From: Alphaproteobacteria bacterium
GTDB taxonomy: Bacteria > Pseudomonadota > Alphaproteobacteria > Micropepsales > Micropepsaceae
Length of the DNA: 64,000 nucleotides
Assembly (NCBI GenBank): GCA_025350465.1
Contig: JANXXU010000041.1
Location: 1-64,000 of the forward strand
Reading direction: 5' to 3'
Program-made: the position numbers and the translations under genes
Notes under the pieces: generated by a model
Seen by the model: only the letters and a program-made list of their open reading frames with translations
Database searches by the model: none
Told to the model about the DNA's origin: nothing
Part shown: positions 1-64,000 of the stretch, in pieces
How positions within the stretch are numbered: position 1 is the stretch's first letter
How the letters are laid out: each line of letters opens with the position of its first letter

Positions 1-4
1 GGCA

Positions 5-583
5 CTAACGTCGGCGGCGTTTGAGCTTGGGCTCGATCGGCGACATGAACCAGGCAACGCTGATTAGTCTGCCGGGATTGGGGTCAGGTTTTCTGACAAG
101 GTTCATTAGCTCATCCAGCAGTACGTTGATGCGCGCGAGCTTTTGCGGGGACGGCGCGCTGAACAGCCGAAAAAACCACTGATTCCTCGAAACACCCTCC
201 AATGACCAGTTGTCAGTCTTGAATGCCGTTGCGTAATCTTTTGCCGCGCGTGCGGCGACCGATCTTGCGACTTTTGACATGGGCCGCCGGTTCGCCGGCG
301 ACCTGGGTGCTCTTGCAAGGCGCACCAGCGGCGCCACAGCTTCGTAAATGGTCGCCGGGCGTCCACGCTGACCCTCAATGCGCGAGACTCGTACTAGCCC
401 CAGCTTTTCCATTTTTGTGAGGTGCTGGTAGATAGCCGTCGGCCGTCGTCCCAGCGCGTCGGCTAAAGCTCTGACTGAAAGTGGGCCTAACGCCGTCAGG
501 CGGTCGACGATGTCGTGACGCGTTGGATTGATAAGAGCTTCGACCTGATCGCGCCGCGATATCCAATAGACCTGCTTCGACAT
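5..583 (-). CDS. ArsR-like winged-helix transcriptional regulator
   Basis: The 192-residue product has a winged helix-turn-helix near its N-terminus, about residues 15-80. An NPTRHDIVDRL helix is followed by LSVRALADALGR and a recognition helix (TAIYQHLTKMEKLGLV), then a wing carrying GRPATIYE. This pattern is typical of ArsR/DUF-type regulators that repress nearby genes. The rest, residues 85-192, is basic and matches no sensor domain I recognise. I see no cysteine pair for metal sensing, so a metal-sensing role is not supported. The stop lies at the window edge but the gene is complete. The target is unknown; the next gene begins 500 bases away. Confidence 0.8.
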   Translation of the reverse strand: MSKQVYWISRRDQVEALINPTRHDIVDRLTALGPLSVRALADALGRRPTAIYQHLTKMEKLGLVRVSRIEGQRGRPATIYEAVAPLVRLARAPRSPANRRPMSKVARSVAARAAKDYATAFKTDNWSLEGVSRNQWFFRLFSAPSPQKLARINVLLDELMNLVRKPDPNPGRLISVAWFMSPIEPKLKRRRR

Positions 584-1102
584 TCCTTAGACCCGTAGAG
601 CGCACAAGCCGTCGTCTTCCTTCCATTTGCAGCGCGGAATTTCAAGCGCGACGCGCAAATCTTTGGGGCGGCGTCGCCGGCCTCGAACCGTCTCCCTCCG
701 CTCCACTCAATTTCTCGCCGAAAGTCTCCGGCCGCTGAGTTTTCAGTCTCACAACGAGCGCAATGCGAGACGTCGATTTGCGCGGCCTTGGTACTCAGGC
801 ACGGGGTCGCAATCGAACTTTGCTCTGCTCCGCCGCACACTCTATGTGAAAATTCTGGCCACCGCTCGACCTCCGATCGCCCGAGCTTCGGACCGTAAGA
901 TTCCGAGAGCCTGGAGCTCCCGCGTACACAGTGCTGAGGCGAAGACGCGAACGGCATTGAGGTTCTTAAGCTCGAGCGACCGCGCCATGCCGGCCTGCAC
1001 GACTCCCACAATCAGGACGCGTGCCGGCCCGCACTGCGCATTGTTCCGCGCGTTCGCGGTGCCGATCTTGCGGCGCCGGCACTACGCGCTACGCGGCGCG
1101 GA
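584..1102. other. Intergenic region without a convincing gene
   Basis: This stretch of about 520 bases separates the winged-helix regulator from the LytTR gene. Open frames of 165-171 codons exist on both strands, but their translations are rich in Arg, Ser and Pro, lack any family motif, and look like chance frames in GC-rich DNA. I see no tRNA, repeat or clear terminator. Confidence 0.5.
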
Positions 1103-1849
1103 TCATGCGTCGGCGCCGAACTGAGAGAGCCAGCCGGCGGAGCGCAACGACGTCACGTTGTTGCGCGCGACAGGTACTTTGAGCCCGTTTGAAAGCTCCA
1201 AAACCAAGGCGCGACCGTCGCGGCTGACGGCGCGCACTGCCGCGCGCGAAACCCACCAGGAACGATGCACGCGCAAACCTTCGACCTTGCTCAGCTGCTC
1301 GATAGCTTGGCGCATGGGCAGCAAGACGAGCTCGGAGCCCGTCGCGGTGTGGACGCGAATGTAGTGATCTTCCATCTGCAGGCACAAGGTCTGCGTCAGA
1401 AGCTGCGCCGCAATCTGAGCCGGCCTGGCCGACGGTGCAGCGGGTTGTGCGGCACGGGCCGTGGCTTGCGCATTGCGCATCTGTTCGAACCAGAGCGCGG
1501 CCGCGACCAGCACGCCCGCGACGAAGAGCGTTTGCGCATACCAATCCAACGGGCGCAACGAGCCTGTGTATTGCGGCCAGAGCCCGCGATTGATCAGCGC
1601 GACGATGGCGGCGAGCGGAATGCAGGCCAGGATAGTAGCGATAGCGGCGGCGACGTTGCGCGAAACGCCGAGCGCCGTGGCGTAGACGACGGCCAGACCG
1701 ACGCTCAAGCGCAACAAGATGGTGCCGATCCACAACATGCCGGTCCAACACGCCATGCGCATGACGATGCCATCATTGCCATAGCTGCCGAAGGGTCCGG
1801 CGACGCCGAGCGCGATGCCGATGACGGTCGCGGCCGCCAACCAGCGCAT
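1103..1849 (-). CDS. Membrane-anchored LytTR-domain DNA-binding regulator
   Basis: The product is about 248 residues from the ATG at 1849. The first half holds about four hydrophobic membrane segments, and a linker rich in Ala and Pro follows. The C-terminal 100 residues form a LytTR domain: LCLQMEDHYIRVHT, then the HRSWWVSRAAV strand and a final NNVTSLRSAGWL. LytTR domains bind DNA through beta strands; membrane-anchored versions are common in Alphaproteobacteria and often control neighbouring genes. The frame is open back to 2107, but that would overlap the divergent gene starting at 2031. GTG codons at 1888 and 1879 are alternative starts. The divergent partner is the acyltransferase-like gene, which it may regulate. 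Confidence 0.8.
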   Translation of the reverse strand: MRWLAAATVIGIALGVAGPFGSYGNDGIVMRMACWTGMLWIGTILLRLSVGLAVVYATALGVSRNVAAAIATILACIPLAAIVALINRGLWPQYTGSLRPLDWYAQTLFVAGVLVAAALWFEQMRNAQATARAAQPAAPSARPAQIAAQLLTQTLCLQMEDHYIRVHTATGSELVLLPMRQAIEQLSKVEGLRVHRSWWVSRAAVRAVSRDGRALVLELSNGLKVPVARNNVTSLRSAGWLSQFGADA

Positions 1850-2030
1850 CCATTCCGTCGGTTCGCCGATGATATTCACGTAGCGCACGGTCGGGAGAAT
1901 AGATGTGGGATTTGTCCGCCGCAATCGATCCGCTCGCCTAGTGGCGAATCCATTCGCCCGTTCACGAAAAGCCGATTGCGGGCGGAGGGTTGGCACGGCA
2001 TCTCGGCAGGCGAACTTGTTCGAGGGCAAG

Positions 2031-3503
2031 ATGACCAGCACAACCGTTTCCCCTGCCGATGCCGACGATGCAACGACTGTATTGCCGTGGTGGGCCGCAG
2101 CGGCCATGGCGGTGATGTCGGGGTGCCTTCTCGCGCTCAGCTATTCCCTGCAGCCGTTGTGGTGGGCGGCGTGGCTGGCGCCGGCGCCCGTTCTGGCGGC
2201 GGCAGTGGCGTGCCCGCCGCGACGCGCGATGCTGTTGGGTGCGCTTGCCGGCCTCGTCGCGGGGTCAACGACACTTTCCTACTACATCCAGGTCGCCGGA
2301 ATGCCGATCGCAATCGTCATCATGATCGCGCACACCGTGTTCTGGGCCGGGGCAATCCGGCTCGCGGCACGCGCGGCGCTAGGCATTCGCTCGCCACTGG
2401 CGGTGTTCGCCCTGCCGGCCTTCGCGGCCGGATTGGAGACGGTGGTGGCGACGTTCTCGCCCCACGGCACCGCCGGCAGTTTGGGCTACAGCCAGATGGA
2501 TGTGCTGCCGGTGATTCAGGTTGCCGCCTTGGGGGGCGTGCCGGCGATCGTGTTCGTCGTGCTGAGCAGCGCCGCACTGATGGGCCTCTTCATCGGGCGG
2601 TTGATGGGCGCGCGGTTGCCGTGGCGGCAAGTCGGAGGCGCGGCCTTGCTTGTATTTGCGCTGATCGGTTCGGCGCTCGCGTTTGGTACATTCGAACTGA
2701 GGCAGGCCGACAACGGCCCGACGGTTGCGATCCGGCTGATCACGACCGATCGCTTCGCCAATATTTCGGAAGACTGGGCGCAGGTGTGGGCAGCGTATCA
2801 ACCGGCGATCGAGGCGGCGGCGACGCCAGGCAGCGTTGTCGTGCTGCCGGAGAAAATTGCGCTGCTGTCCGGCGAAGCGGCGCATGCCGCGGCGCTTGAT
2901 GTTGCCGGCGTGGCGCAGAAGATGCGCGCAACGATCGCGTGGGGCGTTGAGGTGCAAGAGGCGCCAGATCGCTTCGCCAATCGTGCCTTCGTTGCACATC
3001 GGGATGGCGAGATCAGCACCTACGACAAGCAGCATCCGGTGCCGTTGTTGGAAGCGCGTGATCGGCCCGGACGATCGCTGCTGATCGGCGACATCGCGGG
3101 CGCGCACACGGGTGTTGCGATCTGCAAGGACATGCACTTCGCAAGTTTGGGCAGCGATTATGGGCTACGCGGCGTGCGGTTGATGCTGGTGCCGGCGTGG
3201 GATTTCGTGCGCGACGCCTGGTTAAGCGACCGGCTGACGGCGTTACGTGGCGTCGAGAGCGGCTTCGCGATCGCGCGGGCAACGCGCGAAGGCATTTCCA
3301 GCGTCAGCGACCGTCACGGCCGAATCCTTGCCGAGGCGCCCAGCACGCAGGATGTGACGATCGTGCGCGCAGCGGTAACGCTTAGCGCTGCGCCGGGGCC
3401 AACGCTTTACGATCAAATCGGCGATGCGTTCGGCTGGATGTGCCTGGCTGTGGCAGTCGCGTTCGTGATTGCGAACATTTTCGTTCCTAGCCGCATGGCG
3501 TAA
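2031..3503 (+). CDS. Apolipoprotein N-acyltransferase-like membrane nitrilase-fold protein
   Basis: The product is 490 residues. An N-terminal block of about six membrane segments (residues 20-225) is followed by a carbon-nitrogen hydrolase domain (about 230-465) and a last membrane helix at the C-terminus. This is the layout of Lnt, which acylates lipoproteins in the inner membrane. The catalytic triad can be placed: Glu274 in VVLPEK, Lys333 in TYDKQHPVP, and Cys365 in GVAICKDMHF. The active-site context (CKD rather than the usual CYE) differs from canonical Lnt, so this may be a paralogue acting on another acceptor. ATG 2031 follows a GAGGGCAAG ribosome-binding stretch. It is divergent from the LytTR gene. 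Confidence 0.75.
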   Translation: MTSTTVSPADADDATTVLPWWAAAAMAVMSGCLLALSYSLQPLWWAAWLAPAPVLAAAVACPPRRAMLLGALAGLVAGSTTLSYYIQVAGMPIAIVIMIAHTVFWAGAIRLAARAALGIRSPLAVFALPAFAAGLETVVATFSPHGTAGSLGYSQMDVLPVIQVAALGGVPAIVFVVLSSAALMGLFIGRLMGARLPWRQVGGAALLVFALIGSALAFGTFELRQADNGPTVAIRLITTDRFANISEDWAQVWAAYQPAIEAAATPGSVVVLPEKIALLSGEAAHAAALDVAGVAQKMRATIAWGVEVQEAPDRFANRAFVAHRDGEISTYDKQHPVPLLEARDRPGRSLLIGDIAGAHTGVAICKDMHFASLGSDYGLRGVRLMLVPAWDFVRDAWLSDRLTALRGVESGFAIARATREGISSVSDRHGRILAEAPSTQDVTIVRAAVTLSAAPGPTLYDQIGDAFGWMCLAVAVAFVIANIFVPSRMA

Positions 3504-4026
3504 CGCGAATTCGACGCAAAAAGGAAATAGCGGCGACATCGAAACATGCGTCGATTCAAGCCGCGTGAAATTGAGCTTGAGCCCGTCGGCCGACAATGTC
3601 GGCCGTATTCCGCCCCTGACAAGAACGCACTTTTTTATTGCATCGCCGAAGCATTTGTTCTATGTTTGTTCTTAAGGATGAGCATGCCTTTTCGAGCGCC
3701 AACTCTTTGACATCGTCCATTCATGCCCAGAAGTTTGTCGCGGCCAAAAGCGCGATGTGTGCCCCGAATTGCGTGCACGGCAGGGACCGTGAAACGGGTG
3801 CTGTAACGGCAAGCCCTAAGATGCAACGGGTTGTAACGGCTGTGTAACGGCAAGACCTCAGCAATTTCAACGTTGTAACGGATGCAACGGGTAAAGAGGG
3901 GGGTCCCATTCTCAATTCGCAACTAGAGCTGCGTTTGGCCGGAGCAAACCTAGCCTTCACCCAAACGAGCAGTGTCGGCTCCGACCTGACACCTTGCCGT
4001 CGCGTCACCTCGCTCGGCCAAGCGGA
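3504..4026. other. Intergenic region between convergent genes, with an ordered repeat cluster
   Basis: About 520 bases lie between the stop of the acyltransferase-like gene and the stop of copD. No open frame here has a recognisable product. The clear structure is the TGYAACGG cluster, annotated separately. Because both flanking genes end here, the region has no obvious promoter duty for them, which makes an unannotated small RNA or short gene possible. Confidence 0.5.
3802..3890 (+). repeat. Six direct copies of TGYAACGG in 89 bases
   Basis: TGTAACGG occurs at 3802, 3832, 3843 and 3874, and TGCAACGG at 3822 and 3883. Successive starts are 20, 10, 11, 31 and 9 bases apart, close to whole turns of B-DNA. 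The palindrome CAACGTTG at 3868-3875 overlaps one copy. A degenerate copy (GAAACGG) precedes the set near 3791. The arrangement looks like a multi-site operator, but this is inference. Confidence 0.6.
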
Positions 4027-5685
4027 CTACGCTTCACGGTAGTTGAGCAGAAGCAGTCCGATCAGCACAAAACAGATCGGCCAGACCCAACCGGCCCATT
4101 TGCCATCGGATTCCGGGGCCTTGATCTCCAGCCACCGGCTCCAGCCGGCGACCACGCCGAGCACGCCCATCGGCAGATGGCTCCACTCGATCAGCAATTG
4201 CTGCTTTGCGCTGCTGATGGCGTGGGAATGAGTCATGAGCAGCACGCCGCCCGCAGCGGTGAGGAAGGGAAAGACGAGCTGTGCCGCCATCGAGCGCAGC
4301 CGGCCTGTGCGCACGGCCCATTCGAAAAAGGCGAAGGCAGCAACGAGGAGCGCCGCCAGTTTGTGCTGGAACACTTCGGCGTCGCGTAAGCTCTCGAAAA
4401 TGCCGATATCGCCGGAGGGCCAGACCTCCGGATCCGAGCGAAAGAACACAAACGCGGCAAGCAGCATGAAGAGCAGCGGCCAGTTGCGCGCCCAGGGTGC
4501 TTTGCCCGTGCGCTCGAGAAGCGCGGCCAGGGCGATCAGGATCAGGAGGATGCCGGCCCAGTTGTGATTGTACTCCGACCAGGCGATGTCTTGCGCATTG
4601 CGCGGCGGCGGTAAGCCTGCGCCGGGCACGAAGGCTTGCGGGCGCGCGTCCGTCTGATCGTTCTTACGTTCGGCGTCGAGCTTGGCCTGCAACGCAGGGA
4701 TCGCAAGCGTTGCATGGTCGGGACTTTGCAGCCTTGGGGGCTGTGGCCATTGCCGCTCAAGGACTTCATGGAAGCTAGCGCGATCGCTCAGCTGATCGAC
4801 GGCCGGCGGCTGGCTCGTGATTGATGCCGCCAGGAATAAGACAGCGAGGCCGATGCCGATCTCTACGGTCGCGAAACGCTGCACCGGCGCGAGGTCAGCA
4901 TTCGGTCCGGAGGCCGCGCGAATGACGCGAAAATTCCGCAAGCCCAGAAGCAGGAGAATGCCCAGCATCACGGTCTTGGTGACGGCCATCGCACCATAGG
5001 ACGTGCCATAGAGGGCCGAGGGCTCGCCGATATATTCGAAGAAGATGGCGAGCGCGCTCAACGCGATCAGACCGACGCCGGCGATCGACATCGCAGAATA
5101 GCGGTGCGAAGCGCCCAACTTCGCTCCGCTCGCGGGGAGCGCCTCCAACGTCAGCAGGAAAAGAGGCAGACCGCCGAGCCAAAGGGCAGCGCCGGCTTCA
5201 TGGGCGCCGGTCACAAGCATCATCAACATGCGATCGTTCAGCCGTGCGGCGGCGTGGCTGCCGGCAACGGCGGCGGCGAGCACAATGGCGGCGAGTACGC
5301 CCAATGCCAGGCGATTGGCAAACGAGCGTCGCGGCCGCAGCGTTACGACGGCCAGCATGCCGAGGGCGGCCGCGATCTTGACGGTGCCGGCGCGGATGAA
5401 GTCGGCGTCGAGGGTGTCGGTAAAGTTCAGCGACAGCGAGCCCATGAGGACCGCCTCGTTGAGGGCGAGGCCGGCAAGAACGACGATTACCGCGGCGAGT
5501 GCCGACAGAGCCAGCACGCGATCGGCACCCTGCAAGAATGCGGCGGTCGCGGTCCCAGGCTGACCCAAAATGTCTGCCTCGAAGAGAAGGAACATTGCGC
5601 TGCCGACCAGCACGGCTTGGGCCACCATGTCGAAGCCCTGCAGCAGAACGCTGAGGTAGCCGAACAAGTCGATCAGGAGGTTCAT
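4027..5685 (-). CDS. copD: CopD-domain copper resistance membrane protein
   Basis: The product is 552 residues with many hydrophobic segments. An N-terminal eight-helix CopD core (to about residue 300) contains GAHEAGAALWLGGLP, the typical His-containing CopD helix. A polar loop of about 90 residues follows, then further C-terminal helices with conserved His residues (DAEVFQHKLAA, THSHAISS, WSHLPMGVLG). CopD family proteins sit in the inner membrane and are thought to take up copper delivered by CopC. The gene follows copC with an ATGA stop/start overlap at 5682-5685, so translation is probably coupled. The long C-terminal extension compared with a minimal CopD resembles fused YcnJ-type proteins, but no CopC domain is fused here. 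Confidence 0.85.
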   Translation of the reverse strand: MNLLIDLFGYLSVLLQGFDMVAQAVLVGSAMFLLFEADILGQPGTATAAFLQGADRVLALSALAAVIVVLAGLALNEAVLMGSLSLNFTDTLDADFIRAGTVKIAAALGMLAVVTLRPRRSFANRLALGVLAAIVLAAAVAGSHAAARLNDRMLMMLVTGAHEAGAALWLGGLPLFLLTLEALPASGAKLGASHRYSAMSIAGVGLIALSALAIFFEYIGEPSALYGTSYGAMAVTKTVMLGILLLLGLRNFRVIRAASGPNADLAPVQRFATVEIGIGLAVLFLAASITSQPPAVDQLSDRASFHEVLERQWPQPPRLQSPDHATLAIPALQAKLDAERKNDQTDARPQAFVPGAGLPPPRNAQDIAWSEYNHNWAGILLILIALAALLERTGKAPWARNWPLLFMLLAAFVFFRSDPEVWPSGDIGIFESLRDAEVFQHKLAALLVAAFAFFEWAVRTGRLRSMAAQLVFPFLTAAGGVLLMTHSHAISSAKQQLLIEWSHLPMGVLGVVAGWSRWLEIKAPESDGKWAGWVWPICFVLIGLLLLNYREA

Positions 5686-6065
5686 TGCGCTGCTTTTGCG
5701 TCGCGGACGGCAAACGGGATGATGCCGCGCGTGATGTGCCCATCGCGGCTCAGAACCTGCCAGCGGATTTGATAAGGGCCACTACGCGTCAGAACGACGT
5801 CGCCTCGCAAAATATTCTCGGATTGATCGGCAACGCCTGTTACAGCCGCCTCCTGCGCATCCGAGGAGTACACGGCGACGCGAGAGCGCTTCTTGTCGAT
5901 CCGGCTGTTGAATGTCAGCACGATGCGAATTGTGCCGGGCGCGACGTCCGCATTCGCGGCGGGAATCGAATTCATGACCAGCGCGTGAGCTGCGCCGTCC
6001 GAAACGCTCGCCAGGGCTGCGATGAGCACCGTCAGCGATAAGATTGCTGCTCGCCACGGAAACAT
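5682..6065 (-). CDS. copC: CopC-domain periplasmic copper-binding protein
   Basis: The product is 127 residues from ATG 6065, which is preceded by a GGGAGAA ribosome-binding site; an upstream in-frame start at 6092 is less likely. A signal peptide ends near ASVSDGAAHA, and the mature protein would start at or near the His of HALVMNSIP, which in CopC proteins ligates copper through the N-terminal amine and imidazole. The second hallmark, DGHITRGIIPF, is present. CopC carries copper in the periplasm to CopD, encoded by the overlapping next gene. This is a compact copC-copD pair without copA/copB in the window. Confidence 0.88.
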   Translation of the reverse strand: MFPWRAAILSLTVLIAALASVSDGAAHALVMNSIPAANADVAPGTIRIVLTFNSRIDKKRSRVAVYSSDAQEAAVTGVADQSENILRGDVVLTRSGPYQIRWQVLSRDGHITRGIIPFAVRDAKAAQ

Positions 6066-6400
6066 GATTTTCTCCCGGCCGTTGTCGTGCAAGTGACCGG
6101 CCGGAATTAGCCGAGATCGCCCCTCGGAGTCTAATACAAGGTGTGCCGCAATTGCCGCTGCAACTTCCGCGCTGCGGTTGTGGCAGAGCCGGTATGCCGC
6201 CCACCTGGCAGGTGCCTCACCTGCAGTAACTTGCCGCTTAGTGAGGATTTGGTAACGAGACGGAATGATTTAGGGGTCGCTTCGCCCAATCTTGTGATCC
6301 CCTTTCTCGAAGCGACATTGATGGAATAGCCGCGGCCACATAGAATCGGATTCGTGGGTCAACGGCTGAGTCGCCGGCCCTCTTTGAGGGGTCCTGTCCA
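6066..6400. promoter_or_regulatory. Divergent promoter region between copC and hpnM
   Basis: The 335 bases separate two divergently read genes and must hold both promoters, though I cannot assign -35/-10 boxes with confidence. A GAGGGG Shine-Dalgarno precedes hpnM at about 6386. The only ordered structure is the CACCTG/CAGGTG triple at 6202-6224. Confidence 0.5.
6202..6224 (+). promoter_or_regulatory. Alternating CACCTG/CAGGTG/CACCTG hairpin-forming element
   Basis: GCAGGTG at 6208-6214 can pair perfectly with CACCTGC at 6218-6224 across a 3-base loop. Its AGGTG can instead pair with CACCT at 6202-6206. Three alternating half-sites thus give two exclusive hairpins, or a repeated protein-binding site. 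It lies about 180 bases upstream of hpnM. Function is inferred only. Confidence 0.4.
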
Positions 6401-7084
6401 ATGTCGTCACGTTCCGATGGCGCGCGTTTTCAATTTAAAGTGGCTACGACGTTTGTCCTCATGTTCATCGTAGGCGGCCTCCCGCTTGACGCTGCGCGAG
6501 CCAACAACAGCGCGGCGCCTGTCGAAGCGTACGTTCAGGAGCATGTCGATGCCGGTGTGAAGATCTTGCAGGACAAATCGAGATCGGAAAACGAAAGGCA
6601 TGCAAAACTTCGGGAGTTTCTGCTGAGCTTGCTCGACCTGAAGCGTATCGCTTTCTTCACGTTAGGATCGTGGCGGCGAAATACAGCACAGACTGACGTG
6701 GATGATTTTGTGGGGGCGTTTCGCGAATTTGCGTTGGCCAACTACGAATCCAAGATTAGCGACTATGGCGGCCAAAGGCTGAAAGTTACAGGGTCGCGGA
6801 AGAACGCGGACAACGATTATGTCGTCACCGCGAACCTGGTTGACCCGGGCGAGACCAACGCCGGCGAACTTCCGCTCGAAGTCGACCTACGTGTGCTCGA
6901 CGAGAACGGCAAGTTTGTGGTTGTCGACGCCAGCGTCGAGGGGATTTGGCTCGCCCTTACTCAGCGCGCGGACTATTCAGGCTTCCTCAGTCAACACAAC
7001 GGAGACGTCAAGGCGCTTGCAGGACTGATTCGGCAGCGTGCCGCGATGTTGCTGGCGGGGGGGGCTGCGACGAAGTCGAATTGA
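6401..7084 (+). CDS. hpnM: MlaC-family periplasmic lipid-binding protein, hopanoid-associated HpnM
   Basis: The product is 227 residues. A signal sequence covers roughly residues 14-36 (VATTFVLMFIVGGLPLDAARA), followed by an MlaC/Ttg2D-type domain with LDLKRIAFFTLGSWRR, FREFALANYESKI and SVEGIWLALTQRADY. MlaC proteins shuttle lipids across the periplasm. The hopanoid version is called HpnM. Assignment as HpnM rests on this fold plus its place at the head of a hopanoid locus. It converges on the mlaA gene, and the hopanoid genes continue beyond. A general MlaC is the alternative. hpnN, the usual RND partner, is not in the window. Confidence 0.75.
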   Translation: MSSRSDGARFQFKVATTFVLMFIVGGLPLDAARANNSAAPVEAYVQEHVDAGVKILQDKSRSENERHAKLREFLLSLLDLKRIAFFTLGSWRRNTAQTDVDDFVGAFREFALANYESKISDYGGQRLKVTGSRKNADNDYVVTANLVDPGETNAGELPLEVDLRVLDENGKFVVVDASVEGIWLALTQRADYSGFLSQHNGDVKALAGLIRQRAAMLLAGGAATKSN

Positions 7085-7150
7085 CCGCGTTTACAAGGTA
7101 AAGCAGGGCATCGGTGTCCGGCCGCGGTGCCTCGAGCCCACCAGGCAAAC

Positions 7151-7909
7151 TTAGAATTCGGGAAGCGGCTCGGAATTCGGTTTGCCGTTTCGGATCTCGT
7201 TTTCACGATGCTGGCGATAAAGGCTTCGCATGGCCGCGTAGTAATCTATCGAGCCGCGTTCGATAGCGTCGAGGGCATCGATATTCCTGGACCGGACATC
7301 GATGAACCCTCCGACAATGCGCAAATTCGACCAAAGCCATTTGTTGCGATATTTTGCGTAAGTCAGTGGATCGAGAAAGACATCCACAATCATCCCGACG
7401 GTATCGCGCGGGTTGCTTGGCCCGAAGAGGGGCAGAACCAAATACGGACCTTCGCCGACGCCATAGACGGCGAGCGTCTCGCCGAAGTCTTCGGTGTGCT
7501 CCGGTACGTCCATTTCGCTGGCGACGTCGACCAACCCGCCAATACCGACCGTTGTATTGATGGCAACGCGAGCAAACGTATGGGCCGCCTGATCGAACTC
7601 GCCTTGCAACACGTCATTGGCGAAGGTCACCGGCAGGTCGAGGTTGCTCAGAAAATTATGTACGCCGGTGCGAGCGAATTCCGGAACGACTTCGACGTAG
7701 GCTTTTGCGACCGGCAACGCGACTGCTTTGTCGAGAGCGTCGTTGGCGTCGAAGACTGCGCGGTTCATCGGCTCTAAGGGATCGTTTTCGCGCTGAGATT
7801 CAGTGTCGGCGCAAGCGGTCAGAGCGACGCTGAACACGAGCGCCGCAAGGTGCCACCTTGGATTGAGGCGCCGCAAGACGCGCCCGGGCTGACGCACCGA
7901 ACGAAACAC
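7151..7909 (-). CDS. mlaA: MlaA/VacJ outer-membrane lipoprotein
   Basis: The product is 252 residues. A lipobox (VALTAC, Cys33) ends the signal peptide. The MlaA signatures follow: DPLEPMNRAVFDAND, then VGIGGLVDVASEMDV and LFGPSNPRDTVG. MlaA is an outer-membrane lipoprotein that passes mislocalised lipids to MlaC. It converges on the MlaC-like hpnM, 66 bases apart, and is divergent from hpnI. No mlaD, mlaE or mlaF is in the window, so this half of the pathway must use components encoded elsewhere. A role in moving hopanoids to the outer membrane is inference. Confidence 0.88.
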   Translation of the reverse strand: MFRSVRQPGRVLRRLNPRWHLAALVFSVALTACADTESQRENDPLEPMNRAVFDANDALDKAVALPVAKAYVEVVPEFARTGVHNFLSNLDLPVTFANDVLQGEFDQAAHTFARVAINTTVGIGGLVDVASEMDVPEHTEDFGETLAVYGVGEGPYLVLPLFGPSNPRDTVGMIVDVFLDPLTYAKYRNKWLWSNLRIVGGFIDVRSRNIDALDAIERGSIDYYAAMRSLYRQHRENEIRNGKPNSEPLPEF

Positions 7910-8116
7910 TATCGAACGACCTGTGCCAAAGGGTCTTACCTAAAGAGAAGAGAACCCCCCGGCAAACTAGCTGTGCCGGGGCGAAATAAGCAATGCTCAA
8001 ACGCGCTTGCTGGCTTACATTTCGGTATGTGCGCCTAAGAGGAACGCAAAGGCGAGACGTGGTGGATGATATTTCTATCGGTAGTTGATAAACGGAGCGA
8101 TTAGGGAGAAACGCGA

Positions 8117-9262
8117 TTGTTGCTTTTTCTTTGGTATGCGGGCGCGGCCTGCTTGGTTCTTGCTGTTTGCGGCGGCGTCTACGCCATCGCAACGGCAATG
8201 GCGGCGATGCGCGTCCTTAGCTGCGATGCTCCGGTCTTGTCCGTGACGCCCCCGGCCGTAACGATTCTAAAACCGCTTCGAGGCGAAGGCCCGACGTTGG
8301 AAACAGCGTTGGTCAGCTTTTTGTCGCAAGCTTACGCAGGACCGGTGCAAGTTATATTCGGGCTGCATGGCGCTGATGATCCGGCCTACGCGATGGCGCT
8401 GCGGTTAAAGCAGCGGTTCTCCGCCCACGACATCGTCGTTGTCGCCGATTCACATCTTCATGGACCCAATCACAAGATATCGAATGTGATTAATATGATG
8501 CCGCACGCGAAGCACGACCTCCTCGTGCTGGCCGACGCTGATATCAAGGTTCTGCCGGGCTATTTGGACGCGGTAGTCGGGGCGCTCTCGCAGGGTGGGG
8601 TCGGCGTGGTGTCTTGCTTTTACGGCGGAGCGGGATTGACGAACGGTTGGTCGCGCCTGGCCGCAATGGGCGTCAGCTATCGGTTCTTGCCCAATGTTCT
8701 TGTCGGTGTCGCAAGCCGCCTCGCGCAACCCTGTTTCGGATCCACAATTGCCCTGACGCGCGAAACCCTGGCTGCAATCGGCGGCTTTGAGGCGTTTGTA
8801 TCCTTTCTCGCCGATGATTTTGAGATCGGCCGCGCCGTACGCGCGAAAGGACTTGCTGTGGCATTTCCCCAACTGGTTGTGCAACACGGCTGTACGGAAG
8901 GCAGTCTCCGGGAACTCGTTCGTCACGAAATGCGCTGGGCGCGTACCATTCGTACGGTTGAGCCTCTAGGTTATGTGGGAACCTTGATCACCTATGGCGT
9001 TCCACTTGGGCTGATCGGGGCCGCTCTGCAAGGGTTGCCAGTTTCCAGCCTGTTGGTGCTGGCGGCCGTTCTCGCTTCCCAATGCTTCCTAAAGACGCGT
9101 ATGGATCAGCTTGCGGGGACGAGTGCCGGGCCGTTATGGATGTTGCCGGCGCGGGATATCTTGTCATTTGGTATCTTCATCGCGTCGTTATTCGGGAATG
9201 AGGTCGACTGGGCCGGGCACCGCCTGCGCGTTAGCAGGAACGGTACGATGTCGCGAATCTAG
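8117..9262 (+). CDS. hpnI: Hopanoid glycosyltransferase HpnI (family 2, ceramide-glucosyltransferase-like)
   Basis: The product is 381 residues. An N-terminal membrane helix is followed by a GT2 catalytic domain and two or three C-terminal helices. Motifs seen are LKPLRGEGP, the DADIKV aspartates, the LADDFEIG acceptor-site motif and RHEMRW, which fits the (Q/R)xxRW signature of processive GT2 enzymes. HpnI adds N-acetylglucosamine to bacteriohopanetetrol, the first of three steps (HpnI, HpnK, HpnJ) toward the cyclitol ether head group. The start is TTG, preceded by AGGGAGAA. hpnJ follows after 9 bases. It heads the long forward hopanoid run. Confidence 0.9.
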   Translation: MLLFLWYAGAACLVLAVCGGVYAIATAMAAMRVLSCDAPVLSVTPPAVTILKPLRGEGPTLETALVSFLSQAYAGPVQVIFGLHGADDPAYAMALRLKQRFSAHDIVVVADSHLHGPNHKISNVINMMPHAKHDLLVLADADIKVLPGYLDAVVGALSQGGVGVVSCFYGGAGLTNGWSRLAAMGVSYRFLPNVLVGVASRLAQPCFGSTIALTRETLAAIGGFEAFVSFLADDFEIGRAVRAKGLAVAFPQLVVQHGCTEGSLRELVRHEMRWARTIRTVEPLGYVGTLITYGVPLGLIGAALQGLPVSSLLVLAAVLASQCFLKTRMDQLAGTSAGPLWMLPARDILSFGIFIASLFGNEVDWAGHRLRVSRNGTMSRI

Positions 9263-9271
9263 GATCAGACA

Positions 9272-10702
9272 ATGCTTCGAACGCTATTCCTTCAAGCCCC
9301 GTCCTTCGATGGTTTCGACGGCGGCGCCGGCTCGCGCTATCAAGCCAAACGAGAGATCAAGTCATTTTGGTTTCCGACTTGGCTCGCGCAGCCCGCGGCG
9401 TTGGTTGAAAACTCCAAGCTAATCGATGCGCCGCCGCACAAGCAGCGACTTGCCGACGTCCTCGCGCAAGCGAAAGATTTCGACCACGTCGTGCTTCACA
9501 CGTCCACGCCGTCATTCAAGTCCGATGTCAAAGTCGTCGAAGCGTTGAAAGCGGAAAATCCGAAGCTTCTCGTCGGTATGATCGGCGCCAAAGTTGCCGT
9601 CAACGCGGAGGGATCTTTACGCGAGGGCGCGGTAATCGACTACGTCGCGCGCAACGAGTTCGACTTTACGGTCAAGGATGTCGCGGACGAAATTCCCTTG
9701 AGAGAGATCAAGGGCCTCAGCTTTCGCACGTCGAGAGACGCTATCGTGCACAACGAAGAGCGGCCGACGGTCGAGAACATGGACACGCTGCCCTTCGTGA
9801 CGCCGGTCTATAAGCGCGATCTGAGGATCGAGAACTACTTCATCGGCTATCTGAAGCATCCCTATATATCGCTTTACACGGGGCGCGGCTGCAAATCGCG
9901 CTGCACGTTCTGTTTGTGGCCGCAGACAGTGGGCGGCCACCGCTACCGCACGCGCAGCGTTGGCCACGTCATCGAGGAGATCAAATATGCGAAGGCGGCG
10001 TTTCCGCAGGTGAAGGAATTCTTCTTCGACGACGACACCTTTACCGACGATCCGTTGCGCGCGGAGGCGATCGCCAGGGAGCTTGGAAAGCTTGGCGTGA
10101 CCTGGTCATGCAACGCCAAAGCGAATGTGCGGCGCGAAACGCTAAAGGTCTTGAAGGACGGCGGTTTGCGGCTGCTGTTGGTCGGATACGAATCCGGCAA
10201 TCAGCAAATCCTGCACAACATCAAGAAGGGCGTGCTCGTCGACGTGGCGGAGCGGTTCACGCGCGATTGTCACGAGTTGGGAATCCAGATTCACGGGACC
10301 TTCATTTTGGGGCTACCGGGCGAGACCACGGACACAATTCGCCAAACGGTCGAATTCGCCAAACGCATAAATCCGCACACGATCCAGGTTTCACTCGCGG
10401 CGCCTTATCCCGGCACGTTCCTCTACAATCAGGCGGTGCAGAACGGCTGGCTCGACGCCGCGAATGCAGAACTCGTCGACGAGCACGGCATCCAGGTGGC
10501 GCCGCTGCACTATCCGCATTTGTCTCACAAACAGATTTTCGATTCGCTTGAGGATTTCTACAAGCAGTTCTACTTCCGGCCGAGCAAGATCACGGCGATC
10601 GTCGGCGAAATGATGCGCTCCAGCGACATGATGAAACGACGCCTCCGAGAGGGTGTGGAGTTCTTTCAGTTCTTGCGCGACCGGCGCAATCACGCGGCTT
10701 GA
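9272..10702 (+). CDS. hpnJ: Hopanoid radical SAM protein HpnJ
   Basis: The product is 476 residues. An N-terminal B12-binding-like domain (about residues 1-190) precedes a radical SAM core. The cluster-binding motif CKSRCTFC has Cys207, Cys211 and Cys214. Further core features are FFFDDDTFTDD, LLVGYESGNQQ and GTFILGLPGET. HpnJ contracts the deacetylated sugar ring to the five-membered cyclitol ether of hopanoids. The gene lies between hpnI and hpnK, which encode the other two steps, and its TGA overlaps the TTG start of hpnK. Confidence 0.92.
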   Translation: MLRTLFLQAPSFDGFDGGAGSRYQAKREIKSFWFPTWLAQPAALVENSKLIDAPPHKQRLADVLAQAKDFDHVVLHTSTPSFKSDVKVVEALKAENPKLLVGMIGAKVAVNAEGSLREGAVIDYVARNEFDFTVKDVADEIPLREIKGLSFRTSRDAIVHNEERPTVENMDTLPFVTPVYKRDLRIENYFIGYLKHPYISLYTGRGCKSRCTFCLWPQTVGGHRYRTRSVGHVIEEIKYAKAAFPQVKEFFFDDDTFTDDPLRAEAIARELGKLGVTWSCNAKANVRRETLKVLKDGGLRLLLVGYESGNQQILHNIKKGVLVDVAERFTRDCHELGIQIHGTFILGLPGETTDTIRQTVEFAKRINPHTIQVSLAAPYPGTFLYNQAVQNGWLDAANAELVDEHGIQVAPLHYPHLSHKQIFDSLEDFYKQFYFRPSKITAIVGEMMRSSDMMKRRLREGVEFFQFLRDRRNHAA

Positions 10703-11589
10703 ACGCGCTGACTCGACGAACAGGAAAGAAGCGGTTGGTCGTCACCGCGGATGATTTCGGCGCCGCGGTCGAAGTCAACGACGCGGTCGAGGCGGCGCAT
10801 CGTCACGGCATTTTGACTGCGGCGAGCTTGATGGTTGCAGCTCCTGCGACCGGGGACGCCGTCGTCCGCGCCAAGGCCATGCCAAAATTGCGCGTGGGTC
10901 TGCACATCGTTCTCGTCGACGGCCGGCCACTGCTGCCGGCGTCGGCGATTCCCGATCTGGTCGATGAGGCGGGCAACTTTCGCGACGATATGGTGAAGGT
11001 CGGCACCGCGATATTTTTCCGGCGCGAGGTTCGGCGCCAACTCGATGCCGAAATTGCTGCCCAGTTTGACGCGTTCAGGGCGACGGGCCTGACGCTCGAT
11101 CACGTCAATACACATAAGCACTTCCATCTGCATCCGACGATCGCGACAGCGATCCTGAGAATTGGCGGCGCTTACGGCATGCGTGCGATGCGTGCGCCGA
11201 TCGAGCCGCGTGGCGTTTTGAGGGCGGCGGAACCAGGTTCGGCGACGGGGCCCGCTTATATCACTGGGCCGTGGGCGCGGCTGTTGCGTTATCGATTGCG
11301 CAGGGCCGGCCTTTGCCTTCCGGATTCGGTGTTCGGCCTAGCTTGGTCCGGCGCGATGACTGCGATGCGGTTGCGCGGTCTCATCGCGAACCTTCCCGAA
11401 GGCCTCTCGGAGATCTACCTCCATCCGGCAACGACCGGCGGATTTGCAGGCTCGGCCCGCAACTATCAGTATGCGGCGGAGCTGGCTGCGCTGACCGATG
11501 CGAGTGTGGCCAGAGCCGCCAGTGATTCTGGAGCGGAACTCGGAGGTTTCGCGGACTTCCAGGGACCCCGCCTTCGTATGGATGGCTAG
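10699..11589 (+). CDS. hpnK: Hopanoid deacetylase HpnK (ChbG/YdjC family)
   Basis: The product is 296 residues. The metal-binding ADDFG motif is near residue 17, and HVNTHKHFHLHP near residue 135 carries the YdjC-family histidines. HpnK removes the acetyl group from N-acetylglucosaminyl bacteriohopanetetrol before the HpnJ ring contraction. The start is TTG at 10699, overlapping the hpnJ stop (TTGA), which suggests coupled translation. The length fits the family. Confidence 0.9.
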   Translation: MNALTRRTGKKRLVVTADDFGAAVEVNDAVEAAHRHGILTAASLMVAAPATGDAVVRAKAMPKLRVGLHIVLVDGRPLLPASAIPDLVDEAGNFRDDMVKVGTAIFFRREVRRQLDAEIAAQFDAFRATGLTLDHVNTHKHFHLHPTIATAILRIGGAYGMRAMRAPIEPRGVLRAAEPGSATGPAYITGPWARLLRYRLRRAGLCLPDSVFGLAWSGAMTAMRLRGLIANLPEGLSEIYLHPATTGGFAGSARNYQYAAELAALTDASVARAASDSGAELGGFADFQGPRLRMDG

Positions 11590-11645
11590 CGCCTAGGCCA
11601 AAGTCTTGATGAAATGGACACTTCGGGCGACGACGCTGCAATGGA

Positions 11646-12563
11646 ATGTGGACCGGCATGAACGCGACTGTGACCCTCTCCGAATCGCAATTAGACGCGG
11701 GAGATCCCGTCGCGCCGGGACCAATCACGATTGGCGGCGACGAGCACAAGCGTCTGTTTTGCCGAATGCTTCTGACGACATTCGACCGTTACAAACCGGC
11801 GGTGATCGATTGGCCCGATCTCGAACCTGAGGCACGCGCACGTTTGACGTCGTTGCCGATCTGGAACATCGCCGTCCAGACGGAGGGCAAAGCCGGTTTG
11901 CGCGTGGCGAGCTACGGCGAGCAGGTAAGCGATCCCGTGCTGAAGCGGGCCATAGAACTCAACGCCTTTGAGGAGCGCCGGCACAAGAGCGTGCTGCACA
12001 ATATGGTCCAGGCTTATGGCATCGGTTTGGAGCCCGAGCCGGAATATCTCAAGCCGAAGGATGCGGAATGGGCCTTCATGGTGACCGGGTACAGCGAATG
12101 TATCGACAGTTTCTTCGCCTTCGGTCTGTTTGAGACCGCGAAGCGCTCCGGGTTTTTTCCGCCGGCCCTGGTTGACACCTTCGAGCCCGTGATGCGCGAA
12201 GAAGGCCGCCACATCCTTTTCTTCGTGAATTGGGTCGCGTGGTACCGCCGCAATATGCCGCTTTGGCGAAGACCTTGGTTCGCCGCAAAGATTGTCGGCG
12301 TTTGGGCTTTTTTGATTTGGGAGCGGATCGGACTCGCACGAGACGTCGCCGGCGGACCTGCGCAAGACAATAATTTCACGGTGAATGGTGCCAAAGACCT
12401 CGGCATCGACATCTCCGCGGCGGCGCTGATGGACGTTTGCCTTTCAGAGAACGACCGGCGATTGGAAATCTACGACAAGCGGCTGTTGCGGCCGAATTTC
12501 GTGCCACGCCTTGTTCGGCTGGCGCGTCGTTTCATGCGTTCACCCAAGCTCGCTGTCTCTTGA
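11646..12563 (+). CDS. Diiron ferritin-like protein embedded in the hopanoid operon
   Basis: The 305-residue protein shows the four-helix diiron pattern: Glu80 (QTEGKAG), Glu110-x-x-His113 (EERRH), Glu151 (YSECID) and Glu186-x-x-His189 (EEGRH). Two ExxH motifs plus two lone Glu are the ligand set of ferritin-like oxidases and ribonucleotide-reductase R2-type proteins. A hydrophobic stretch around residues 205-230 may anchor it to the membrane. It sits between hpnK and hpnL on the same strand, 56 bases after hpnK and 22 before hpnL. It is not one of the lettered hpn genes I know. An oxidase or desaturase role on a hopanoid or its precursor is inference. ATG 11658 is an alternative start. Confidence 0.8.
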   Translation: MWTGMNATVTLSESQLDAGDPVAPGPITIGGDEHKRLFCRMLLTTFDRYKPAVIDWPDLEPEARARLTSLPIWNIAVQTEGKAGLRVASYGEQVSDPVLKRAIELNAFEERRHKSVLHNMVQAYGIGLEPEPEYLKPKDAEWAFMVTGYSECIDSFFAFGLFETAKRSGFFPPALVDTFEPVMREEGRHILFFVNWVAWYRRNMPLWRRPWFAAKIVGVWAFLIWERIGLARDVAGGPAQDNNFTVNGAKDLGIDISAAALMDVCLSENDRRLEIYDKRLLRPNFVPRLVRLARRFMRSPKLAVS

Positions 12564-12585
12564 CCGCGGGGCGGGCGAAACCCCG

Positions 12586-13578
12586 ATGAAGCCGGGCGCA
12601 ATATTTGTGGCGATCGCAAGTCTGTGCGGTGCCACATACATCATCTTTCGTGTCGGCTTCGCGTCGATCGCCGGCGCCGCGCTGTCTGTTGGGTGGGGCG
12701 GTTTCGCTTTGCTGATCTTGTACGGCGTGGCGACGATCATGCTACTCGGCATCGCCTGGTTTACTCTCGTACCGCCGTATTCTTGGAGCAGCGCCGTCAC
12801 CTTTTGTTGGAGCAGAGCCGCGCGAGATTCCGCAGGCGAGGTGCTTCCGTTCTCCCAGATCGGCGGATTGGTGATAGGCGCTCGCGCGGCTATCTTGCGC
12901 GGCGTCGCAACCGGCACTGTTTTTGGCTCGACCGTCGTGGACGTCACCATCGAGATGATCGCGCAGATCGGCTTCATCGTTTTGGGATTGACCATCTTCG
13001 CCGTCCACCTTCGCGCTCCGGCGATGGACACCACCATCGTCAAAACGGCGCTCGTCGGCCTGCTCGTCGCAATTGTTTTGATCGGCGCCTTTTTTATGTT
13101 CCAGCGGCGTGGCCTTGCGCTGCTTGAACGAATCGCCCAACGCTTCCTGCCTTCCGCAGCAGCGAGTGCTGCCGCAATCGACGAAGCGGTGAGCCGAATT
13201 CATGGCGATCCGCCGCGCATGCTTATTGCCTTCGCGCTGCATTTCCTTGGTTGGCTCGCGAGCGCCTTCGGCCTTTGGCTGGCCTTGGCCCTGATCAACG
13301 CGCCGCTTTCATTTGCCGATGCCATCGCGGTCGAAAGTATTTTGTGCGCCGCGCGTAGCGCCGCCGTCTTTGTCCCAGCCGCGATCGGCGTTCAGGAGGC
13401 GGGCTATGCGGTGCTCATGCCGCTCTTCGGACTGCCGCCCGAAACCGGCGTCGCTGTTTCGTTGCTCAAGCGGGCGCGCGAGATCGCCATCGGCGCGCCT
13501 GTGTTGCTGAGTTGGCAGATGGCCGAGGGGAGGCGCGTTACGGCAGCCCGATCGGACACACTTACGGACAACCGATGA
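12586..13578 (+). CDS. hpnL: Hopanoid-associated membrane protein HpnL
   Basis: The product is 330 residues with about eight membrane segments, of the lysylphosphatidylglycerol synthase transmembrane (UPF0104) type. Recognisable parts are an early FSQIGGLVIGARA segment and VPAAIGVQEAGYAVL near the C-terminus, the usual flippase-like motifs of this family. The family name HpnL comes from its constant place in hopanoid loci; its exact job is not settled, and transport or flipping is the usual guess. ATG 12586 is chosen over an upstream in-frame start that would overlap the ferritin-like gene. Its TGA overlaps the hpnA start. Confidence 0.85.
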   Translation: MKPGAIFVAIASLCGATYIIFRVGFASIAGAALSVGWGGFALLILYGVATIMLLGIAWFTLVPPYSWSSAVTFCWSRAARDSAGEVLPFSQIGGLVIGARAAILRGVATGTVFGSTVVDVTIEMIAQIGFIVLGLTIFAVHLRAPAMDTTIVKTALVGLLVAIVLIGAFFMFQRRGLALLERIAQRFLPSAAASAAAIDEAVSRIHGDPPRMLIAFALHFLGWLASAFGLWLALALINAPLSFADAIAVESILCAARSAAVFVPAAIGVQEAGYAVLMPLFGLPPETGVAVSLLKRAREIAIGAPVLLSWQMAEGRRVTAARSDTLTDNR

Positions 13579-14573
13579 TGGCGAAGGATATCGCCTTGGT
13601 GACGGGCGCTTCGGGCTTTGTCGGTTCGGCGGTCGCGCGGGCGCTGGTGGCGGACGGCCTTGCCGTGCGCGCGCTGGTGCGGCCAACGAGCCCACGGGTG
13701 AATTTCGAGGGCCTCGATTGCGAAGTTGTCGAAGGCGATATCCATGACGCGGCGTCAGTCGCTCGCGCCATGAAAGACGTCCGGTATGTGTTTCATGTCG
13801 CCGCCGACTATCGCCTGTGGGCGCGCGATCCCGATGAGATCGTCCGGAACAATCGCGAGGGCACGCGGATTGTGATGGAGGCTGCGCGTGGGGCCGGCGT
13901 GGAGCGCATTGTCTACACAAGCAGTGTGGCGACGCTGAAACCGCGAGATGACGGGCGCGATGCCGACGAAAGCGACCGCGCCGATGAAACGTCAGCCATC
14001 GGCGCTTACAAGAAAAGCAAAGTAGCGGCCGAGCGCGTGGTCGAGACCATGATCAAGCAGGGGCTTGCCGCCGTGCTCGTCAGCCCGTCGACGCCTGTCG
14101 GACCGCGCGACGTCAGGCCCACGCCGACTGGGCGCATCATTGTTGAAGCGGCATCCGGCCGCATGCCGGCCTTCGTCGATACGGGGCTCAACTTGGTCCA
14201 TGTCGATGATGTGGCGGGCGGCCATTTGCTTGCGCTCAAGAAGGGCCGCGTCGGTCAGACCTATATTCTGGGCGGACAGAACGTCACACTCATGGAGATG
14301 CTTGGCGAGATCGCAGGTCTGACGGGACGGAGCGCTCCGCGTTTCCGGTTGCCGCGCGCGCCCCTCTACCCTATCGCATACGCCACAGAAGCGATGGCGC
14401 GCGTGACGGGTCGCGAGCCCATGCTGACGGTCGATGCGCTGGAGATGTCGAAGCATCTGATGTTCTTCAGTTCCGCCAAGGCGGAACGGGAGCTCGGCTA
14501 TTCGGCACGACCGCATGCGGCCGCGTTAGCCGATGCCGTAAATTGGTTCAGAGCGGCCGGGTACATCAAATGA
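13575..14573 (+). CDS. hpnA: Hopanoid-associated sugar epimerase HpnA
   Basis: The product is 332 residues of the extended short-chain dehydrogenase class. The NAD-binding motif TGASGFVGS is at the N-terminus, and catalytic Tyr and Lys lie in YKKSK around residue 148. HpnA is found in most hopanoid clusters, but its substrate is not firmly known. ATG 13575 forms an ATGA overlap with the hpnL stop, and the gene in turn overlaps hpnB by ATGA at 14570, so it belongs to a tightly coupled translation chain. Confidence 0.88.
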   Translation: MMAKDIALVTGASGFVGSAVARALVADGLAVRALVRPTSPRVNFEGLDCEVVEGDIHDAASVARAMKDVRYVFHVAADYRLWARDPDEIVRNNREGTRIVMEAARGAGVERIVYTSSVATLKPRDDGRDADESDRADETSAIGAYKKSKVAAERVVETMIKQGLAAVLVSPSTPVGPRDVRPTPTGRIIVEAASGRMPAFVDTGLNLVHVDDVAGGHLLALKKGRVGQTYILGGQNVTLMEMLGEIAGLTGRSAPRFRLPRAPLYPIAYATEAMARVTGREPMLTVDALEMSKHLMFFSSAKAERELGYSARPHAAALADAVNWFRAAGYIK

Positions 14574-15718
14574 TTTGGACGGCGTTCTTTGGCGTGTTGC
14601 CACTTCTGATCTGGATCCATCTGCTTCTTTTCCGCGGCATGTTTTGGCTCGCGCGAGAGCGCGACGACGATCCAGGGCCGCCGATAGAGTTGCCGCGGTG
14701 GCCGTCGGTGACCGCAGTCGTTCCGGCGCGAAACGAAGCCGATGTGATCGCGCAATCGACCGGCAGTCTTCTCGCCCAAGATTATCCGGGCGTTTTTCGC
14801 ATCGTTCTCGTTGACGATGAGAGTGATGATGGAACAGCAAAGATCGCTCGTGCGCTCGACAGCGGCACGAAGTTGAGCGTCTTGTCGGGCGAACGCCGGC
14901 CTGCGGGCTGGACCGGAAAATTGTGGGCGATGTCTCAAGGCATCGCTTATGCAACTGCGGATGGAGCGCCCGATTACCTTTGGTTCACGGACGCGGATAT
15001 CGCCCACACGCCTGAGAATTTGCGCAAGCTCGTGGCGCGCGCTCAGTCGGGTGGATTGGTGCTGACTTCGTTGATGGCAAAGCTGCATTGCGCTACCTGG
15101 GCCGAGCGCTTCTTCATTCCGGCCTTCGTGTTCTTTTTCGGCATGCTCTGTCCCTTCCGCTGGGTGAACGATCCGAAGTCACGGACGGCGGCGGCGGCCG
15201 GCGGCTGCATGCTGGTGGAGCGTAAGGCGCTCGAGTCTGTCGGCGGGATCGGCCAAATTCGCACCGCCATCATCGACGATTGCGCCCTCGGCCGGCTGCT
15301 GAAGGCACGCGGTCCAATTTGGCTGGGCCTTACCAATCGCGCCGTCTCTATCCGGCGCTACGCCAGTTTGGGCGAAATTCGTCGGATGGTCGCGCGCTCC
15401 GCCTATGCGCAACTCGGCTATTCTCCTTTGCTGCTTCTCGGAACCTTGTTGGGCCTCGCCGTGATGTTTCTGGCCCCACCGCTGTGGGCGTTGTTGGGTA
15501 GCGGCGTTGGTCGTGTCGCAGGCCTCGCGACCTGGAGTCTGATGGTCGTCAGCCTCTGGCCGATGCTGCGCTACTATGGCCGATTGCCTATCTGGGGGGC
15601 GGCTTTGCCGGTGATCGGCCTGCTCTACGCCTTGTTCACTCTCGATTCTGCACTTCAGCACTGGAGCGGTCGCGGCGGAATGTGGAAAGGTCGCGCCCAG
15701 GCTGCGAGGCGAGCATGA
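14570..15718 (+). CDS. hpnB: Hopanoid-associated glycosyltransferase HpnB
   Basis: The product is 382 residues: an N-terminal membrane helix, a GT2 domain and C-terminal helices. Motifs are VVPARNEADV, the DDESDDGT nucleotide-sugar site, WFTDADIAH, and IIDDCALG. HpnB is a conserved hopanoid-cluster protein with unproven acceptor specificity. It starts within the hpnA stop and ends within the hpnC start, both as ATGA overlaps. Confidence 0.88.
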   Translation: MIWTAFFGVLPLLIWIHLLLFRGMFWLARERDDDPGPPIELPRWPSVTAVVPARNEADVIAQSTGSLLAQDYPGVFRIVLVDDESDDGTAKIARALDSGTKLSVLSGERRPAGWTGKLWAMSQGIAYATADGAPDYLWFTDADIAHTPENLRKLVARAQSGGLVLTSLMAKLHCATWAERFFIPAFVFFFGMLCPFRWVNDPKSRTAAAAGGCMLVERKALESVGGIGQIRTAIIDDCALGRLLKARGPIWLGLTNRAVSIRRYASLGEIRRMVARSAYAQLGYSPLLLLGTLLGLAVMFLAPPLWALLGSGVGRVAGLATWSLMVVSLWPMLRYYGRLPIWGAALPVIGLLYALFTLDSALQHWSGRGGMWKGRAQAARRA

Positions 15719-16596
15719 CGGACGGGCAGGCGTTGACATCGGGTAAGGGTCATCGGGATGAGAATTTTCCCGTGGCCTCGATCTTGATTCATCCGCGCCA
15801 CCGGCAGGCAATTCTCGCTTTCTACCGGTTCGCGCGTGCGGCCGACGATATCGCCGATCATCCGACTGCGCCGGCGGCCGAAAAGCTGCGCCAGCTTGAA
15901 ACGTTCCGTGCAAGCCTTATGGGGGAGTCCGATACCGCCGACATTGCCGTTGCGCTACGCGAGACGCTCAAGGCACGCAATTTGTCGGTGCGGCATGCGG
16001 CCGATCTTCTGGAGGCCTTTCGCCGCGACGTCACGGTTGCGCGTTATGGCGACTGGGACGCGCTGATGGACTATTGCCGCTACTCGGCGATGCCGGTCGG
16101 GCGCTTCGTGCTCGAGGTGCACGGCGAAAGCGAAAGCATCTGGCCCGCGAACGACGCGCTATGCGCCGCTTTGCAAGTCATCAACCATTTGCAGGACTGC
16201 GCCCAAGATTATCGCGATCGCGATCGCGTCTATGTCCCGCTCGACATGCTGCAATTGGAAGGGATCGGGCCCGATGCATTCGCGACCGACAAAGCCTCGC
16301 CGGCGTTGAGACGCGTGTTTGCAAGTCTCGCGCGCCGCAACGCGGCGATGATCGAGCGCGCGCGCCCCTTCGCACAGGAAATCAAGAGCGCGCGGTTAGC
16401 CTTCGAAGTCGCCGTCATCCAGAGACTGGCGGAAGATCTGAACACGAAGTTGACGCTCCGCGATCCGCTGTCGCAGCGCGTTCATCACAACAACATCGAG
16501 CGGATCGCATTCACGATCGGCGCCGCGGGGCGGTTCATCGCCACGCGCTTTGCGCGTAATCGGGCTGCGCTTGCTCTCGCGCGTGGCAGGCAATGA
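15715..16596 (+). CDS. hpnC: Squalene synthesis protein HpnC
   Basis: The product is 293 residues of the trans-isoprenyl (phytoene/squalene synthase) fold. The first Asp-rich motif is AADDIADH, and the second region is LQDCAQDYRDRD. HpnC converts presqualene diphosphate to hydroxysqualene, working between HpnD and HpnE in the bacterial three-enzyme route to squalene. ATG 15715 overlaps the hpnB stop; an in-frame start further upstream would lie deep in hpnB. Coupled ATGA overlap to hpnD follows. Confidence 0.92.
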   Translation: MTDGQALTSGKGHRDENFPVASILIHPRHRQAILAFYRFARAADDIADHPTAPAAEKLRQLETFRASLMGESDTADIAVALRETLKARNLSVRHAADLLEAFRRDVTVARYGDWDALMDYCRYSAMPVGRFVLEVHGESESIWPANDALCAALQVINHLQDCAQDYRDRDRVYVPLDMLQLEGIGPDAFATDKASPALRRVFASLARRNAAMIERARPFAQEIKSARLAFEVAVIQRLAEDLNTKLTLRDPLSQRVHHNNIERIAFTIGAAGRFIATRFARNRAALALARGRQ

Positions 16597-17456
16597 GCAC
16601 AGCAGAAACCACTTCCGGTGCGTCGCAGGACATAAACGCGGTCCGACAGAAAGCTGCGGGAAGTTCGTTCTATTCGGCGATGCGGTTGATGCCCAAGGCC
16701 GAGCGCGACGCCATGTTGGCGATCTATGCCTTCTGCCGCGCCGTTGACGACATCGCCGACGACGAGGGCATCGGCTCGCGCTCGGAGCGCCACGACGCGC
16801 TTATGCGTTGGCGCGCCGATCTCGACGCGCTTTATGACGCTGGAGCGCCGAAGCAAGCAGCTTTCTTGAGCGACGCCGTCAAGCGATATGGCCTGCGCAA
16901 GCAAGACTTCCTCGCCGTGATCGACGGCATGGAGATGGACGTCGCCGAGGATATCCGTGCTCCCAATCTCAATACGCTCGATCTCTATTGCGAGAGGGTG
17001 GCAAGCGCCGTTGGCCGGCTTTCCATCAAAGTGTTCGGCATGGAAGAGGGCCCGGGCTTCGAACTTGCGCATCATTTGGGCCGTGCGCTTCAGCTCACCA
17101 ATATCCTGCGCGACCTAGATGAAGACGCTGGGATTGGGCGGCTCTATTTGCCGCGCGAATATCTGCGCGCGGCGGGCATCGTCGCAGACGATCCCCTAGC
17201 GGTCATTTCCGACCCGGCCGTCGACGGCGTGTGCCGTGAATTGGCTGGGCTCGCCCACGCCCGTTATCAAGACGCAGAGCGTGTGTTTCGTGCGCGCCCA
17301 AAGGGGCGCATCAGGACGCCGAAGCTGATGGCTGCCGTCTATTCGGAAATTTTGCGTGAGATGGAAAAAGCCGGTTGGGTGCATCCGCGCGTTAAGGTCC
17401 GGGTAGGTAAGGCCAAGCTGCTGCGCATCATCGTGACCAGCGGATTGCTGGGATGA
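16593..17456 (+). CDS. hpnD: Presqualene diphosphate synthase HpnD
   Basis: The product is 287 residues. Both Asp-rich motifs of head-to-head prenyl synthases are clear: FCRAVDDIADDEG and LTNILRDLDEDAG, followed by GRLYLP. HpnD joins two farnesyl diphosphates into presqualene diphosphate. The neighbour hpnC encodes its closest relative and the next step. It begins within the hpnC stop and ends within the hpnE start. Confidence 0.94.
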   Translation: MSTAETTSGASQDINAVRQKAAGSSFYSAMRLMPKAERDAMLAIYAFCRAVDDIADDEGIGSRSERHDALMRWRADLDALYDAGAPKQAAFLSDAVKRYGLRKQDFLAVIDGMEMDVAEDIRAPNLNTLDLYCERVASAVGRLSIKVFGMEEGPGFELAHHLGRALQLTNILRDLDEDAGIGRLYLPREYLRAAGIVADDPLAVISDPAVDGVCRELAGLAHARYQDAERVFRARPKGRIRTPKLMAAVYSEILREMEKAGWVHPRVKVRVGKAKLLRIIVTSGLLG

Positions 17457-18700
17457 ACGAAGGTACGGTCTATGTGATCGGAGCGGGCCTCGCCGGGCTC
17501 TCCGCCGCGGTCGAGCTTGCGGCGAAAGGAATACGCGTTTGCCTGATCGAAGGCACAGCTCAAGCGGGCGGACGCTGCCGCTCGTATTTCGACGCCGCGT
17601 TAGGCCAAGTGATCGATAACGGCAATCATCTGGTGCTGTCCGGGAATCATGCGGTTCACGCTTATCTGCGCACGATCGGCGCGGTCGATAAGCTCGCCGG
17701 TCCGAACCGCGCGCGCTTTGCGTTTGCCGATCTTGCAAGCGGTGCACGATGGACGATCGCGCCGAACGAAGGCCCGCTGCCCTGGTGGGTGCTGATCAAA
17801 GAGCGCCGCGTGCCGGGAAGTTCGCTTGGCGAATATCTGACTCTGGTGAAATTGCTCGCGACCTCGCGCGGCAAACGGATCAACGAAGTCATCGCGTGCG
17901 AAGGTCCGTTGTGGCGAAATCTACTGCAACCGTTTCTGCTCGCGGCTTTGAATACCGAACCGGAGATTGCTTCGGCAGAACTCGCCGCGGCGGTCATGCG
18001 CGAAACGCTCGCCAGGGGCGGACACGCCTACCGCCCTCGTATCGCCTCGCCCACTCTGGACGCTGCCTTCGTCGAGCCGGCTCTCGCTTTTCTGCGAGGA
18101 AAAGGCGTCGATGTCCGCTTTGGCGGGCGGTTGCGCGCTGTCGGCCTCTCGGGCAATCGCGCGGCATCGTTGGATTTCGCAGAGCAGCAGATGACGCTGG
18201 CGCCGCACGATCGTGTAGTCCTGGCGACGCCGTCATGGGTGACGCAAGAGCTGCTTCCGGATATCCTCGCGCCCAACGAATTCCGCGCCATCGTCAACGC
18301 GCACTTTGCGATTCCGGCTCCGCCCGGAGCCCCTCCTCTAACGGGTGTGATCGGCGGAACTGCCGAATGGATCTTTGCATTTCACGACCGGATTTCGGTC
18401 ACGGTCTCGGGCGCGGACCGGATCGTGGATACGGATCGGGAGACATTGGCGAAAGCATTCTGGGCGGATATTGCCGCCGTTTACGGTCTTGGCCTCGATC
18501 TGCCGCCGTGGCAAATCGTCAAGGAGCGCCGTGCGACGTTTGCTGCGACGCCCGTTCAAGCGGCCCGACGGGCGAAGGCCAAGACGGCTTGGTCGAACGT
18601 CGTCCTCGCCGGGGATTGGACTGACACGGGGTTGCCTGCCACGATTGAAGGGGCTGTGCGCTCGGGCCAGCGGGCCGCCCAGTTGATAGCAGGAGCTTGA
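17453..18700 (+). CDS. hpnE: Hydroxysqualene dehydroxylase HpnE
   Basis: The product is 415 residues. The FAD-binding VIGAGLAGLSAAVEL motif is at the N-terminus with a downstream acidic residue in CLIEG, and a C-terminal LAGDWTDTGLPATIEGA motif completes the amine-oxidase/phytoene-desaturase FAD fold. HpnE reduces hydroxysqualene to squalene. It is the last gene of the ATGA-coupled chain from hpnL, and shc begins one base after its stop. Confidence 0.92.
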   Translation: MNEGTVYVIGAGLAGLSAAVELAAKGIRVCLIEGTAQAGGRCRSYFDAALGQVIDNGNHLVLSGNHAVHAYLRTIGAVDKLAGPNRARFAFADLASGARWTIAPNEGPLPWWVLIKERRVPGSSLGEYLTLVKLLATSRGKRINEVIACEGPLWRNLLQPFLLAALNTEPEIASAELAAAVMRETLARGGHAYRPRIASPTLDAAFVEPALAFLRGKGVDVRFGGRLRAVGLSGNRAASLDFAEQQMTLAPHDRVVLATPSWVTQELLPDILAPNEFRAIVNAHFAIPAPPGAPPLTGVIGGTAEWIFAFHDRISVTVSGADRIVDTDRETLAKAFWADIAAVYGLGLDLPPWQIVKERRATFAATPVQAARRAKAKTAWSNVVLAGDWTDTGLPATIEGAVRSGQRAAQLIAGA

Positions 18701-18701
18701 G

Positions 18702-20642
18702 ATGGATCAGGTGGTGAGGATCGACCCGACGGATGTGGCGGCACTGATCGCAGGCGCAACCGATGCGCTGGTGAAGCAGCAGCGGAATGACGGCCATTGG
18801 GTTTTCGAACTCGAGGCCGATTCAACAATTCCATCCGAGTATGTGCTGCTCGTTCATTATCTCGGTGAGCCCGCGGATCTCGAGCTCGAGCGAAAGATCG
18901 GCAACTATTTGCGCCACCGGCAGGGCGATCACGGTGGATGGCCGCTCTATCGTGATGGCGCCTTTGACCTCAGCGCTACGGTGAAGGCCTATTTCGCGCT
19001 GAAGATGATCGGCGACTTGCCAGACGCCCCGCATATGGCGCGCGCACGGGAGGCAATTCTGGCGCGCGGCGGCGCGGTAAAGGCGAATGTCTTCACCCGC
19101 ATTCAGCTTGCTCTCTATGGCGAAACGTCGTGGGACAACACGCCCACGGTGCCTGCCGAACTGATCCTCCTGCCGCGCTGGTTTCCCATCCATCTCTCCA
19201 AGATGTCGTACTGGGCGCGCACCGTGATCGTGCCGCTGCTCGTGCTGCAAGCCCTCAAGCCGCTTGCACGCAATGCGCGCGCAATCCATGTGCCGGAGTT
19301 ATTTGCGCCGAAGGGTGAGCACACGCCGCAACGCGCACCGCATCAAAATCGTTACTGGGCGGCCTTCTTCGCCGCGCTCGATTGGTTGCTGAAGCGTGTC
19401 GATCCGGTGTGGCCGAAAGCATTGCGCAAGCGCGCGATCGACCGCTGTTTGAAATTCGTGAAGGAGCGGCTGAACGGCGAGGATGGGCTAGGGGCTATTT
19501 ATCCGGCGATCGCTAATAGCGTGATGATGCTCGATGCCCTTGGGTATCCGGCAAGTCATCCCGACCGCGCGATCGCGCGCCGCGCGATCGAGAAGCTGCT
19601 CATCGTCGGGGACGACGAGGCCTATTGTCAGCCATGCGTCTCGCCGGTGTGGGACACGGCGCTTGCTTGTCATGCCTTGATGGAAGCCATCGGCGAGACA
19701 AGCGGTGAGGTCGCGCGTGGATTGGAATGGCTGAAGCCGCGTCAGGTGCTCGATGTCGACGGCGACTGGGCGGAAGAACGGCGCGGCGTGCGGCCCGGCG
19801 GCTGGGCGTTTCAGTACAACAACGCGCACTATCCCGATCTCGATGACACGGCGGTGGTGGTGATGGCGCTGGATCGTGCGCGCGCAAGCCCGCAAGGCGC
19901 GGATTCCAAAGGTGCGATCGACCGCGGGCGCGAATGGGTGGAGGGGCTGCAAAGTAAGAATGGCGGCTGGGGCGCCTTCGACGCCGACAACGTCTATCAC
20001 TATCTGAACAACATCCCGTTCGCCGATCACGGTGCGTTGCTCGATCCGCCGACGGAGGATGTGACGGGCCGCTGTGTCGGTATGTTGGCGCAGCTGGGCG
20101 AACCCCTGGACAGCGTACGCATGCAGGCGGCGATCGGATATCTGCAGCGCTCACAACTCAAAGACGGAAGTTGGTTCGGGCGCTGGGGCGTGAATTACAT
20201 CTACGGGACCTGGTCTGTTCTGGCGGGCCTAAATGCGGCGCGTATCGATCCGCAAACGCCGATGGTCCGCACGGCGGTGGATTGGTTGGTGTCCATTCAA
20301 AACGACGACGGAGGTTGGGGCGAGAGCTGCGACAGCTATCGGCTCGACTACAAAGGCTATCAACCGGCGCCCTCGACTGCTTCGCAGACGGCGTGGGCGC
20401 TTTTGGGCCTGATGGCGGCGGGCGAAGTCGATCACCCCGCCGTGGCGCGCGGCATCGTCTATCTCAAGGAAACACAGCAAGAAGACGGATTGTGGGGCCA
20501 GGAGCGATACACCGGCGGCGGATTTCCACGGGTCTTCTATCTGCGCTATCACGGCTATCCAAAATTCTTTCCGCTCTGGGCGGTCGCGCGCTATCGAAAT
20601 CTGAAGGCCAGCAATTCGCGGCGCGTCGCGTATGGGCTTTAG
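18702..20642 (+). CDS. shc: Squalene-hopene cyclase (HpnF)
   Basis: The product is 646 residues, the usual length of the family. The catalytic acid motif is DLDDTA, with Asp379, Asp381 and Asp382. Several QW repeats are visible, for example NGGWGAFD, DGSWFGRWG, DDGGWGESC and DGLWGQE. The enzyme is a monotopic inner-membrane protein that cyclises squalene to hopene and hopanol in one step. It starts two bases after the hpnE stop and is followed eight bases later by hpnG. Confidence 0.96.
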   Translation: MDQVVRIDPTDVAALIAGATDALVKQQRNDGHWVFELEADSTIPSEYVLLVHYLGEPADLELERKIGNYLRHRQGDHGGWPLYRDGAFDLSATVKAYFALKMIGDLPDAPHMARAREAILARGGAVKANVFTRIQLALYGETSWDNTPTVPAELILLPRWFPIHLSKMSYWARTVIVPLLVLQALKPLARNARAIHVPELFAPKGEHTPQRAPHQNRYWAAFFAALDWLLKRVDPVWPKALRKRAIDRCLKFVKERLNGEDGLGAIYPAIANSVMMLDALGYPASHPDRAIARRAIEKLLIVGDDEAYCQPCVSPVWDTALACHALMEAIGETSGEVARGLEWLKPRQVLDVDGDWAEERRGVRPGGWAFQYNNAHYPDLDDTAVVVMALDRARASPQGADSKGAIDRGREWVEGLQSKNGGWGAFDADNVYHYLNNIPFADHGALLDPPTEDVTGRCVGMLAQLGEPLDSVRMQAAIGYLQRSQLKDGSWFGRWGVNYIYGTWSVLAGLNAARIDPQTPMVRTAVDWLVSIQNDDGGWGESCDSYRLDYKGYQPAPSTASQTAWALLGLMAAGEVDHPAVARGIVYLKETQQEDGLWGQERYTGGGFPRVFYLRYHGYPKFFPLWAVARYRNLKASNSRRVAYGL

Positions 20643-20650
20643 CTAAGCCG

Positions 20651-21310
20651 ATGCTCGTCCTTGTCACCGGCATGAAGCGCGAGGCGAGGATCGTCGCGCG
20701 GGGAAATCAGGTCGTCGTGGCGGGCGGAGACAATTCGAGCCTCGCAGACAGGATTGCGGCGGTGGCGGCGAACGCGCGCGCTCTTCTCAGCATCGGCATT
20801 GGCGGCGGTCTGGCGCCGGATCTTCCGGTCGGCGCAGCTGTGATCGCAACGGAAATTGTGTGGGGCGGGGAGCGTTTGCCGACAAATGCAGTATGGCAGG
20901 GCGCGCTGGCGAAGTGCTTGCCCGGCGCGATTGCCGGCGCGATCGCGGGCAGCAACAGGATCGTCGTCACACCCGCCGCGAAATCGGTCTTGCATCGCGA
21001 GACGGGCGCGCTTCTTGCCGACATGGAATCCCATATCGCAAGCCGCTTTGCCGCGGAACGAAAATTACCCTTTGCGGCTCTGCGCGTGATATCGGACGAC
21101 GCGACGCACAGCCTGCCGCCGGCGGTGCATGGCGCGATCGGACCGGACGGCGACCTCAGGCTCGGCGCTGTGCTGCGTTCGATCGCCGGCAATCCGGCGC
21201 AGATTCCAGAGTTAATCCGCACGGCACGCCGCACGGATCGCGCGATGGTAGAACTTCGCCGCTGCTCAGACCTTCTCGGGAACGGCTTTGCGTGCCCGTA
21301 TCTCGCCTAG
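20651..21310 (+). CDS. hpnG: Hopanoid phosphorylase HpnG
   Basis: The product is 219 residues of the purine/uridine phosphorylase fold: LVTGMKREARI at the start, SIGIGGGLAPDLPVG, and DMESHIASRFA, where the Met-Glu pair contacts ribose. HpnG releases adenine from adenosyl hopane, giving ribosyl hopane. The start at 20651 has no good Shine-Dalgarno, so reinitiation after shc is likely. Its 3' end overlaps the oppositely read hpnH by 45 bases, joining the consecutive pathway steps head to head. Confidence 0.9.
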   Translation: MLVLVTGMKREARIVARGNQVVVAGGDNSSLADRIAAVAANARALLSIGIGGGLAPDLPVGAAVIATEIVWGGERLPTNAVWQGALAKCLPGAIAGAIAGSNRIVVTPAAKSVLHRETGALLADMESHIASRFAAERKLPFAALRVISDDATHSLPPAVHGAIGPDGDLRLGAVLRSIAGNPAQIPELIRTARRTDRAMVELRRCSDLLGNGFACPYLA

Positions 21311-22402
21311 TTGGCGCTCGACGATGCGAGAGTGGAAATGTTCCGCCGGCCGTTGGCGATCGAGAGGGATGTCAGGCGCCATCGGGCCGGACGTTTTCAC
21401 GCCGCGACTGGCAATCGGGATAAGCTTCCACGGATGTTTCACCGAATCGGCAACGGCGGTGCCTTCGAAACCGCAATGAACCATGCAATTCGCGCACTTC
21501 TCGTAGTTCCCGACGCCATATTTCTGCCACTCCGTGCCTTCCATCAGTTCCTTGAAGGTCTTGGCATAGCCTTCGCCGAGCAGATAGCAGGGCTTCTGCC
21601 AGCCGAAGACACAGCGTAGCGGCATGCTCCACGGCGTGCATTCATAGGTCTGGTTGCCGGCGAGGAAATCAAGAAACAGGTCAGACTGCGTGAAGGACCA
21701 TTTCTTCCCGCCGTCGCCGCGAGCGAAAATGTCCCGGAACAGATTCTTCGTGCGCTCGCGGTTGAGGAAATGTTCCTGGTCCGGTGCGCGTTCGTAGGCA
21801 TAGCCGGGCGAAATCGTGATGCCGTCGACACCTAGCGCCGTCATTTCGTCGAAGAAGGCCGCCGTGCGCGCCGCGTCCGTTCCGTGAAACAGCGTGCAAT
21901 TGATCTGCGTGCGAAAGCCCTTGGCTTTCGCCAGCTTGATGGCGTCCACGGCCTTCTCGTACACGCCGTCGAGGCAAACGGACTTGTCGTGCATGCCTTT
22001 GTCGCCGTCGAGGTGGATCGACCACGAGAAATTCGGGTGCGGTTCGTAGTCGTCGATTTTCTTGGCGAGCAGGAGGGCGTTGGTGCAGAGGATCACGAAT
22101 TTTTCACGCTCGATGAAGCCTCTAACGATTTTCGGCATCTCGCGATGAAGAAGGGGCTCGCCGCCGGCGATCGACACGACCGGCGTTCCGCATTCCTCTA
22201 TGGCCTCCATGCATTGGTCGTAAGTGAGGCGCTGGTTGAGGATCTCATCGGGGTAGTCGATCTTGCCGCAACCCGCGCATGCCAAATTGCAGCGGAATAG
22301 AGGTTCCAGCATCAAGACGATCGGGTAGCGCTTGCGGCCCAGCAAGTGCTGCTTGACGACGTACGCGCCGACACGCGCTGCTTGCTTCAAGGGGATAGCC
22401 AC
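21266..22402 (-). CDS. hpnH: Adenosyl-hopene transferase HpnH (radical SAM)
   Basis: The product is 378 residues. The radical SAM motif CNLACAGC has Cys38, Cys42 and Cys45. SIAGGEPLLH and a C-terminal cysteine set (ECTPW, CANCMVHCGFEG) follow, the last being typical of SPASM-like HpnH tails. HpnH adds the 5'-deoxyadenosyl group to hopene, opening synthesis of C35 hopanoids. It is read toward hpnG and overlaps it. ispH lies just upstream on the same strand, so the two may be co-transcribed. Confidence 0.95.
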   Translation of the reverse strand: MAIPLKQAARVGAYVVKQHLLGRKRYPIVLMLEPLFRCNLACAGCGKIDYPDEILNQRLTYDQCMEAIEECGTPVVSIAGGEPLLHREMPKIVRGFIEREKFVILCTNALLLAKKIDDYEPHPNFSWSIHLDGDKGMHDKSVCLDGVYEKAVDAIKLAKAKGFRTQINCTLFHGTDAARTAAFFDEMTALGVDGITISPGYAYERAPDQEHFLNRERTKNLFRDIFARGDGGKKWSFTQSDLFLDFLAGNQTYECTPWSMPLRCVFGWQKPCYLLGEGYAKTFKELMEGTEWQKYGVGNYEKCANCMVHCGFEGTAVADSVKHPWKLIPIASRGVKTSGPMAPDIPLDRQRPAEHFHSRIVERQLGEIRARKAVPEKV

Positions 22403-22417
22403 TCAGGTCTCCATTTC

Positions 22418-23362
22418 TCAAACTTTTTCGCCGATTGAAACTCTGAGCTGAGCGGGCAATCGGAACGCTATATTCTCTTTCTTGCCTTCCATCTCGGTCA
22501 GTTCGAGCGCGCTGTCAAATTGGCGAAGCTTCTCGATGACCTCCAACACAAGCTCTTCGGGCGCCGAGGCACCGGCCGTCAGCCCGACAACCTCTTTGTG
22601 CGCGAGCCAGGCCGTCTCCAGTTCGCTCGCATCGGCGATCAAATAACTGGGTACGCCGCATTCGCGCCCGATCTCCTGCAATCGATTTGAGTTCGAGCTA
22701 TTCTTGGCGCCGACCACGAGGACGATGTCTGCAATCTTGCAAAGCTCACGCACCGCGGTTTGCCTATTCTGGGTTGCATAGCATATGTCGGACGTGTTCG
22801 GGCCCATCACATCTGGGAATTTTTCGTGCAGCGCGGCGATGATCGAGCGTGTGTCGTCGATGCTCAGAGTGGTTTGCGTGACGTAGGCGATCTTTGTGTC
22901 TTCGGGCAGGTCGAGGGCCGAGACGTCCAACGGCGAGGAAACGAGGCGAACCGGTCCTCCGACCTGGCCGATCGTGCCTTCGACCTCCGGGTGACCAGCG
23001 TGCCCGATGAGGACTAGTGTGCGCCCCTGCGAGATGTACCGCCTACCTTGCATATGAACCTTGGTGACGAGCGGGCAAGTCGCGTCAAGCACCGGCAGAT
23101 TTCGCGACGCCGCGTCGTCGATTACCTTCTGAGGCGCGCCATGCGCGCTGAGCACGGTCACCGCACCGTCGGGGATTTCGTCGAGCTCTTCGACGAAGTG
23201 AGCACCCTTGTGTCTCAGTTTCTCTACGACGTGGCGGTTGTGAACGATCTCATGGCGCACGTAGACCGGCTCTTCGTAGCGGTCCAATGCTTGCTCCACT
23301 ATCTCAATCGCTCGAACAACCCCCGCACAGAATCCGCGCGGTTGTGCCAACACTACTCGCAT
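22418..23362 (-). CDS. ispH: 4-hydroxy-3-methylbut-2-enyl diphosphate reductase
   Basis: The product is 314 residues. The three iron-sulfur cysteines are Cys12 (GFCAGV), Cys96 (DATCPLV) and Cys194 ([11 protein letters not shown]). IspH performs the last step of the MEP pathway, giving IPP and DMAPP. It lies 15 bases upstream of hpnH on the same strand, coupling precursor supply to hopanoid synthesis. It is divergent from the prenyl synthase gene. Confidence 0.96.
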
Positions 23363-23648
23363 TTCGGCGCTCCGGTCCTGAGCCTCGTTGTTCTCTTCTA
23401 CGTCTGAGCCGTAAGCGCTCGGCCTTCGCTCAAGAAGGGTAACTTATGGCTCTTTCCGTTTTTCGCAAACGGTTCCGCCCGTCGTTCCTGGTTGTAAGGT
23501 TCTGTCCATCGTCGCTGATTGTAAAAATGTGACTTTTTGGGACCCTTATGTTGTCGAGATGTGACGCATCTGGAAGATGCTGGCAAAACTACTGACAAGC
23601 CTGGCAAGATGATTGGTATTTCTTAGCTGACTGTAGAAGAGGCAGTTG

Positions 23649-24590
23649 ATGGTCCTTTCAGCAGATAGCGCCAACCGGTCGGTTGGAATCCCGCCTGGGG
23701 TTAAGTCCTCTTTCCCGGCGGCGCTTGCCATTGCAGCCGAGGCAGTGGACGCTGCACTTGAGTTGCTTCTACCGAAGCCGGCGGGCCTGCATGCCCGCGT
23801 TCAGGAGGCAATGCGTTACGCCGTGTTTGCGGGAGGCAAGAGACTGCGCCCTTTTCTCGTCATGCAAAGCGCAGCGTTGTTCGACGTGGAGCCCCAACAA
23901 GCTGTGCGAACAGCCGCAGCAATAGAAAGCGTCCATACCTATTCGCTCGTTCACGACGACCTGCCCTGCATGGATGACGACGACCTGCGCCGCGGCCGTC
24001 CGACGGCGCATAAGGCTTTTGACGAGGCAACGGCGGTATTGGCGGGCGATGCTTTGTTGACCGCTGCTTTCGAAATTCTCGCCGACGCCGGGACCCATCA
24101 ATCACCATCGGTCCGCTGCCGATTGGTCAGCGAGCTCGCACGCGCGGCGGGAAACAACGGAATGATCGGCGGACAGATGATCGATATGCAAGCAGCAGAA
24201 AAACATCTGCTTGCGGACGATGTGATCACGCTCCAACAAATGAAGACTGGCGCTCTGTTCGAATTCTGCTGCGTGGCAGGATCGATGCTTGGGCAAGGCA
24301 GCATTGCCGACGAGAAGCGCCTGCGCGGCTACGCGCATGATATCGGACTCTTGTTCCAAATTACGGACGATCTTCTGGACGTCTTGGGTTCCGCCGAAAA
24401 AACCGGTAAAGCGGTCGGAAAAGACAACGAGCAGGGTAAGAAAACGTTGGTTTCTCTTTGGGGGATTGATGTCGCGCGCCAAAAGGCGCAGGGGCTGGCA
24501 CAGCGTGCTGCGCAGACGATGGCGCACTACGGACCGGCCGCGGATGCGCTGCAGGCTCTACCGGCCTACCTCCTCGAGCGCGAATCCTAG
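23649..24590 (+). CDS. ispA: Polyprenyl (farnesyl/geranyl) diphosphate synthase
   Basis: The product is 313 residues. The first Asp-rich motif is HDDLPCMDDDDLRRG and the second is QITDDLLD; GGKRLRP near residue 64 binds diphosphate. The four-residue gap between the Asp pairs of the first motif (DDLPCMD) is usual for bacterial farnesyl diphosphate synthases. Farnesyl diphosphate is the substrate of HpnD. ATG 23649 follows an AGAGG site. dxs lies 39 bases downstream, so the two probably form an operon. Confidence 0.9.
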   Translation: MVLSADSANRSVGIPPGVKSSFPAALAIAAEAVDAALELLLPKPAGLHARVQEAMRYAVFAGGKRLRPFLVMQSAALFDVEPQQAVRTAAAIESVHTYSLVHDDLPCMDDDDLRRGRPTAHKAFDEATAVLAGDALLTAAFEILADAGTHQSPSVRCRLVSELARAAGNNGMIGGQMIDMQAAEKHLLADDVITLQQMKTGALFEFCCVAGSMLGQGSIADEKRLRGYAHDIGLLFQITDDLLDVLGSAEKTGKAVGKDNEQGKKTLVSLWGIDVARQKAQGLAQRAAQTMAHYGPAADALQALPAYLLERES

Positions 24591-24629
24591 TTCTTTCGTA
24601 TTTCAACCTAGAACCGACCGAGTCATGTG

Positions 24630-26510
24630 ATGAGTTCAAGAACAACAAGCTCGCCGTTATCGCTTCTCGAGGACATCAATTTGCCGTCGGATCTGCGACG
24701 GTTGGACAAAGGCCGGATGCGCGCGGTTGCCGACGAGTTGCGCGCCGAAGTGATCAGCGCCGTCTCGGTCTCGGGCGGACATTTCGGAGCGGGGCTCGGC
24801 GTCGTCGAGTTGACTGTGGCGTTGCATTTTGTGTTCGACACGCCCACCGACAAGGTTATCTGGGATGTCGGCCATCAAGCCTATCCGCACAAAGTATTGA
24901 CCGGGCGCCGCAATCGAATCCGCACGATTCGTCAGGGCGGCGGGCTGTCGGGTTTCACCAAGCGCGCGGAAAGCGAGTATGACGCCTTCGGCGCCGCGCA
25001 TTCATCCACCGCAATCTCGGCCGGAATGGGAATGGCGGTGTCTCGGGACCTGAGCGGCAAACAACACCACGTCATAAGTGTTATCGGAGACGGCGCCATG
25101 TCGGCGGGCATGGCCTATGAGGCTCTAAACAACGCGGGAGCCAGCAAATCACGTCTTCTGGTGATCTTGAACGACAACAATATGTCGATCGCGCCCGCGA
25201 CCGGGGCGCTCAACGCGCATCTCAACCGCGTCACCAGCGGGGAATGCGAACAACCGGCGATCTTCGAGCTTTTCGGAATGCGGTATCTTGGACCAATCGA
25301 CGGTCACGACGTCGATAGTCTTATCGCGACGCTGGAGGCGATCCGCGACGACAAGCGCTGCGGCCCGACACTTCTGCACGTCGTCACGGAAAAAGGGCAT
25401 GGTTATGCGCCGGCAGCCAATTCTCCCGACAAGGGGCACGCCGTCGCAAAATTCGACGTGGCGACCGGTGCTCAAACGAAAGCAAAAAGCAGTGTACCAA
25501 GTTATACGAGCGTTTTTGCGGGCGAGTTGATCAAGCAGGCGGAGAAGGATCCGAAGATCGTCGCGATTACCGCCGCCATGCCTTCAGGTACCGGACTCGA
25601 CAAATTCGAAAAGGTGTTTCCGGATCGCATGTTCGATGTCGGTATTGCGGAGCAGCACGCGGTAACCTTTGCCGCGGGTCTCGCAGCCGAGGGCTACAAG
25701 CCTTTTTGCGCGATTTATTCGACATTTCTGCAACGCGCTTACGATCAGGTCGTGCACGACGTCGCGATCCAAAATCTGCCTGTGCGCTTCGCGATGGACC
25801 GTGCGGGCTTGGTTGGCGCCGACGGCTGCACGCATGCCGGCAGTTTCGACATAGCGTATCTGGGCTGCCTGCCTGGCATGGTGATCATGGCGCCTGCCGA
25901 CGAGGCTGAACTTGCACATATGGTTGCAACAGCGGCCGCTTATGACGAGGGCCCGATCGCATTTCGTTTCCCACGGGGCGATGGTGTCGGCGTGGCGCTG
26001 CCCGAGCGGGCGGAGGTACTGCCCTTGGGTAAGGGACGCGTTCTGCGCGAAGGCGAGGACGTGGCAATCCTGAGCCTCGGCACGCGGCTGGCCGACGCAC
26101 TGGCGGCGGCGGAAATGCTCTCGGTCCAAGGGATATCCTGTACCGTCGCCGATGCACGCTTCGCCAAGCCCATCGATCGCGATCTGGTGCGGTCGTTGGC
26201 GCGCCATCATCGAATTCTCGTAACGATTGAAGAGGGCTCCGTCGGCGGGTTCGGCTCACAGGTGCTTCACGACCTGGTCCATCTCGACCTGCTGCGCGGC
26301 GGACTCATCGTTCGCACGCTGACGCTGCCCGACCGGTTCCAGGATCATGACGATATGGCCCGCCAATACGCCGAAGCCGGCTTGGACGCCCGGTCAATTG
26401 CTCGCGTCGTTGCGGAAGCATTCGGCGCCGGCAACGTTCTGCCCGCCGTCAGATCGAACAAGCCGGAGCCCGTGCAGCTATCAAGCCGCCGCACGGCGCG
26501 ATCGACGTAG
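24630..26510 (+). CDS. dxs: 1-deoxy-D-xylulose-5-phosphate synthase
   Basis: The product is 626 residues. The thiamine diphosphate site is seen in [18 protein letters not shown]. Other transketolase-like features are VGHQAYPHK near the N-terminus, GTGLDKF and [13 protein letters not shown]. Dxs condenses pyruvate and glyceraldehyde-3-phosphate, the entry point of the MEP pathway. Together with ispH and the prenyl synthase it puts isoprenoid supply beside the hopanoid genes. A GTG at 24627 directly precedes the chosen ATG. Confidence 0.96.
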
Positions 26511-26682
26511 CGTATGCACGCCGTCAAAGTTGGAGCGCCGACCGACGACATTCACCTTTTGTTAGGGCTCGACCACGGGCCTCCCGGCGGGCTTGGCAGT
26601 TGCGCTTCCTCTCGCATCTTTTTTAACTATGCTCGCAAAGAACCGAACGGCCTTCGCTCTTTGCATAGAGGTGCCCGTGTCT

Positions 26683-26720
26683 ACTGCCGCCAGGGCGTCG
26701 AATGCCGCCAGGGCGTCGAA
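26683..26720 (+). repeat. 18-base tandem duplication
   Basis: The unit TGCCGCCAGGGCGTCGAA occurs twice in a row here, in the gap of 240 bases between dxs and the small gene at 26751. It looks like a recent slippage event. I assign no function. Confidence 0.6.
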
Positions 26721-26750
26721 GCGCCCAGGCCTTAGAACAAGGTGTCCGGC

Positions 26751-27050
26751 ATGGATGGCGTCGTCACGGACCTGCTGAAGCGGGTTATCGAAACTCAGCA
26801 CGGCGGGATCGGCACGTTCGTCCAGTCCGTCCGCGTGCATAAGGCCAATGCCGACAGAACCCAATGGGACGGCATCGTCCATATCTTCGACTTGAAGGGC
26901 AACCCCAACGCCAAACGGGCCTACGCGTGGTCCTCGCCGGTCAAAGGCAGCACAAAGCCGCGATATTTCGCCGTCTTGCATCAAGCGCGCATCACTGGCC
27001 CGGCCGAGGCCGTAAAGGCTGCGGCGGCAGCGATCCGCAAGTGGGGCTAG
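26751..27050 (+). CDS. Small conserved-looking hypothetical protein
   Basis: The product is 99 residues, with an AAGGTG ribosome-binding site 6 bases before ATG 26751. The sequence is balanced and protein-like (GIGTFVQSVRVHKAN, WDGIVHIFDLKGNP, AYAWSSPVKGS, ending in an Ala-rich amphipathic helix). It has no signal peptide or membrane segment and no motif I recognise. It converges on the TPR glycosyltransferase-like gene, six bases away. Confidence 0.65.
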   Translation: MDGVVTDLLKRVIETQHGGIGTFVQSVRVHKANADRTQWDGIVHIFDLKGNPNAKRAYAWSSPVKGSTKPRYFAVLHQARITGPAEAVKAAAAAIRKWG

Positions 27051-27056
27051 AACCCG

Positions 27057-28706
27057 CTACTTCCGTGCGGCAACCTTTTTGCCGCGGATGGTCTCAGACG
27101 AAGATCCCAACACCATCGGATTCGCTTCAAGGCTTGACGTATCGAAGCCGTGATAGAGCGACAGGAAGCGAAATGGGTGCGCCTGGTACGAGCGATACAT
27201 GACGTTGTTGATGTCGCTCGTTGTGTCAAAGGTGTCGATGCGTGCGCCTTTGCCCCGAAGCGACAAATGATGTCGCGCCATCAGAAGGCCGAACTGATCG
27301 ATCCAGCGCGACACCTCGCTCCCGCTCAATGCCCGCTCCAGATAGGCTTTGAGGAAGCGTAAGAACGTGTTTGCGTTTTGCGTGGGATTCACCAGGACTA
27401 GATTCGCCGTCAGACGTGATCCGGCGTTTGTGTTGGCCGCATTCTCATTCAGTACGACATCTGCGTCCGCGCAGCGCTCCAGCAGATCCGCGACGCCGCG
27501 CTGAAGCAGAATATCGATGTCGGAGACGAACACCGGCAATTTCAACTTCCGCAGCAGCGTTCCCAGCCTGAGAAAACGCACCGATTGGAAATGCGCCACC
27601 GGTTTCGCGATAAACCCTTTGGGAGGCGCGTCGTAGCATTTGGTCGTGACATGCTCGGCAGCGAAACGATCGCCGGCGAAAAACAGGCGTTTGTCCCTGA
27701 TGCCAATTCCCTTGGCGACGGCTTTGATGTCCTTGGCGCCACCAATGACGTGGACGACCACCAGGCAACTCACGTCGCAAAATTTTAGAATCGACTTGAT
27801 GTACCAGCGCGCATAAAGATCGACGTAGCTTCGATCCGCCGCTGCAAAGAACACGGCCCTCGCGCCAAGGCGTTGGGCGCGAGCCTGTAGCTGCTTCCAA
27901 TCAACGGGGCGCCCGTCCGCCGTGGCCAAGGCAACCGCGCTTTCTTTGGCGGGTGTAGGCGTCGGGTTCAGCACGAGGGGCAAATCAAGCGCCTGAGCGG
28001 CGAGGCGATAATGTTTCGCCCAGCCTTCCCATTCCGAGCCCTGCGGCACATCGACCACAAGCCCTCGGGCGGTTTTCAGCAGCTGCCCGACTTTTTTTGC
28101 CGCGCCATCGTCGAGGGGCGCGCACAAGGTCAAGCTCGCGGCGTCGTAGAGATTGCGCAGGCTGAGAAGAGGATGAACGTCGGTTGCGGATTCCACCGCG
28201 GTTTGCGCGCCAAGGGCGGTGCGGGCAAGCGCATGCGCGGGATCAAGCTTCAGCAGCGCCGCTGCATACTTGGCTGCTATGTGCTTGCGATCCAGCGCTA
28301 CGTTGCACGAAAGGGCGGAATTGAGCAGTGCGATATTGCCTGGCGCGACAGCGGCGAGCGCCGACGCATACTTCTCCGCCTCGGCGACTTGGCCCGCCGC
28401 AACATAGTCGTTGAAACATTTGATCGCAGCCGGCATCTGCGCGCGGATATCTTCGATTAGGACGTCCGCGTTCGTCGCAACCGTCTTGAGGACCGCGAGC
28501 TTCTCGATCGCCTTGAGGGTTTGGCCGTCGGCACCGAGCATACTCACAATCTGTTGCAACGTCTCGACATTGCCGGATTGCAGCGTATCGACGTGCTCCA
28601 ACAGCACGAGCGCATCCTTGTATCTGCCTTCGCGGCCAAGCGAATTTGCCAAGTGCCGAAGACTGCTGAGCTCGCGATGCGGCTGCTCCAGAACGTGCGT
28701 GTTCAT
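27057..28706 (-). CDS. TPR protein with DxD glycosyltransferase-like domain
   Basis: The product is 549 residues. The first 200 or so residues are helical with TPR-like spacing (LANSLGREGRYKDALVLLE, AEAEKYASALAAVAPGN). The C-terminal half resembles a nucleotide-diphospho-sugar transferase: LKLPVFVSDIDILLQRG carries the metal-binding Asp396-x-Asp398, preceded by FQSVRFLRLGTLLRKL and followed by NTNAGSRLTANLVLV. The start overlaps the stop of the GT41-like gene by 4 bases, so the pair is probably coupled. No signal peptide is seen, so a cytoplasmic protein is expected. The assignment to a glycosyltransferase family is by motif only. A small hairpin (27067-27085) lies inside its last codons. Confidence 0.65.
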   Translation of the reverse strand: MNTHVLEQPHRELSSLRHLANSLGREGRYKDALVLLEHVDTLQSGNVETLQQIVSMLGADGQTLKAIEKLAVLKTVATNADVLIEDIRAQMPAAIKCFNDYVAAGQVAEAEKYASALAAVAPGNIALLNSALSCNVALDRKHIAAKYAAALLKLDPAHALARTALGAQTAVESATDVHPLLSLRNLYDAASLTLCAPLDDGAAKKVGQLLKTARGLVVDVPQGSEWEGWAKHYRLAAQALDLPLVLNPTPTPAKESAVALATADGRPVDWKQLQARAQRLGARAVFFAAADRSYVDLYARWYIKSILKFCDVSCLVVVHVIGGAKDIKAVAKGIGIRDKRLFFAGDRFAAEHVTTKCYDAPPKGFIAKPVAHFQSVRFLRLGTLLRKLKLPVFVSDIDILLQRGVADLLERCADADVVLNENAANTNAGSRLTANLVLVNPTQNANTFLRFLKAYLERALSGSEVSRWIDQFGLLMARHHLSLRGKGARIDTFDTTSDINNVMYRSYQAHPFRFLSLYHGFDTSSLEANPMVLGSSSETIRGKKVAARK

Positions 28707-30823
28707 CGCGTTCCGGTCTTGCGCCGTTTGACCGGCACTGCCTGCTCGCGTTCACGCACGACCTTGGGCGCCTCGATCTTCTTCATGGAAGTATTTCTCG
28801 CGGCGGCGGCGATATCGGCCTCAGTCCACGAACGACCGTCCGCGTTCATCGGTCGCGACAAATGCCGGCGCTCAAGCGCCGCCTTGTACAGGCTTTCGTA
28901 TTCCGCTGTCGCCAAGAGTTCTTGGTGCTCATGGTCTAACGCGATGCCGATTTCGAGATAGGCATCGAGGTTAGCGAGGTTGGGCCGTGGCAAGAGGCCC
29001 TTGCGGTAATCGTCGACCATGCCGCGATACAAATCTTGCAATCGCGCGACCAATTTGTCCGTCGCGAAGAGCATGCAGCGATCGCGCTCCTTGGCCAACC
29101 TTGCTTTGTAAGCCCGCACTTGCTTTGGGTTGAAGCCAAGCGACACTGCGCGCTCGACATAGGTGATCGGATCGGCGACCACCAATTCGGGCAGCCCGGC
29201 TGAGCGAACCAAACTGCCGCAGACGCGCGAGGCGAACCCGCGGCCAGACAGCGTCAATACCGGCACTCCCATCCAAAGCGCATCCGACGCCGTCGTGTGC
29301 GCGCCGTAAGGCACCGTGTCCAAGAACAGGTCCGCCAGCGGATAACGCGCAAGGTGCGCGGCATTCTTGACCCGCAGCGCAAAAACCAGCCGCGTGCGTT
29401 CAACGCCGTGACGCTCGGCGTATTCCTTCAGGCGGGTCTTGGTTTCTTCCGAGCTGTCGAGGAGCCAGAGTACGCTGCCCGGCACGCGCTTCAAAATATC
29501 CAGCCAACGGTCGAACGTGAAGCGCGAGATCTTGTGCGTGCCGTTGAAGCAGCAATAGACGAAGGCATCGTCCGGCAGTCCCATCTCGCCGCGCGTGGGT
29601 GCGGGCGCCACCTCCCGCTTGCGGTCGTTCGGCTGATAACACGGCAAGCGAACGACCTTTTCGGAGTAGTACTTCTCCGAGCCTGGGGGAATGATCCAAT
29701 CGTCGGCGACAATGTAGTGGTGGTACGGCGTACCCATCGTGCCGGGATAGCCGAGCCAATTCACGAGGATCGGCGCGGGCCGCCGCGCGAACACTCCGGT
29801 GCGCGCGTCGCGCGTGTGCCCGTTGACGTCGACCAAGATATCGATCCCATCGGCCGAAATCTTCGCCGCCGCCTGGTCGTCCGTGAGCTGACGAATATCG
29901 GTCCAGTTTTTTACCGCCGCCTTCGTGCGCTGGCTGAGTGCGCTGTTGGATTCGGGGCCGCAATAGTAAACGAACACGTCGATGTCGGATTGGGTGTGCA
30001 GTTCAAAGAACTCGGCCATCAGATAACCGACGGCGTGATCACGCAAATCCGATGAAACATAGCCAACGCGCAGCCGACGCGCCTTGAGGTTGATCGGCGC
30101 TTTGCGGCGATCGGCCTCCGGGGAGTGCGGCCCCTCCGCGTTTGATTGGCGGGCGTAACGATCGGCACAAGCCAGTTGCAGCAGCGGATCATCGGTGTAT
30201 ACGGCCATCGACAACGGATGAATGCCGCGCGTCAGCGCCTTGCGATCCATGCGTTCGGAAGGAACGATGATCGGCCATTTGCATTGGGCGAGCCGCAAGG
30301 CGACAAGTTGTTCGATGACGTCGTTCTGCTGCGGACTGATGTCCAGGCATTGCTGAACCGCTGCTTCGGCACGCTCGGGGAGCTGGCGATCCGACAGCAC
30401 GCGCGCGATCTGCTTCAGCGTTGTGGCGACGTGTGAGACGTTGGTGCCGGTCAAAGGCAGCGGACGGTTGACGGCGGTCGTCCACAGTTCGAGAGCCCGA
30501 TCGGGGGCGCCGGAGCGCTCGAGAATTCCACCGAGGTTGATATAGCCCGGAATGAAGTCGGCATTCAGCGCGATTGCTTGTTGCAACGCCGCCGCCGCGC
30601 CGGCAACGTCGCCGCACTGGCTGTCGAGCGCCGAACAGTTGAAATAAGCAACGTAGAGAAGGGGGTGCTGAGGATTGGCGGTGATCCACGCGCGGTAGAG
30701 TTTTCGTGCGGGGTCGGCCTGATCCGCGGCAGTCAACTTGCTTGCTTTGTCGATCAATTCCGTCAGTGCAAGCGAGCCGCTCGCGATCTTCTGCAATGCG
30801 TTAAGGAACAGATTTTCTGACAT
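28703..30823 (-). CDS. GT41 SPINDLY/OGT-like protein glycosyltransferase with TPR domain
   Basis: The product is 706 residues from ATG 30823. The N-terminal 190 residues carry TPR-like helices (NADFIPGYINLGGILERSG). The catalytic half has the GT41 hallmarks: RVGYVSSDLRDHAVGYL with the active-site His region, ILVDVNGHTRDAR, NWLGYPGTMG, CCFNGTHKISRFTFDRW, VLWLLDSS and LFLDTVPYGAHTTASDALW. In eukaryotes GT41 adds GlcNAc or fucose to Ser/Thr; bacterial GT41 members include HMW1C, which adds hexose to Asn of adhesins. The gene lies downstream of the giant repeat gene on the same strand and overlaps the next glycosyltransferase-like gene. The repeat protein is the obvious candidate substrate, by inference. 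Confidence 0.88.
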   Translation of the reverse strand: MSENLFLNALQKIASGSLALTELIDKASKLTAADQADPARKLYRAWITANPQHPLLYVAYFNCSALDSQCGDVAGAAAALQQAIALNADFIPGYINLGGILERSGAPDRALELWTTAVNRPLPLTGTNVSHVATTLKQIARVLSDRQLPERAEAAVQQCLDISPQQNDVIEQLVALRLAQCKWPIIVPSERMDRKALTRGIHPLSMAVYTDDPLLQLACADRYARQSNAEGPHSPEADRRKAPINLKARRLRVGYVSSDLRDHAVGYLMAEFFELHTQSDIDVFVYYCGPESNSALSQRTKAAVKNWTDIRQLTDDQAAAKISADGIDILVDVNGHTRDARTGVFARRPAPILVNWLGYPGTMGTPYHHYIVADDWIIPPGSEKYYSEKVVRLPCYQPNDRKREVAPAPTRGEMGLPDDAFVYCCFNGTHKISRFTFDRWLDILKRVPGSVLWLLDSSEETKTRLKEYAERHGVERTRLVFALRVKNAAHLARYPLADLFLDTVPYGAHTTASDALWMGVPVLTLSGRGFASRVCGSLVRSAGLPELVVADPITYVERAVSLGFNPKQVRAYKARLAKERDRCMLFATDKLVARLQDLYRGMVDDYRKGLLPRPNLANLDAYLEIGIALDHEHQELLATAEYESLYKAALERRHLSRPMNADGRSWTEADIAAAARNTSMKKIEAPKVVREREQAVPVKRRKTGTR

Positions 30824-30929
30824 GCGCGCGTCGCCTCGTCCGGGGGACACTGTTCCCCGTTATCGGCGAAGAAGTTGGACGATTATGCTTACAATTCCGC
30901 TAACGCGGGGGAGCGGGAGTCCAAGCGCG

Positions 30930-30958
30930 GGGTGGCCGGCCACGATCGGCCGCCACCC
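30930..30958 (-). terminator. Hairpin between the giant repeat gene and the GT41 gene
   Basis: GGGTGGC (30930-30936) and GGCC (30938-30941) pair with GGCC (30948-30951) and GCCACCC (30952-30958), giving an 11-pair stem with one bulged base and a 6-base loop. It lies 20 bases past the giant gene's stop. There is no U-run, so it may act in mRNA stability or partial termination rather than as a classical terminator. Confidence 0.5.
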
Positions 30959-30977
30959 GGCACTATTGCGATCGGCC

Positions 30978-33900
30978 TTAACCGCTGGCCAGGACGTAGG
31001 CTTCGATCTGCGCCGCGTCCATGCTGCCGATTTGCGTCGAGTTGAAGCCGGCAAGCTGCGTCGTCGTCATCGCCGTTATGTTCGTCGTCGACAGCTGATC
31101 GATCTGAGTGATCGTCAGGGCTCCGACCTGCGTCGCGGTCAACGAACCGACTGCCGTCGTCGACAGAGCGCCGATTGCCGTGGTCGTCAGGTTGGCGACC
31201 TGCGTCGGCGTCAGGACGGCAATCTGGGTGCTGAGGAACTCGTCGAGATCCGATGCCGAGAGGCCGTGGATCTGGCTCGTGTTCAGGCTGGCGACTTGCG
31301 TCGTGCTCAGGCCCGCCACTTGCGTTGCATTGAGCGCGGCGAAGTTCGTCGCACTCAAGTTCGACAGCTGCGTCACCGACAACGCGCCGATCTGAGTGTC
31401 GGCGAACTCACCGATGTCAGTCGTGAACAGCGCGCGCAACTCGGTTCCCGTCAAAGCGGCCATTTGCGTGCCGTTGAGCGCCGCGACCTGCGTTGAATTT
31501 AGCGCCGAGAAGTTGGTGGCGCCGAGGCCGGCGACCTGCGTCGTCGACAGCGCGGCGATCTGGGTGTCGCCGAACTGGCTGATGTCGGTCGCGGTCAGAC
31601 CGCGCAGCTGAGTGACGGTCAGAGCACCGATTTGTGTCGTGCTCAGGCTGGCGACTTGCGTGTCGACCAGCGCCGAGAGGTTCGTGCCGCTCAGGCTGGC
31701 AAGCTGCGTCGTCGTCAACGCCGCGATCTGCGTCCCGTTCAGCGAGGCGATGTTCGTGGCGCTGAACGCGCCAAGCTGAGTCGTAGTCAACGTCGCAATC
31801 TGCGTATCGGCGAAGGCGGCAGCGTCCGTCGTGGTCAGACCATGCAACTGCGTCGTCGTCAAAGCGCCGATCTGGGTCGTCGAGAAGCTGCCCACCTGGG
31901 TGTCGATCAGTGCCGACAGATTCGCCGTATTTAGGCTGGCGATCTGCGTCGTCGTCAGGCTGCCGACCTGGGTCGTGTTGAGTGTGGCGAGGTTGGTCGG
32001 ACCGAAGGCCGACAGCTGAACCGTCGTCAGCGCGCCGATTTGCGTCGGGGTGAACTCGCCGACATCGGTCGTCTGCAACGCGGCGATCTGGGTCGTCGTC
32101 AGGCCGTGCAGCTGGGTCGTGGTCAAGCTCGCGACCTGCGTATCGACCAAAGCCTCGAATGTGGTCGCGCTGAACTTGGAGATCTGAGTGGCGTTGAGCG
32201 CGTCGAGCAGGGTCGTCGAGAGTTCGCCCACGTCGGTGGCGTTGAGGCCGGCGAGTTGGGTGACGCTGAGGCCCGCGAACTGCGTCGCCGTCAAGCCGCT
32301 CATTTGTGTGGAGTCGAAGGCCGACAGATTGGTCGCGCTGAACGCGGCCAGCTGTGTTGCGCTGAAGGAGGCGATCTGGGTGGCGGTGAACTCGTTCGCG
32401 TCGGTCGTGGTCAAGGCCGCGACCTGGGTCGTGGTCACACCCTGCAGCTGTGTCGTGGTCAGGGACTGAACGGTCGGCGCGTCGAGCGAAGAGAAGTTCG
32501 TGGTGCTGAGGCTTGACAATTGTGTCGGGCTCAAGGCGTCGATCTGGGTCGCGTTGAACTCGGCGAAGTCGGTGGTCGACAGGTTCTTCAGCTGTGTCGT
32601 GGTCAGAGCGCCGATCTGCGTCGTGCTCAGATCCGCGATCTGCGACGCCGTCAGCGCCGACAGATTCGCCGCGCTCAGGCTGGCGATCTGCGTCGTCGTC
32701 AAGGCGGCAACTTGCGAATCGTTGAGCGCGGCCAGATTGGTCGGGCCGAACGCCGCCAGCTGGGTCGTCGAGAGCGCGGCGATTTGCGTGGTGACAAACT
32801 CGCCGATGTCGGTGGTCGTGAGAGCCGCGATCTGCGTCGTCGTCACGCCGCGCAGCTGGGTAGCCGTTAGCGCCGCGACCTGCGTGTCACCCAAGGCGGC
32901 AAAGGCGGCCGGCGTGAATCCCGAAAGTTGCGTTGCGCTCAAGGCGCCCAGCTGGGTCGTGCTGAATTCGCCGATGTCGGTCGCATTTAGGCCTTGCAGC
33001 AGCGTGGTGCTGAGACCCGAGATCTGGGTCGTCGTCAGGCCGGAGAACTGAGTCGCGTCGAGCGCCGACAGGTTCGTGGCTGTGAAGGCGCCGATCTGTA
33101 TGGCAGTGAACGAGCCGAGCTGGGTCGAGGTGAACTCATTGACGTTGGTCGTCGACAGACCCTTGAGCTGAGTTGTGGTCAGCGCATCCACCTGCGTCGT
33201 CGTCAGATTACCGATCTGCGTCGCGTCGAAGGCCGAGAAATTGGTGGCCGAGAGGTTGGCGATTTGCGTCGTGGTCAAGCCGCCGAGCTGCGTCGCGGCC
33301 AGCGCGTTCAGATTGGTCGGGCCGAACAGGGCAAGCTGCGCGTTCGACAGGCCACCGATTTGCGTCGCGGTGAATTCGCCGACGTCCGTGGTCGACAGGG
33401 CAGCAATCTGGGTCGAGGTCAAGCCACGCAACTGGGTGACTGACAAACTACCGACTTGCGTGTCGTCGAGCGCGGCGAAAGCCGTCGCCGTCAGATTCGA
33501 AAGCTGCGTCTGGGTCAGGGCGCCGAGTTGCGTCGTGCTGAACTCGCCGATGTCGGTGGCGTTAAGGCCGCGCAGCTGCGTCGTGCTGAGGCTGGCGACT
33601 TGTGTCGTGGTCAGCCCGGCGACTTGCGTCTGATTGAGCGCGGAGAGGTCCGTGGTGCTGATTTGTGTGAGCTGTGCGGTGGTCAACGCGGCGATCTGCG
33701 TGTCGGCGAATTCACCGATGTCGGTGGTCGTCAAGGCGCGCAGCTGCAACGTGGTGATGGCGCGGATCTGGGTCGCGTTCAGGGCGGCGATCTGCGTGTC
33801 GCCGAGGGCGGAGAAGTTCGTCGTGCTGAGGCCTGCGATCTGGGTCGCGCTCAAGAAGCTGATCTGCGTTGTGTCTAGGGCGCCGAGGTTGGTCGGGCCA

Positions 33901-36071
33901 AAGGCCGCCAGCTGCGTCGTTGCTAGCGAGCCGATCTGCGTCTCGGTGAACTCGACGACGTCGGTGGTGGAGAGGCCGGCGATCTGCGTCATCGTGACGC
34001 CGCGGAGCTGTGTGGTCGTCAAGCTCGAAACACCAGTCGCGTCGAGCGCGGCAAAAGCGGTCGCGGTCAGGTTCGAGATCTGCGTTGAGGCCAGCGCGCC
34101 GAGCTGGGTGGTCGAGAACTCGCCGATGTCGGTCGCGTTCAGGCCGCCCAATTGCGTTGCGTTCAGGCTGGCAATTTGCGTCGTCGAGAGACCGGCGACT
34201 TGAGTCTGGTTAAGCGCCGACAGGTTTGTCGCGCTGAAGGCGGACAATTGCGCCGTGCTCAGAGCGCCGATCTGGGTGTCGGCGAATTCGCCGACGTCGG
34301 TCGTCGTCAGGCCGCGCAGTTGAAGGATTGTCAGCGCGCCAATCTGAGTGGTGGTGAGCGCGCCAATTTGCGTGTCGGCAAGCGCCGAAACGTTCGTCGC
34401 GCTCAGATTGCCGAGCTGTGTCGCGGACAGCGCGGCGATCTGCGTGTCGGCGAACTCGCTGATGTCGGTGGTCGACAGGCTGCGCATCTGCGTCGCCGTC
34501 AGCGCGCCGATCTGGGTCGTCGTGAAGAGGCCGAACCGCGTGTCGTCGAACGCCGACAGATTGGTTGCGTTCAAGCCCGCGATCTGGGTCGTCGTCAGGC
34601 CGCCGACCTGCGTCGCGTCGAGCGCGCCGAGGTTTGTCACGCCGAAGGCCGCGACCTGCGTGGTGGCCAACGCGCCGATCTGGGTGGCTGTGAACTCAGC
34701 GATGTCGGTGGTCGAAAGCCCCGCGATCTGCGTCGTCGTCATGCCGCGCAATTGCGTTGTGGACAGGCTCCCGATCTGCGTGGCGTCCAGCGCCGCAAAG
34801 CTCGCCGCCGCTAGGTTAGAGAGCTGCCCTGAGCTGAAGGAATTGAGTTGGGTCGTGCTGAACTCACCGACATCGGTGGCGCTCAGGCCGCGCAACTGAA
34901 GCGCGCTGAGGCTGGTCAGCTGGGTCGAGGTCAGTGCGGCGACTTGCGTGTTGTTGAGCGCCGAGAAATTGGTCGGGGTGAAGGCGGCGAGCTGGAGCGT
35001 GCCGAGCGCCGCGATTTGCGTATCGGCGAACTCGCCGATGTCGGTCGTGGTCAAGCCTCGCAACTGCGTGGTGGTCAGCGCGCCGATCTGCGTGGTGGTC
35101 AGCGCCTGGACCTGAGTGTCGGCCAGCGCCGAGATATTCGTCGCGGTTATGGCTGCGAGCTGTGTCGCGCTGAGTGCCGCGATCTGAGTGTCGGCGAAAT
35201 CGCTGACGTCGGTCGACGTCATGTTTTTCAGCTGCGTGACGGTCAGCGCGCCGATCTGCGTGGTCGTCAGGCCGCCGAATTGGGTCGCGTTGATCGCGGA
35301 CAGGTTCGTGGCGCTTAGGTTCGCGATCTGAGAGGTGGTCAAGCCGCCGATCTGCGTTGCGCCGAGAGCACTGAGATTGGTGACGCCGAGCGCCGCGAGC
35401 TGCGTATTCGCCAGGGCGCCGATTTGAGTCGCGGTGAACTCGTTCACGTCGGTCGTGGAGAGGCCGGCGAGTTGTGTGGTCGCGAGGTTGTGAATCTGGG
35501 TCGTCGACAGACCGGCGACCTGGGTGGCATCGAGCGCCGAGAAGTTCGTTACCGACAGGGCGCGCAGCTGCGTCGTATTGAAGGCCCCGACCTGCGTGTC
35601 GACAAACTCGGAAATGTCGGTCGTTCTCAAACCGGCAATTTCCGTCGTCGTCAGACCCGCGATCTGGGTCGTTGTCAACGCGCCGATCTGCGTGTCGGCG
35701 AGCGAGGAGAAATTCGTCACGCCCATCGCGCCGATTTGCGAGGTGCTCAGCGCCGCGATGTGCGTTTGGTCGAAATTGTCCAACTGCACGCTAGTCATCG
35801 AGGCAAACTGTTGGTTGGTCAGAACCAGAAGTTGCGAGGTGTCGAACACCAGCGCACTCGAGAATTGCGGGATCTGCGTTACCGTCAAACCGCGCACTTG
35901 GGTCGGAGAAAGTGCCGCAAGCTGCGTTGCGCTGATTACCGCGATGCCGCTTGTGTTGATGGCACCGACTTGCGTCGAGCTCAATGAGGCGATGTCGGTT
36001 GTCGTCAAGCTCTGAATCACCGTCGTCGACAACGCTGCGATTTGTGCAGGTGTCAGAAGCGAGATCGACAT
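30978..36071 (-). CDS. Giant octapeptide-repeat protein (1697 residues)
   Basis: From about residue 7 to the C-terminus the protein is a run of about 210 octads with the pattern [ST]-x-T-[QDN]-[ILVF]-x-x-[LF]. Register is kept almost without break; I see one 6-residue insertion near residue 75. Octads of the form T-D-x-x-E-F recur every 7 or 10 octads and divide it into 23 blocks. I see no Cys or Trp, one Tyr (in the last eight residues) and very few Lys, so it is acidic and Thr/Ser/Ala/Leu-rich. About 18 octads carry an N-x-S sequon (TNLSAL, TNFSAL). There is no signal peptide, membrane helix or RTX motif. I do not recognise a named family. A solenoid is likely; whether it is alpha (S/T-x-x-Q looks like a helix cap) or beta is open. 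Neighbours are two glycosyltransferase genes and a UDP-xylose synthase gene. Confidence 0.9.
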   Translation of the reverse strand: MSISLLTPAQIAALSTTVIQSLTTTDIASLSSTQVGAINTSGIAVISATQLAALSPTQVRGLTVTQIPQFSSALVFDTSQLLVLTNQQFASMTSVQLDNFDQTHIAALSTSQIGAMGVTNFSSLADTQIGALTTTQIAGLTTTEIAGLRTTDISEFVDTQVGAFNTTQLRALSVTNFSALDATQVAGLSTTQIHNLATTQLAGLSTTDVNEFTATQIGALANTQLAALGVTNLSALGATQIGGLTTSQIANLSATNLSAINATQFGGLTTTQIGALTVTQLKNMTSTDVSDFADTQIAALSATQLAAITATNISALADTQVQALTTTQIGALTTTQLRGLTTTDIGEFADTQIAALGTLQLAAFTPTNFSALNNTQVAALTSTQLTSLSALQLRGLSATDVGEFSTTQLNSFSSGQLSNLAAASFAALDATQIGSLSTTQLRGMTTTQIAGLSTTDIAEFTATQIGALATTQVAAFGVTNLGALDATQVGGLTTTQIAGLNATNLSAFDDTRFGLFTTTQIGALTATQMRSLSTTDISEFADTQIAALSATQLGNLSATNVSALADTQIGALTTTQIGALTILQLRGLTTTDVGEFADTQIGALSTAQLSAFSATNLSALNQTQVAGLSTTQIASLNATQLGGLNATDIGEFSTTQLGALASTQISNLTATAFAALDATGVSSLTTTQLRGVTMTQIAGLSTTDVVEFTETQIGSLATTQLAAFGPTNLGALDTTQISFLSATQIAGLSTTNFSALGDTQIAALNATQIRAITTLQLRALTTTDIGEFADTQIAALTTAQLTQISTTDLSALNQTQVAGLTTTQVASLSTTQLRGLNATDIGEFSTTQLGALTQTQLSNLTATAFAALDDTQVGSLSVTQLRGLTSTQIAALSTTDVGEFTATQIGGLSNAQLALFGPTNLNALAATQLGGLTTTQIANLSATNFSAFDATQIGNLTTTQVDALTTTQLKGLSTTNVNEFTSTQLGSFTAIQIGAFTATNLSALDATQFSGLTTTQISGLSTTLLQGLNATDIGEFSTTQLGALSATQLSGFTPAAFAALGDTQVAALTATQLRGVTTTQIAALTTTDIGEFVTTQIAALSTTQLAAFGPTNLAALNDSQVAALTTTQIASLSAANLSALTASQIADLSTTQIGALTTTQLKNLSTTDFAEFNATQIDALSPTQLSSLSTTNFSSLDAPTVQSLTTTQLQGVTTTQVAALTTTDANEFTATQIASFSATQLAAFSATNLSAFDSTQMSGLTATQFAGLSVTQLAGLNATDVGELSTTLLDALNATQISKFSATTFEALVDTQVASLTTTQLHGLTTTQIAALQTTDVGEFTPTQIGALTTVQLSAFGPTNLATLNTTQVGSLTTTQIASLNTANLSALIDTQVGSFSTTQIGALTTTQLHGLTTTDAAAFADTQIATLTTTQLGAFSATNIASLNGTQIAALTTTQLASLSGTNLSALVDTQVASLSTTQIGALTVTQLRGLTATDISQFGDTQIAALSTTQVAGLGATNFSALNSTQVAALNGTQMAALTGTELRALFTTDIGEFADTQIGALSVTQLSNLSATNFAALNATQVAGLSTTQVASLNTSQIHGLSASDLDEFLSTQIAVLTPTQVANLTTTAIGALSTTAVGSLTATQVGALTITQIDQLSTTNITAMTTTQLAGFNSTQIGSMDAAQIEAYVLASG

Positions 36072-36411
36072 TGAAAGTCACCAGGTGTTGAAGGCGGAAG
36101 AAAATGCGCGAAGCGCCCAAGGTGGACGCTTTGGCGCGCAAACCGTATCACTCGCTTTGTTTAGTATTGGTTACGCAAAGAAGAACCATTACCAAAGTAT
36201 TGTCGCCGTCTCTCTCAATTGAGAATCTGTTCAGATGTTGCGTTTCATACGCCGCTCATGCGGGCGTGGATTGCGCAGGACGAGCGCTGAAACTCGCGCA
36301 AATCTCAGGGGAAATCTCGTTCGCGGCGCCGAGACCGAGACGCTCAAGCTGCTATGATTTCGGATCGATTCGCCGATCCGGAGCCGGTAGAACAACCTTT
36401 AGGTCGATCGC
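36072..36411. promoter_or_regulatory. Divergent promoter region of the giant repeat gene and the UDP-xylose synthase gene
   Basis: The 340 bases are noticeably richer in A and T than their surroundings between about 36140 and 36250 (for example TTTAGTATTGG), which fits a shared divergent promoter. I cannot assign individual boxes. A perfect 12-base palindrome is annotated separately. The giant gene has only a weak GGTGA upstream of its ATG. Confidence 0.5.
36213..36224. promoter_or_regulatory. Perfect palindrome TCTCAATTGAGA
   Basis: The 12-base perfect palindrome lies midway in the divergent region, 142 bases from the giant gene's start and 188 from the decarboxylase start. It has the look of a dimeric repressor site. 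No regulator gene is adjacent. Function is inferred. Confidence 0.4.
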
Positions 36412-37404
36412 ATGAAAGCTTTTCGTAAGAGAATTCTTGTGACCGGCGGCGCCGGGTTTCTCGGATCGCATCTGTGCGAGAGGTTGGTGGGCGAAGGATT
36501 CGACGTGCTCTGCGTCGACAACTATTTCACCGGCGCCCGCGACAACATCGTGCATCTGCTCGCCAACCCGCGCTTCGAAGCGATGCGCCACGACGTTACG
36601 TTCCCGCTCTATTTGGAGGTCGACGAAATCTACAACCTCGCGTGCCCGGCGTCGCCGATCCACTATCAGTTCGACCCGGTGCAAACGACCAAGACGTCCG
36701 TGCACGGTGCAATTAACATGCTGGGCCTGGCCAAGAGGATCAAAGCGAAAATCCTTCAGGCCTCGACGTCGGAGGTCTACGGCGATCCAACCGTCCACCC
36801 CCAGAAGGAAGACTATTGGGGCAACGTCAATCCGGTCGGGACGCGCTCGTGCTACGATGAAGGCAAACGCTGCGCGGAGACGTTGTTTTTCGACTATTAT
36901 CGCCAGCACAGGATGCGCATCAAGGTCGCGCGCATCTTCAACACCTACGGACCGCGGATGCATCCAAACGACGGCCGGGTCGTGTCGAACTTCATCGTTC
37001 AGGCGCTGCGCGGCGAGCCGATCACCGTATTCGGCGAAGGCCGGCAGACGCGCTCGTTCTGCTACGTGGACGACTTGATCGATGGGCTCGTCCGCTTGAT
37101 GGATTCCGCCGACGAGACAACGGGGCCGATCAACATCGGAAATCCCGGCGAGTTCACGATCGTTGAATTGGCCAGGAAGGTGATCGATCTGACCGGCTCG
37201 CGCTCAAAGCTGGTCTACGAAAAGTTGCCCGCAGACGATCCGATGCAGCGCTGCCCGGACATCACTTTGGCGCGCGAAAAGCTGCAGTGGGAGCCGAAGG
37301 TCCCGTTGCAAGAGGGCTTGCGACGGACGATCGCGTATTTCGAAGAGATGCTGAGGGCCGGCACCCACACGGCACTGCAATCACTGAGCGCAGGCCGCGG
37401 CTGA
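36412..37404 (+). CDS. UDP-glucuronate decarboxylase (UDP-xylose synthase)
   Basis: The product is 330 residues of the extended SDR class. [10 protein letters not shown] binds NAD, and catalytic Tyr/Lys are in CYDEGKR. The stretch [18 protein letters not shown] is the hallmark that separates UDP-xylose synthase from other epimerases, together with [11 protein letters not shown] and [14 protein letters not shown]. It converts UDP-glucuronate to UDP-xylose in the cytoplasm. It is divergent from the giant repeat gene; UDP-xylose could serve one of the two glycosyltransferases beyond, though supply for exopolysaccharide is equally possible. Confidence 0.93.
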
Positions 37405-37469
37405 GCGTCCTCACGGCTGTGCCGACACGGACACCGCGTGTCGACGTCTGTGACGGTCTGGAACTCACG

Positions 37470-37841
37470 TTAAACGGTTCGCCAGGCTGACGCAGTGTCA
37501 TAGAAAAAGCGCTCTTCGATCACGCGGTCGCCCCGCCAGCGCTGCAGGGACAACTCTTGCAAACGCTTCGTCGTGCCGTCCGGCGTGGTGGCATCGAACG
37601 TCCAGTTGATCGCAACAAGATCACCGTCGATGAGAAAGGTCGGTGCGGGATGCGTATGCATGCCCTGCAGCCTTTTCAGGGCTTTGGCTTCATGTTCCAT
37701 CAGAAGCGTGCGTCCGCGCCGCGGCTCTTGCAGGTTTTCCTGCATCGAAGCGTCCTCGTGATAGAAATCGGCGATCGCTTTGACGTGATCGCCGCCGACC
37801 ACGGCGGCGATGAAAGCTTTGACGCGCTGGCGGTCCGGCAT
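37470..37841 (-). CDS. SnoaL-like (NTF2-fold) small protein
   Basis: The product is 123 residues. The cone-shaped NTF2/SnoaL fold is suggested by the N-terminal helix pair (VKAFIAAVVGGDHVKAIADFYHEDASM), LMEHEAKAL and a strand set (INWTFDATTPDG, RLQELSLQRWRGDRVIEERFFYD). Such proteins are isomerases, hydrolases or binding proteins of varied substrate. It lies 22 bases downstream of secF on the same strand and may share its transcript. Confidence 0.75.
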   Translation of the reverse strand: MPDRQRVKAFIAAVVGGDHVKAIADFYHEDASMQENLQEPRRGRTLLMEHEAKALKRLQGMHTHPAPTFLIDGDLVAINWTFDATTPDGTTKRLQELSLQRWRGDRVIEERFFYDTASAWRTV

Positions 37842-37863
37842 GTCGATGGTGCCTTCTTGTTGC

Positions 37864-38817
37864 CTACGGCGACGGGGCGCGGACTTCGGTTTTCGCGGCC
37901 TGACTCATCGTCAATGGCGGCATGTAGAGCAGCAGCGACGAGGCGACGAAGACCGACGAATACGTACCGCTCAAGATGCCCCAGAGGATCGTCACCGAAA
38001 AACCGAAGAGCGTGTGGCCGCCCCAGATGGCGAGCGGAATGAGCGCCAAGGCGACCGTCGTGCTGGTCTTTACCGTGCGCGCGAGCGTCTGGTTGGTGGA
38101 GAGGTTGATCAATTCGCCGAGCGGCGATTTCTTGAATTTGCGCCGGTTCTCGCGGATACGGTCGAAGATGATGACGGTCTCGTTGATCGAATAGCCGGCG
38201 AGCGTGAGGAGCGCCGCGATCGACGTCAGATTGAAATCGAGGCGCGCCACCGAATAGAGCCCGACCGCCATCAGCACGTCGTGGCCGTTCGAAAGAAGGG
38301 CGGACACGCCGAATTGCCACTCGAATCGGAACGCGACGTAAATCGCAATCATCAAGACCGCCAACACCGCCGCGATCACCCCGGTTTGGAAGAGTTCACC
38401 CGATACCTTTGGTCCGACGGCTTCGACGCGGGGGTAGGTATAACTGGGGCCCAGCGCGGCCTTTATCTTCTGCGCGACCTCCTGCTCTTGGTTGACAAGC
38501 TTGGCAGAAGGCTGCACGCGAATTTGGGCGTCCTTCTGTTCGCCCTTGCCGTTGGCGAGCGTTTGCACCGCGACTTCGCCAAAGCCCAGGCCCGTTACTT
38601 TGGCTCGAATTTCGCTGAGCTTGGCTTCGTCGATGATGGTGGGACTTCCGACCTCGATTAGGACACCGCCGGTGAAATCGATGCCGAGATTGAGGCCTTG
38701 AAACCAGAGCGAGGCGAGGGCGATCACCAGCAGCAGACCGTCGACGGAAAAGGCATACCAGCGCCGCCCGACGAAATCGAAGTTCGGATTCTTGATTGCC
38801 CAATTGAAGCGCGCCAT
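37864..38817 (-). CDS. secF: Protein translocase subunit SecF
   Basis: The product is 317 residues with six membrane segments. GIDFTGG follows the first helix, and the C-terminal half holds the RND-type helices with YSINETVIIFDRIRENRR, the signature of SecF. SecF works with SecD to use proton flow in late protein export. No secD or yajC is near: upstream is a glyoxalase-like gene and downstream the SnoaL-like gene. The length is normal, so this is a complete SecF at an unusual location. Confidence 0.93.
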   Translation of the reverse strand: MARFNWAIKNPNFDFVGRRWYAFSVDGLLLVIALASLWFQGLNLGIDFTGGVLIEVGSPTIIDEAKLSEIRAKVTGLGFGEVAVQTLANGKGEQKDAQIRVQPSAKLVNQEQEVAQKIKAALGPSYTYPRVEAVGPKVSGELFQTGVIAAVLAVLMIAIYVAFRFEWQFGVSALLSNGHDVLMAVGLYSVARLDFNLTSIAALLTLAGYSINETVIIFDRIRENRRKFKKSPLGELINLSTNQTLARTVKTSTTVALALIPLAIWGGHTLFGFSVTILWGILSGTYSSVFVASSLLLYMPPLTMSQAAKTEVRAPSP

Positions 38818-38954
38818 GAAGTCGTCCGTTTCGCGGTCAGCCGAAGAGGGGGCGGATAGAACCGCAAGCCGTCTCAGCGCACAATGCTTATTTGCGCCTT
38901 TTACTTGTGGCCCATTGACTGAGATTCAATCGCGTGGGGCGTTGCCGATGAGCA

Positions 38955-39389
38955 CTAACCTCGCTTCATTTTGAGCGATCCGTCGGCCTCGAGCGGCCAA
39001 TGCGGGTTAAATGCGACCTCCCACGGGTGGCCGTCGAGATCGGCAAAGTAGCCCGAATAGCCGCCCCAAAAGACATCTTGAGCCGGCTTCAGAATCTTCG
39101 CACCTGCGCCTTTGGCCTCGACCAGGACGCGGTCGACCTCCGCTTTATCGCGCGCGTTGTAGGCAAGTGCGATGCCGCCGAATTGCGCGTTGGGCGCGTC
39201 ATCATGGAGTGCGGCATCTTCGGCAAGGGCTGGGCGCGGATAAAGACCCATGACGCTGCCCTGAAGTTGAAAGAAGACTATGTCGCCGCCACTGGCTTCG
39301 CGCGCCGTCCAACCGAGCAATTCATAAAACCTGCGAGATCGCGCGAGATCTCGAACACCGAGCGTCACCATTGTTATTCGCTGGTCCAT
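38955..39389 (-). CDS. VOC (glyoxalase/bleomycin-resistance fold) protein
   Basis: The product is 144 residues with two beta-alpha-beta-beta-beta units: ITMVTLGVRDLARSRRFYELLG begins the first and IALAYNARDKAEVDRVL the second, ending in YFADLDGHPWEVAFNP. These are typical of VOC metalloproteins with lyase, isomerase or dioxygenase activity. The substrate cannot be told. It is divergent from the quinohemoprotein dehydrogenase gene. Confidence 0.85.
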   Translation of the reverse strand: MDQRITMVTLGVRDLARSRRFYELLGWTAREASGGDIVFFQLQGSVMGLYPRPALAEDAALHDDAPNAQFGGIALAYNARDKAEVDRVLVEAKGAGAKILKPAQDVFWGGYSGYFADLDGHPWEVAFNPHWPLEADGSLKMKRG

Positions 39390-39546
39390 GATTGCTCTCC
39401 TTGGATATTAGAACAAAAGCGGAACAAGAGCGCCCCGTCAAGTGGGAGGGGACGGACTTCGAATTCCAATTGCCACCAGTTCCCCGGGGCCACTACGTTG
39501 ACCAACGGAGAAAACGCTCACAAAAACTCACGAAGGCTTTCAAACC

Positions 39547-41859
39547 ATGGCGAATAAGGATCGTGGGCTGCTGCTTGTTGGCGCGGCCGTTGCGGTTGTG
39601 TTTGGGATTCCGCTCATCGGAATCCTAGCCGGCGGTAAGGGGCCGTCGCTACCGCGCGACGTCACGGAGACCACTTCTTCGGTCGGTACGCCGCCGCAGT
39701 CGAGCGGCGTCGGCACCGGCCCGCGTCAGGTCAATCAGGCGAGGCTCGCACATGCGACCGAAGTCGACGGCGCGCGCATCGTTGCGGCCGATGCGGAGCC
39801 CGGCAATTGGCTGACACACGGGCGTACTTATTCCGGGCAACGTTTTTCACCGCTCGACAAGGTCAACGCCGGCAACGTGAAGGATCTCGGCCTCGCTTGG
39901 TCCTACGACACAGCTACGGTCAGGGGACTCGAGGCCTCGCCGATCGTTGTCGACGGGGTCATGTTCGCGACGGGCTCCTGGAGCATCGTCTATGCACTCG
40001 ACGCGAAAACCGGCGAAGAGTTGTGGAAATACGACCCCGAGGTGCCCGGCGAGTGGGGGCGCAAGCTGTGCTGCGACGTCGTCAATCGGGGCGTCGCCGT
40101 TTGGAAGGGCCGCGTCTATGTAGGCACGATCGACGGGCGTTTGATCGCGCTCGATGCAAAAACCGGCAAGCCGATTTGGGACATCAGCACGATCGATCGC
40201 TCCAAGCCCTATTCGATCACCGGTGCGCCGATCATCGTGAAAGGCAAAGTGATCATCGGCAACGGCGGCGCGGAGTATGGCGTGCGCGGCTATATCACGG
40301 CGTATGACGCCGACACCGGGCGTCAGCTCTGGCGCTTCTACGTCGTGCCCGGCGATCCGCGCGCGGCGGTCGAAAATCCGGAGCTCGCAAAAGCCATTCC
40401 GACATGGAAGGACGACCCGAAGGCTACTTATCGCTATTGGGATGTCGGCGGCGGCGGGACGGTTTGGGACTCGTTCTCCTACGACCCCGATCTCGACCTC
40501 GTTTATTTCGGCACTGGCAATGCGACTGCCTGGAATCGCTCGATCAGATCGCCCGGCGGCGGCGACAATTTGTTCACCGCTTGCATCGTCGCGGTCAAAG
40601 CCGACACGGGCGAGGTCGCCTGGTATTTCCAGACGACGGCCAGCGACAACTGGGACTTCGACGCAGATCAGGATTTGACGCTGGCCGATCTCGACATCAA
40701 CGGCCAACCGCGCAAAGTCGTAATGCAAGCAAACAAGAACGGCTTCTTCTACGTCTTCGATCGACAGACGGGCGAGTTCTTGTCCGGCAAGGCGTATGTG
40801 CCCATGAATTGGGCCTCAGGTCTCGATGCAAAAGGGCGTGCGTTGGAAAATTCAAGCGCGCTCTATGGCAACAAACCTGCTTTCGTCGCGCCCGCTCCCA
40901 CCGGCGGTCACAACTGGCAGCCGGTGTCGTTCAGCCCGGTGACGAAGTTCGTTTACATCCCGGCGCAAGACTCGTCGCAACCCTTCGTCGGCTCGCGCGC
41001 TGGCGACATCCACCTCGGCGGCTGGAATACCGGCGTCGACTTCGGCGGCATCGCTAAGATCGCCGAAGCCGCGGCCGCGGCCGGAACGCCCGCGCCGCCC
41101 AAAATCGGTGAGCTCCTCGCTTGGGACGTCGTCAATCAAAAAGAAGCTTGGCGGATCAAACACGCCACGTTTTGGAACGGTGGGACGCTGGCGACCGCCG
41201 GCAACCTCGTCTTCCAAGGCCTCGGCGACGGCACGTTCAACGCATGGAGCGCCGACAAGGGTGAGAAACTTTGGACCATCGATACCCACACCGGCATTAT
41301 CGCCGCACCGGTCAGCTACGCGGTCGACGGTGAACAATACGTGGCGGTGCTTGCCGGATGGGGCGGCGCACAAGTCGCCGGCGGGCCCGACCCGGCTGCG
41401 CCAATCGCGCAGTACGGCAACAACGGCAAGATCTTCGTCTTCAAGCTGGGCGGCGCCAAGACGATCGAGATACCGAAGATCGATCAAGCTCCGATGGCGA
41501 AACCGCCGGCAGAGACCGCCACCGGCGAGGTCGTTGCTCATGGCAGTCAGGTGTTCCATCGCAACTGTGCAGTGTGCCATGGCTTCCTGACGATGAGCGG
41601 CGGCATCTTGCCGGACCTCAAGTCGTCGGCACCCGAGGTGATGGCACGCTATAAGGAAATCGTGCTCGGCGGCGAACTCAAGGATCGCGGAATGGCGTCC
41701 TTTGCCGATCTTCTGAAGCCCGAGGATGTCGATGCGATCCATGCCTATGTCGTGCACATGGCGAACGTCGTCTATCGGGCGGCCAACCATATTCCCGAAC
41801 CGGCGGCGGCACCGGTCAAACCGGCAAAGCCGGTGAAGCCCGGGCGACACGGACACTAA
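39547..41859 (+). CDS. PQQ-dependent quinohemoprotein alcohol dehydrogenase
   Basis: The product is 770 residues: an N-terminal membrane anchor (about 8-28), an eight-bladed propeller and a fused cytochrome c domain. The vicinal disulfide Cys175-Cys176 (KLCCDVV) lies over PQQ. The catalytic Asp370 in DNWDFDAD is followed by Asp372, the extra Asp that marks lanthanide-using members. Heme c binds at CAVCH (Cys674, Cys677, His678). Propeller repeats such as VYALDAKTGEELWKYD recur. The enzyme oxidises alcohols in the periplasm and passes electrons through heme c. The C-terminus ends in a Pro/Lys/Ala tail. No PQQ synthesis genes are in the window. A GAAGG site precedes the start. Confidence 0.92.
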   Translation: MANKDRGLLLVGAAVAVVFGIPLIGILAGGKGPSLPRDVTETTSSVGTPPQSSGVGTGPRQVNQARLAHATEVDGARIVAADAEPGNWLTHGRTYSGQRFSPLDKVNAGNVKDLGLAWSYDTATVRGLEASPIVVDGVMFATGSWSIVYALDAKTGEELWKYDPEVPGEWGRKLCCDVVNRGVAVWKGRVYVGTIDGRLIALDAKTGKPIWDISTIDRSKPYSITGAPIIVKGKVIIGNGGAEYGVRGYITAYDADTGRQLWRFYVVPGDPRAAVENPELAKAIPTWKDDPKATYRYWDVGGGGTVWDSFSYDPDLDLVYFGTGNATAWNRSIRSPGGGDNLFTACIVAVKADTGEVAWYFQTTASDNWDFDADQDLTLADLDINGQPRKVVMQANKNGFFYVFDRQTGEFLSGKAYVPMNWASGLDAKGRALENSSALYGNKPAFVAPAPTGGHNWQPVSFSPVTKFVYIPAQDSSQPFVGSRAGDIHLGGWNTGVDFGGIAKIAEAAAAAGTPAPPKIGELLAWDVVNQKEAWRIKHATFWNGGTLATAGNLVFQGLGDGTFNAWSADKGEKLWTIDTHTGIIAAPVSYAVDGEQYVAVLAGWGGAQVAGGPDPAAPIAQYGNNGKIFVFKLGGAKTIEIPKIDQAPMAKPPAETATGEVVAHGSQVFHRNCAVCHGFLTMSGGILPDLKSSAPEVMARYKEIVLGGELKDRGMASFADLLKPEDVDAIHAYVVHMANVVYRAANHIPEPAAAPVKPAKPVKPGRHGH

Positions 41860-41865
41860 AGCAGC

Positions 41866-41963
41866 GAGGCTTCGACACAGAAGCCTCGGCGCACCACGCG
41901 GCGCTTGCCGCGTGGTGCGCTCTTGCGCTACGTACGCGACCCTCGCGCGGTGTTGAACGCGCG
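41866..41963 (+). terminator. Three successive hairpins between the alcohol dehydrogenase and hisS genes
   Basis: Hairpin 1 pairs GAGGCTTC (41866-41873) with 41880-41887. Hairpin 2 has a perfect 14-pair stem, 41889-41902 with 41907-41920, and a GCTT loop. Hairpin 3 pairs CGCGCG 41944-41949 with 41958-41963. The second is strong enough to end the dehydrogenase transcript, though only TCTT follows. I see no His-rich leader peptide, so a his attenuator is not supported. Confidence 0.65.
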
Positions 41964-41983
41964 ACCCCCGAAAGCGTCCGACG

Positions 41984-43477
41984 ATGACGGCTGAGAAGAG
42001 CAACAGGCCCGAAGCGCGAAGCCCGCGCGGCTTTCGCGACCGTATGGGCGCGGAGTTGGCGGCCGAACGGCGCATGCTCGAGACGATTCGCTCTGTCTAT
42101 GAATCGTATGGCTTCGATGCCTTGGAGACGTCGGCCATCGAATATGCGGACGCGCTCGGCAAATTCCTGCCAGACCAGGACCGGCCGAACGAGGGCGTGT
42201 TCGCGTTTCGCGACGACGATGAGCAGTGGCTTGCCATGCGCTACGATCTGACCGCACCGCTGGCACGGTTCGTCGCCGAGAATTTCGAGGCGCTGCCGAA
42301 ACCGTTTCGCCGCTATCAGGTGGGCCAAGTCTTCCGCAACGAGAAGCCGGGGCCCGGGCGCTATCGCGAGTTCACGCAGTTCGACGCCGATACGATCGGC
42401 TCGGCCAGCGTCGTCGCCGACGCCGAAGGCTACATGATGTTGTGCGATGCGCTGGAGAAGCTCGGTCTCGGCGGCAACTACGTTGTCAAAGTCAACAATC
42501 GCAAAGTGTTGAACGGCGTGCTCGAGGCGATTGGCATCGCCAAAGGCACGGCGAGCGAGGGACAGCGCGGCGCCGTGCTGCGCGCCATCGACAAGCTCGA
42601 CCGCTTGGGTCCGCAAGCGGTCCGCCAATTGCTCGGTGCAGGCCGCAAAGACGAGTCGGGCGACTTCACGAGGGGCGCCGAACTCGGCGCGACGGCAATC
42701 GAGCGCGTTGTGGCGTTGACCGAGGTCAATGCCACGGCGCGCGGCGATGTCTGCGACCGCTTGCTGGCGCTCGTCGAGACAAGCGATGAAGGACGCAAAG
42801 GCGTCGACGAGCTGAGGGAGATCGATAAGGTCTTGAAGGCCGCCGGTTACGCCGACGAGCGCGTGCGCTTCGACCCGTCCGTCGTGCGCGGGCTCGCTTA
42901 TTACACCGGCCCTGTCGTGGAGGCAGAGCTGACGTTTCAAGTGACCAACGAAGACGGCCAGCTGGTGCGCTTCGGTTCGGTCGCCAGCGGTGGGCGCTAC
43001 GACGACCTGATCATGCGGTTCAAGGGCGTCGAAGTGCCGGCGACGGGAATCTCGATCGGCGTCAGCCGCTTGCTCGCCGCACTTATCGCCAAAGGCCTGG
43101 TCTCGACCGCGAGCGTGCAAGGCCCGATCGTCGTTCTGGTGATGGACCGCGATGCGATGGGCAGCTACTTCGCGATGGTGCGCGAATTGCGCGAAGCCGG
43201 CTTGCGCGCCGAGCTCTACACGGGCACCGCCGGCATGAAGGCGCAGCTCAAATATGCCGACAAACGCCAAAGCCCGATCGCCATCATCGAAGGCGGCGAC
43301 GAGCGGGCCAAGGGTGCTGTCACGCTAAAGGATCTGGCGCTTGGCGCCGAGCGCGCCAAGGACATCAAAGATCGCGATCAATGGTCGAAGGGTTCGGACG
43401 CACAGATGACTGTGCCGCGCGCGAACCTCGTTGCTGCAGTCAAGCAAATCCTCGCGCGTGGAGCGCTGCAGGCATGA
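41984..43477 (+). CDS. hisS: Histidyl-tRNA synthetase
   Basis: The product is 497 residues of class II synthetase fold. Motif 2 is FRRYQVGQVFRNEKPGPGRYREFTQ in part (FRNEKPGPGRYRE), the histidine-binding loop is GLAYYTGPVVE, and motif 3 is GISIGVSRLL. A C-terminal anticodon-binding domain follows. It charges tRNA-His. The TGA overlaps the hisZ start (ATGA), so synthesis is linked to two histidine biosynthesis subunits. Confidence 0.95.
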   Translation: MTAEKSNRPEARSPRGFRDRMGAELAAERRMLETIRSVYESYGFDALETSAIEYADALGKFLPDQDRPNEGVFAFRDDDEQWLAMRYDLTAPLARFVAENFEALPKPFRRYQVGQVFRNEKPGPGRYREFTQFDADTIGSASVVADAEGYMMLCDALEKLGLGGNYVVKVNNRKVLNGVLEAIGIAKGTASEGQRGAVLRAIDKLDRLGPQAVRQLLGAGRKDESGDFTRGAELGATAIERVVALTEVNATARGDVCDRLLALVETSDEGRKGVDELREIDKVLKAAGYADERVRFDPSVVRGLAYYTGPVVEAELTFQVTNEDGQLVRFGSVASGGRYDDLIMRFKGVEVPATGISIGVSRLLAALIAKGLVSTASVQGPIVVLVMDRDAMGSYFAMVRELREAGLRAELYTGTAGMKAQLKYADKRQSPIAIIEGGDERAKGAVTLKDLALGAERAKDIKDRDQWSKGSDAQMTVPRANLVAAVKQILARGALQA

Positions 43478-44640
43478 CGATCGCGCCGCCCTATGACGCC
43501 GTGACGCTTGCGGCGCTCGATCAACAGACGGTGGCGCTGCTCGAGGTCTTCGGTGCCAATGGAGCGGAGCGGATCGAGCCCGCGATGGTGCAGCCGGCGG
43601 ACGTGTTCCTAGATCGTCTCGGCGAAGAGCTGCGGCGGCGCACATATGTCTTTAGCGGCGCGGACGGCAGCGAGCTGTGCCTACGACCGGATCTCACCAT
43701 CCCAACGTGTCGCGCCTATCTTGCGCGCTGGCCGAACGGCGAGCGCGCGCTGAAGCTTTGCTATGCGGGCCCGGTGTTTCGCGCCGACCGACGATCGGCG
43801 GGCTCGCCGGACCAGGTCATGCAGGCTGGAGTCGAAAACATTGCGGCGGCAAATGCACCGGCCGCCGATGCGGAAGCGCTAAGCCTGACGCTCGAAGCCT
43901 TGAAGCGGACAGGCCTGAAGGATGCCGATATTACGCTCGGCGATCTCTCGCTGTTTGCGGCATTGCTCGATGCGCTCAATCTGCCGGCGCATTGGGCGGC
44001 ACGCTTGAAACGGCACGTTTGGCGCCCAGCCTATACGGCCGAACTCTTGAAGCGGTTGACCGGCGAGGCTGGTCCCGGCAACGCCTTCCTTTCGCATATC
44101 GGCACCCTCGCGCCGGCGGACGCGCGCGCCGCGTTGCGCGATGCCTTGACGATGGGCGGGATCGAGCCGCTGGGTGCGCGATCCATGGACGAGATCACCG
44201 AGCGTTTCCTCGAGCAAGCGGCGGATGCCTCGGCGACGCGATTGCCGCGCGCGATGGCCGACGTGATCACGGCGTTCTTGAACGTGAAGGCGCCGGTGCC
44301 GAAAGCGATCGAGGCGATACGCAAGCTGTCGAAGGCCGGCGGCATTTCGATCGACGTGGCGTTGGCGGCGCTCGAACGCCGCTTGTCGTTGATCGAGCGG
44401 CAGGGCGTCGACCTTTCGCGCGCGACCTTTGCCGCGCAGTTCGGCCGCAATATGGAGTTTTATACCGCGTTCGTCTTCGAGTTTCGCACACGCGACGACG
44501 ACGAACCGATCGCCGGCGGCGGGCGCTACGACACGCTGCTGCAAGCGCTGGGCGCGACCAAGCAGATCCCGGCCGTCGGCTGCGCGATCTTCGGCGAGCG
44601 CCTGTTGGCGGCGCGCCGCGCACAAGGGAGCCTGCAATGA
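43474..44640 (+). CDS. hisZ: ATP phosphoribosyltransferase regulatory subunit HisZ
   Basis: The product is 388 residues, a paralogue of the HisS catalytic domain that lacks aminoacylation. It has [14 protein letters not shown] in place of motif 2 context, [24 protein letters not shown] and [13 protein letters not shown] near the end. HisZ is needed by short-form HisG for activity and histidine feedback. It overlaps hisS upstream and hisG downstream, each by ATGA. Confidence 0.92.
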
Positions 44641-45623
44641 GCGCGCTGACTCTGGCGTTGCCCTCGAAAGGCAGGCTGCAGGAACAAGCGCTGAATCATC
44701 TCGCGGACGCGGGTCTCAAGGTCTCGCAAAATCACGGCGCGCGAGGATACGCCGCGACGCTCAGTGGCGTTGACGACGTCAACCTCGTGCTGCTGTCGGC
44801 GGCCGAGATTGCGTCCGAGCTTCTTGCGGGGCGCGTGCACCTGGGTATTACCGGTGAAGACTTGTTGCGCGAAACGGGCCGCGACAGCGATGCGCATATT
44901 GCGGCGGTCGACAAGCTCGGTTTCGGACGCGCCAATGTCGTGGTCGCGGTGCCGCGCGCTTGGATCGACGTCGCGACCATGGCTGACCTCGACGACGTGG
45001 CGCATGCCTTTCATGCGCGCCATCACCGGCGGCTGCGGGTGGCGACGAAATACCTGAATCTGACGCGCGATTTCTTCGGCCGGCACGGCATTGCCGATTA
45101 TCGCATCGTCGAGAGCCTGGGCGCGACCGAAGGCGCACCGGCGGCGGGCACGGCCGAAGTCGTCGTCGATATCACGACGACCGGGGCCACGCTCGCGGCG
45201 AACCATTTGAAGGTGCTCGACGATGGCTTGATCCTCGAAAGCCAGGCGCTTCTGGCCGCGAGCCTGCGCGCGCCGTGGACCGATGCGACACGCCGGGCGG
45301 CATCGGGTCTGCTCGATCGTTTGGCGGCGCGCCAGCTCGGCAAATTGTCCTATGTCGTCCGTGTGCGCATGGACGCTGCGATCGAGAAGACGCTGCCCAA
45401 GCTCGAGACCGGGCTCGGCATGCGTTTGCTGTCGCGACCGGCCGCAGGCAACGCCGACGGCGAGGCCGCGCTCCTCGTGCCGCAAGCCAATCTCATTGCC
45501 GCCGTCGGCGCGTTGCGCGGGCTGGGTGTGAGCGGCACGATCTCGACGCAGACGGTCGAGTACGTGTTCTTGCCGGAGAACCCGTTTTTCGCCGCGTTGA
45601 GCCGGCGCTTGCCGCCGATCTGA
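44637..45623 (+). CDS. hisG: ATP phosphoribosyltransferase HisG
   Basis: The product is 328 residues. [12 protein letters not shown] is the N-terminal signature; [15 protein letters not shown] and the phosphate-binding [16 protein letters not shown] match the HisG core. It starts histidine biosynthesis by joining ATP and PRPP. HisG partnered with HisZ is often much shorter, about 210-230 residues; the extra C-terminal part here is longer, as in several alphaproteobacteria. It overlaps hisZ and converges on the cytochrome c gene six bases away. Confidence 0.93.
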
Positions 45624-45629
45624 TTATTG

Positions 45630-46184
45630 TTACGGCGTGGGTTGAGCGGGCGGCGGGTTCGTCGCGGGCGCTGCAGCTTGCGGGAATATGATTCCTTGAT
45701 AAGGCGCTGTCGGCGTTTCCTTGGCGCCGAACGGTCCGGGCGCTTTGTTGGAGATCGGCGCCAGGCTCTTGAGATAAGCGGCGATGGCGTGCGCGTCTTC
45801 GTCAGTCAAGGTCGCAAAGGATTGCCACGGCATGATCGGCGACAGCACGCGGCCGTCGGGCCGTTTGCCGGTGCGCAGCGCCGTGACGATGTCGTCCTCG
45901 CTCCATTTGCCCAGGCCCGATGCTTCGTCAGACGTCAGATTGGGGGCATAGAAATAGCCGGCGTCCGGAATGAAAAAACCGACTTCGCTGCCGGCTAAAA
46001 AGCGGCTCGCGTCGGGCTTTCCGATAAGCGCGCCGGGCGTGTGGCATCCGTCGCAGGCAATGACGTCAACGAGATACTTGCCGTGCGCGATCTTGTCGGT
46101 GCCGCCCTGGCCGCAGGCGGTCAGCGCCAGCGCGGCGCCAGTCGCCGACGCGATCAGTCCAAGTCTTTTGCTCGAATTGGGCAT
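45630..46184 (-). CDS. Monoheme cytochrome c lipoprotein
   Basis: The product is 184 residues. The signal peptide ends in a lipobox (LTAC, Cys24), so the protein is probably lipid-anchored on the periplasmic side. Heme c binds at CDGCH, and PIMPWQSFATLTDEDAHAIAAYL supplies the axial Met region. The tail is rich in Pro and Ala. It resembles electron-carrying subunits of dehydrogenases. A GGAGAAA site precedes ATG 46184. A functional link to the quinohemoprotein at 39547 is possible but not shown. Confidence 0.87.
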   Translation of the reverse strand: MPNSSKRLGLIASATGAALALTACGQGGTDKIAHGKYLVDVIACDGCHTPGALIGKPDASRFLAGSEVGFFIPDAGYFYAPNLTSDEASGLGKWSEDDIVTALRTGKRPDGRVLSPIMPWQSFATLTDEDAHAIAAYLKSLAPISNKAPGPFGAKETPTAPYQGIIFPQAAAPATNPPPAQPTP

Positions 46185-46379
46185 GATCAGTTTCTCCGGG
46201 TGAGTCTCGTCGCGGCAATCTGAATGGAGGCGCGTCAGCTCGCCAAGAGGAACGCCCAGGGAACGGAAGTGGTGGGACGCTTTTGCGTCCGCGCATCGGG
46301 TAGATTTCGAGCCTCGAACCTTGCCTTATCGGTTGTTTAAGCGATTGCAGGGACGATCCTGCCAAAGCCCGAGAACTTC

Positions 46380-47735
46380 ATGAGCAAGACTTCCGAACTC
46401 GACGCGTTCCTGAGCGCCAATAGCGACCTGGATCTCGTCTACATCATTCTGACAGACCCGGTCGGGGTGTCGCGCGGCAAGGGTCTGCGGCCGCACGAAC
46501 TGAAGAACGTTTACGAGAACGGGCGCGCCTTTCCGGCCTCGATCTTTTCGCTGACGGTTTTGGGCGAGGACGTCGAAGAGGCCGGGTTGCTCTGGGATAT
46601 CGGCGACCAGGATTGTTTTGCCTTTCCCATTCACGGGACCCTGAAGCGCTCACCGTGGCTGGAGAAGACGGGGCAGGTGCTCTTGAGCTTTGGGCCGGAC
46701 AGCGGTCCGGTCGCGGTGGCCGATCCTCGATTGCGGCTGCATAACATCGCCGAACGCATGAAGGGCGATGGTTTTCATCCGGTGCTCGCGGTCGAACTCG
46801 AGTTCTATCTCCTCGACAAGAACGCGGCGCGCGACGGCCGCATCGTGCCGGCGCTGGCGCCGGGCGGCGTCTACAACGACCAGATCCAGGTCTATTCGAT
46901 TCAAGAGCTCGGCGATTACGCGCCGTTCCTGCACGACCTCTATGCGGCGTGCGATGCCCAGAAATTGCCGGCGGAGAGCGTCATTTCGGAATACGCGCCG
47001 GGGCAGATGGAGATCACGCTGACGCATCGCGCCAACGCGCTGCAGGCGGTCGACGAGGCAATCCAATACAAGCATCTCGTCAAGGGCGTTGCCGAAAGCC
47101 ACGGCATGATCGCCTGCTTCATGGCAAAACCGTTTGCCGAAAGTGCGGGCTCCGGCATGCATCTCCATGTCAGCCTCGACGACGCCAAAGGCCACAATCA
47201 ATTCGCCAGCGACGATCCGGCCGGCAATGTTTTGCTGCGCCACGCGATCGGCGGCATGGCGCGCACGATCGACGACGCCATGGCGATCTTCGCGCCCAAC
47301 GCCAATTCCTATCGCCGCTTCCGGCGCAAGACCTACGCGCCTGTGGCGCCGACCTGGGGCGTCAACAACCGCACGGTCTCGTTCCGCATTCCGGCCGGCC
47401 CTGCCAAGAGCCGCCATGTGGAGCATCGCATCTGCGGCGCAGACGCCAATCCGTATCTCGCCGCCGCGGCAGTGCTGGCGGGCATGCATCACGGGATCAA
47501 GACCAAAATCGATCCAGGTGCGCCTGTGACGGGCAATGGATATGACGGGACGATCGACAAGCTAACCATCAATTGGTTCGACGCCCTCGACGCGTTCGAG
47601 GCGTCGGCTTTCATCAAGGATTATTTCGGGCCTGAATTCGTGCGCGTGTTCTCGGCGATCAAGCGCGCCGAGTGCGAGCGCTTTTTCGCACAGGTGACCG
47701 AGCTCGATTACCGCTGGAATTTGCGGACTGCATAA
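46380..47735 (+). CDS. Glutamine synthetase-family enzyme (possible gamma-glutamylpolyamine synthetase)
   Basis: The product is 451 residues. Metal-binding glutamates are in ELEFYLLD and EYAPGQMEITLTH, the ATP/glutamate region in GSGMHLHVSL, and the NRTVSFRIP strand follows. The adenylylation loop of GlnA type I (NLYDLP) is absent. Together with the N-terminal domain this fits PuuA-like or other GS-related ligases rather than the housekeeping enzyme. The stop lies 3 bases from the stop of the convergent SDR gene. Confidence 0.85.
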   Translation: MSKTSELDAFLSANSDLDLVYIILTDPVGVSRGKGLRPHELKNVYENGRAFPASIFSLTVLGEDVEEAGLLWDIGDQDCFAFPIHGTLKRSPWLEKTGQVLLSFGPDSGPVAVADPRLRLHNIAERMKGDGFHPVLAVELEFYLLDKNAARDGRIVPALAPGGVYNDQIQVYSIQELGDYAPFLHDLYAACDAQKLPAESVISEYAPGQMEITLTHRANALQAVDEAIQYKHLVKGVAESHGMIACFMAKPFAESAGSGMHLHVSLDDAKGHNQFASDDPAGNVLLRHAIGGMARTIDDAMAIFAPNANSYRRFRRKTYAPVAPTWGVNNRTVSFRIPAGPAKSRHVEHRICGADANPYLAAAAVLAGMHHGIKTKIDPGAPVTGNGYDGTIDKLTINWFDALDAFEASAFIKDYFGPEFVRVFSAIKRAECERFFAQVTELDYRWNLRTA

Positions 47736-47738
47736 GCG

Positions 47739-48542
47739 TTATCCGCGCGGCCGCGCGATCAGACGCTCGAACAGTCCCGGAGCGAAGCGGTTGATGAGAT
47801 AGGGCAGCTTCGCTTCGTTGCCGGGCAGGATGAGCGCCGGGCCTTTGGGCAGGGCGCGGACGAGGGCATCGGCGACCGCTTCGGCCTTCAGAACACCACC
47901 CTTCAGTTCCGCTTTGAGCACGTCGGGCGGCTTGATCTTGTTCTCGGTCGCAAAGCCCGGCGTGTCGATCGACGGCGGACAAAGCACCGAAACGCGCATG
48001 CCGGTGCGCGCGTATTCTGAACGCAGCGACAAACACAAACCCACGACCGCGTGCTTACTCGCCGCGTATGCGCTGTAGCCGAACATGCCGAAGAGGCCGA
48101 GGACCGATGCGGTGGCGACAAGGCGCGTCTCGCCTTGCGGCTTCAAGTGCGGAATCGCCGCCTTGAAGACGTTGACGGTGCCCATAAGGTGGCGACGTAT
48201 CTGCTCCTCGAAGACGTCGGTCGACAAATCCTCGAAATAGCCCGGATGTGCGGCGCCGGCGCAGTTGACGACGATGCCGGCCGGCCCGAGCGCGCCGACG
48301 CAAGCGTCGAAGGCGCTCTGCGTTTGAGCCGCCGATGTCACGTCGGCGGCAACGGCGCGCAGCCTCGTGACGCCCTTCGCTCTAAGCGAAGCTTCGGCGT
48401 GGGCGAGCTTTTCGGCTGAGCGCGAGATGATGCCCACGCCGGCGACGCGGCCGGTTAGGGCATGAGCGAGGGCGAGGCCGGTGCCTTCGGAGGCACCGAA
48501 AATGATCGCGCTGCGATCGGTGAATTTGGCGAGTGTCGTCAT
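47739..48542 (-). CDS. Short-chain dehydrogenase/reductase
   Basis: The product is 267 residues. The cofactor motif reads GASEGTGLA rather than the usual GxxxGIG. NCAG, a Ser region in ATASVLGLFG and the catalytic pair in YSAYAASKHA are present. The C-terminal part (LPYLINRFAPGLFERL) suggests a membrane-associated surface, as in 3-ketosphinganine reductases, which is only a guess. ATG 48542 is the best in-frame start, but the strong AAGGAGG lies 26 bases upstream with a hairpin in between (see separate entry). Confidence 0.85.
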   Translation of the reverse strand: MTTLAKFTDRSAIIFGASEGTGLALAHALTGRVAGVGIISRSAEKLAHAEASLRAKGVTRLRAVAADVTSAAQTQSAFDACVGALGPAGIVVNCAGAAHPGYFEDLSTDVFEEQIRRHLMGTVNVFKAAIPHLKPQGETRLVATASVLGLFGMFGYSAYAASKHAVVGLCLSLRSEYARTGMRVSVLCPPSIDTPGFATENKIKPPDVLKAELKGGVLKAEAVADALVRALPKGPALILPGNEAKLPYLINRFAPGLFERLIARPRG

Positions 48543-48575
48543 TGCGTCTTGCCGCGACGAGACGCGGCCCTCCTT
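48543..48575 (-). promoter_or_regulatory. Shine-Dalgarno separated from its start codon by a hairpin
   Basis: On the minus strand AAGGAGG lies at 48575-48569. GCCGCG (48568-48563) and CGCGGC (48556-48551) then form a perfect 6-pair hairpin with a 6-base loop, and the ATG is at 48542. Linear distance from Shine-Dalgarno to start is 26 bases; folding the 18-base hairpin leaves 8, the usual spacing. Confidence 0.55.
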
Positions 48576-48644
48576 TAGCGAATTATAAACCGACACATCT
48601 GAGAGTGCACCCGAGTGCGCAGAAGGCGCGCGGGTGACAGCAGA

Positions 48645-49247
48645 ATGCGAATGACACGAAGCAGGACCGAGACTTGCGCGACTCGGACATTGTTGGCCAT
48701 CGGCCTTACTCTAATATGGGCTGCGGTGACGTCCAGCGCCGCGGCGGGGTCACGTTGTGCCGTGCCAGCGTCCGATCCTGATGCGATCGAGGTGCGGGAG
48801 GCGATGCGGATCGTCGGATTGAGCGAGGTAGCCCCGGAGCCGATCGCCAAAGCCATCGATCAGGCATGTTTCTCGGGAACCGAGCTCGCGATCTACGACC
48901 GCGTTGTGAGAGTCATTCTCGTCGGCGACGATTGGCGCGAGGTCGGTGGACTGACACGTCTGGTCCACGAGATGCAGCACTATGCCGACGACTTGGCCGG
49001 CTTGCGCGGCGAGGACGAGTGTGCCGCAACGCGCGTCGCGGCGGCATGGGCGGACACGCACAACTATTTCAACGAAGCGCGGCGTGAACGGCGATATGGC
49101 GCCGCCGCTTGCGAGGCGCACGGCGCCAAGATGATTGCAAGTGCGACCTCGGTTCCAAGCGGCAATTCAGGCGACAACACCGCTCGTGGTCCGATGATCC
49201 GCGCCTTGCAGTCGGAATCCGTCATGTTTCTGCCGCCCGAAGATTGA
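48645..49247 (+). CDS. Secreted hypothetical protein with HExxH motif
   Basis: The product is about 200 residues from ATG 48645; nearby in-frame starts at 48615 and 48651 are possible. A hydrophobic N-terminal segment (TLLAIGLTLIWAAVTSSAAAG) is a likely signal peptide. LVHEMQHYADD contains His108-Glu109 and His112, a zincin-type HExxH motif. A later conserved-looking stretch is AAAWADTHNYFNEARRE. Cysteines (RCAVP, ACFSG, DECAAT, ACEAHG) could form two disulfides. A periplasmic metallopeptidase is possible, but no third ligand can be assigned with confidence. Confidence 0.7.
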   Translation: MRMTRSRTETCATRTLLAIGLTLIWAAVTSSAAAGSRCAVPASDPDAIEVREAMRIVGLSEVAPEPIAKAIDQACFSGTELAIYDRVVRVILVGDDWREVGGLTRLVHEMQHYADDLAGLRGEDECAATRVAAAWADTHNYFNEARRERRYGAAACEAHGAKMIASATSVPSGNSGDNTARGPMIRALQSESVMFLPPED

Positions 49248-49317
49248 GGCGCGTCGCTTGGCGTCGCGCCTCTGGACCGGCTAGACTTCGCGCCTCCGAC
49301 ATTCGATCGAGGTCGTG

Positions 49318-49833
49318 ATGCGTCGCTCTCTTGCGTTGGCTCTGTTTGTTTCCGCCGCTTGTTTTTCCGTGGCCTGTGCCGAAGTGCGGGCGCCCCAAGT
49401 CACGAGCGTGGGCGAGATGGCGCAGCTCGAGACGCCGTTACCTACGCCTTACGACGACCATGCCGACGCGGACGCCGCGCTCGCGGCGACGATTGCGCGG
49501 GCCAAAGCCAGCGGCAAGCGCGTCTTGATCGACCTCGGCGGCAATTGGTGCACCGACTGCCGGATCTTGGCGGCAGTGATGGAGTTGCCTGAGCTCAACC
49601 CTTTTATCGCTAAACACTATGAAGTTGTCGTCGTCGATGTCGGGCGGATGACCAGGAATCTTCAGATCCCCGCGCGCTACGGCATTACCAAACTCATCGG
49701 CGTTCCAACGGTTCTGATCGTCGAGCCCAACGGCACGCTGATCAATGCGACGAACTCCGCCGATCTCGCCGATGCGCGCTCGATGAACCCACAAGGCATC
49801 GCCAACTGGCTGGCGCGCTGGGCGAAGCCTTAG
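49318..49833 (+). CDS. Thioredoxin-fold periplasmic protein
   Basis: The product is 171 residues. A signal peptide (LALALFVSAACFSVACA) precedes a thioredoxin-like domain with active-site Cys78 and Cys81 in GGNWCTDC and the cis-Pro loop GVPTVLIVEPNG. WCxDC proteins of this kind act as thiol reductases or DsbD-linked carriers. ATG 49318 follows GAGGTC; an in-frame GTG lies just before. The stop codon overlaps the convergent amidohydrolase stop. Confidence 0.85.
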   Translation: MRRSLALALFVSAACFSVACAEVRAPQVTSVGEMAQLETPLPTPYDDHADADAALAATIARAKASGKRVLIDLGGNWCTDCRILAAVMELPELNPFIAKHYEVVVVDVGRMTRNLQIPARYGITKLIGVPTVLIVEPNGTLINATNSADLADARSMNPQGIANWLARWAKP

Positions 49834-51065
49834 GCGACGGCGCCGCATGCCATCACAAACTTGACGCGCTCCAGCGTCCTCACGTCGTCGAGCGGATTGC
49901 CGTCGACGGCGATGATGTCGGCGGACTTGCCGGTGGCGATGGTGCCGGCCTCGCCGGCGATGTCGAGAAGCGCCGCGGCGTTGACGGTTGCGGCTTTGAT
50001 CGCCGCGGCGGGCGTCATGCCGGCTTCGACCATGAAAGCGAATTCGCGCGCGTTCTGACCATGCGGGCCGACGCCCATATCGGTGCCGAAGGCGATGGTG
50101 ACACCGGCTTTGTGGCTGCGGGCCAGCGCTTCCTTGATCTTGGTCCCGACCATGAAAGCCTTTTCGGCTTGGGCCGGCGTCATGTCGGGCGATGATTTCG
50201 CCATCTCGAGGGCGGTCACGCCGGCGATGATCGTCGGCACGTGATAGGCCTTGCGGCTCAAGAACAGCTTGATCGATTCATCATCGAGGAAGCTGCCGTG
50301 CTCGATCGAGTCGACGCCGTTCCGGAGCGCGGCGTTGATGCCGTCGGCGCCGTGGGCATGGGCGGCGACACGGCGCCCGAGGCCGTGCGCGGTCTCGATG
50401 ATGGTGCGGATCTCGTCGTCGGTGAATTGCTGATCGATCCCGGCTTTGATGTTGGAAAGGACGCCGCCGGTGGCGACGAATTTGATTGCGTCGGCGCCGA
50501 AGGAGACCTGGCGGCGCACGGCGCGCCGGCAATCGTCGACGCCGTCGCAGGTGCCCGAAGCCGATTGCACGCAGGCGCAAACGTCCTGGCGATAGCCGTA
50601 GGTCTGGCCGTGGCCGCCGGTCGGCGAGAGAATGGTGCCGACGCACAGAATGCGCGGGCCCGGTACTTTGCCCTCGGCGACCGCGGCGCGCAGCGCAAAG
50701 ATCGTATCGGGATGACCAAGAGCGCCGACGTCGCGCACGGTGGTGAAGCCCGCCTTGAGCGTCAGGTTGGCGTGATAGGCGCCGTTCAGACCGCGCTTTA
50801 CGTCAGACTCTTCGACGACGCGCAAGCGATAGCCCGGTCCGAATTGACCGGTCAGATGCACGTGACAATCGATGAGCCCGGGCAGCACGAACTTATCTTT
50901 GAGATCGACGAGTTGCGCACCCTCAGGCGGCGAAACGAAGCCATCCGACAACGCGGCGATCTTGCCGCTTTTGACCAGAATGCTCTGGCTGCGCTTTGGT
51001 CCTTGTGCCGCGTCGGCGAGAAGCGTGCCGGCGTGGATGATCGTTTGAGATGGCGCCCTTGTCAT
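49830..51065 (-). CDS. Amidohydrolase (imidazolonepropionase/prolidase-like)
   Basis: The product is 411 residues. Metal-binding motifs are LIDCHVHL, the carboxylated-lysine strand AIKFVATGG, AHAHG, SIEHGSFLD and FGTDMGVG. The order matches the subfamily of Xaa-Pro dipeptidase-like and imidazolonepropionase-like amidohydrolases. A pair of Cys-containing loops (DVCACVQS, GTCDGVDDC) in the insertion is distinctive and may bind metal or form disulfides. It lies 19 bases downstream of the MFS transporter gene, perhaps forming an uptake-plus-hydrolysis operon. Confidence 0.85.
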   Translation of the reverse strand: MTRAPSQTIIHAGTLLADAAQGPKRSQSILVKSGKIAALSDGFVSPPEGAQLVDLKDKFVLPGLIDCHVHLTGQFGPGYRLRVVEESDVKRGLNGAYHANLTLKAGFTTVRDVGALGHPDTIFALRAAVAEGKVPGPRILCVGTILSPTGGHGQTYGYRQDVCACVQSASGTCDGVDDCRRAVRRQVSFGADAIKFVATGGVLSNIKAGIDQQFTDDEIRTIIETAHGLGRRVAAHAHGADGINAALRNGVDSIEHGSFLDDESIKLFLSRKAYHVPTIIAGVTALEMAKSSPDMTPAQAEKAFMVGTKIKEALARSHKAGVTIAFGTDMGVGPHGQNAREFAFMVEAGMTPAAAIKAATVNAAALLDIAGEAGTIATGKSADIIAVDGNPLDDVRTLERVKFVMACGAVA

Positions 51066-51084
51066 AGGTTTTGTCTTTCTTGGA

Positions 51085-52311
51085 TCATGCGGCGGCGGCC
51101 GCGACGCGCCGGCGCGTTGCGAGCGCGATAGCGCCAAAGAGAACGATGGCCGCGACGCCCAGCGCCGCTTCGGTCAGGAGCATGCCTCCCGAACCCCAGC
51201 GCTTGTGAGCATGGCCTTCGATGAGCGTCATATAGGTGATCGGCATATTAGAGAGGCAAGCGAGAAGATTGTACTTAGTCGCCGCTGCGCCTTTGCCGAT
51301 CGTCTCCAGCGTCACCGCGGTAAAGGCGGCGTAGCAAAAGCCGGTGACAAAGGCGTAGGTGCACGTGAAAACGACGAACATCTCCGGCGTGCGCGGCGCG
51401 ATCGCCATACCCACCGCGACGGCGGCCATCAAAATCGAGAACGCGGCGTAACCGGTCTTGCGATCCATAACGTCGCAGAGATAGCCGGCGACGATGCAGC
51501 CGGCCATCGAGATGAAGCCGCCCAACAGGCCATTGACCAGCGCCACCGTATCGGCGGTCGCACGCCAATCGCCGGCGACGGCGGCCCACAGGTTCGACGC
51601 GGCGCCCGTGCCGATCGGCAGAAAGAATAGAATGAGCGTGAGATATCCGGCGCGCGAGCGTGCTACCTCCCAGACGTCCTTGCCGATACTGACGATACTG
51701 TCGACATAGCGCGCGGCGATAGTCGCCCGCGGTTGTTCGACCAAGAACAAGAGTGCCGCGCAGCACAGGAGACAGAAGATACCGAGGGCCACACCGGCGC
51801 TCCAGGGCGCGACATGTTGCGCCATCCAAAGCCCCGCGCCGCCGCCAAGCCCCGAGCCGCCGAGATTGCCCGCTTGGCTCCAGCCGCCGGCGCGGCCTTT
51901 TTGACGGTCGGAGGTACCGTGCGCCATCAGGCTCTCGGTCGCCATGGCCGAAACGGTGCTCGTAATACTTGCCAGAAGCACCAGCACGTCGAGCAGCCAC
52001 ATCCAACTTTCTTGCGCCGGTACGAATGCGGTTCCGAGCAGGAAGAGGCCGATGCCGATGGTCGAGATGACATACCAGCGTTTGGCGGTCAGCGTGGTGT
52101 CGACAACAGGCGCCCACAATACTTTCCAGGTCTGCGGAAACAGCATCAGAGCAATCAGCCCTGCAACCGCGATCACGCTCACGCCGGCTTGCGTCAGCAA
52201 GTACGCCAGCGTGACGATGACGTAGCCGCCGGAGATGCCGAACGGCAGATAGAGGATCAGAAAGAGGACGGGATGGGCGTGGCGTTCGGGTTCGGCAACG
52301 TGGGCTGGCAA
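51085..52311 (-). CDS. AmpG-like MFS transporter
   Basis: The product is about 408 residues with twelve predicted membrane segments. LFPQTWKVLWAPVVD, the WSQAGNLGGSGLGGGAG helix and the internal repeat match the PAT/AmpG branch of the MFS, which carries muropeptides or related compounds. No ATG is available near the N-terminus: TTG 52311 has GAAAGG seven bases upstream and is preferred, while TTG 52368 is the longest choice. Pairing with a downstream amidohydrolase suggests uptake of a peptide-like or amide substrate. Confidence 0.8.
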   Translation of the reverse strand: MPAHVAEPERHAHPVLFLILYLPFGISGGYVIVTLAYLLTQAGVSVIAVAGLIALMLFPQTWKVLWAPVVDTTLTAKRWYVISTIGIGLFLLGTAFVPAQESWMWLLDVLVLLASITSTVSAMATESLMAHGTSDRQKGRAGGWSQAGNLGGSGLGGGAGLWMAQHVAPWSAGVALGIFCLLCCAALLFLVEQPRATIAARYVDSIVSIGKDVWEVARSRAGYLTLILFFLPIGTGAASNLWAAVAGDWRATADTVALVNGLLGGFISMAGCIVAGYLCDVMDRKTGYAAFSILMAAVAVGMAIAPRTPEMFVVFTCTYAFVTGFCYAAFTAVTLETIGKGAAATKYNLLACLSNMPITYMTLIEGHAHKRWGSGGMLLTEAALGVAAIVLFGAIALATRRRVAAAAA

Positions 52312-52476
52312 GGGGGAGCCTTTCGACAATTTGTGCCAGCATCCTATCGGGCATGTTGCGGAAGGCAACCAAGGCGACCTGCATTGCGGCGCAACATTGC
52401 AGGGCCGTCAGGCACCCAAGCGCCTTGCAGTCGATCGCCTGAAACGGATGCCGGGGACCCGCCGGTTGCGCTCTCG

Positions 52477-53586
52477 CTAACGCGCTACGCTGCCGATTTT
52501 GATTTCGCTCGAGCCCAGCGGCAACTCGATCATCGTGCCGTCATGCGACATCAGCCAGCCGTCGGGGCGCACGGCCGCAATGCCGCGCGTGAACATCGCC
52601 TCGGCCACCATGTTCAAGACCGGTGGCGTGAAATGATAGAAGACCAGCAGCTTGACCTTTGCGTCATTGGCCAATCCCGCGGCTTCGACGGGCGAGGTGT
52701 GGTAGCTCTGAATGTCATGCAAGATGTGGGCAAGGCGCGCGTTGCCGGCATGATCCGCGATCGTCTGCAATCCCTGCACCATCGCTTGCGCCTGTGCCTC
52801 GTGAAAAAGCACGTCGGCGTCTTGCGCCGCTTTGGCGAGCGGCGGATGGCGCGCGGTGTCGCCCGAGATCACGATAGAGCGGCCCTTGTAGTCGAAGCGG
52901 TAGCCGTAAGCAGGCTCGACAGGCGAATGGTTCACTTCGATCGCAGTCACCTTCAGCGTGCCGTCGTCGAAGGCGATGGCCGTGCGGTCGCGCGCCGGCG
53001 TTGCGTCGCCCGTCAGCGCAATCGGATGCGCGATCATTTTCCAATTGTCCGGCGACATCAGATCGGCACCGTGATGGAGGGTGCGATAGCCTTGATCGAG
53101 CGCGTAGGCTTCGGCGAAGCCGGCGACCACGCGCTCGACACCGGGTGGGCCGTAGACGTCGAGCGGCGCAGCGCGGCCGAGCGCCCACGAATTCATGTTG
53201 AACTCGCCCAGATCGCCGATGTGATCGGAATGAAAGTGTGTCAGGAACACAGCGCCGATGTGCCGGATCGGCAAGCCCCAGACGGCGATGTTGCCGTAGG
53301 ATTGAGGCCCCGTGTCGACAATGTAGATCTTGCCGCCGGCGATGACGGCGATGCAGGCTTTGGCGCGATGCGGATCGGGCATCGGCGAGGACGAGCCGCA
53401 GACGATCGCGCGCAGCGCATCGTCCTTCAACACGGCATCGCGGTTGCTGAAGAGCGCGTTCGTCGCCAGCCGCTCGAAGAGCGCGTCCTGCACGGCAGGC
53501 ACGCGCAGCACCGCGTAGGCGCCCGCGCCCGCCACCGCGGCCAGCACCACCAGGCCGATCAGCCCCCATCTCAACCAACGATTCAT
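52477..53586 (-). CDS. Membrane-anchored metallo-beta-lactamase-fold hydrolase
   Basis: The product is 369 residues. An N-terminal membrane helix (residues 6-27) anchors it. THFHSDHIGDL is the zinc-binding motif; HSPVEPAYGYRF, SGDTARHPPLA and VFYHFTPP complete an RNase Z/arylsulfatase-like MBL fold. Such enzymes hydrolyse phosphodiesters, sulfates or lactones; the substrate is not clear. It follows the MFS gene's region by 165 bases on the same strand. Confidence 0.87.
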   Translation of the reverse strand: MNRWLRWGLIGLVVLAAVAGAGAYAVLRVPAVQDALFERLATNALFSNRDAVLKDDALRAIVCGSSSPMPDPHRAKACIAVIAGGKIYIVDTGPQSYGNIAVWGLPIRHIGAVFLTHFHSDHIGDLGEFNMNSWALGRAAPLDVYGPPGVERVVAGFAEAYALDQGYRTLHHGADLMSPDNWKMIAHPIALTGDATPARDRTAIAFDDGTLKVTAIEVNHSPVEPAYGYRFDYKGRSIVISGDTARHPPLAKAAQDADVLFHEAQAQAMVQGLQTIADHAGNARLAHILHDIQSYHTSPVEAAGLANDAKVKLLVFYHFTPPVLNMVAEAMFTRGIAAVRPDGWLMSHDGTMIELPLGSSEIKIGSVAR

Positions 53587-53821
53587 GTCGCGAATTCCCC
53601 TCGATTTGTCAGCCTACGTCGCACGGGCGGGCGGCGGCCGCAATGCGCGCGTGTGACACGCGGATGGGGGGTGGAACGAGAATAGTGATCGGAAATCGAC
53701 CACCCCGCGCGCCGAACAGCCAGAACGCAGCGGAAAGGCGAAAACCAGGAGGAAGGTCCGCGTGTTCTTCGATGTGACCGGCGCCGCAGGCGATGGCGCC
53801 CGCTCTCGATAAAATGCTCTT

Positions 53822-54760
53822 CTAGTGTCTCTCGCGATAGAAGGCGATTGTCGCGGCGAGCCCTGTCTCAAAAGGAGTCGCATTGCTCCAGAATCGTGCA
53901 GCGAACTTCGATGTGTCGACGATGTAGGATCGATCCCATTGGAAGCGCATTTCCGCGAGTTCACGCACGTCGGTGCGGAAAATCCCAACAAGCCGTGTAA
54001 GCGCCCGCGGAAGCACTTGGACGCGTGGCGCCACGCCAATTAGTTTCCCGGCCGTGGTCAGAATGTCGCGCAAACTGAGCGTCGATGCATTGGGCACATG
54101 CCAAGCTTGGCCATAGGCGTCGTCCGGCGCGTCCATCAAAGTCACAAGAGTACGTGCGAAGTCCGGCACATACGTGAAGTCGTGCAGATTGTCGGGTGGG
54201 TACGGTGCAAGGGCTGCTTGGCCTGCAAGAAGCCGAATTATACCGAAGCGCGAGATGACTGAGGTCTCAACATCAGGTCCATAAAAATCCGAGGCGCGCA
54301 CCGATACGGCACGGACGCGGCCGGCGTCATGCGCAGCACGCCAGAGCCGGGTGATTTCCGCCCGCACACGCGGTTTGCGGCCATAACTCGTCAGCGGAAG
54401 TTCTTCAGTGAGCGGTCGTGTCTGCGGGCCATACATGTACAGGTTGTCAGCGAACACAAAACGCGCGCCAGACGCAGCACACGCCTCGAGGAGGTTCGTC
54501 ACCGCCACGGGCCACACGCGCTCGTAGATTGACGAAATGTAGGGAACACCTATGCAACATATTACTGCGCTCGTTCCCGCGCAGGCGCGCGCGATAGCTT
54601 TGCGATCCGTGACGTCGGCCGACTCAAAGACACATCCTCCCGGTATCAATGACGGCCGATTTCTCTGCACGATCCGGACGGAGTCGCCGCGAGACGCCAG
54701 CAGCGGCACCAAGGCGCGACCGACCGGGCCATATCCGACAACGGCTACTTCGTGCTTCAC
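53822..54760 (-). CDS. NAD-dependent epimerase/dehydratase-family protein
   Basis: The product is 312 residues from GTG 54760, which has AGAGGAA eight bases upstream; the frame is open further but that part is not protein-like. VVGYGPVGRAL binds the dinucleotide, and NLYMYGPQTRP and SDFYGPDVETS are typical of atypical SDRs that act on UDP-sugars or polyketides. The usual YxxxK is replaced around SYGRKPRVR, so catalysis is uncertain and it may be an NmrA-like sensor or a reductase. Confidence 0.75.
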   Translation of the reverse strand: MKHEVAVVGYGPVGRALVPLLASRGDSVRIVQRNRPSLIPGGCVFESADVTDRKAIARACAGTSAVICCIGVPYISSIYERVWPVAVTNLLEACAASGARFVFADNLYMYGPQTRPLTEELPLTSYGRKPRVRAEITRLWRAAHDAGRVRAVSVRASDFYGPDVETSVISRFGIIRLLAGQAALAPYPPDNLHDFTYVPDFARTLVTLMDAPDDAYGQAWHVPNASTLSLRDILTTAGKLIGVAPRVQVLPRALTRLVGIFRTDVRELAEMRFQWDRSYIVDTSKFAARFWSNATPFETGLAATIAFYRERH

Positions 54761-54857
54761 GGAGAAATTCCTCTGATACTTGTCACTGGTGTCCGCTTTC
54801 CGATCAGCTTCCGCGTGACCCGACGATGTTTGCGGGGGTCCTTGTTGGTGGCGAATT

Positions 54858-55532
54858 TCAAAACCCTTGCAGTACTGCGAACTCGCTGAGCGGCGCACGT
54901 TCGGCGTGCCACCGATTGATGGGATGGCTCGTGTCCATATGGCCAAGGGCCAGACCACAGAACAGCATCAACTCTGGTGGCATTCCGACGAATGCTCTCA
55001 CGGTGCGGGGCCAAAGTGCCCACGATTCCAACGGGGCCGTATGAAGACCATGCTCGCGTGCCAAAAGCATGACCGACATGATGTACATCCCCAAATCCGA
55101 CCGCTGGCCTTGCTGCATGCCCCGGTCGATCGCGAAGAACATTCCGACGGGAGCGCCGAAGAAAGCAAAATTCTGCGCGAAGCGTTCCATTTCGCCGACC
55201 ACATCGTCGCGCGTGACGCCAATGGCCGCATACATGTCCGCGCCGACCTTGGATCGCCGCGATTTGTATGGTTCCTTCATGACGGGCGGATAGATCTGAT
55301 ACTCCGTGGCGCCGTCCGCCAGTTCCCCAGCCGCCACTCTTTCCAGGACGATTGCTTCAAGCCGCGCGAGGTTGTCGCCTGTTAAGGCCCACACGAACTG
55401 TGGCTGTAAATTGCCGCCCGATGGTGCTCTGGAGGCGCCCGCGAGAATCGCCTTAACCGTCGCCTCCGGCACGGGTGTGTCGAGAAAGGCGCGACAAGTG
55501 ATGCGGGTGTCGAGGGCTTCGGAAACGCGCAT
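54858..55532 (-). CDS. Nitroreductase-family flavoprotein
   Basis: The product is 224 residues. ILAGASRAPSGGNLQPQ holds FMN contacts, and the helices with RFAQNFAFFGAPVGMFF and GMYIMSVMLLAREHGL match the nitroreductase fold. These enzymes reduce nitro compounds, quinones or enones with NAD(P)H. It lies about 100 bases upstream of the epimerase gene on the same strand. Confidence 0.88.
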   Translation of the reverse strand: MRVSEALDTRITCRAFLDTPVPEATVKAILAGASRAPSGGNLQPQFVWALTGDNLARLEAIVLERVAAGELADGATEYQIYPPVMKEPYKSRRSKVGADMYAAIGVTRDDVVGEMERFAQNFAFFGAPVGMFFAIDRGMQQGQRSDLGMYIMSVMLLAREHGLHTAPLESWALWPRTVRAFVGMPPELMLFCGLALGHMDTSHPINRWHAERAPLSEFAVLQGF

Positions 55533-55714
55533 TCAGGAGGCCGAACCGATGACGAATATCCGTCCTTGTTAGGTGGCCGTGCACGGACCGACATTGACCT
55601 GGGTCAATCAGCGTCAGGGTCGTCATTGTCTTTGATCTGGATCAAATGTTTCGAGGGCCTACGCCCGGGCGCAAGCATCATGTGACGAGGCGCGCATAAG
55701 GCGCGGTGGTCAAC

Positions 55715-56182
55715 TTACGATGGCGAAGCGGATTCTTTGTAAAGCGACAGCGCAAAGCCGATCAGTGTTGCTGCCAAGATGGCAAGGACGACGGCAGAGC
55801 CGATTTGGGAGCCGGGAGTTCCAGACCTGGCGATGGGGTGCACCAGTAGGATCGCCTTGTTGGCGAATTGCTGGATCACCAGCAGGAGGTACGTGAACGG
55901 AATCATCGCGCGATAGCGGATCAGCACGACGACCCCTTGCAGGGCGAGCAACAATTGGAATAACCCCAGGAGCGCGAACAGGGCAACGACGGTTTGCGCA
56001 CCGCCGGCGCTGAAGCTGTCGAGAGGAATCCCATCGGCGGATGTCGCGATATAGCGGGTGTAGACGATGGAGTTCACGCCGATCGTCAACTTCACCAGGA
56101 CAACCGGGACGAAGAGCAGAATTGCGAGCCAGTGGCCGCGAAAATTGTTATCGATCTGCTTGGGAAAGATGCGGGCGAGCAT
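55715..56182 (-). CDS. Four-helix hypothetical membrane protein
   Basis: The product is 155 residues with four hydrophobic segments (AILLFVPVVLVKLTIG, VVALFALLGLFQLLLAL, IPFTYLLLVIQQFA and AVVLAILAATLIGFALSL). I recognise no family. It is probably an inner-membrane protein. It lies 15 bases downstream of an SDR gene on the same strand and may share its transcript. Confidence 0.75.
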   Translation of the reverse strand: MLARIFPKQIDNNFRGHWLAILLFVPVVLVKLTIGVNSIVYTRYIATSADGIPLDSFSAGGAQTVVALFALLGLFQLLLALQGVVVLIRYRAMIPFTYLLLVIQQFANKAILLVHPIARSGTPGSQIGSAVVLAILAATLIGFALSLYKESASPS

Positions 56183-56197
56183 GCGTGTCTCCTGGGT

Positions 56198-56962
56198 TCA
56201 ACCGCGATACTTCCGGTTCAGCTTGCGCATGCCGGCGATCCAGCGGTTGTAATCGCCCGTCTTGCGCCGCATGTAGTCGAGCACTTCGGGATGCGGCAAA
56301 ACGAGGAAGTCTTCGGCCTCGATCGCGCGCACGCAGGCCTGCGCCACCTCATCGGGCTCCATCATGCCGTCGATCGAGGCGACGCCGTCAGGATTGCCGG
56401 CGGTCATCGCGGTGCGCACGGCTTGCGGGCAGAGCACCGACACCTTGATCCCCTGATCGCCGTGGGTGATGGCGAGCCATTCGGCGAGACCGACGGCCGC
56501 GTGCTTGGTGACGGCATATGGCGCCGAGCCGATCTGCGACAAGAGCCCCGCGGCCGACGCCGTGTTGAGCAAATAGCCGCCGCCGCGCGCGATCATGCGC
56601 GGCACGAGATGGCGCGCGGCCCACACATGCGCCATCACGTTGACGTCCCAAATGCGAGCCCACGCGTCGTTCGGGGCCTCCGCGCCGCCGCCGATGCCGA
56701 TGCCGGCGTTGGAGCAGAAAAGATCGATCGGCCCGTGGTCGGCTTCAACGCGTTCGATCAGATGCGCGATGTCGCTTTCCTTGGCGACGTTGGTCTCGAA
56801 GGCCACACCGCCGATCTCCGTCGCAACCGCGCGCGCGCCGGCGCCGTTGATATCCGAACACACGACGAGCTTTGCGCCCTCCTTGGCGAAGCGCTGCGCC
56901 AGAGCGCGCCCGATGCCGCTCGCCGCACCCGTTATGACGATGATCCGATCCTTCAGCTGCAT
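56198..56962 (-). CDS. Short-chain dehydrogenase/reductase
   Basis: The product is 254 residues. TGAASGIGRA binds NAD(P), NAGIG follows, Ser lies in LNTASAAG and catalytic Tyr/Lys in YAVTKHA. It is a classical SDR with unknown substrate. ATG 56962 is chosen; a longer in-frame start at 57019 has a basic, non-SDR N-terminus. Confidence 0.9.
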   Translation of the reverse strand: MQLKDRIIVITGAASGIGRALAQRFAKEGAKLVVCSDINGAGARAVATEIGGVAFETNVAKESDIAHLIERVEADHGPIDLFCSNAGIGIGGGAEAPNDAWARIWDVNVMAHVWAARHLVPRMIARGGGYLLNTASAAGLLSQIGSAPYAVTKHAAVGLAEWLAITHGDQGIKVSVLCPQAVRTAMTAGNPDGVASIDGMMEPDEVAQACVRAIEAEDFLVLPHPEVLDYMRRKTGDYNRWIAGMRKLNRKYRG

Positions 56963-57206
56963 CGCGCGCTCGCCTTCTGTTAGCCAAAGCCAGTATCGCC
57001 GCGCGCGTCTGGAGCACAAGCGCGAACCCGATGGCCGTCAATTGCCCGCGACCGGGACCTAAACTGATGTGCGGCGCCGCCTGCGGTCCAATGGGTTCTG
57101 CGGTCCCGCTCAGGGTCTGGTATATCCAACGGTAGGATACCTCATCGATTCAGACCGGCACGTCATGCGGCGACTTTGCTTTGCCTTTTTACCGGAAAGA
57201 ACAAAA

Positions 57207-58127
57207 ATGAAAGCAAGTAGGATTTTCGCCCTGGCTGTTGGCGCAATGCTGGCGGCAACGGTGGCGTGCGCCGGCGAAATCACGGTCGTCAGCAATGTCG
57301 GCGGGCCTGAGGGGCCGCTCTTCGTCGACGGCAATCTCTATTATGTGGGCTGGGTCTCCAACACACTTTCGAAGTGGGACGGCAAGACCAGCATGGTGCT
57401 CAACGATGCGCCGGGCTGCGGCCATAACGGCTTGGCGCTCACGAAGCAAAAAACTTTCTTGATCGCCTGCACAAACGATCCCGGCGCCATCATCGAAGTC
57501 GATATGACGGGTAAGCAGCTGCGCAAGTGGGATACCGACAGCAACGACAAGAAATTAGAGGGCGGCATCAACGACGTTGTGGTGACCGCCAACGGAGGCG
57601 CCTACGCCACAATCTTCGGCCCGTATGTCGGCCTGCCGACCGGCGTGATCGGGCGCATCCTCTATCTCGCGCCCGGCAGTCAGAAATGGGTGGAGGTCGC
57701 CGATGACCTCAATTACGCCAACGGGATCGGCGTCTCGCCGGACCAAAAAACCCTCTACGTCAGCCAAACCGTCGGCAATTGCATCTTGAAATTCACGATC
57801 GACGCGGACGGCTCGTTGAGCCACAGAACGAATTTTGCCCTGCTGAATGTTCTCGTCAGGAACAGGGTCGAGTCTTGGTGGCTGGGACCTGACAGCATGA
57901 AGATCGACGCAAAGGGCAACATCTATGTCGCGCAGTGGTTCGGCGGCAAAATCTTGAAGCTGTCCGCCGAGGGCAAACTGCTCCACGTCTTCAAAATCGC
58001 CGCCGGTTACGGCACGACAAACGTCGCCTTCGGCGAGGGCGAGCGGGACTTGTATGTGAGCGTGGTGAAGGATCCCAACGACGCAAAAGCCGTGGGCCGG
58101 ATCGTCAAGATCCCGAATGTTAACTAG
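57207..58127 (+). CDS. Secreted SMP-30/gluconolactonase-like beta-propeller
   Basis: The product is 306 residues. A signal peptide ends at VACAGE. The six-bladed propeller shows GPEGPLFVDGNLYYVGW, YANGIGVSPDQKTLYVS, DSMKIDAKGNIYVAQW and VAFGEGERDLYVS. Such proteins are calcium-dependent lactonases. A GGAAAG site precedes ATG 57207. It converges on the phosphate transporter gene, 12 bases away. An imperfect inverted repeat (GGTATATCC and GGATACC, about 57119-57141) lies upstream. Confidence 0.88.
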   Translation: MKASRIFALAVGAMLAATVACAGEITVVSNVGGPEGPLFVDGNLYYVGWVSNTLSKWDGKTSMVLNDAPGCGHNGLALTKQKTFLIACTNDPGAIIEVDMTGKQLRKWDTDSNDKKLEGGINDVVVTANGGAYATIFGPYVGLPTGVIGRILYLAPGSQKWVEVADDLNYANGIGVSPDQKTLYVSQTVGNCILKFTIDADGSLSHRTNFALLNVLVRNRVESWWLGPDSMKIDAKGNIYVAQWFGGKILKLSAEGKLLHVFKIAAGYGTTNVAFGEGERDLYVSVVKDPNDAKAVGRIVKIPNVN

Positions 58128-58139
58128 CCTTCGGCGAAC

Positions 58140-59144
58140 CTAAAACAACGCCGCCGCGACCCAATAAGCCACCGCCGCGATGATCGCCGACGCCGGCATC
58201 GTAATGACCCAGGCAATCACGATGCCGCGCGCGACGCCCCAGCGCACCGCCGAGGTGCGGCGCGCGGCGCCGACGCCGATGATGGCGCCGGTGATCGTGT
58301 GAGTGGTAGAGACCGGGATGCCCAGATAGGTCGCGCCGAAGAGCGTGGCGGCGCCCGCGGTTTCGGCGCAAAAGCCCTGCACCGGCGACAGCCGCGTGAT
58401 CTTGGAGCCCATGGTGTGAACGATGCGCCAGCCGCCGAACAACGTGCCGAGAGCCATGGCCATCTGGCACGCGAGCACCACCCACAACGGAACGTGGAAC
58501 GCAGCTCCCGAGGGCCCGTGCGCATAAAGCAGCGCCGCGATGATGCCCATCGTCTTTTGCGCGTCGTTGCCGCCATGGCCGAGCGAGTAGAGCGACGCCG
58601 AGACGAATTGCAGTTTGCGAAAAACGGCGTCTGCGAACGCCGGCGTCGCGCGCACGAACGTCCAGGAGACGGCGAGAACGAGAAGCAAAGCGAGAACGAC
58701 GCCGCTCATGGGCGAGAGCACGATCGCCGCCAAGGTCTTACTCAGGCCGGCCCAGACGATCGCTCCGAAGCCGGCCTTAGCGATACCGGCGCCGACGATG
58801 CCGCCGATCAGCGCGTGAGAGCTCGAAGAGGGAATGCCGGCAAGCCAGGTGACGACGTTCCAGACGATCGCGCCGAAGAGCGCGCCGAAAATGACGGCGT
58901 CGTCGATCAGATCGGGGGCCACGATCCCCGAGCCCACTGTCATCGCCACATGCAGCCCGAAGAACAGGAAGGCGACGAAGTTGAAGAAGGCCGCCCAGGC
59001 GACGGCCAATTGCGGCTTCAATACTCGGGTCGAGACGATCGTTGCAATCGAATTGGCGGCGTCGTGCAGGCCGTTGAGGAAATCGAAGACGAGCGCCACG
59101 CCAATCAGCACGACAAGCGAAAGAGCGACGCCACCGATTTCCAT
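58140..59144 (-). CDS. PiT-family inorganic phosphate transporter
   Basis: The product is 334 residues with about ten membrane segments. The duplicated PiT signature appears as FDFLNGLHDAANSIAT near the N-terminus and LGHGGNDAQKTMG in the second half. It imports phosphate, usually with a cation. The start at 59144 lies 13 bases after the stop of the DUF47 gene, its usual partner. Confidence 0.94.
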   Translation of the reverse strand: MEIGGVALSLVVLIGVALVFDFLNGLHDAANSIATIVSTRVLKPQLAVAWAAFFNFVAFLFFGLHVAMTVGSGIVAPDLIDDAVIFGALFGAIVWNVVTWLAGIPSSSSHALIGGIVGAGIAKAGFGAIVWAGLSKTLAAIVLSPMSGVVLALLLVLAVSWTFVRATPAFADAVFRKLQFVSASLYSLGHGGNDAQKTMGIIAALLYAHGPSGAAFHVPLWVVLACQMAMALGTLFGGWRIVHTMGSKITRLSPVQGFCAETAGAATLFGATYLGIPVSTTHTITGAIIGVGAARRTSAVRWGVARGIVIAWVITMPASAIIAAVAYWVAAALF

Positions 59145-59157
59145 GGTGCGGGCCGCT

Positions 59158-59802
59158 TTAGAGATGTTCGATGACGAGACCGCTGATGCGGTTCGCCACG
59201 TCTTCAAGTCGATCGGAGACCTTTTCCAAATGGTCGTAGATCTCCGCGCCTCTGATATAGGCCATGGCGTCGCCGCGCGCAGGGCCCTGCAGCAGACCTT
59301 TAAGTCCGTTGAGATGGACCTGATCGGATTGCTCTTCGATGCGCACGATCTCCTCGGTGATCACGTTTAGGCGCGGCGCGTTGGTTCGCATCGAGCGCAG
59401 AAGCGGGATGGCCTGACCCACGAGCGCGGTCGCCTTGACGATGAGGTTGCCCAACTCGCGCATCGGCGCTTCGAACTCGGCGACGTCGAACAACATGACG
59501 GCCTTGGCCGTTTTGTTCATCTGATCGATCGCATCGTCCATGGAATTGATGAGGCCGCGGATGTCGCCGCGGTCGAAGGGGGTGATGAACGTGCGGCGGA
59601 TCGCCTGCAAAACTTCATGCGTCACGAGATCGGCCTCGTGCTCTTGGTCGGTGATCTTGGCGCAGATTTCCTTGACCCTCACGCCGCCGTCGAGCATCTC
59701 GCGCAGCGACAGCGACCCGGCGATCAGGCAGTGCGCATGCCGTTCGAACATGTCGAAAAATCGCTCTTCGTGCGGCATCAGCCGGTAAAACCACCCCAGC
59801 AT
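59158..59802 (-). CDS. DUF47/PhoU-like regulatory protein of the PiT transporter
   Basis: The product is 214 residues, all helical. DQEHEADLVTHEVLQ, TPFDRGDIRGLINSMDDAID and HLEKVSDRLEDVANRI are typical of the TIGR00153/DUF47 family, two PhoU-like bundles that bind metals. It is co-transcribed with and probably controls the phosphate transporter. Confidence 0.94.
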   Translation of the reverse strand: MLGWFYRLMPHEERFFDMFERHAHCLIAGSLSLREMLDGGVRVKEICAKITDQEHEADLVTHEVLQAIRRTFITPFDRGDIRGLINSMDDAIDQMNKTAKAVMLFDVAEFEAPMRELGNLIVKATALVGQAIPLLRSMRTNAPRLNVITEEIVRIEEQSDQVHLNGLKGLLQGPARGDAMAYIRGAEIYDHLEKVSDRLEDVANRISGLVIEHL

Positions 59803-59987
59803 CGTTTACCCTCTTGTCGGCACGGGTCCTGAGAGAATCGGCGATTCCTCCCGTGGCCGGCGGCATGTCTAACGATTGGCGAGGGCCGCGTCATCTTGGG
59901 CATCGTCGCCGCCAAGTTCTGCCGCATAGCTGCCGCAATCCCGCCAAACGGCTCGTGCTCCGTGGGGACTCCCTGCGAGGTGAACCC

Positions 59988-60521
59988 ATGACACGCGTTT
60001 TCCTGTTTTCCGTGGCGCTCTTGAGCGCAGCCTTCGCCACCGTGGCGAGCGCCGAACCCAATGCGCCGTCGCAAGCTCAACAGCGCGCGAGCACTGAAGG
60101 CCAAGTCGATTATGTCGGTTTCCAATCATTGACGCAGGAGGTTCACGCCTATCGCGCCGGCCGCCTCGTCAGTCTCGCGCAATTCCAGGCGATGGCGCAG
60201 GCGCCCCACACGATTATCCTCGATGCGCGCTCGGCCGCCGCTTACGCCCAAGGCCATATCGACGGCGCGCTCAATCTTAGTCTCACCGACTTTACTGCGC
60301 CGGCGCTTGCCGCCGCGATCGCCGATCCGGCGACGCGCATTCTCATTTATTGCAACAACAATTTCGCCAACAACGCGCCGCCCGTCATGCTCAAGAGCGC
60401 TCCGCTCGCGCTCAACATTCAGACTTTCATCAATCTCTACGGCTACGGCTATCGCAACGTCTACGAATTGGGCGAGGTCGTGAACTTCGACGACCCGCAG
60501 GTGCACTGGGTGCGCGCGTAG
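59988..60521 (+). CDS. Periplasmic rhodanese-like protein
   Basis: The product is 177 residues from ATG 59988, with GAGGTGA upstream. A signal peptide ends at TVASA. The rhodanese fold is seen in TIILDARSAAAYAQGHIDGALNL and the active-site strand ILIYCNNNFANNAPP. The catalytic Cys is present, but the loop after it is Asn-rich and longer than the six residues of a classic rhodanese, so sulfur transfer is uncertain. Confidence 0.85.
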   Translation: MTRVFLFSVALLSAAFATVASAEPNAPSQAQQRASTEGQVDYVGFQSLTQEVHAYRAGRLVSLAQFQAMAQAPHTIILDARSAAAYAQGHIDGALNLSLTDFTAPALAAAIADPATRILIYCNNNFANNAPPVMLKSAPLALNIQTFINLYGYGYRNVYELGEVVNFDDPQVHWVRA

Positions 60522-61021
60522 CGGTATCTTCCCCCCTTGCGGGGCTATGGCATTCACACAAGTGATTCTGTCGTCAGTGCCGATCAAGACCATCGCGGGT
60601 CCGAGCTCTCGCTGGTACCGCCCCCGCTGTGGGGCGGTCGATACAGTCGAGGGCGCCTAAGCGACCGAGGACGGATGGGGTGGGGGGCAGCCCGAGAAGA
60701 TTGAACCACAAGACACACCAAGCCGCTCTGCCTCTTCATGACCTTTGTGGCCTTCGTGGTTCATATCTTTTTCAGAGCGCAACCGTCCTCCCACCCGAAC
60801 CGATTTCGTGCGTCCCGCCCGACATACGGTTCGACCGCCCCACAGCGGGGGCGGTAACAGCGAGAATCATTTCCCTGAATGCCGTAGCCTTGCGGGGGAA
60901 GATAAGAAGTGGCGTCGCGCCCCAATTGCCCGCGTTACGTCGTAATTAGAGGCCCTTGTCACCGCCATCGCACGGCGTCAAATACACCTCACACGCAACT
61001 CTCGCCGAACGGAGCCAATGC
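60522..61021. other. Intergenic region holding a nested palindromic element
   Basis: No convincing gene is present in these 500 bases. Most of it is taken up by the nested inverted repeats annotated separately. The translation start of the glutathione transferase at 61022 has a CGGAGCC site near the right end. Confidence 0.6.
60525..60904. repeat. Nested inverted-repeat element of about 380 bases
   Basis: Outer arms (60525-60556 and 60876-60904) are imperfectly complementary. Middle arms (60609-60641 and 60831-60863) match over 33 bases with one mismatch. An inner pair (TTGAACCAC at 60701-60709 with CGTGGTTCA at 60755-60763) lies inside. It has no open frame. It resembles a miniature inverted-repeat element or two converging palindromic units; origin is inferred. 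Confidence 0.6.
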
Positions 61022-61882
61022 ATGGCCGACGCGCCAGCTTACACGCCGCCCAAAGTCTGGGCCTGGAATAAGGATAACGGCGGGCGTTTTGCCAACATCA
61101 ACCGGCCGACCGCGGGCGCGACGCACGAGAAAGAACTGCAGGTCGGGCGCCATCCGTTTCAGCTCTATTCGCTGGCGACGCCGAATGGCGTGAAGGTGAC
61201 CGTGATGCTCGAAGAGCTGCTGGCGCGCGGCCACAAGGGCGCGGAGTACGATGCCTGGCTCATCAACATCAGCGGCGGCGATCAGTTCGGCTCGGGCTTT
61301 GTCGCGGTGAACCCCAACTCAAAAATCCCCGCCTTGCTCGATCGTTCGACGCCGACGCCCACTCGCATTTTCGAATCGGGTGCGATCCTTGTTTATCTCG
61401 CGGAGAAGTTCGGCGAATTCTTGCCGACCGACCCTTCGAAGCGCGCCGAGTGCCTGTCGTGGCTCTTCTGGCAAATGGGCGCGACGCCTTATCTGGGCGG
61501 CGGGCTCGGGCACTTCTATGCCTATGCGCCCATCAAGATCGAGTACGCCATCGACCGTTTCGCGATGGAGGTGAAACGCCAGCTCGACGTGCTCGACCGC
61601 CAATTGAGCGCGAACGAATACATCGCCGGCGCGGACTACACGATCGCCGACATGGCGATCTGGCCTTGGTACGGCGCGCTCGTGAAGGGCCTGCTCTACG
61701 AGGCGGGCGAATTCTTGAGCGTACAGGAATACAAGCACGTCAACCGCTGGACCGACGCGATCGCCACGCGTCCCGCCGTGCAGCGCGGCCGCATGGTCAA
61801 CCGCGCCTGGGGCGAGCCCTCCAGCCAACTCCCCGAACGCCACGACGCGAGCGATTTCCAAAAACCCAAAGCGGCGGAGTGA
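61022..61882 (+). CDS. YghU-like glutathione-dependent disulfide-bond oxidoreductase
   Basis: The product is 286 residues. An N-terminal extension (YTPPKVWAWNKDNGGRFANINRPTAGATHEKEL in part: VWAWNKDNGG) is the hallmark of Nu-class YghU/YfcG transferases. The thioredoxin-like domain has NPNSKIPALLD and FESGAILVYLAEK, and the helical domain YIAGADYTIADMAIWPW. It uses glutathione to reduce disulfides or peroxides. A GGAGCC site lies before ATG 61022. Confidence 0.93.
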   Translation: MADAPAYTPPKVWAWNKDNGGRFANINRPTAGATHEKELQVGRHPFQLYSLATPNGVKVTVMLEELLARGHKGAEYDAWLINISGGDQFGSGFVAVNPNSKIPALLDRSTPTPTRIFESGAILVYLAEKFGEFLPTDPSKRAECLSWLFWQMGATPYLGGGLGHFYAYAPIKIEYAIDRFAMEVKRQLDVLDRQLSANEYIAGADYTIADMAIWPWYGALVKGLLYEAGEFLSVQEYKHVNRWTDAIATRPAVQRGRMVNRAWGEPSSQLPERHDASDFQKPKAAE

Positions 61883-61904
61883 ATGTAAGATCGGCTTGTT
61901 GGGC

Positions 61905-62855
61905 CTAGCCGCTCGCGCGCGGGTCGCCCGCAACCAGCCGGCCGTTTTCCACCCAACGGGCAAGCGCAGGCGTGAACGCGGCTTTGACCTTGGCATCGTA
62001 GGTCGCCAAATCAGATTTGGCGACGACATCCTGCCAACGGCCGTTCGTGCCTTTGAACAAAAAGCGCGAGGAGCCGCCGTCCCACAGCGCGGCCGCGAAG
62101 TCGACGATTTTGTCGCCGTTCTTTTTCATCGCTTCGAAGCCGGCAGCTTCGATGAGGCTGGGCCAAACCGCCTCGGAGATCTCGATCTCCAAGAACGCGG
62201 CGATGCGGCGCATTTCCCCGCTGAGATCTTTCTTGAGATCGTTGTAATGCACGTGAAGAACGTTGGGCCGCTTGCGTTCCGCCCAATAGCTGCATTCCAT
62301 CGGAAAGAACGACACCGGCTCGGTTTCGCCGACCTCGTTGCGAAGCCATTTGTGAAAGAATTCGCCGGCGTCGTTCGACGCGCGCGGAAACCGGTCGCCG
62401 AACGCCGGATCGTTGAGACTGATCTGGTCTATTATTTCCAAGGCCGCGGCATTGAAATTGGCCAGGTGATTATGCAGCGACATCGCCGCATCGCGGCCGT
62501 CGCGTGCGGTATGGATATATTTGACACCCTCGTAGAGCGGCAGTGCGTCGAGCGGCAGATGCGTTTTGAGAAAGCGGCGATGGGTCTGCGCCTCGGCGAT
62601 CGGCCAAACCGCGCCCTCAGGCAGGAGGAGCCGGAAATCCGGCCACGGCGACATCTCGAACACGGCGCGCGGTTCGCTGTTTCCAAACACCAGCAGGCCG
62701 ACGATGTATTGCGTCCAGGTCGTGCCGCATTTCGAATACGTGCCGATGATGATGTCGTCGGGGCGCGGGCGATAGCCGGTCCAGCGCGCCGCGTCGAAGA
62801 CGCGCGAGCGCGGTTGCGTCAACGCGGGCCGAATTTGTTTCACGCCGTTATTCAT
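61905..62855 (-). CDS. PAPS-dependent sulfotransferase
   Basis: The product is 316 residues. The 5' phosphosulfate loop is GTYSKCGTTWTQY, and the 3' phosphate site is YIHTARDGRDAAMSLHNH. FLKTHLPLDALP precedes the second. This matches cytosolic-type sulfotransferases (family 1), which move sulfate from PAPS to alcohols or phenols. The substrate is unknown. It converges on the glutathione transferase gene. Confidence 0.93.
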   Translation of the reverse strand: MNNGVKQIRPALTQPRSRVFDAARWTGYRPRPDDIIIGTYSKCGTTWTQYIVGLLVFGNSEPRAVFEMSPWPDFRLLLPEGAVWPIAEAQTHRRFLKTHLPLDALPLYEGVKYIHTARDGRDAAMSLHNHLANFNAAALEIIDQISLNDPAFGDRFPRASNDAGEFFHKWLRNEVGETEPVSFFPMECSYWAERKRPNVLHVHYNDLKKDLSGEMRRIAAFLEIEISEAVWPSLIEAAGFEAMKKNGDKIVDFAAALWDGGSSRFLFKGTNGRWQDVVAKSDLATYDAKVKAAFTPALARWVENGRLVAGDPRASG

Positions 62856-63160
62856 AGATTGCCTCGTTTTTTTGCGTAGATTTCTTGCCGGCGTTCGAAG
62901 GAAAATCCTGCATCCGCCAAGTAGTAGCCGTCAGACCGACGCTGGTCGCTGTATTTCTTCCATGCCGGACAAGGGCCGATTTCTGTCGGCACTCGCCTAT
63001 GCCGGCGCCCGGGGGTTGCCGATCGACATCTTCTACGTAGCCGGTAGGCAGATAGTTCAGTTCGCGCTTGCCGGCACTTGGATTGCCAAAGCCACCAGGG
63101 AGGAAAGGGTCAGCGTGGCTGAATTTGTGCGGGGCCCCTGGGCTGGTGTAGACGAGACGC
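62856..63160. other. Intergenic region, no gene seen
   Basis: The roughly 300 bases between the sulfotransferase start and the next forward gene hold a forward open frame that runs on into the next gene in another phase. Its translation has no family motif and looks like a shadow. No repeat or terminator stands out. The region should contain both divergent promoters. Confidence 0.5.
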
Positions 63161-63667
63161 ATGAGTCTGCAAGAAATCGCGGTCATATCCGAGATCGTCA
63201 ACGCGGTCGCGGTGACGCTCACGCTCGTCGTGCTGATCGTCTCCATCCGCCAGAACACGCAGTCGCAAAAAGTGGTGGCCGTCGAGTCGCTCGCGGCCGC
63301 GATCACCTCGATCAACATCCCGGCGATGGAATCGCCGGCACTCGGCGTGGCGCTCATGAAGGTCACGCGCGATTGGGATGCGGCCAGCCGCGACGAGCGG
63401 ATCATCGCGCACTATTTCCTGTTCTGCTATTTCAAGCTCGGCGAACAGGCCTGGTATCAATACAAGGCAAAGGTACTCGACGCAGGTCAATGGTCGGGAT
63501 GGGAGCGCGCCGTGCGCGCGTATTATCATAGCCCCGGCATCCAGCGCGTCTGGTGGCCGAACCGGCGCAACGCCTATTCGCGGGACTTCCAAGCCTATCT
63601 TGCACAAACGACCCCGCCGGTCGACATCGGCACGTTGAGCGATATCTTCGAGCGCCCACCGGCATAA
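63161..63667 (+). CDS. Membrane-anchored hypothetical protein
   Basis: The product is 168 residues. One N-terminal membrane helix (VNAVAVTLTLVVLIVSI) is followed by a polar helical part with YFLFCYFKLGEQAWYQY and HSPGIQRVWWPNRRNAYS. The layout matches small alphaproteobacterial proteins of unknown function with one N-terminal helix. I cannot give a role. It lies 3 bases before the alpha/beta hydrolase gene, so they are likely co-transcribed. Confidence 0.75.
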   Translation: MSLQEIAVISEIVNAVAVTLTLVVLIVSIRQNTQSQKVVAVESLAAAITSINIPAMESPALGVALMKVTRDWDAASRDERIIAHYFLFCYFKLGEQAWYQYKAKVLDAGQWSGWERAVRAYYHSPGIQRVWWPNRRNAYSRDFQAYLAQTTPPVDIGTLSDIFERPPA

Positions 63668-63670
63668 CAC

Positions 63671-64000
63671 ATGGGCGACGTCCGGCTTTCGTATCGCCAA
63701 TGCGGCGCGGTCAGGCTTCATGTGGCCGAAGCGGGCCCCGAAAGCGGGCCGCTTGTCGTCCTGCTGCATGGATTCCCCGAATTCTGGTTCGGCTGGCGCC
63801 ATCAGATCGACGCACTCGCGGGCGCGGGCTTTCACGTCGTCGCGCCGGATCAGCGCGGCTATAATTTGAGCGACAAGCCGAAAGGCGTTGCGGCCTACGA
63901 TCTCGACGCGCTCGCCGGCGACGTCATCGCACTGGCCGCTGGCTATGGCGCCGAGACGTTCAGACTCGTCGGGCACGATTGGGGTGCGAGCGTCGCGTGG
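63671..64000 (+). CDS. Alpha/beta hydrolase, epoxide hydrolase-like (partial, runs off the window)
   Basis: The first 110 residues are visible from ATG 63671. [10 protein letters not shown] holds the oxyanion-hole HGxP motif typical of epoxide hydrolases and haloalkane dehalogenases, RGYNLSDKP follows, and GHDWGA is the nucleophile elbow with Asp. An Asp nucleophile with HGFPE favours an epoxide hydrolase or dehalogenase over an esterase. The C-terminal half with the catalytic His is outside the window. Confidence 0.85.

Follow-up and report, generated by a model that had tools for sequence, protein, structure and literature searches.

Gene content of the hopanoid locus

The window analysed here, a stretch of 64,000 nucleotides from the Micropepsaceae contig JANXXU010000041.1, carries a cluster of hopanoid biosynthesis (hpn) genes (Table 1). 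HpnI, HpnJ and HpnK are encoded upstream of a gene that bears no hpn letter, and HpnL, HpnA, HpnB, HpnC and HpnD downstream of it; all of them score above their NCBIfam cut-offs. Past HpnD follow HpnE, squalene-hopene cyclase (SHC) and HpnG, with HpnH and IspH encoded on the opposite strand. The product of the unlettered gene is hereafter called A. Its location between hpnK and hpnL on the operon strand, pointed out in an earlier note on this DNA, is borne out by the scores of both neighbours. Most aligned orthologues start at residue 5 or later, which makes the second of the two starts given in Table 1 the likelier one. The gene is separated from hpnK by 56 bases and from the first hpnL ATG by 22 bases (the hpnL start was taken as the first in-frame ATG past the A gene), and these gaps are compatible with a single transcript.

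Table 1. Features of the hopanoid locus and predicted metal ligands of protein A (positions in the window)
Feature	Position	Strand	Basis
MlaC-family gene at the hpnM position	6401..7084	+	52 bits, HpnM cut-off 160
216-aa ORF that follows the hpnM-like gene and precedes hpnI	7127..7777	+	no Pfam or NCBIfam match
hpnI (glycosyltransferase)	8117..9262	+	TIGR03472, 401 bits, cut-off 310
hpnJ (radical SAM)	9272..10702	+	TIGR03471, 812 bits, cut-off 578
hpnK (deacetylase), directly 5' of the A gene	10699..11589	+	TIGR03473, 376 bits, cut-off 233
gene for the predicted A-type diiron protein (305 aa from the listed start)	11646..12563	+	ORF list; likelier start ATG 11658
Glu80 codon, first predicted ligand	11883..11885	+	alignment
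Glu110-x-x-His113, first ExxH	11973..11984	+	alignment
Glu151 codon, predicted ligand	12096..12098	+	alignment
Glu186-x-x-His189, second ExxH	12201..12212	+	alignment
hpnL (membrane protein), directly 3' of the A gene	12586..13578	+	TIGR03476, 249 bits, cut-off 196
SHC	18702..20642	+	TIGR01507, 764 bits
hpnH (adenosyl-hopene transferase), co-occurrence partner of the family	21266..22402	-	NCBIfam match, co-occurrence

Ligand conservation and predicted fold

The earlier note had read an E, ExxH, E, ExxH ligand set in protein A, and the residues are exactly those it named (E80, E110/H113, E151 and E186/H189). In a first alignment set these six ligands are invariant in 30 A-type proteins and in seven proteins of a second type, B, described below. 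In a wider set they are kept in 66 of 67 proteins, the exception being a fragment of a broken Caballeronia gene. All six are also intact in each of 238 non-redundant relatives drawn from 356 places, a set made up of matches of at least 230 codons, so that broken and partial copies are left out. Such conservation is far beyond chance, and the loss of ExxH residues in orthologues, which the earlier note had named as evidence against its reading, did not occur.

The window protein matches no Pfam or NCBIfam family at an E-value of 0.01. With a looser limit Rubrerythrin becomes its only Pfam match, at 16.1 bits and below the cut-off of 22.8. Weak matches to AurF (25 members), Rubrerythrin (19) and Ferritin_2 (10) recur across 48 members of the family. 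The best E-value for any of the three in the members tested is 1.3e-4 (Ferritin_2). FA_desaturase_2, the Pfam family of acyl-ACP desaturases, is absent from the match lists of 17 members (9 families) and of 48 members (16 families), lists from which the HMMER filters discard most matches above E 0.1. A search of the PDB with the single protein sequence gave chance-level matches only (best E 0.09), and a profile search gave a MiaE-like hydroxylase at E 0.0034. No paper naming the family that comprises A and B was found in the open-licence literature.

Protein A was modelled with AlphaFold2 from 48 sequences (pLDDT 88.6, pTM 0.88). The model of A is all-helical, an R2-like bundle in which the ligands are spread over four consecutive long helices (residues 72-91, 97-124, 140-168 and 173-202). 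The lists of similar folds are headed by ribonucleotide reductase R2 and the R2-like ligand-binding oxidases (R2lox); the top match has a Z-score of 14.5 and an rmsd of 3.9 over 232 residues, values of a kind that helical models reach by arrangement alone, for which reason the ligand pattern weighs more than Z. Foldseek gave a best E-value of 0.0057 and none at or below 0.001. The model of a B-type protein is alike (pLDDT 89.8; Z 15.3, rmsd 3.5, 226 residues). Judged by the ligand pattern on four predicted helices, A is probably a member of the ferritin-like/R2-like diiron carboxylate superfamily.

Association with the hopanoid pathway

Among 386 alphaproteobacterial genomes the family is present in 29 (E ≤ 1e-10) and HpnH in 98. 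All 29 family-positive genomes possess HpnH (p 1.6e-19 when genomes are counted and 3e-12 when genera are, uncorrected for phylogeny and obtained with a profile in which hpn-linked members predominate), and the lack of co-occurrence with hopanoid genes that would have spoken against the earlier note was thus not encountered. The family is absent from 69 of the 98 HpnH-positive genomes. The co-occurrence with hpnK that the same note had proposed to check does not hold across the class: HpnK was found in 11 of the 29 family-positive genomes versus 12 of 51 negative ones (p 0.20, not significant), the latter being the scored part of the 69 HpnH-positive, family-negative genomes. The family thus tracks the HpnH side-chain pathway rather than the cyclitol head group, and its independence of HpnK points to the hopane core or BHT as the part that is changed.

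Of the 30 best loci in the window's family (the window counted among them), 29 have an hpn gene on the piece examined; the exception is L012. A scan of named genomes returned 596 stretches, 577 of which were confirmed, and among the best 80 of these 577 by similarity to a B-type protein a strong hpn match is present on the piece in 29 (in 27 of the 66 pieces that are 9 kb or longer, and in 9 of the 20 cyanobacterial pieces). The linkage recurs in other lineages: genome G979 has the order hpnI-J-K-(A-type)-L, G1027 has the run hpnJ/I/H/ispH/hpnA-(A-type), and A is linked to hpn genes in Cupriavidus metallidurans and Caballeronia as well. Linkage of the family to hpn genes is therefore common, not universal. 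Taken with the ligand set, these data make it very probable that A is an oxidase of the hopanoid pathway.

Two paralogous clades and their distribution

In a tree of 193 non-redundant members, read from its upper and lower parts, the midpoint root separates clade A, to which the window protein belongs, from clade B; identity between the two is ∼35%. This second paralogue, together with the link to unsaturated hopanoids developed below, is an addition to what the earlier note had proposed. In the window's order the family occurs in 58 of 96 genomes, many of which have A and B arranged head to tail in the interval from hpnK to hpnL. Of the 11 genomes in the window's genus, several of which are incomplete, only the window genome showed the A gene, and the same is true of hpnK. 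Across the named B loci, which are the best 80 of the 577 confirmed stretches, a strong A match is on the same piece in 51 and directly before B in 49, and in three genomes (L040, L080 and L247) A and B lie within one stop-free frame.

Members of clade A come from acetic acid bacteria and Burkholderiales, among others. In the acetic acid bacteria the A-B pair lies apart from any hpn gene on the pieces examined, and both genes are present in named species of Acetobacter, Gluconobacter, Gluconacetobacter, Neokomagataea and Acidomonas; for the Acetobacteraceae (f24, recognised by its Acidisphaera and Acidomonas genomes) the family was counted in 62 of 120 genomes. Thirteen Burkholderiales plasmid or chromid records, the search being confined to these replicons, contain A only, and a B query matches the same places; one of the A genes is on the Burkholderia cenocepacia record NZ_CP091013.1. 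Three whole genomes of f201, which we guess to be Burkholderiaceae, have one A-like copy each (60-63% identity). Six cyanobacterial genomes searched whole possess a single copy each, of the B type, and no A, and two cyanobacterial MAGs have two B copies (L148; L108 with L156). In several cyanobacteria the B gene is located between hpnJ and hpnK (L119, L148, L150 and L153), beside them (L162) or near hpnH (L149 and L154). In a thinner sample taken across the phylum, the family is present in 14 of 348 genomes.

Several individual loci may be recorded here. The B genes beside hpnJ/hpnK at L119, L148, L150, L153 and L162 are candidates for a cyanobacterial C-30 pentol hydroxylase. L058 and L079 (f77) belong to a more distant third group, ∼40% identical to A and with the ligands kept. 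L249, from the small genome G719, has two equally scoring A copies, with matches at 1701 and 15207, 13.5 kb apart. At L063, plasmid p3 of Caballeronia zhejiangensis, an A-type gene is split in two frames between a hpnL-like gene and hpnJ; the broken gene carries no annotation in its record.

Comparison with reported hopanoid compositions

The genes that desaturate BHPDs 'are currently unknown' according to a 2025 survey (PMC12583986), which describes the genes for pentols and hexols likewise and reports no candidates for them near hpn clusters. The survey proposes a 'sterol desaturase' encoded outside the hpn cluster, the match of which to unsaturation it calls 'not 1:1'. Three of the 54 species in its Table 3 could be matched by name to the genomes searched here, and all three carry both A and B: Gluconacetobacter diazotrophicus PA1 5 (49% unsaturated BHPDs, 6% pentol plus hexol), Asaia siamensis (58% and 15%) and Enhydrobacter aerosaccus (1% and 77%). 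The same table gives 82% unsaturation for Acetobacter and 56% for Gluconobacter, in species other than those searched, and its Acetobacteraceae comprise strong producers of unsaturated BHPDs as well as species with none. For other strains of B. cenocepacia, BHT cyclitol ether has been reported along with an unsaturated form, annotated as delta-6 rather than proven to be so, and with some pentol cyclitol ether (PMC8560942). In the account of a paper on Baltic cyanobacteria, the C-30,32,33,34,35-pentol had previously been observed in cyanobacteria only, and the compounds listed there for cyanobacteria are BHT, pentol and cyclitol ether, with no unsaturated BHP among them (PMC5642901).

At the level of orders, Rhodospirillales are the only ones with hexols in the survey and include species making delta-6, delta-11 and delta-6,11 compounds (PMC12583986). 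By our count of Table 3, 13 of the 20 Rhodospirillales and 6 of the 10 Sphingomonadales make pentols or hexols, Hyphomicrobiales have a single species that does so, at 1%, and unsaturation in Sphingomonadales is at most 1% (PMC12583986). The 'sterol desaturase' gene is reported from about two thirds of Rhodospirillales, half of Sphingomonadales and no Hyphomicrobiales (PMC12583986). This distribution resembles that of pentols and hexols more than that of unsaturation and suggests, as a match at group level, that the protein may be a C-31 hydroxylase and not the desaturase.

In f63, which we guess to be the sphingomonads, the A/B family is present in 7 of 298 genomes, all within one genus of 41; if the guess is right, the pentols of sphingomonads would be due to another enzyme than A or B. 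Afipia broomeae has 43% unsaturated BHPDs (PMC12583986). The family was found in none of the 198 genomes of f155, guessed to be the Bradyrhizobium family and perhaps to include Afipia, an empty result that, lacking any positive genome, carries no weight on its own. If Afipia does belong to f155, the two figures point either to other desaturases or to a mismatch between culture and genome. According to the survey, hpnI, hpnJ and hpnK were not found in Afipia or Skermanella despite measured cyclitol ethers (PMC12583986), so that culture and genome may indeed differ. Overall, acetic acid bacteria and B. cenocepacia fit the reading of A as a desaturase, and Enhydrobacter and possibly Afipia fit it badly.

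Possible function of A and B

The oxygen-dependent change of hopanoids that the earlier note had suggested is well supported as a functional class, in view of the ligands, the predicted fold, the hpn linkage and the presence of HpnH in every positive genome. A change of the head group, which it had offered alongside, is unlikely since HpnK is missing from 18 of the 29 genomes that carry the family. From the observed ligands, predicted fold, operon place and HpnH co-occurrence we infer oxygen use, substrate, desaturation and bond position as follows. A is probably a soluble R2-like diiron oxidase in a family of hopanoid-tailoring enzymes, and it would most likely desaturate the pentacyclic ring of bacteriohopanepolyols, with delta-6 as the probable position of the double bond. 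A diferrous site formed by E80, E110/H113, E151 and E186/H189 would bind O2 and give rise to a high-valent species, which would abstract two hydrogens from neighbouring ring carbons. Acyl-ACP desaturases remove two hydrogens from acyl chains by such a mechanism. The substrate may be BHT or an earlier product of HpnH, in which case the ring change would be alike in BHT, BHT cyclitol ether and pentols. A general ferredoxin or reductase is the proposed electron donor, since none was recognised in the cluster. Among flanking proteins tested at other loci (including AccA, SecA, ClpP, DUF488, CtaG and an NMT1-like protein), no ferredoxin or reductase was recognised either. The only neighbour that recurs is alanine-dehydrogenase-like (judged by the L069 copy) and lies directly 3' of A in 3 of 19 loci (L069, L070 and L073, unlinked).

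Ring desaturation fits best with the sharing of A by Burkholderia and acetic acid bacteria, the independence of HpnK and the diiron site, and we put the chance that A is an O2-dependent hopanoid ring desaturase, probably delta-6, at about even. B, the sister oxidase, is perhaps a C-30 hydroxylase, which is the best fit to its presence without A in cyanobacteria and to its occurrence in hexol-making Rhodospirillales. A full division of labour, with A as delta-6 desaturase, B as C-30 hydroxylase (making the cyanobacterial pentol and contributing to the hexols of Rhodospirillales) and the 'sterol desaturase' as C-31 hydroxylase, is a doubtful scheme that we offer tentatively.

The same diiron chemistry could also hydroxylate, and A might instead act on the side chain at C-31 or C-30 to make bacteriohopanepentol or -hexol, the double bonds then coming from another enzyme. 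Acetic acid bacteria make pentols and hexols too (PMC12583986), Enhydrobacter, with A and B, has far more of these than of unsaturated compounds, and B. cenocepacia is reported to make a pentol cyclitol ether (PMC8560942) for which A might be responsible as hydroxylase, the 13 Burkholderiales plasmid or chromid records having A only. The pentols of 6 of 10 Sphingomonadales are hard to reconcile with this, given how seldom the family occurs in the presumed sphingomonads of f63, and B is the better candidate for a hydroxylase, being the only type in the six whole-searched cyanobacteria, a group that makes the C-30 pentol; we therefore regard a hydroxylase role for A as rather unlikely. It is a good deal less probable that both proteins desaturate the ring, A at delta-6 and B at delta-11, with tandem or fused pairs yielding the delta-6,11 diene. 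The head-to-tail arrangement in 49 of the best 80 of 577 loci (A being with B in 51), the single frames of L040, L080 and L247 and the three kinds of unsaturated compound known from Rhodospirillales species (PMC12583986) would agree with such a pairing, but cyanobacteria have B without A and no unsaturated BHP is listed for them (PMC5642901), and Enhydrobacter has B and 1% unsaturation (PMC12583986).

The earlier note had also considered that A protects radical SAM enzymes from oxygen. HpnH, which accompanies the family in every one of the 29 positive genomes, belongs to the radical SAM enzymes, and the weak similarity to Rubrerythrin and Ferritin_2 would suit protection or iron storage without any action on hopanoids. 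This reading fares poorly against the 69 of 98 HpnH-positive genomes that do without the family and against the existence of two diverged paralogues with ligands kept in each, arranged in tandem or fused. The best listed fold matches, moreover, are R2-type oxidases, although lists of this kind do not exclude ferritins. We consider protection or storage very improbable and retain ring desaturation by A as the preferred reading.

Hopanoids are widely used bacterial biomarkers (PMC12583986), and cold raises their unsaturation in one methanotroph (PMC6460317). A concrete family with two separable paralogues makes the question of the genes for unsaturated, penta- and hexafunctional hopanoids directly testable. 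If the assignments of A, B and the 'sterol desaturase' are true, the three would explain a large part of the oxidations known on the rings and side chains of BHPDs from proteobacteria and cyanobacteria. If O2 is required, unsaturated, penta- and hexafunctional hopanoids could mark oxygen in sediments.

Relationship to known systems

The 'sterol desaturase family protein' (PMC12583986, PMC6460317) has the same proposed role as A, namely desaturation of the hopanoid ring. It differs from A in that the Methylovulum protein is described as an integral-membrane protein with histidine motifs (PMC6460317) and in that the alphaproteobacterial gene lies outside the hpn cluster (PMC12583986), unlike the A gene of the window.

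R2lox and the R2 subunit of class I ribonucleotide reductase, which lead the fold lists for the A model, have E, ExxH, E and ExxH on four helices, the pattern predicted for A. The first five matches to the A model have Z-scores of 14.4-14.5 and rmsd values of 3.8-3.9 over 221-232 residues; Foldseek gives a probability of 1.00 and the best E-value of 0.0057 mentioned above. R2lox contains a Mn/Fe cofactor, a Tyr-Val cross-link and a fatty-acid ligand. Identity to A in the listed alignments is 7-17%, with no match at the sequence level, and A differs in its hopanoid context.

AcsF, the aerobic Mg-protoporphyrin monomethyl ester cyclase, is a diiron enzyme that oxidises a side-chain methylene. 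Of four B-type members compared with it, three show a weak local match (best E 1.5e-4, at 21 bits and far below the cut-off of 391), and the three A-type members compared show none.

Soluble acyl-ACP desaturases belong to the superfamily proposed for A, use the same metal ligands and desaturate a lipid with O2 at a soluble diiron site. Stearoyl-ACP desaturase (1afr) ranks 42nd in the Foldseek comparison with the A model (E 0.029). A differs from these enzymes in having no Pfam desaturase match and in its proposed substrate, which would be a pentacyclic ring rather than an acyl-ACP.
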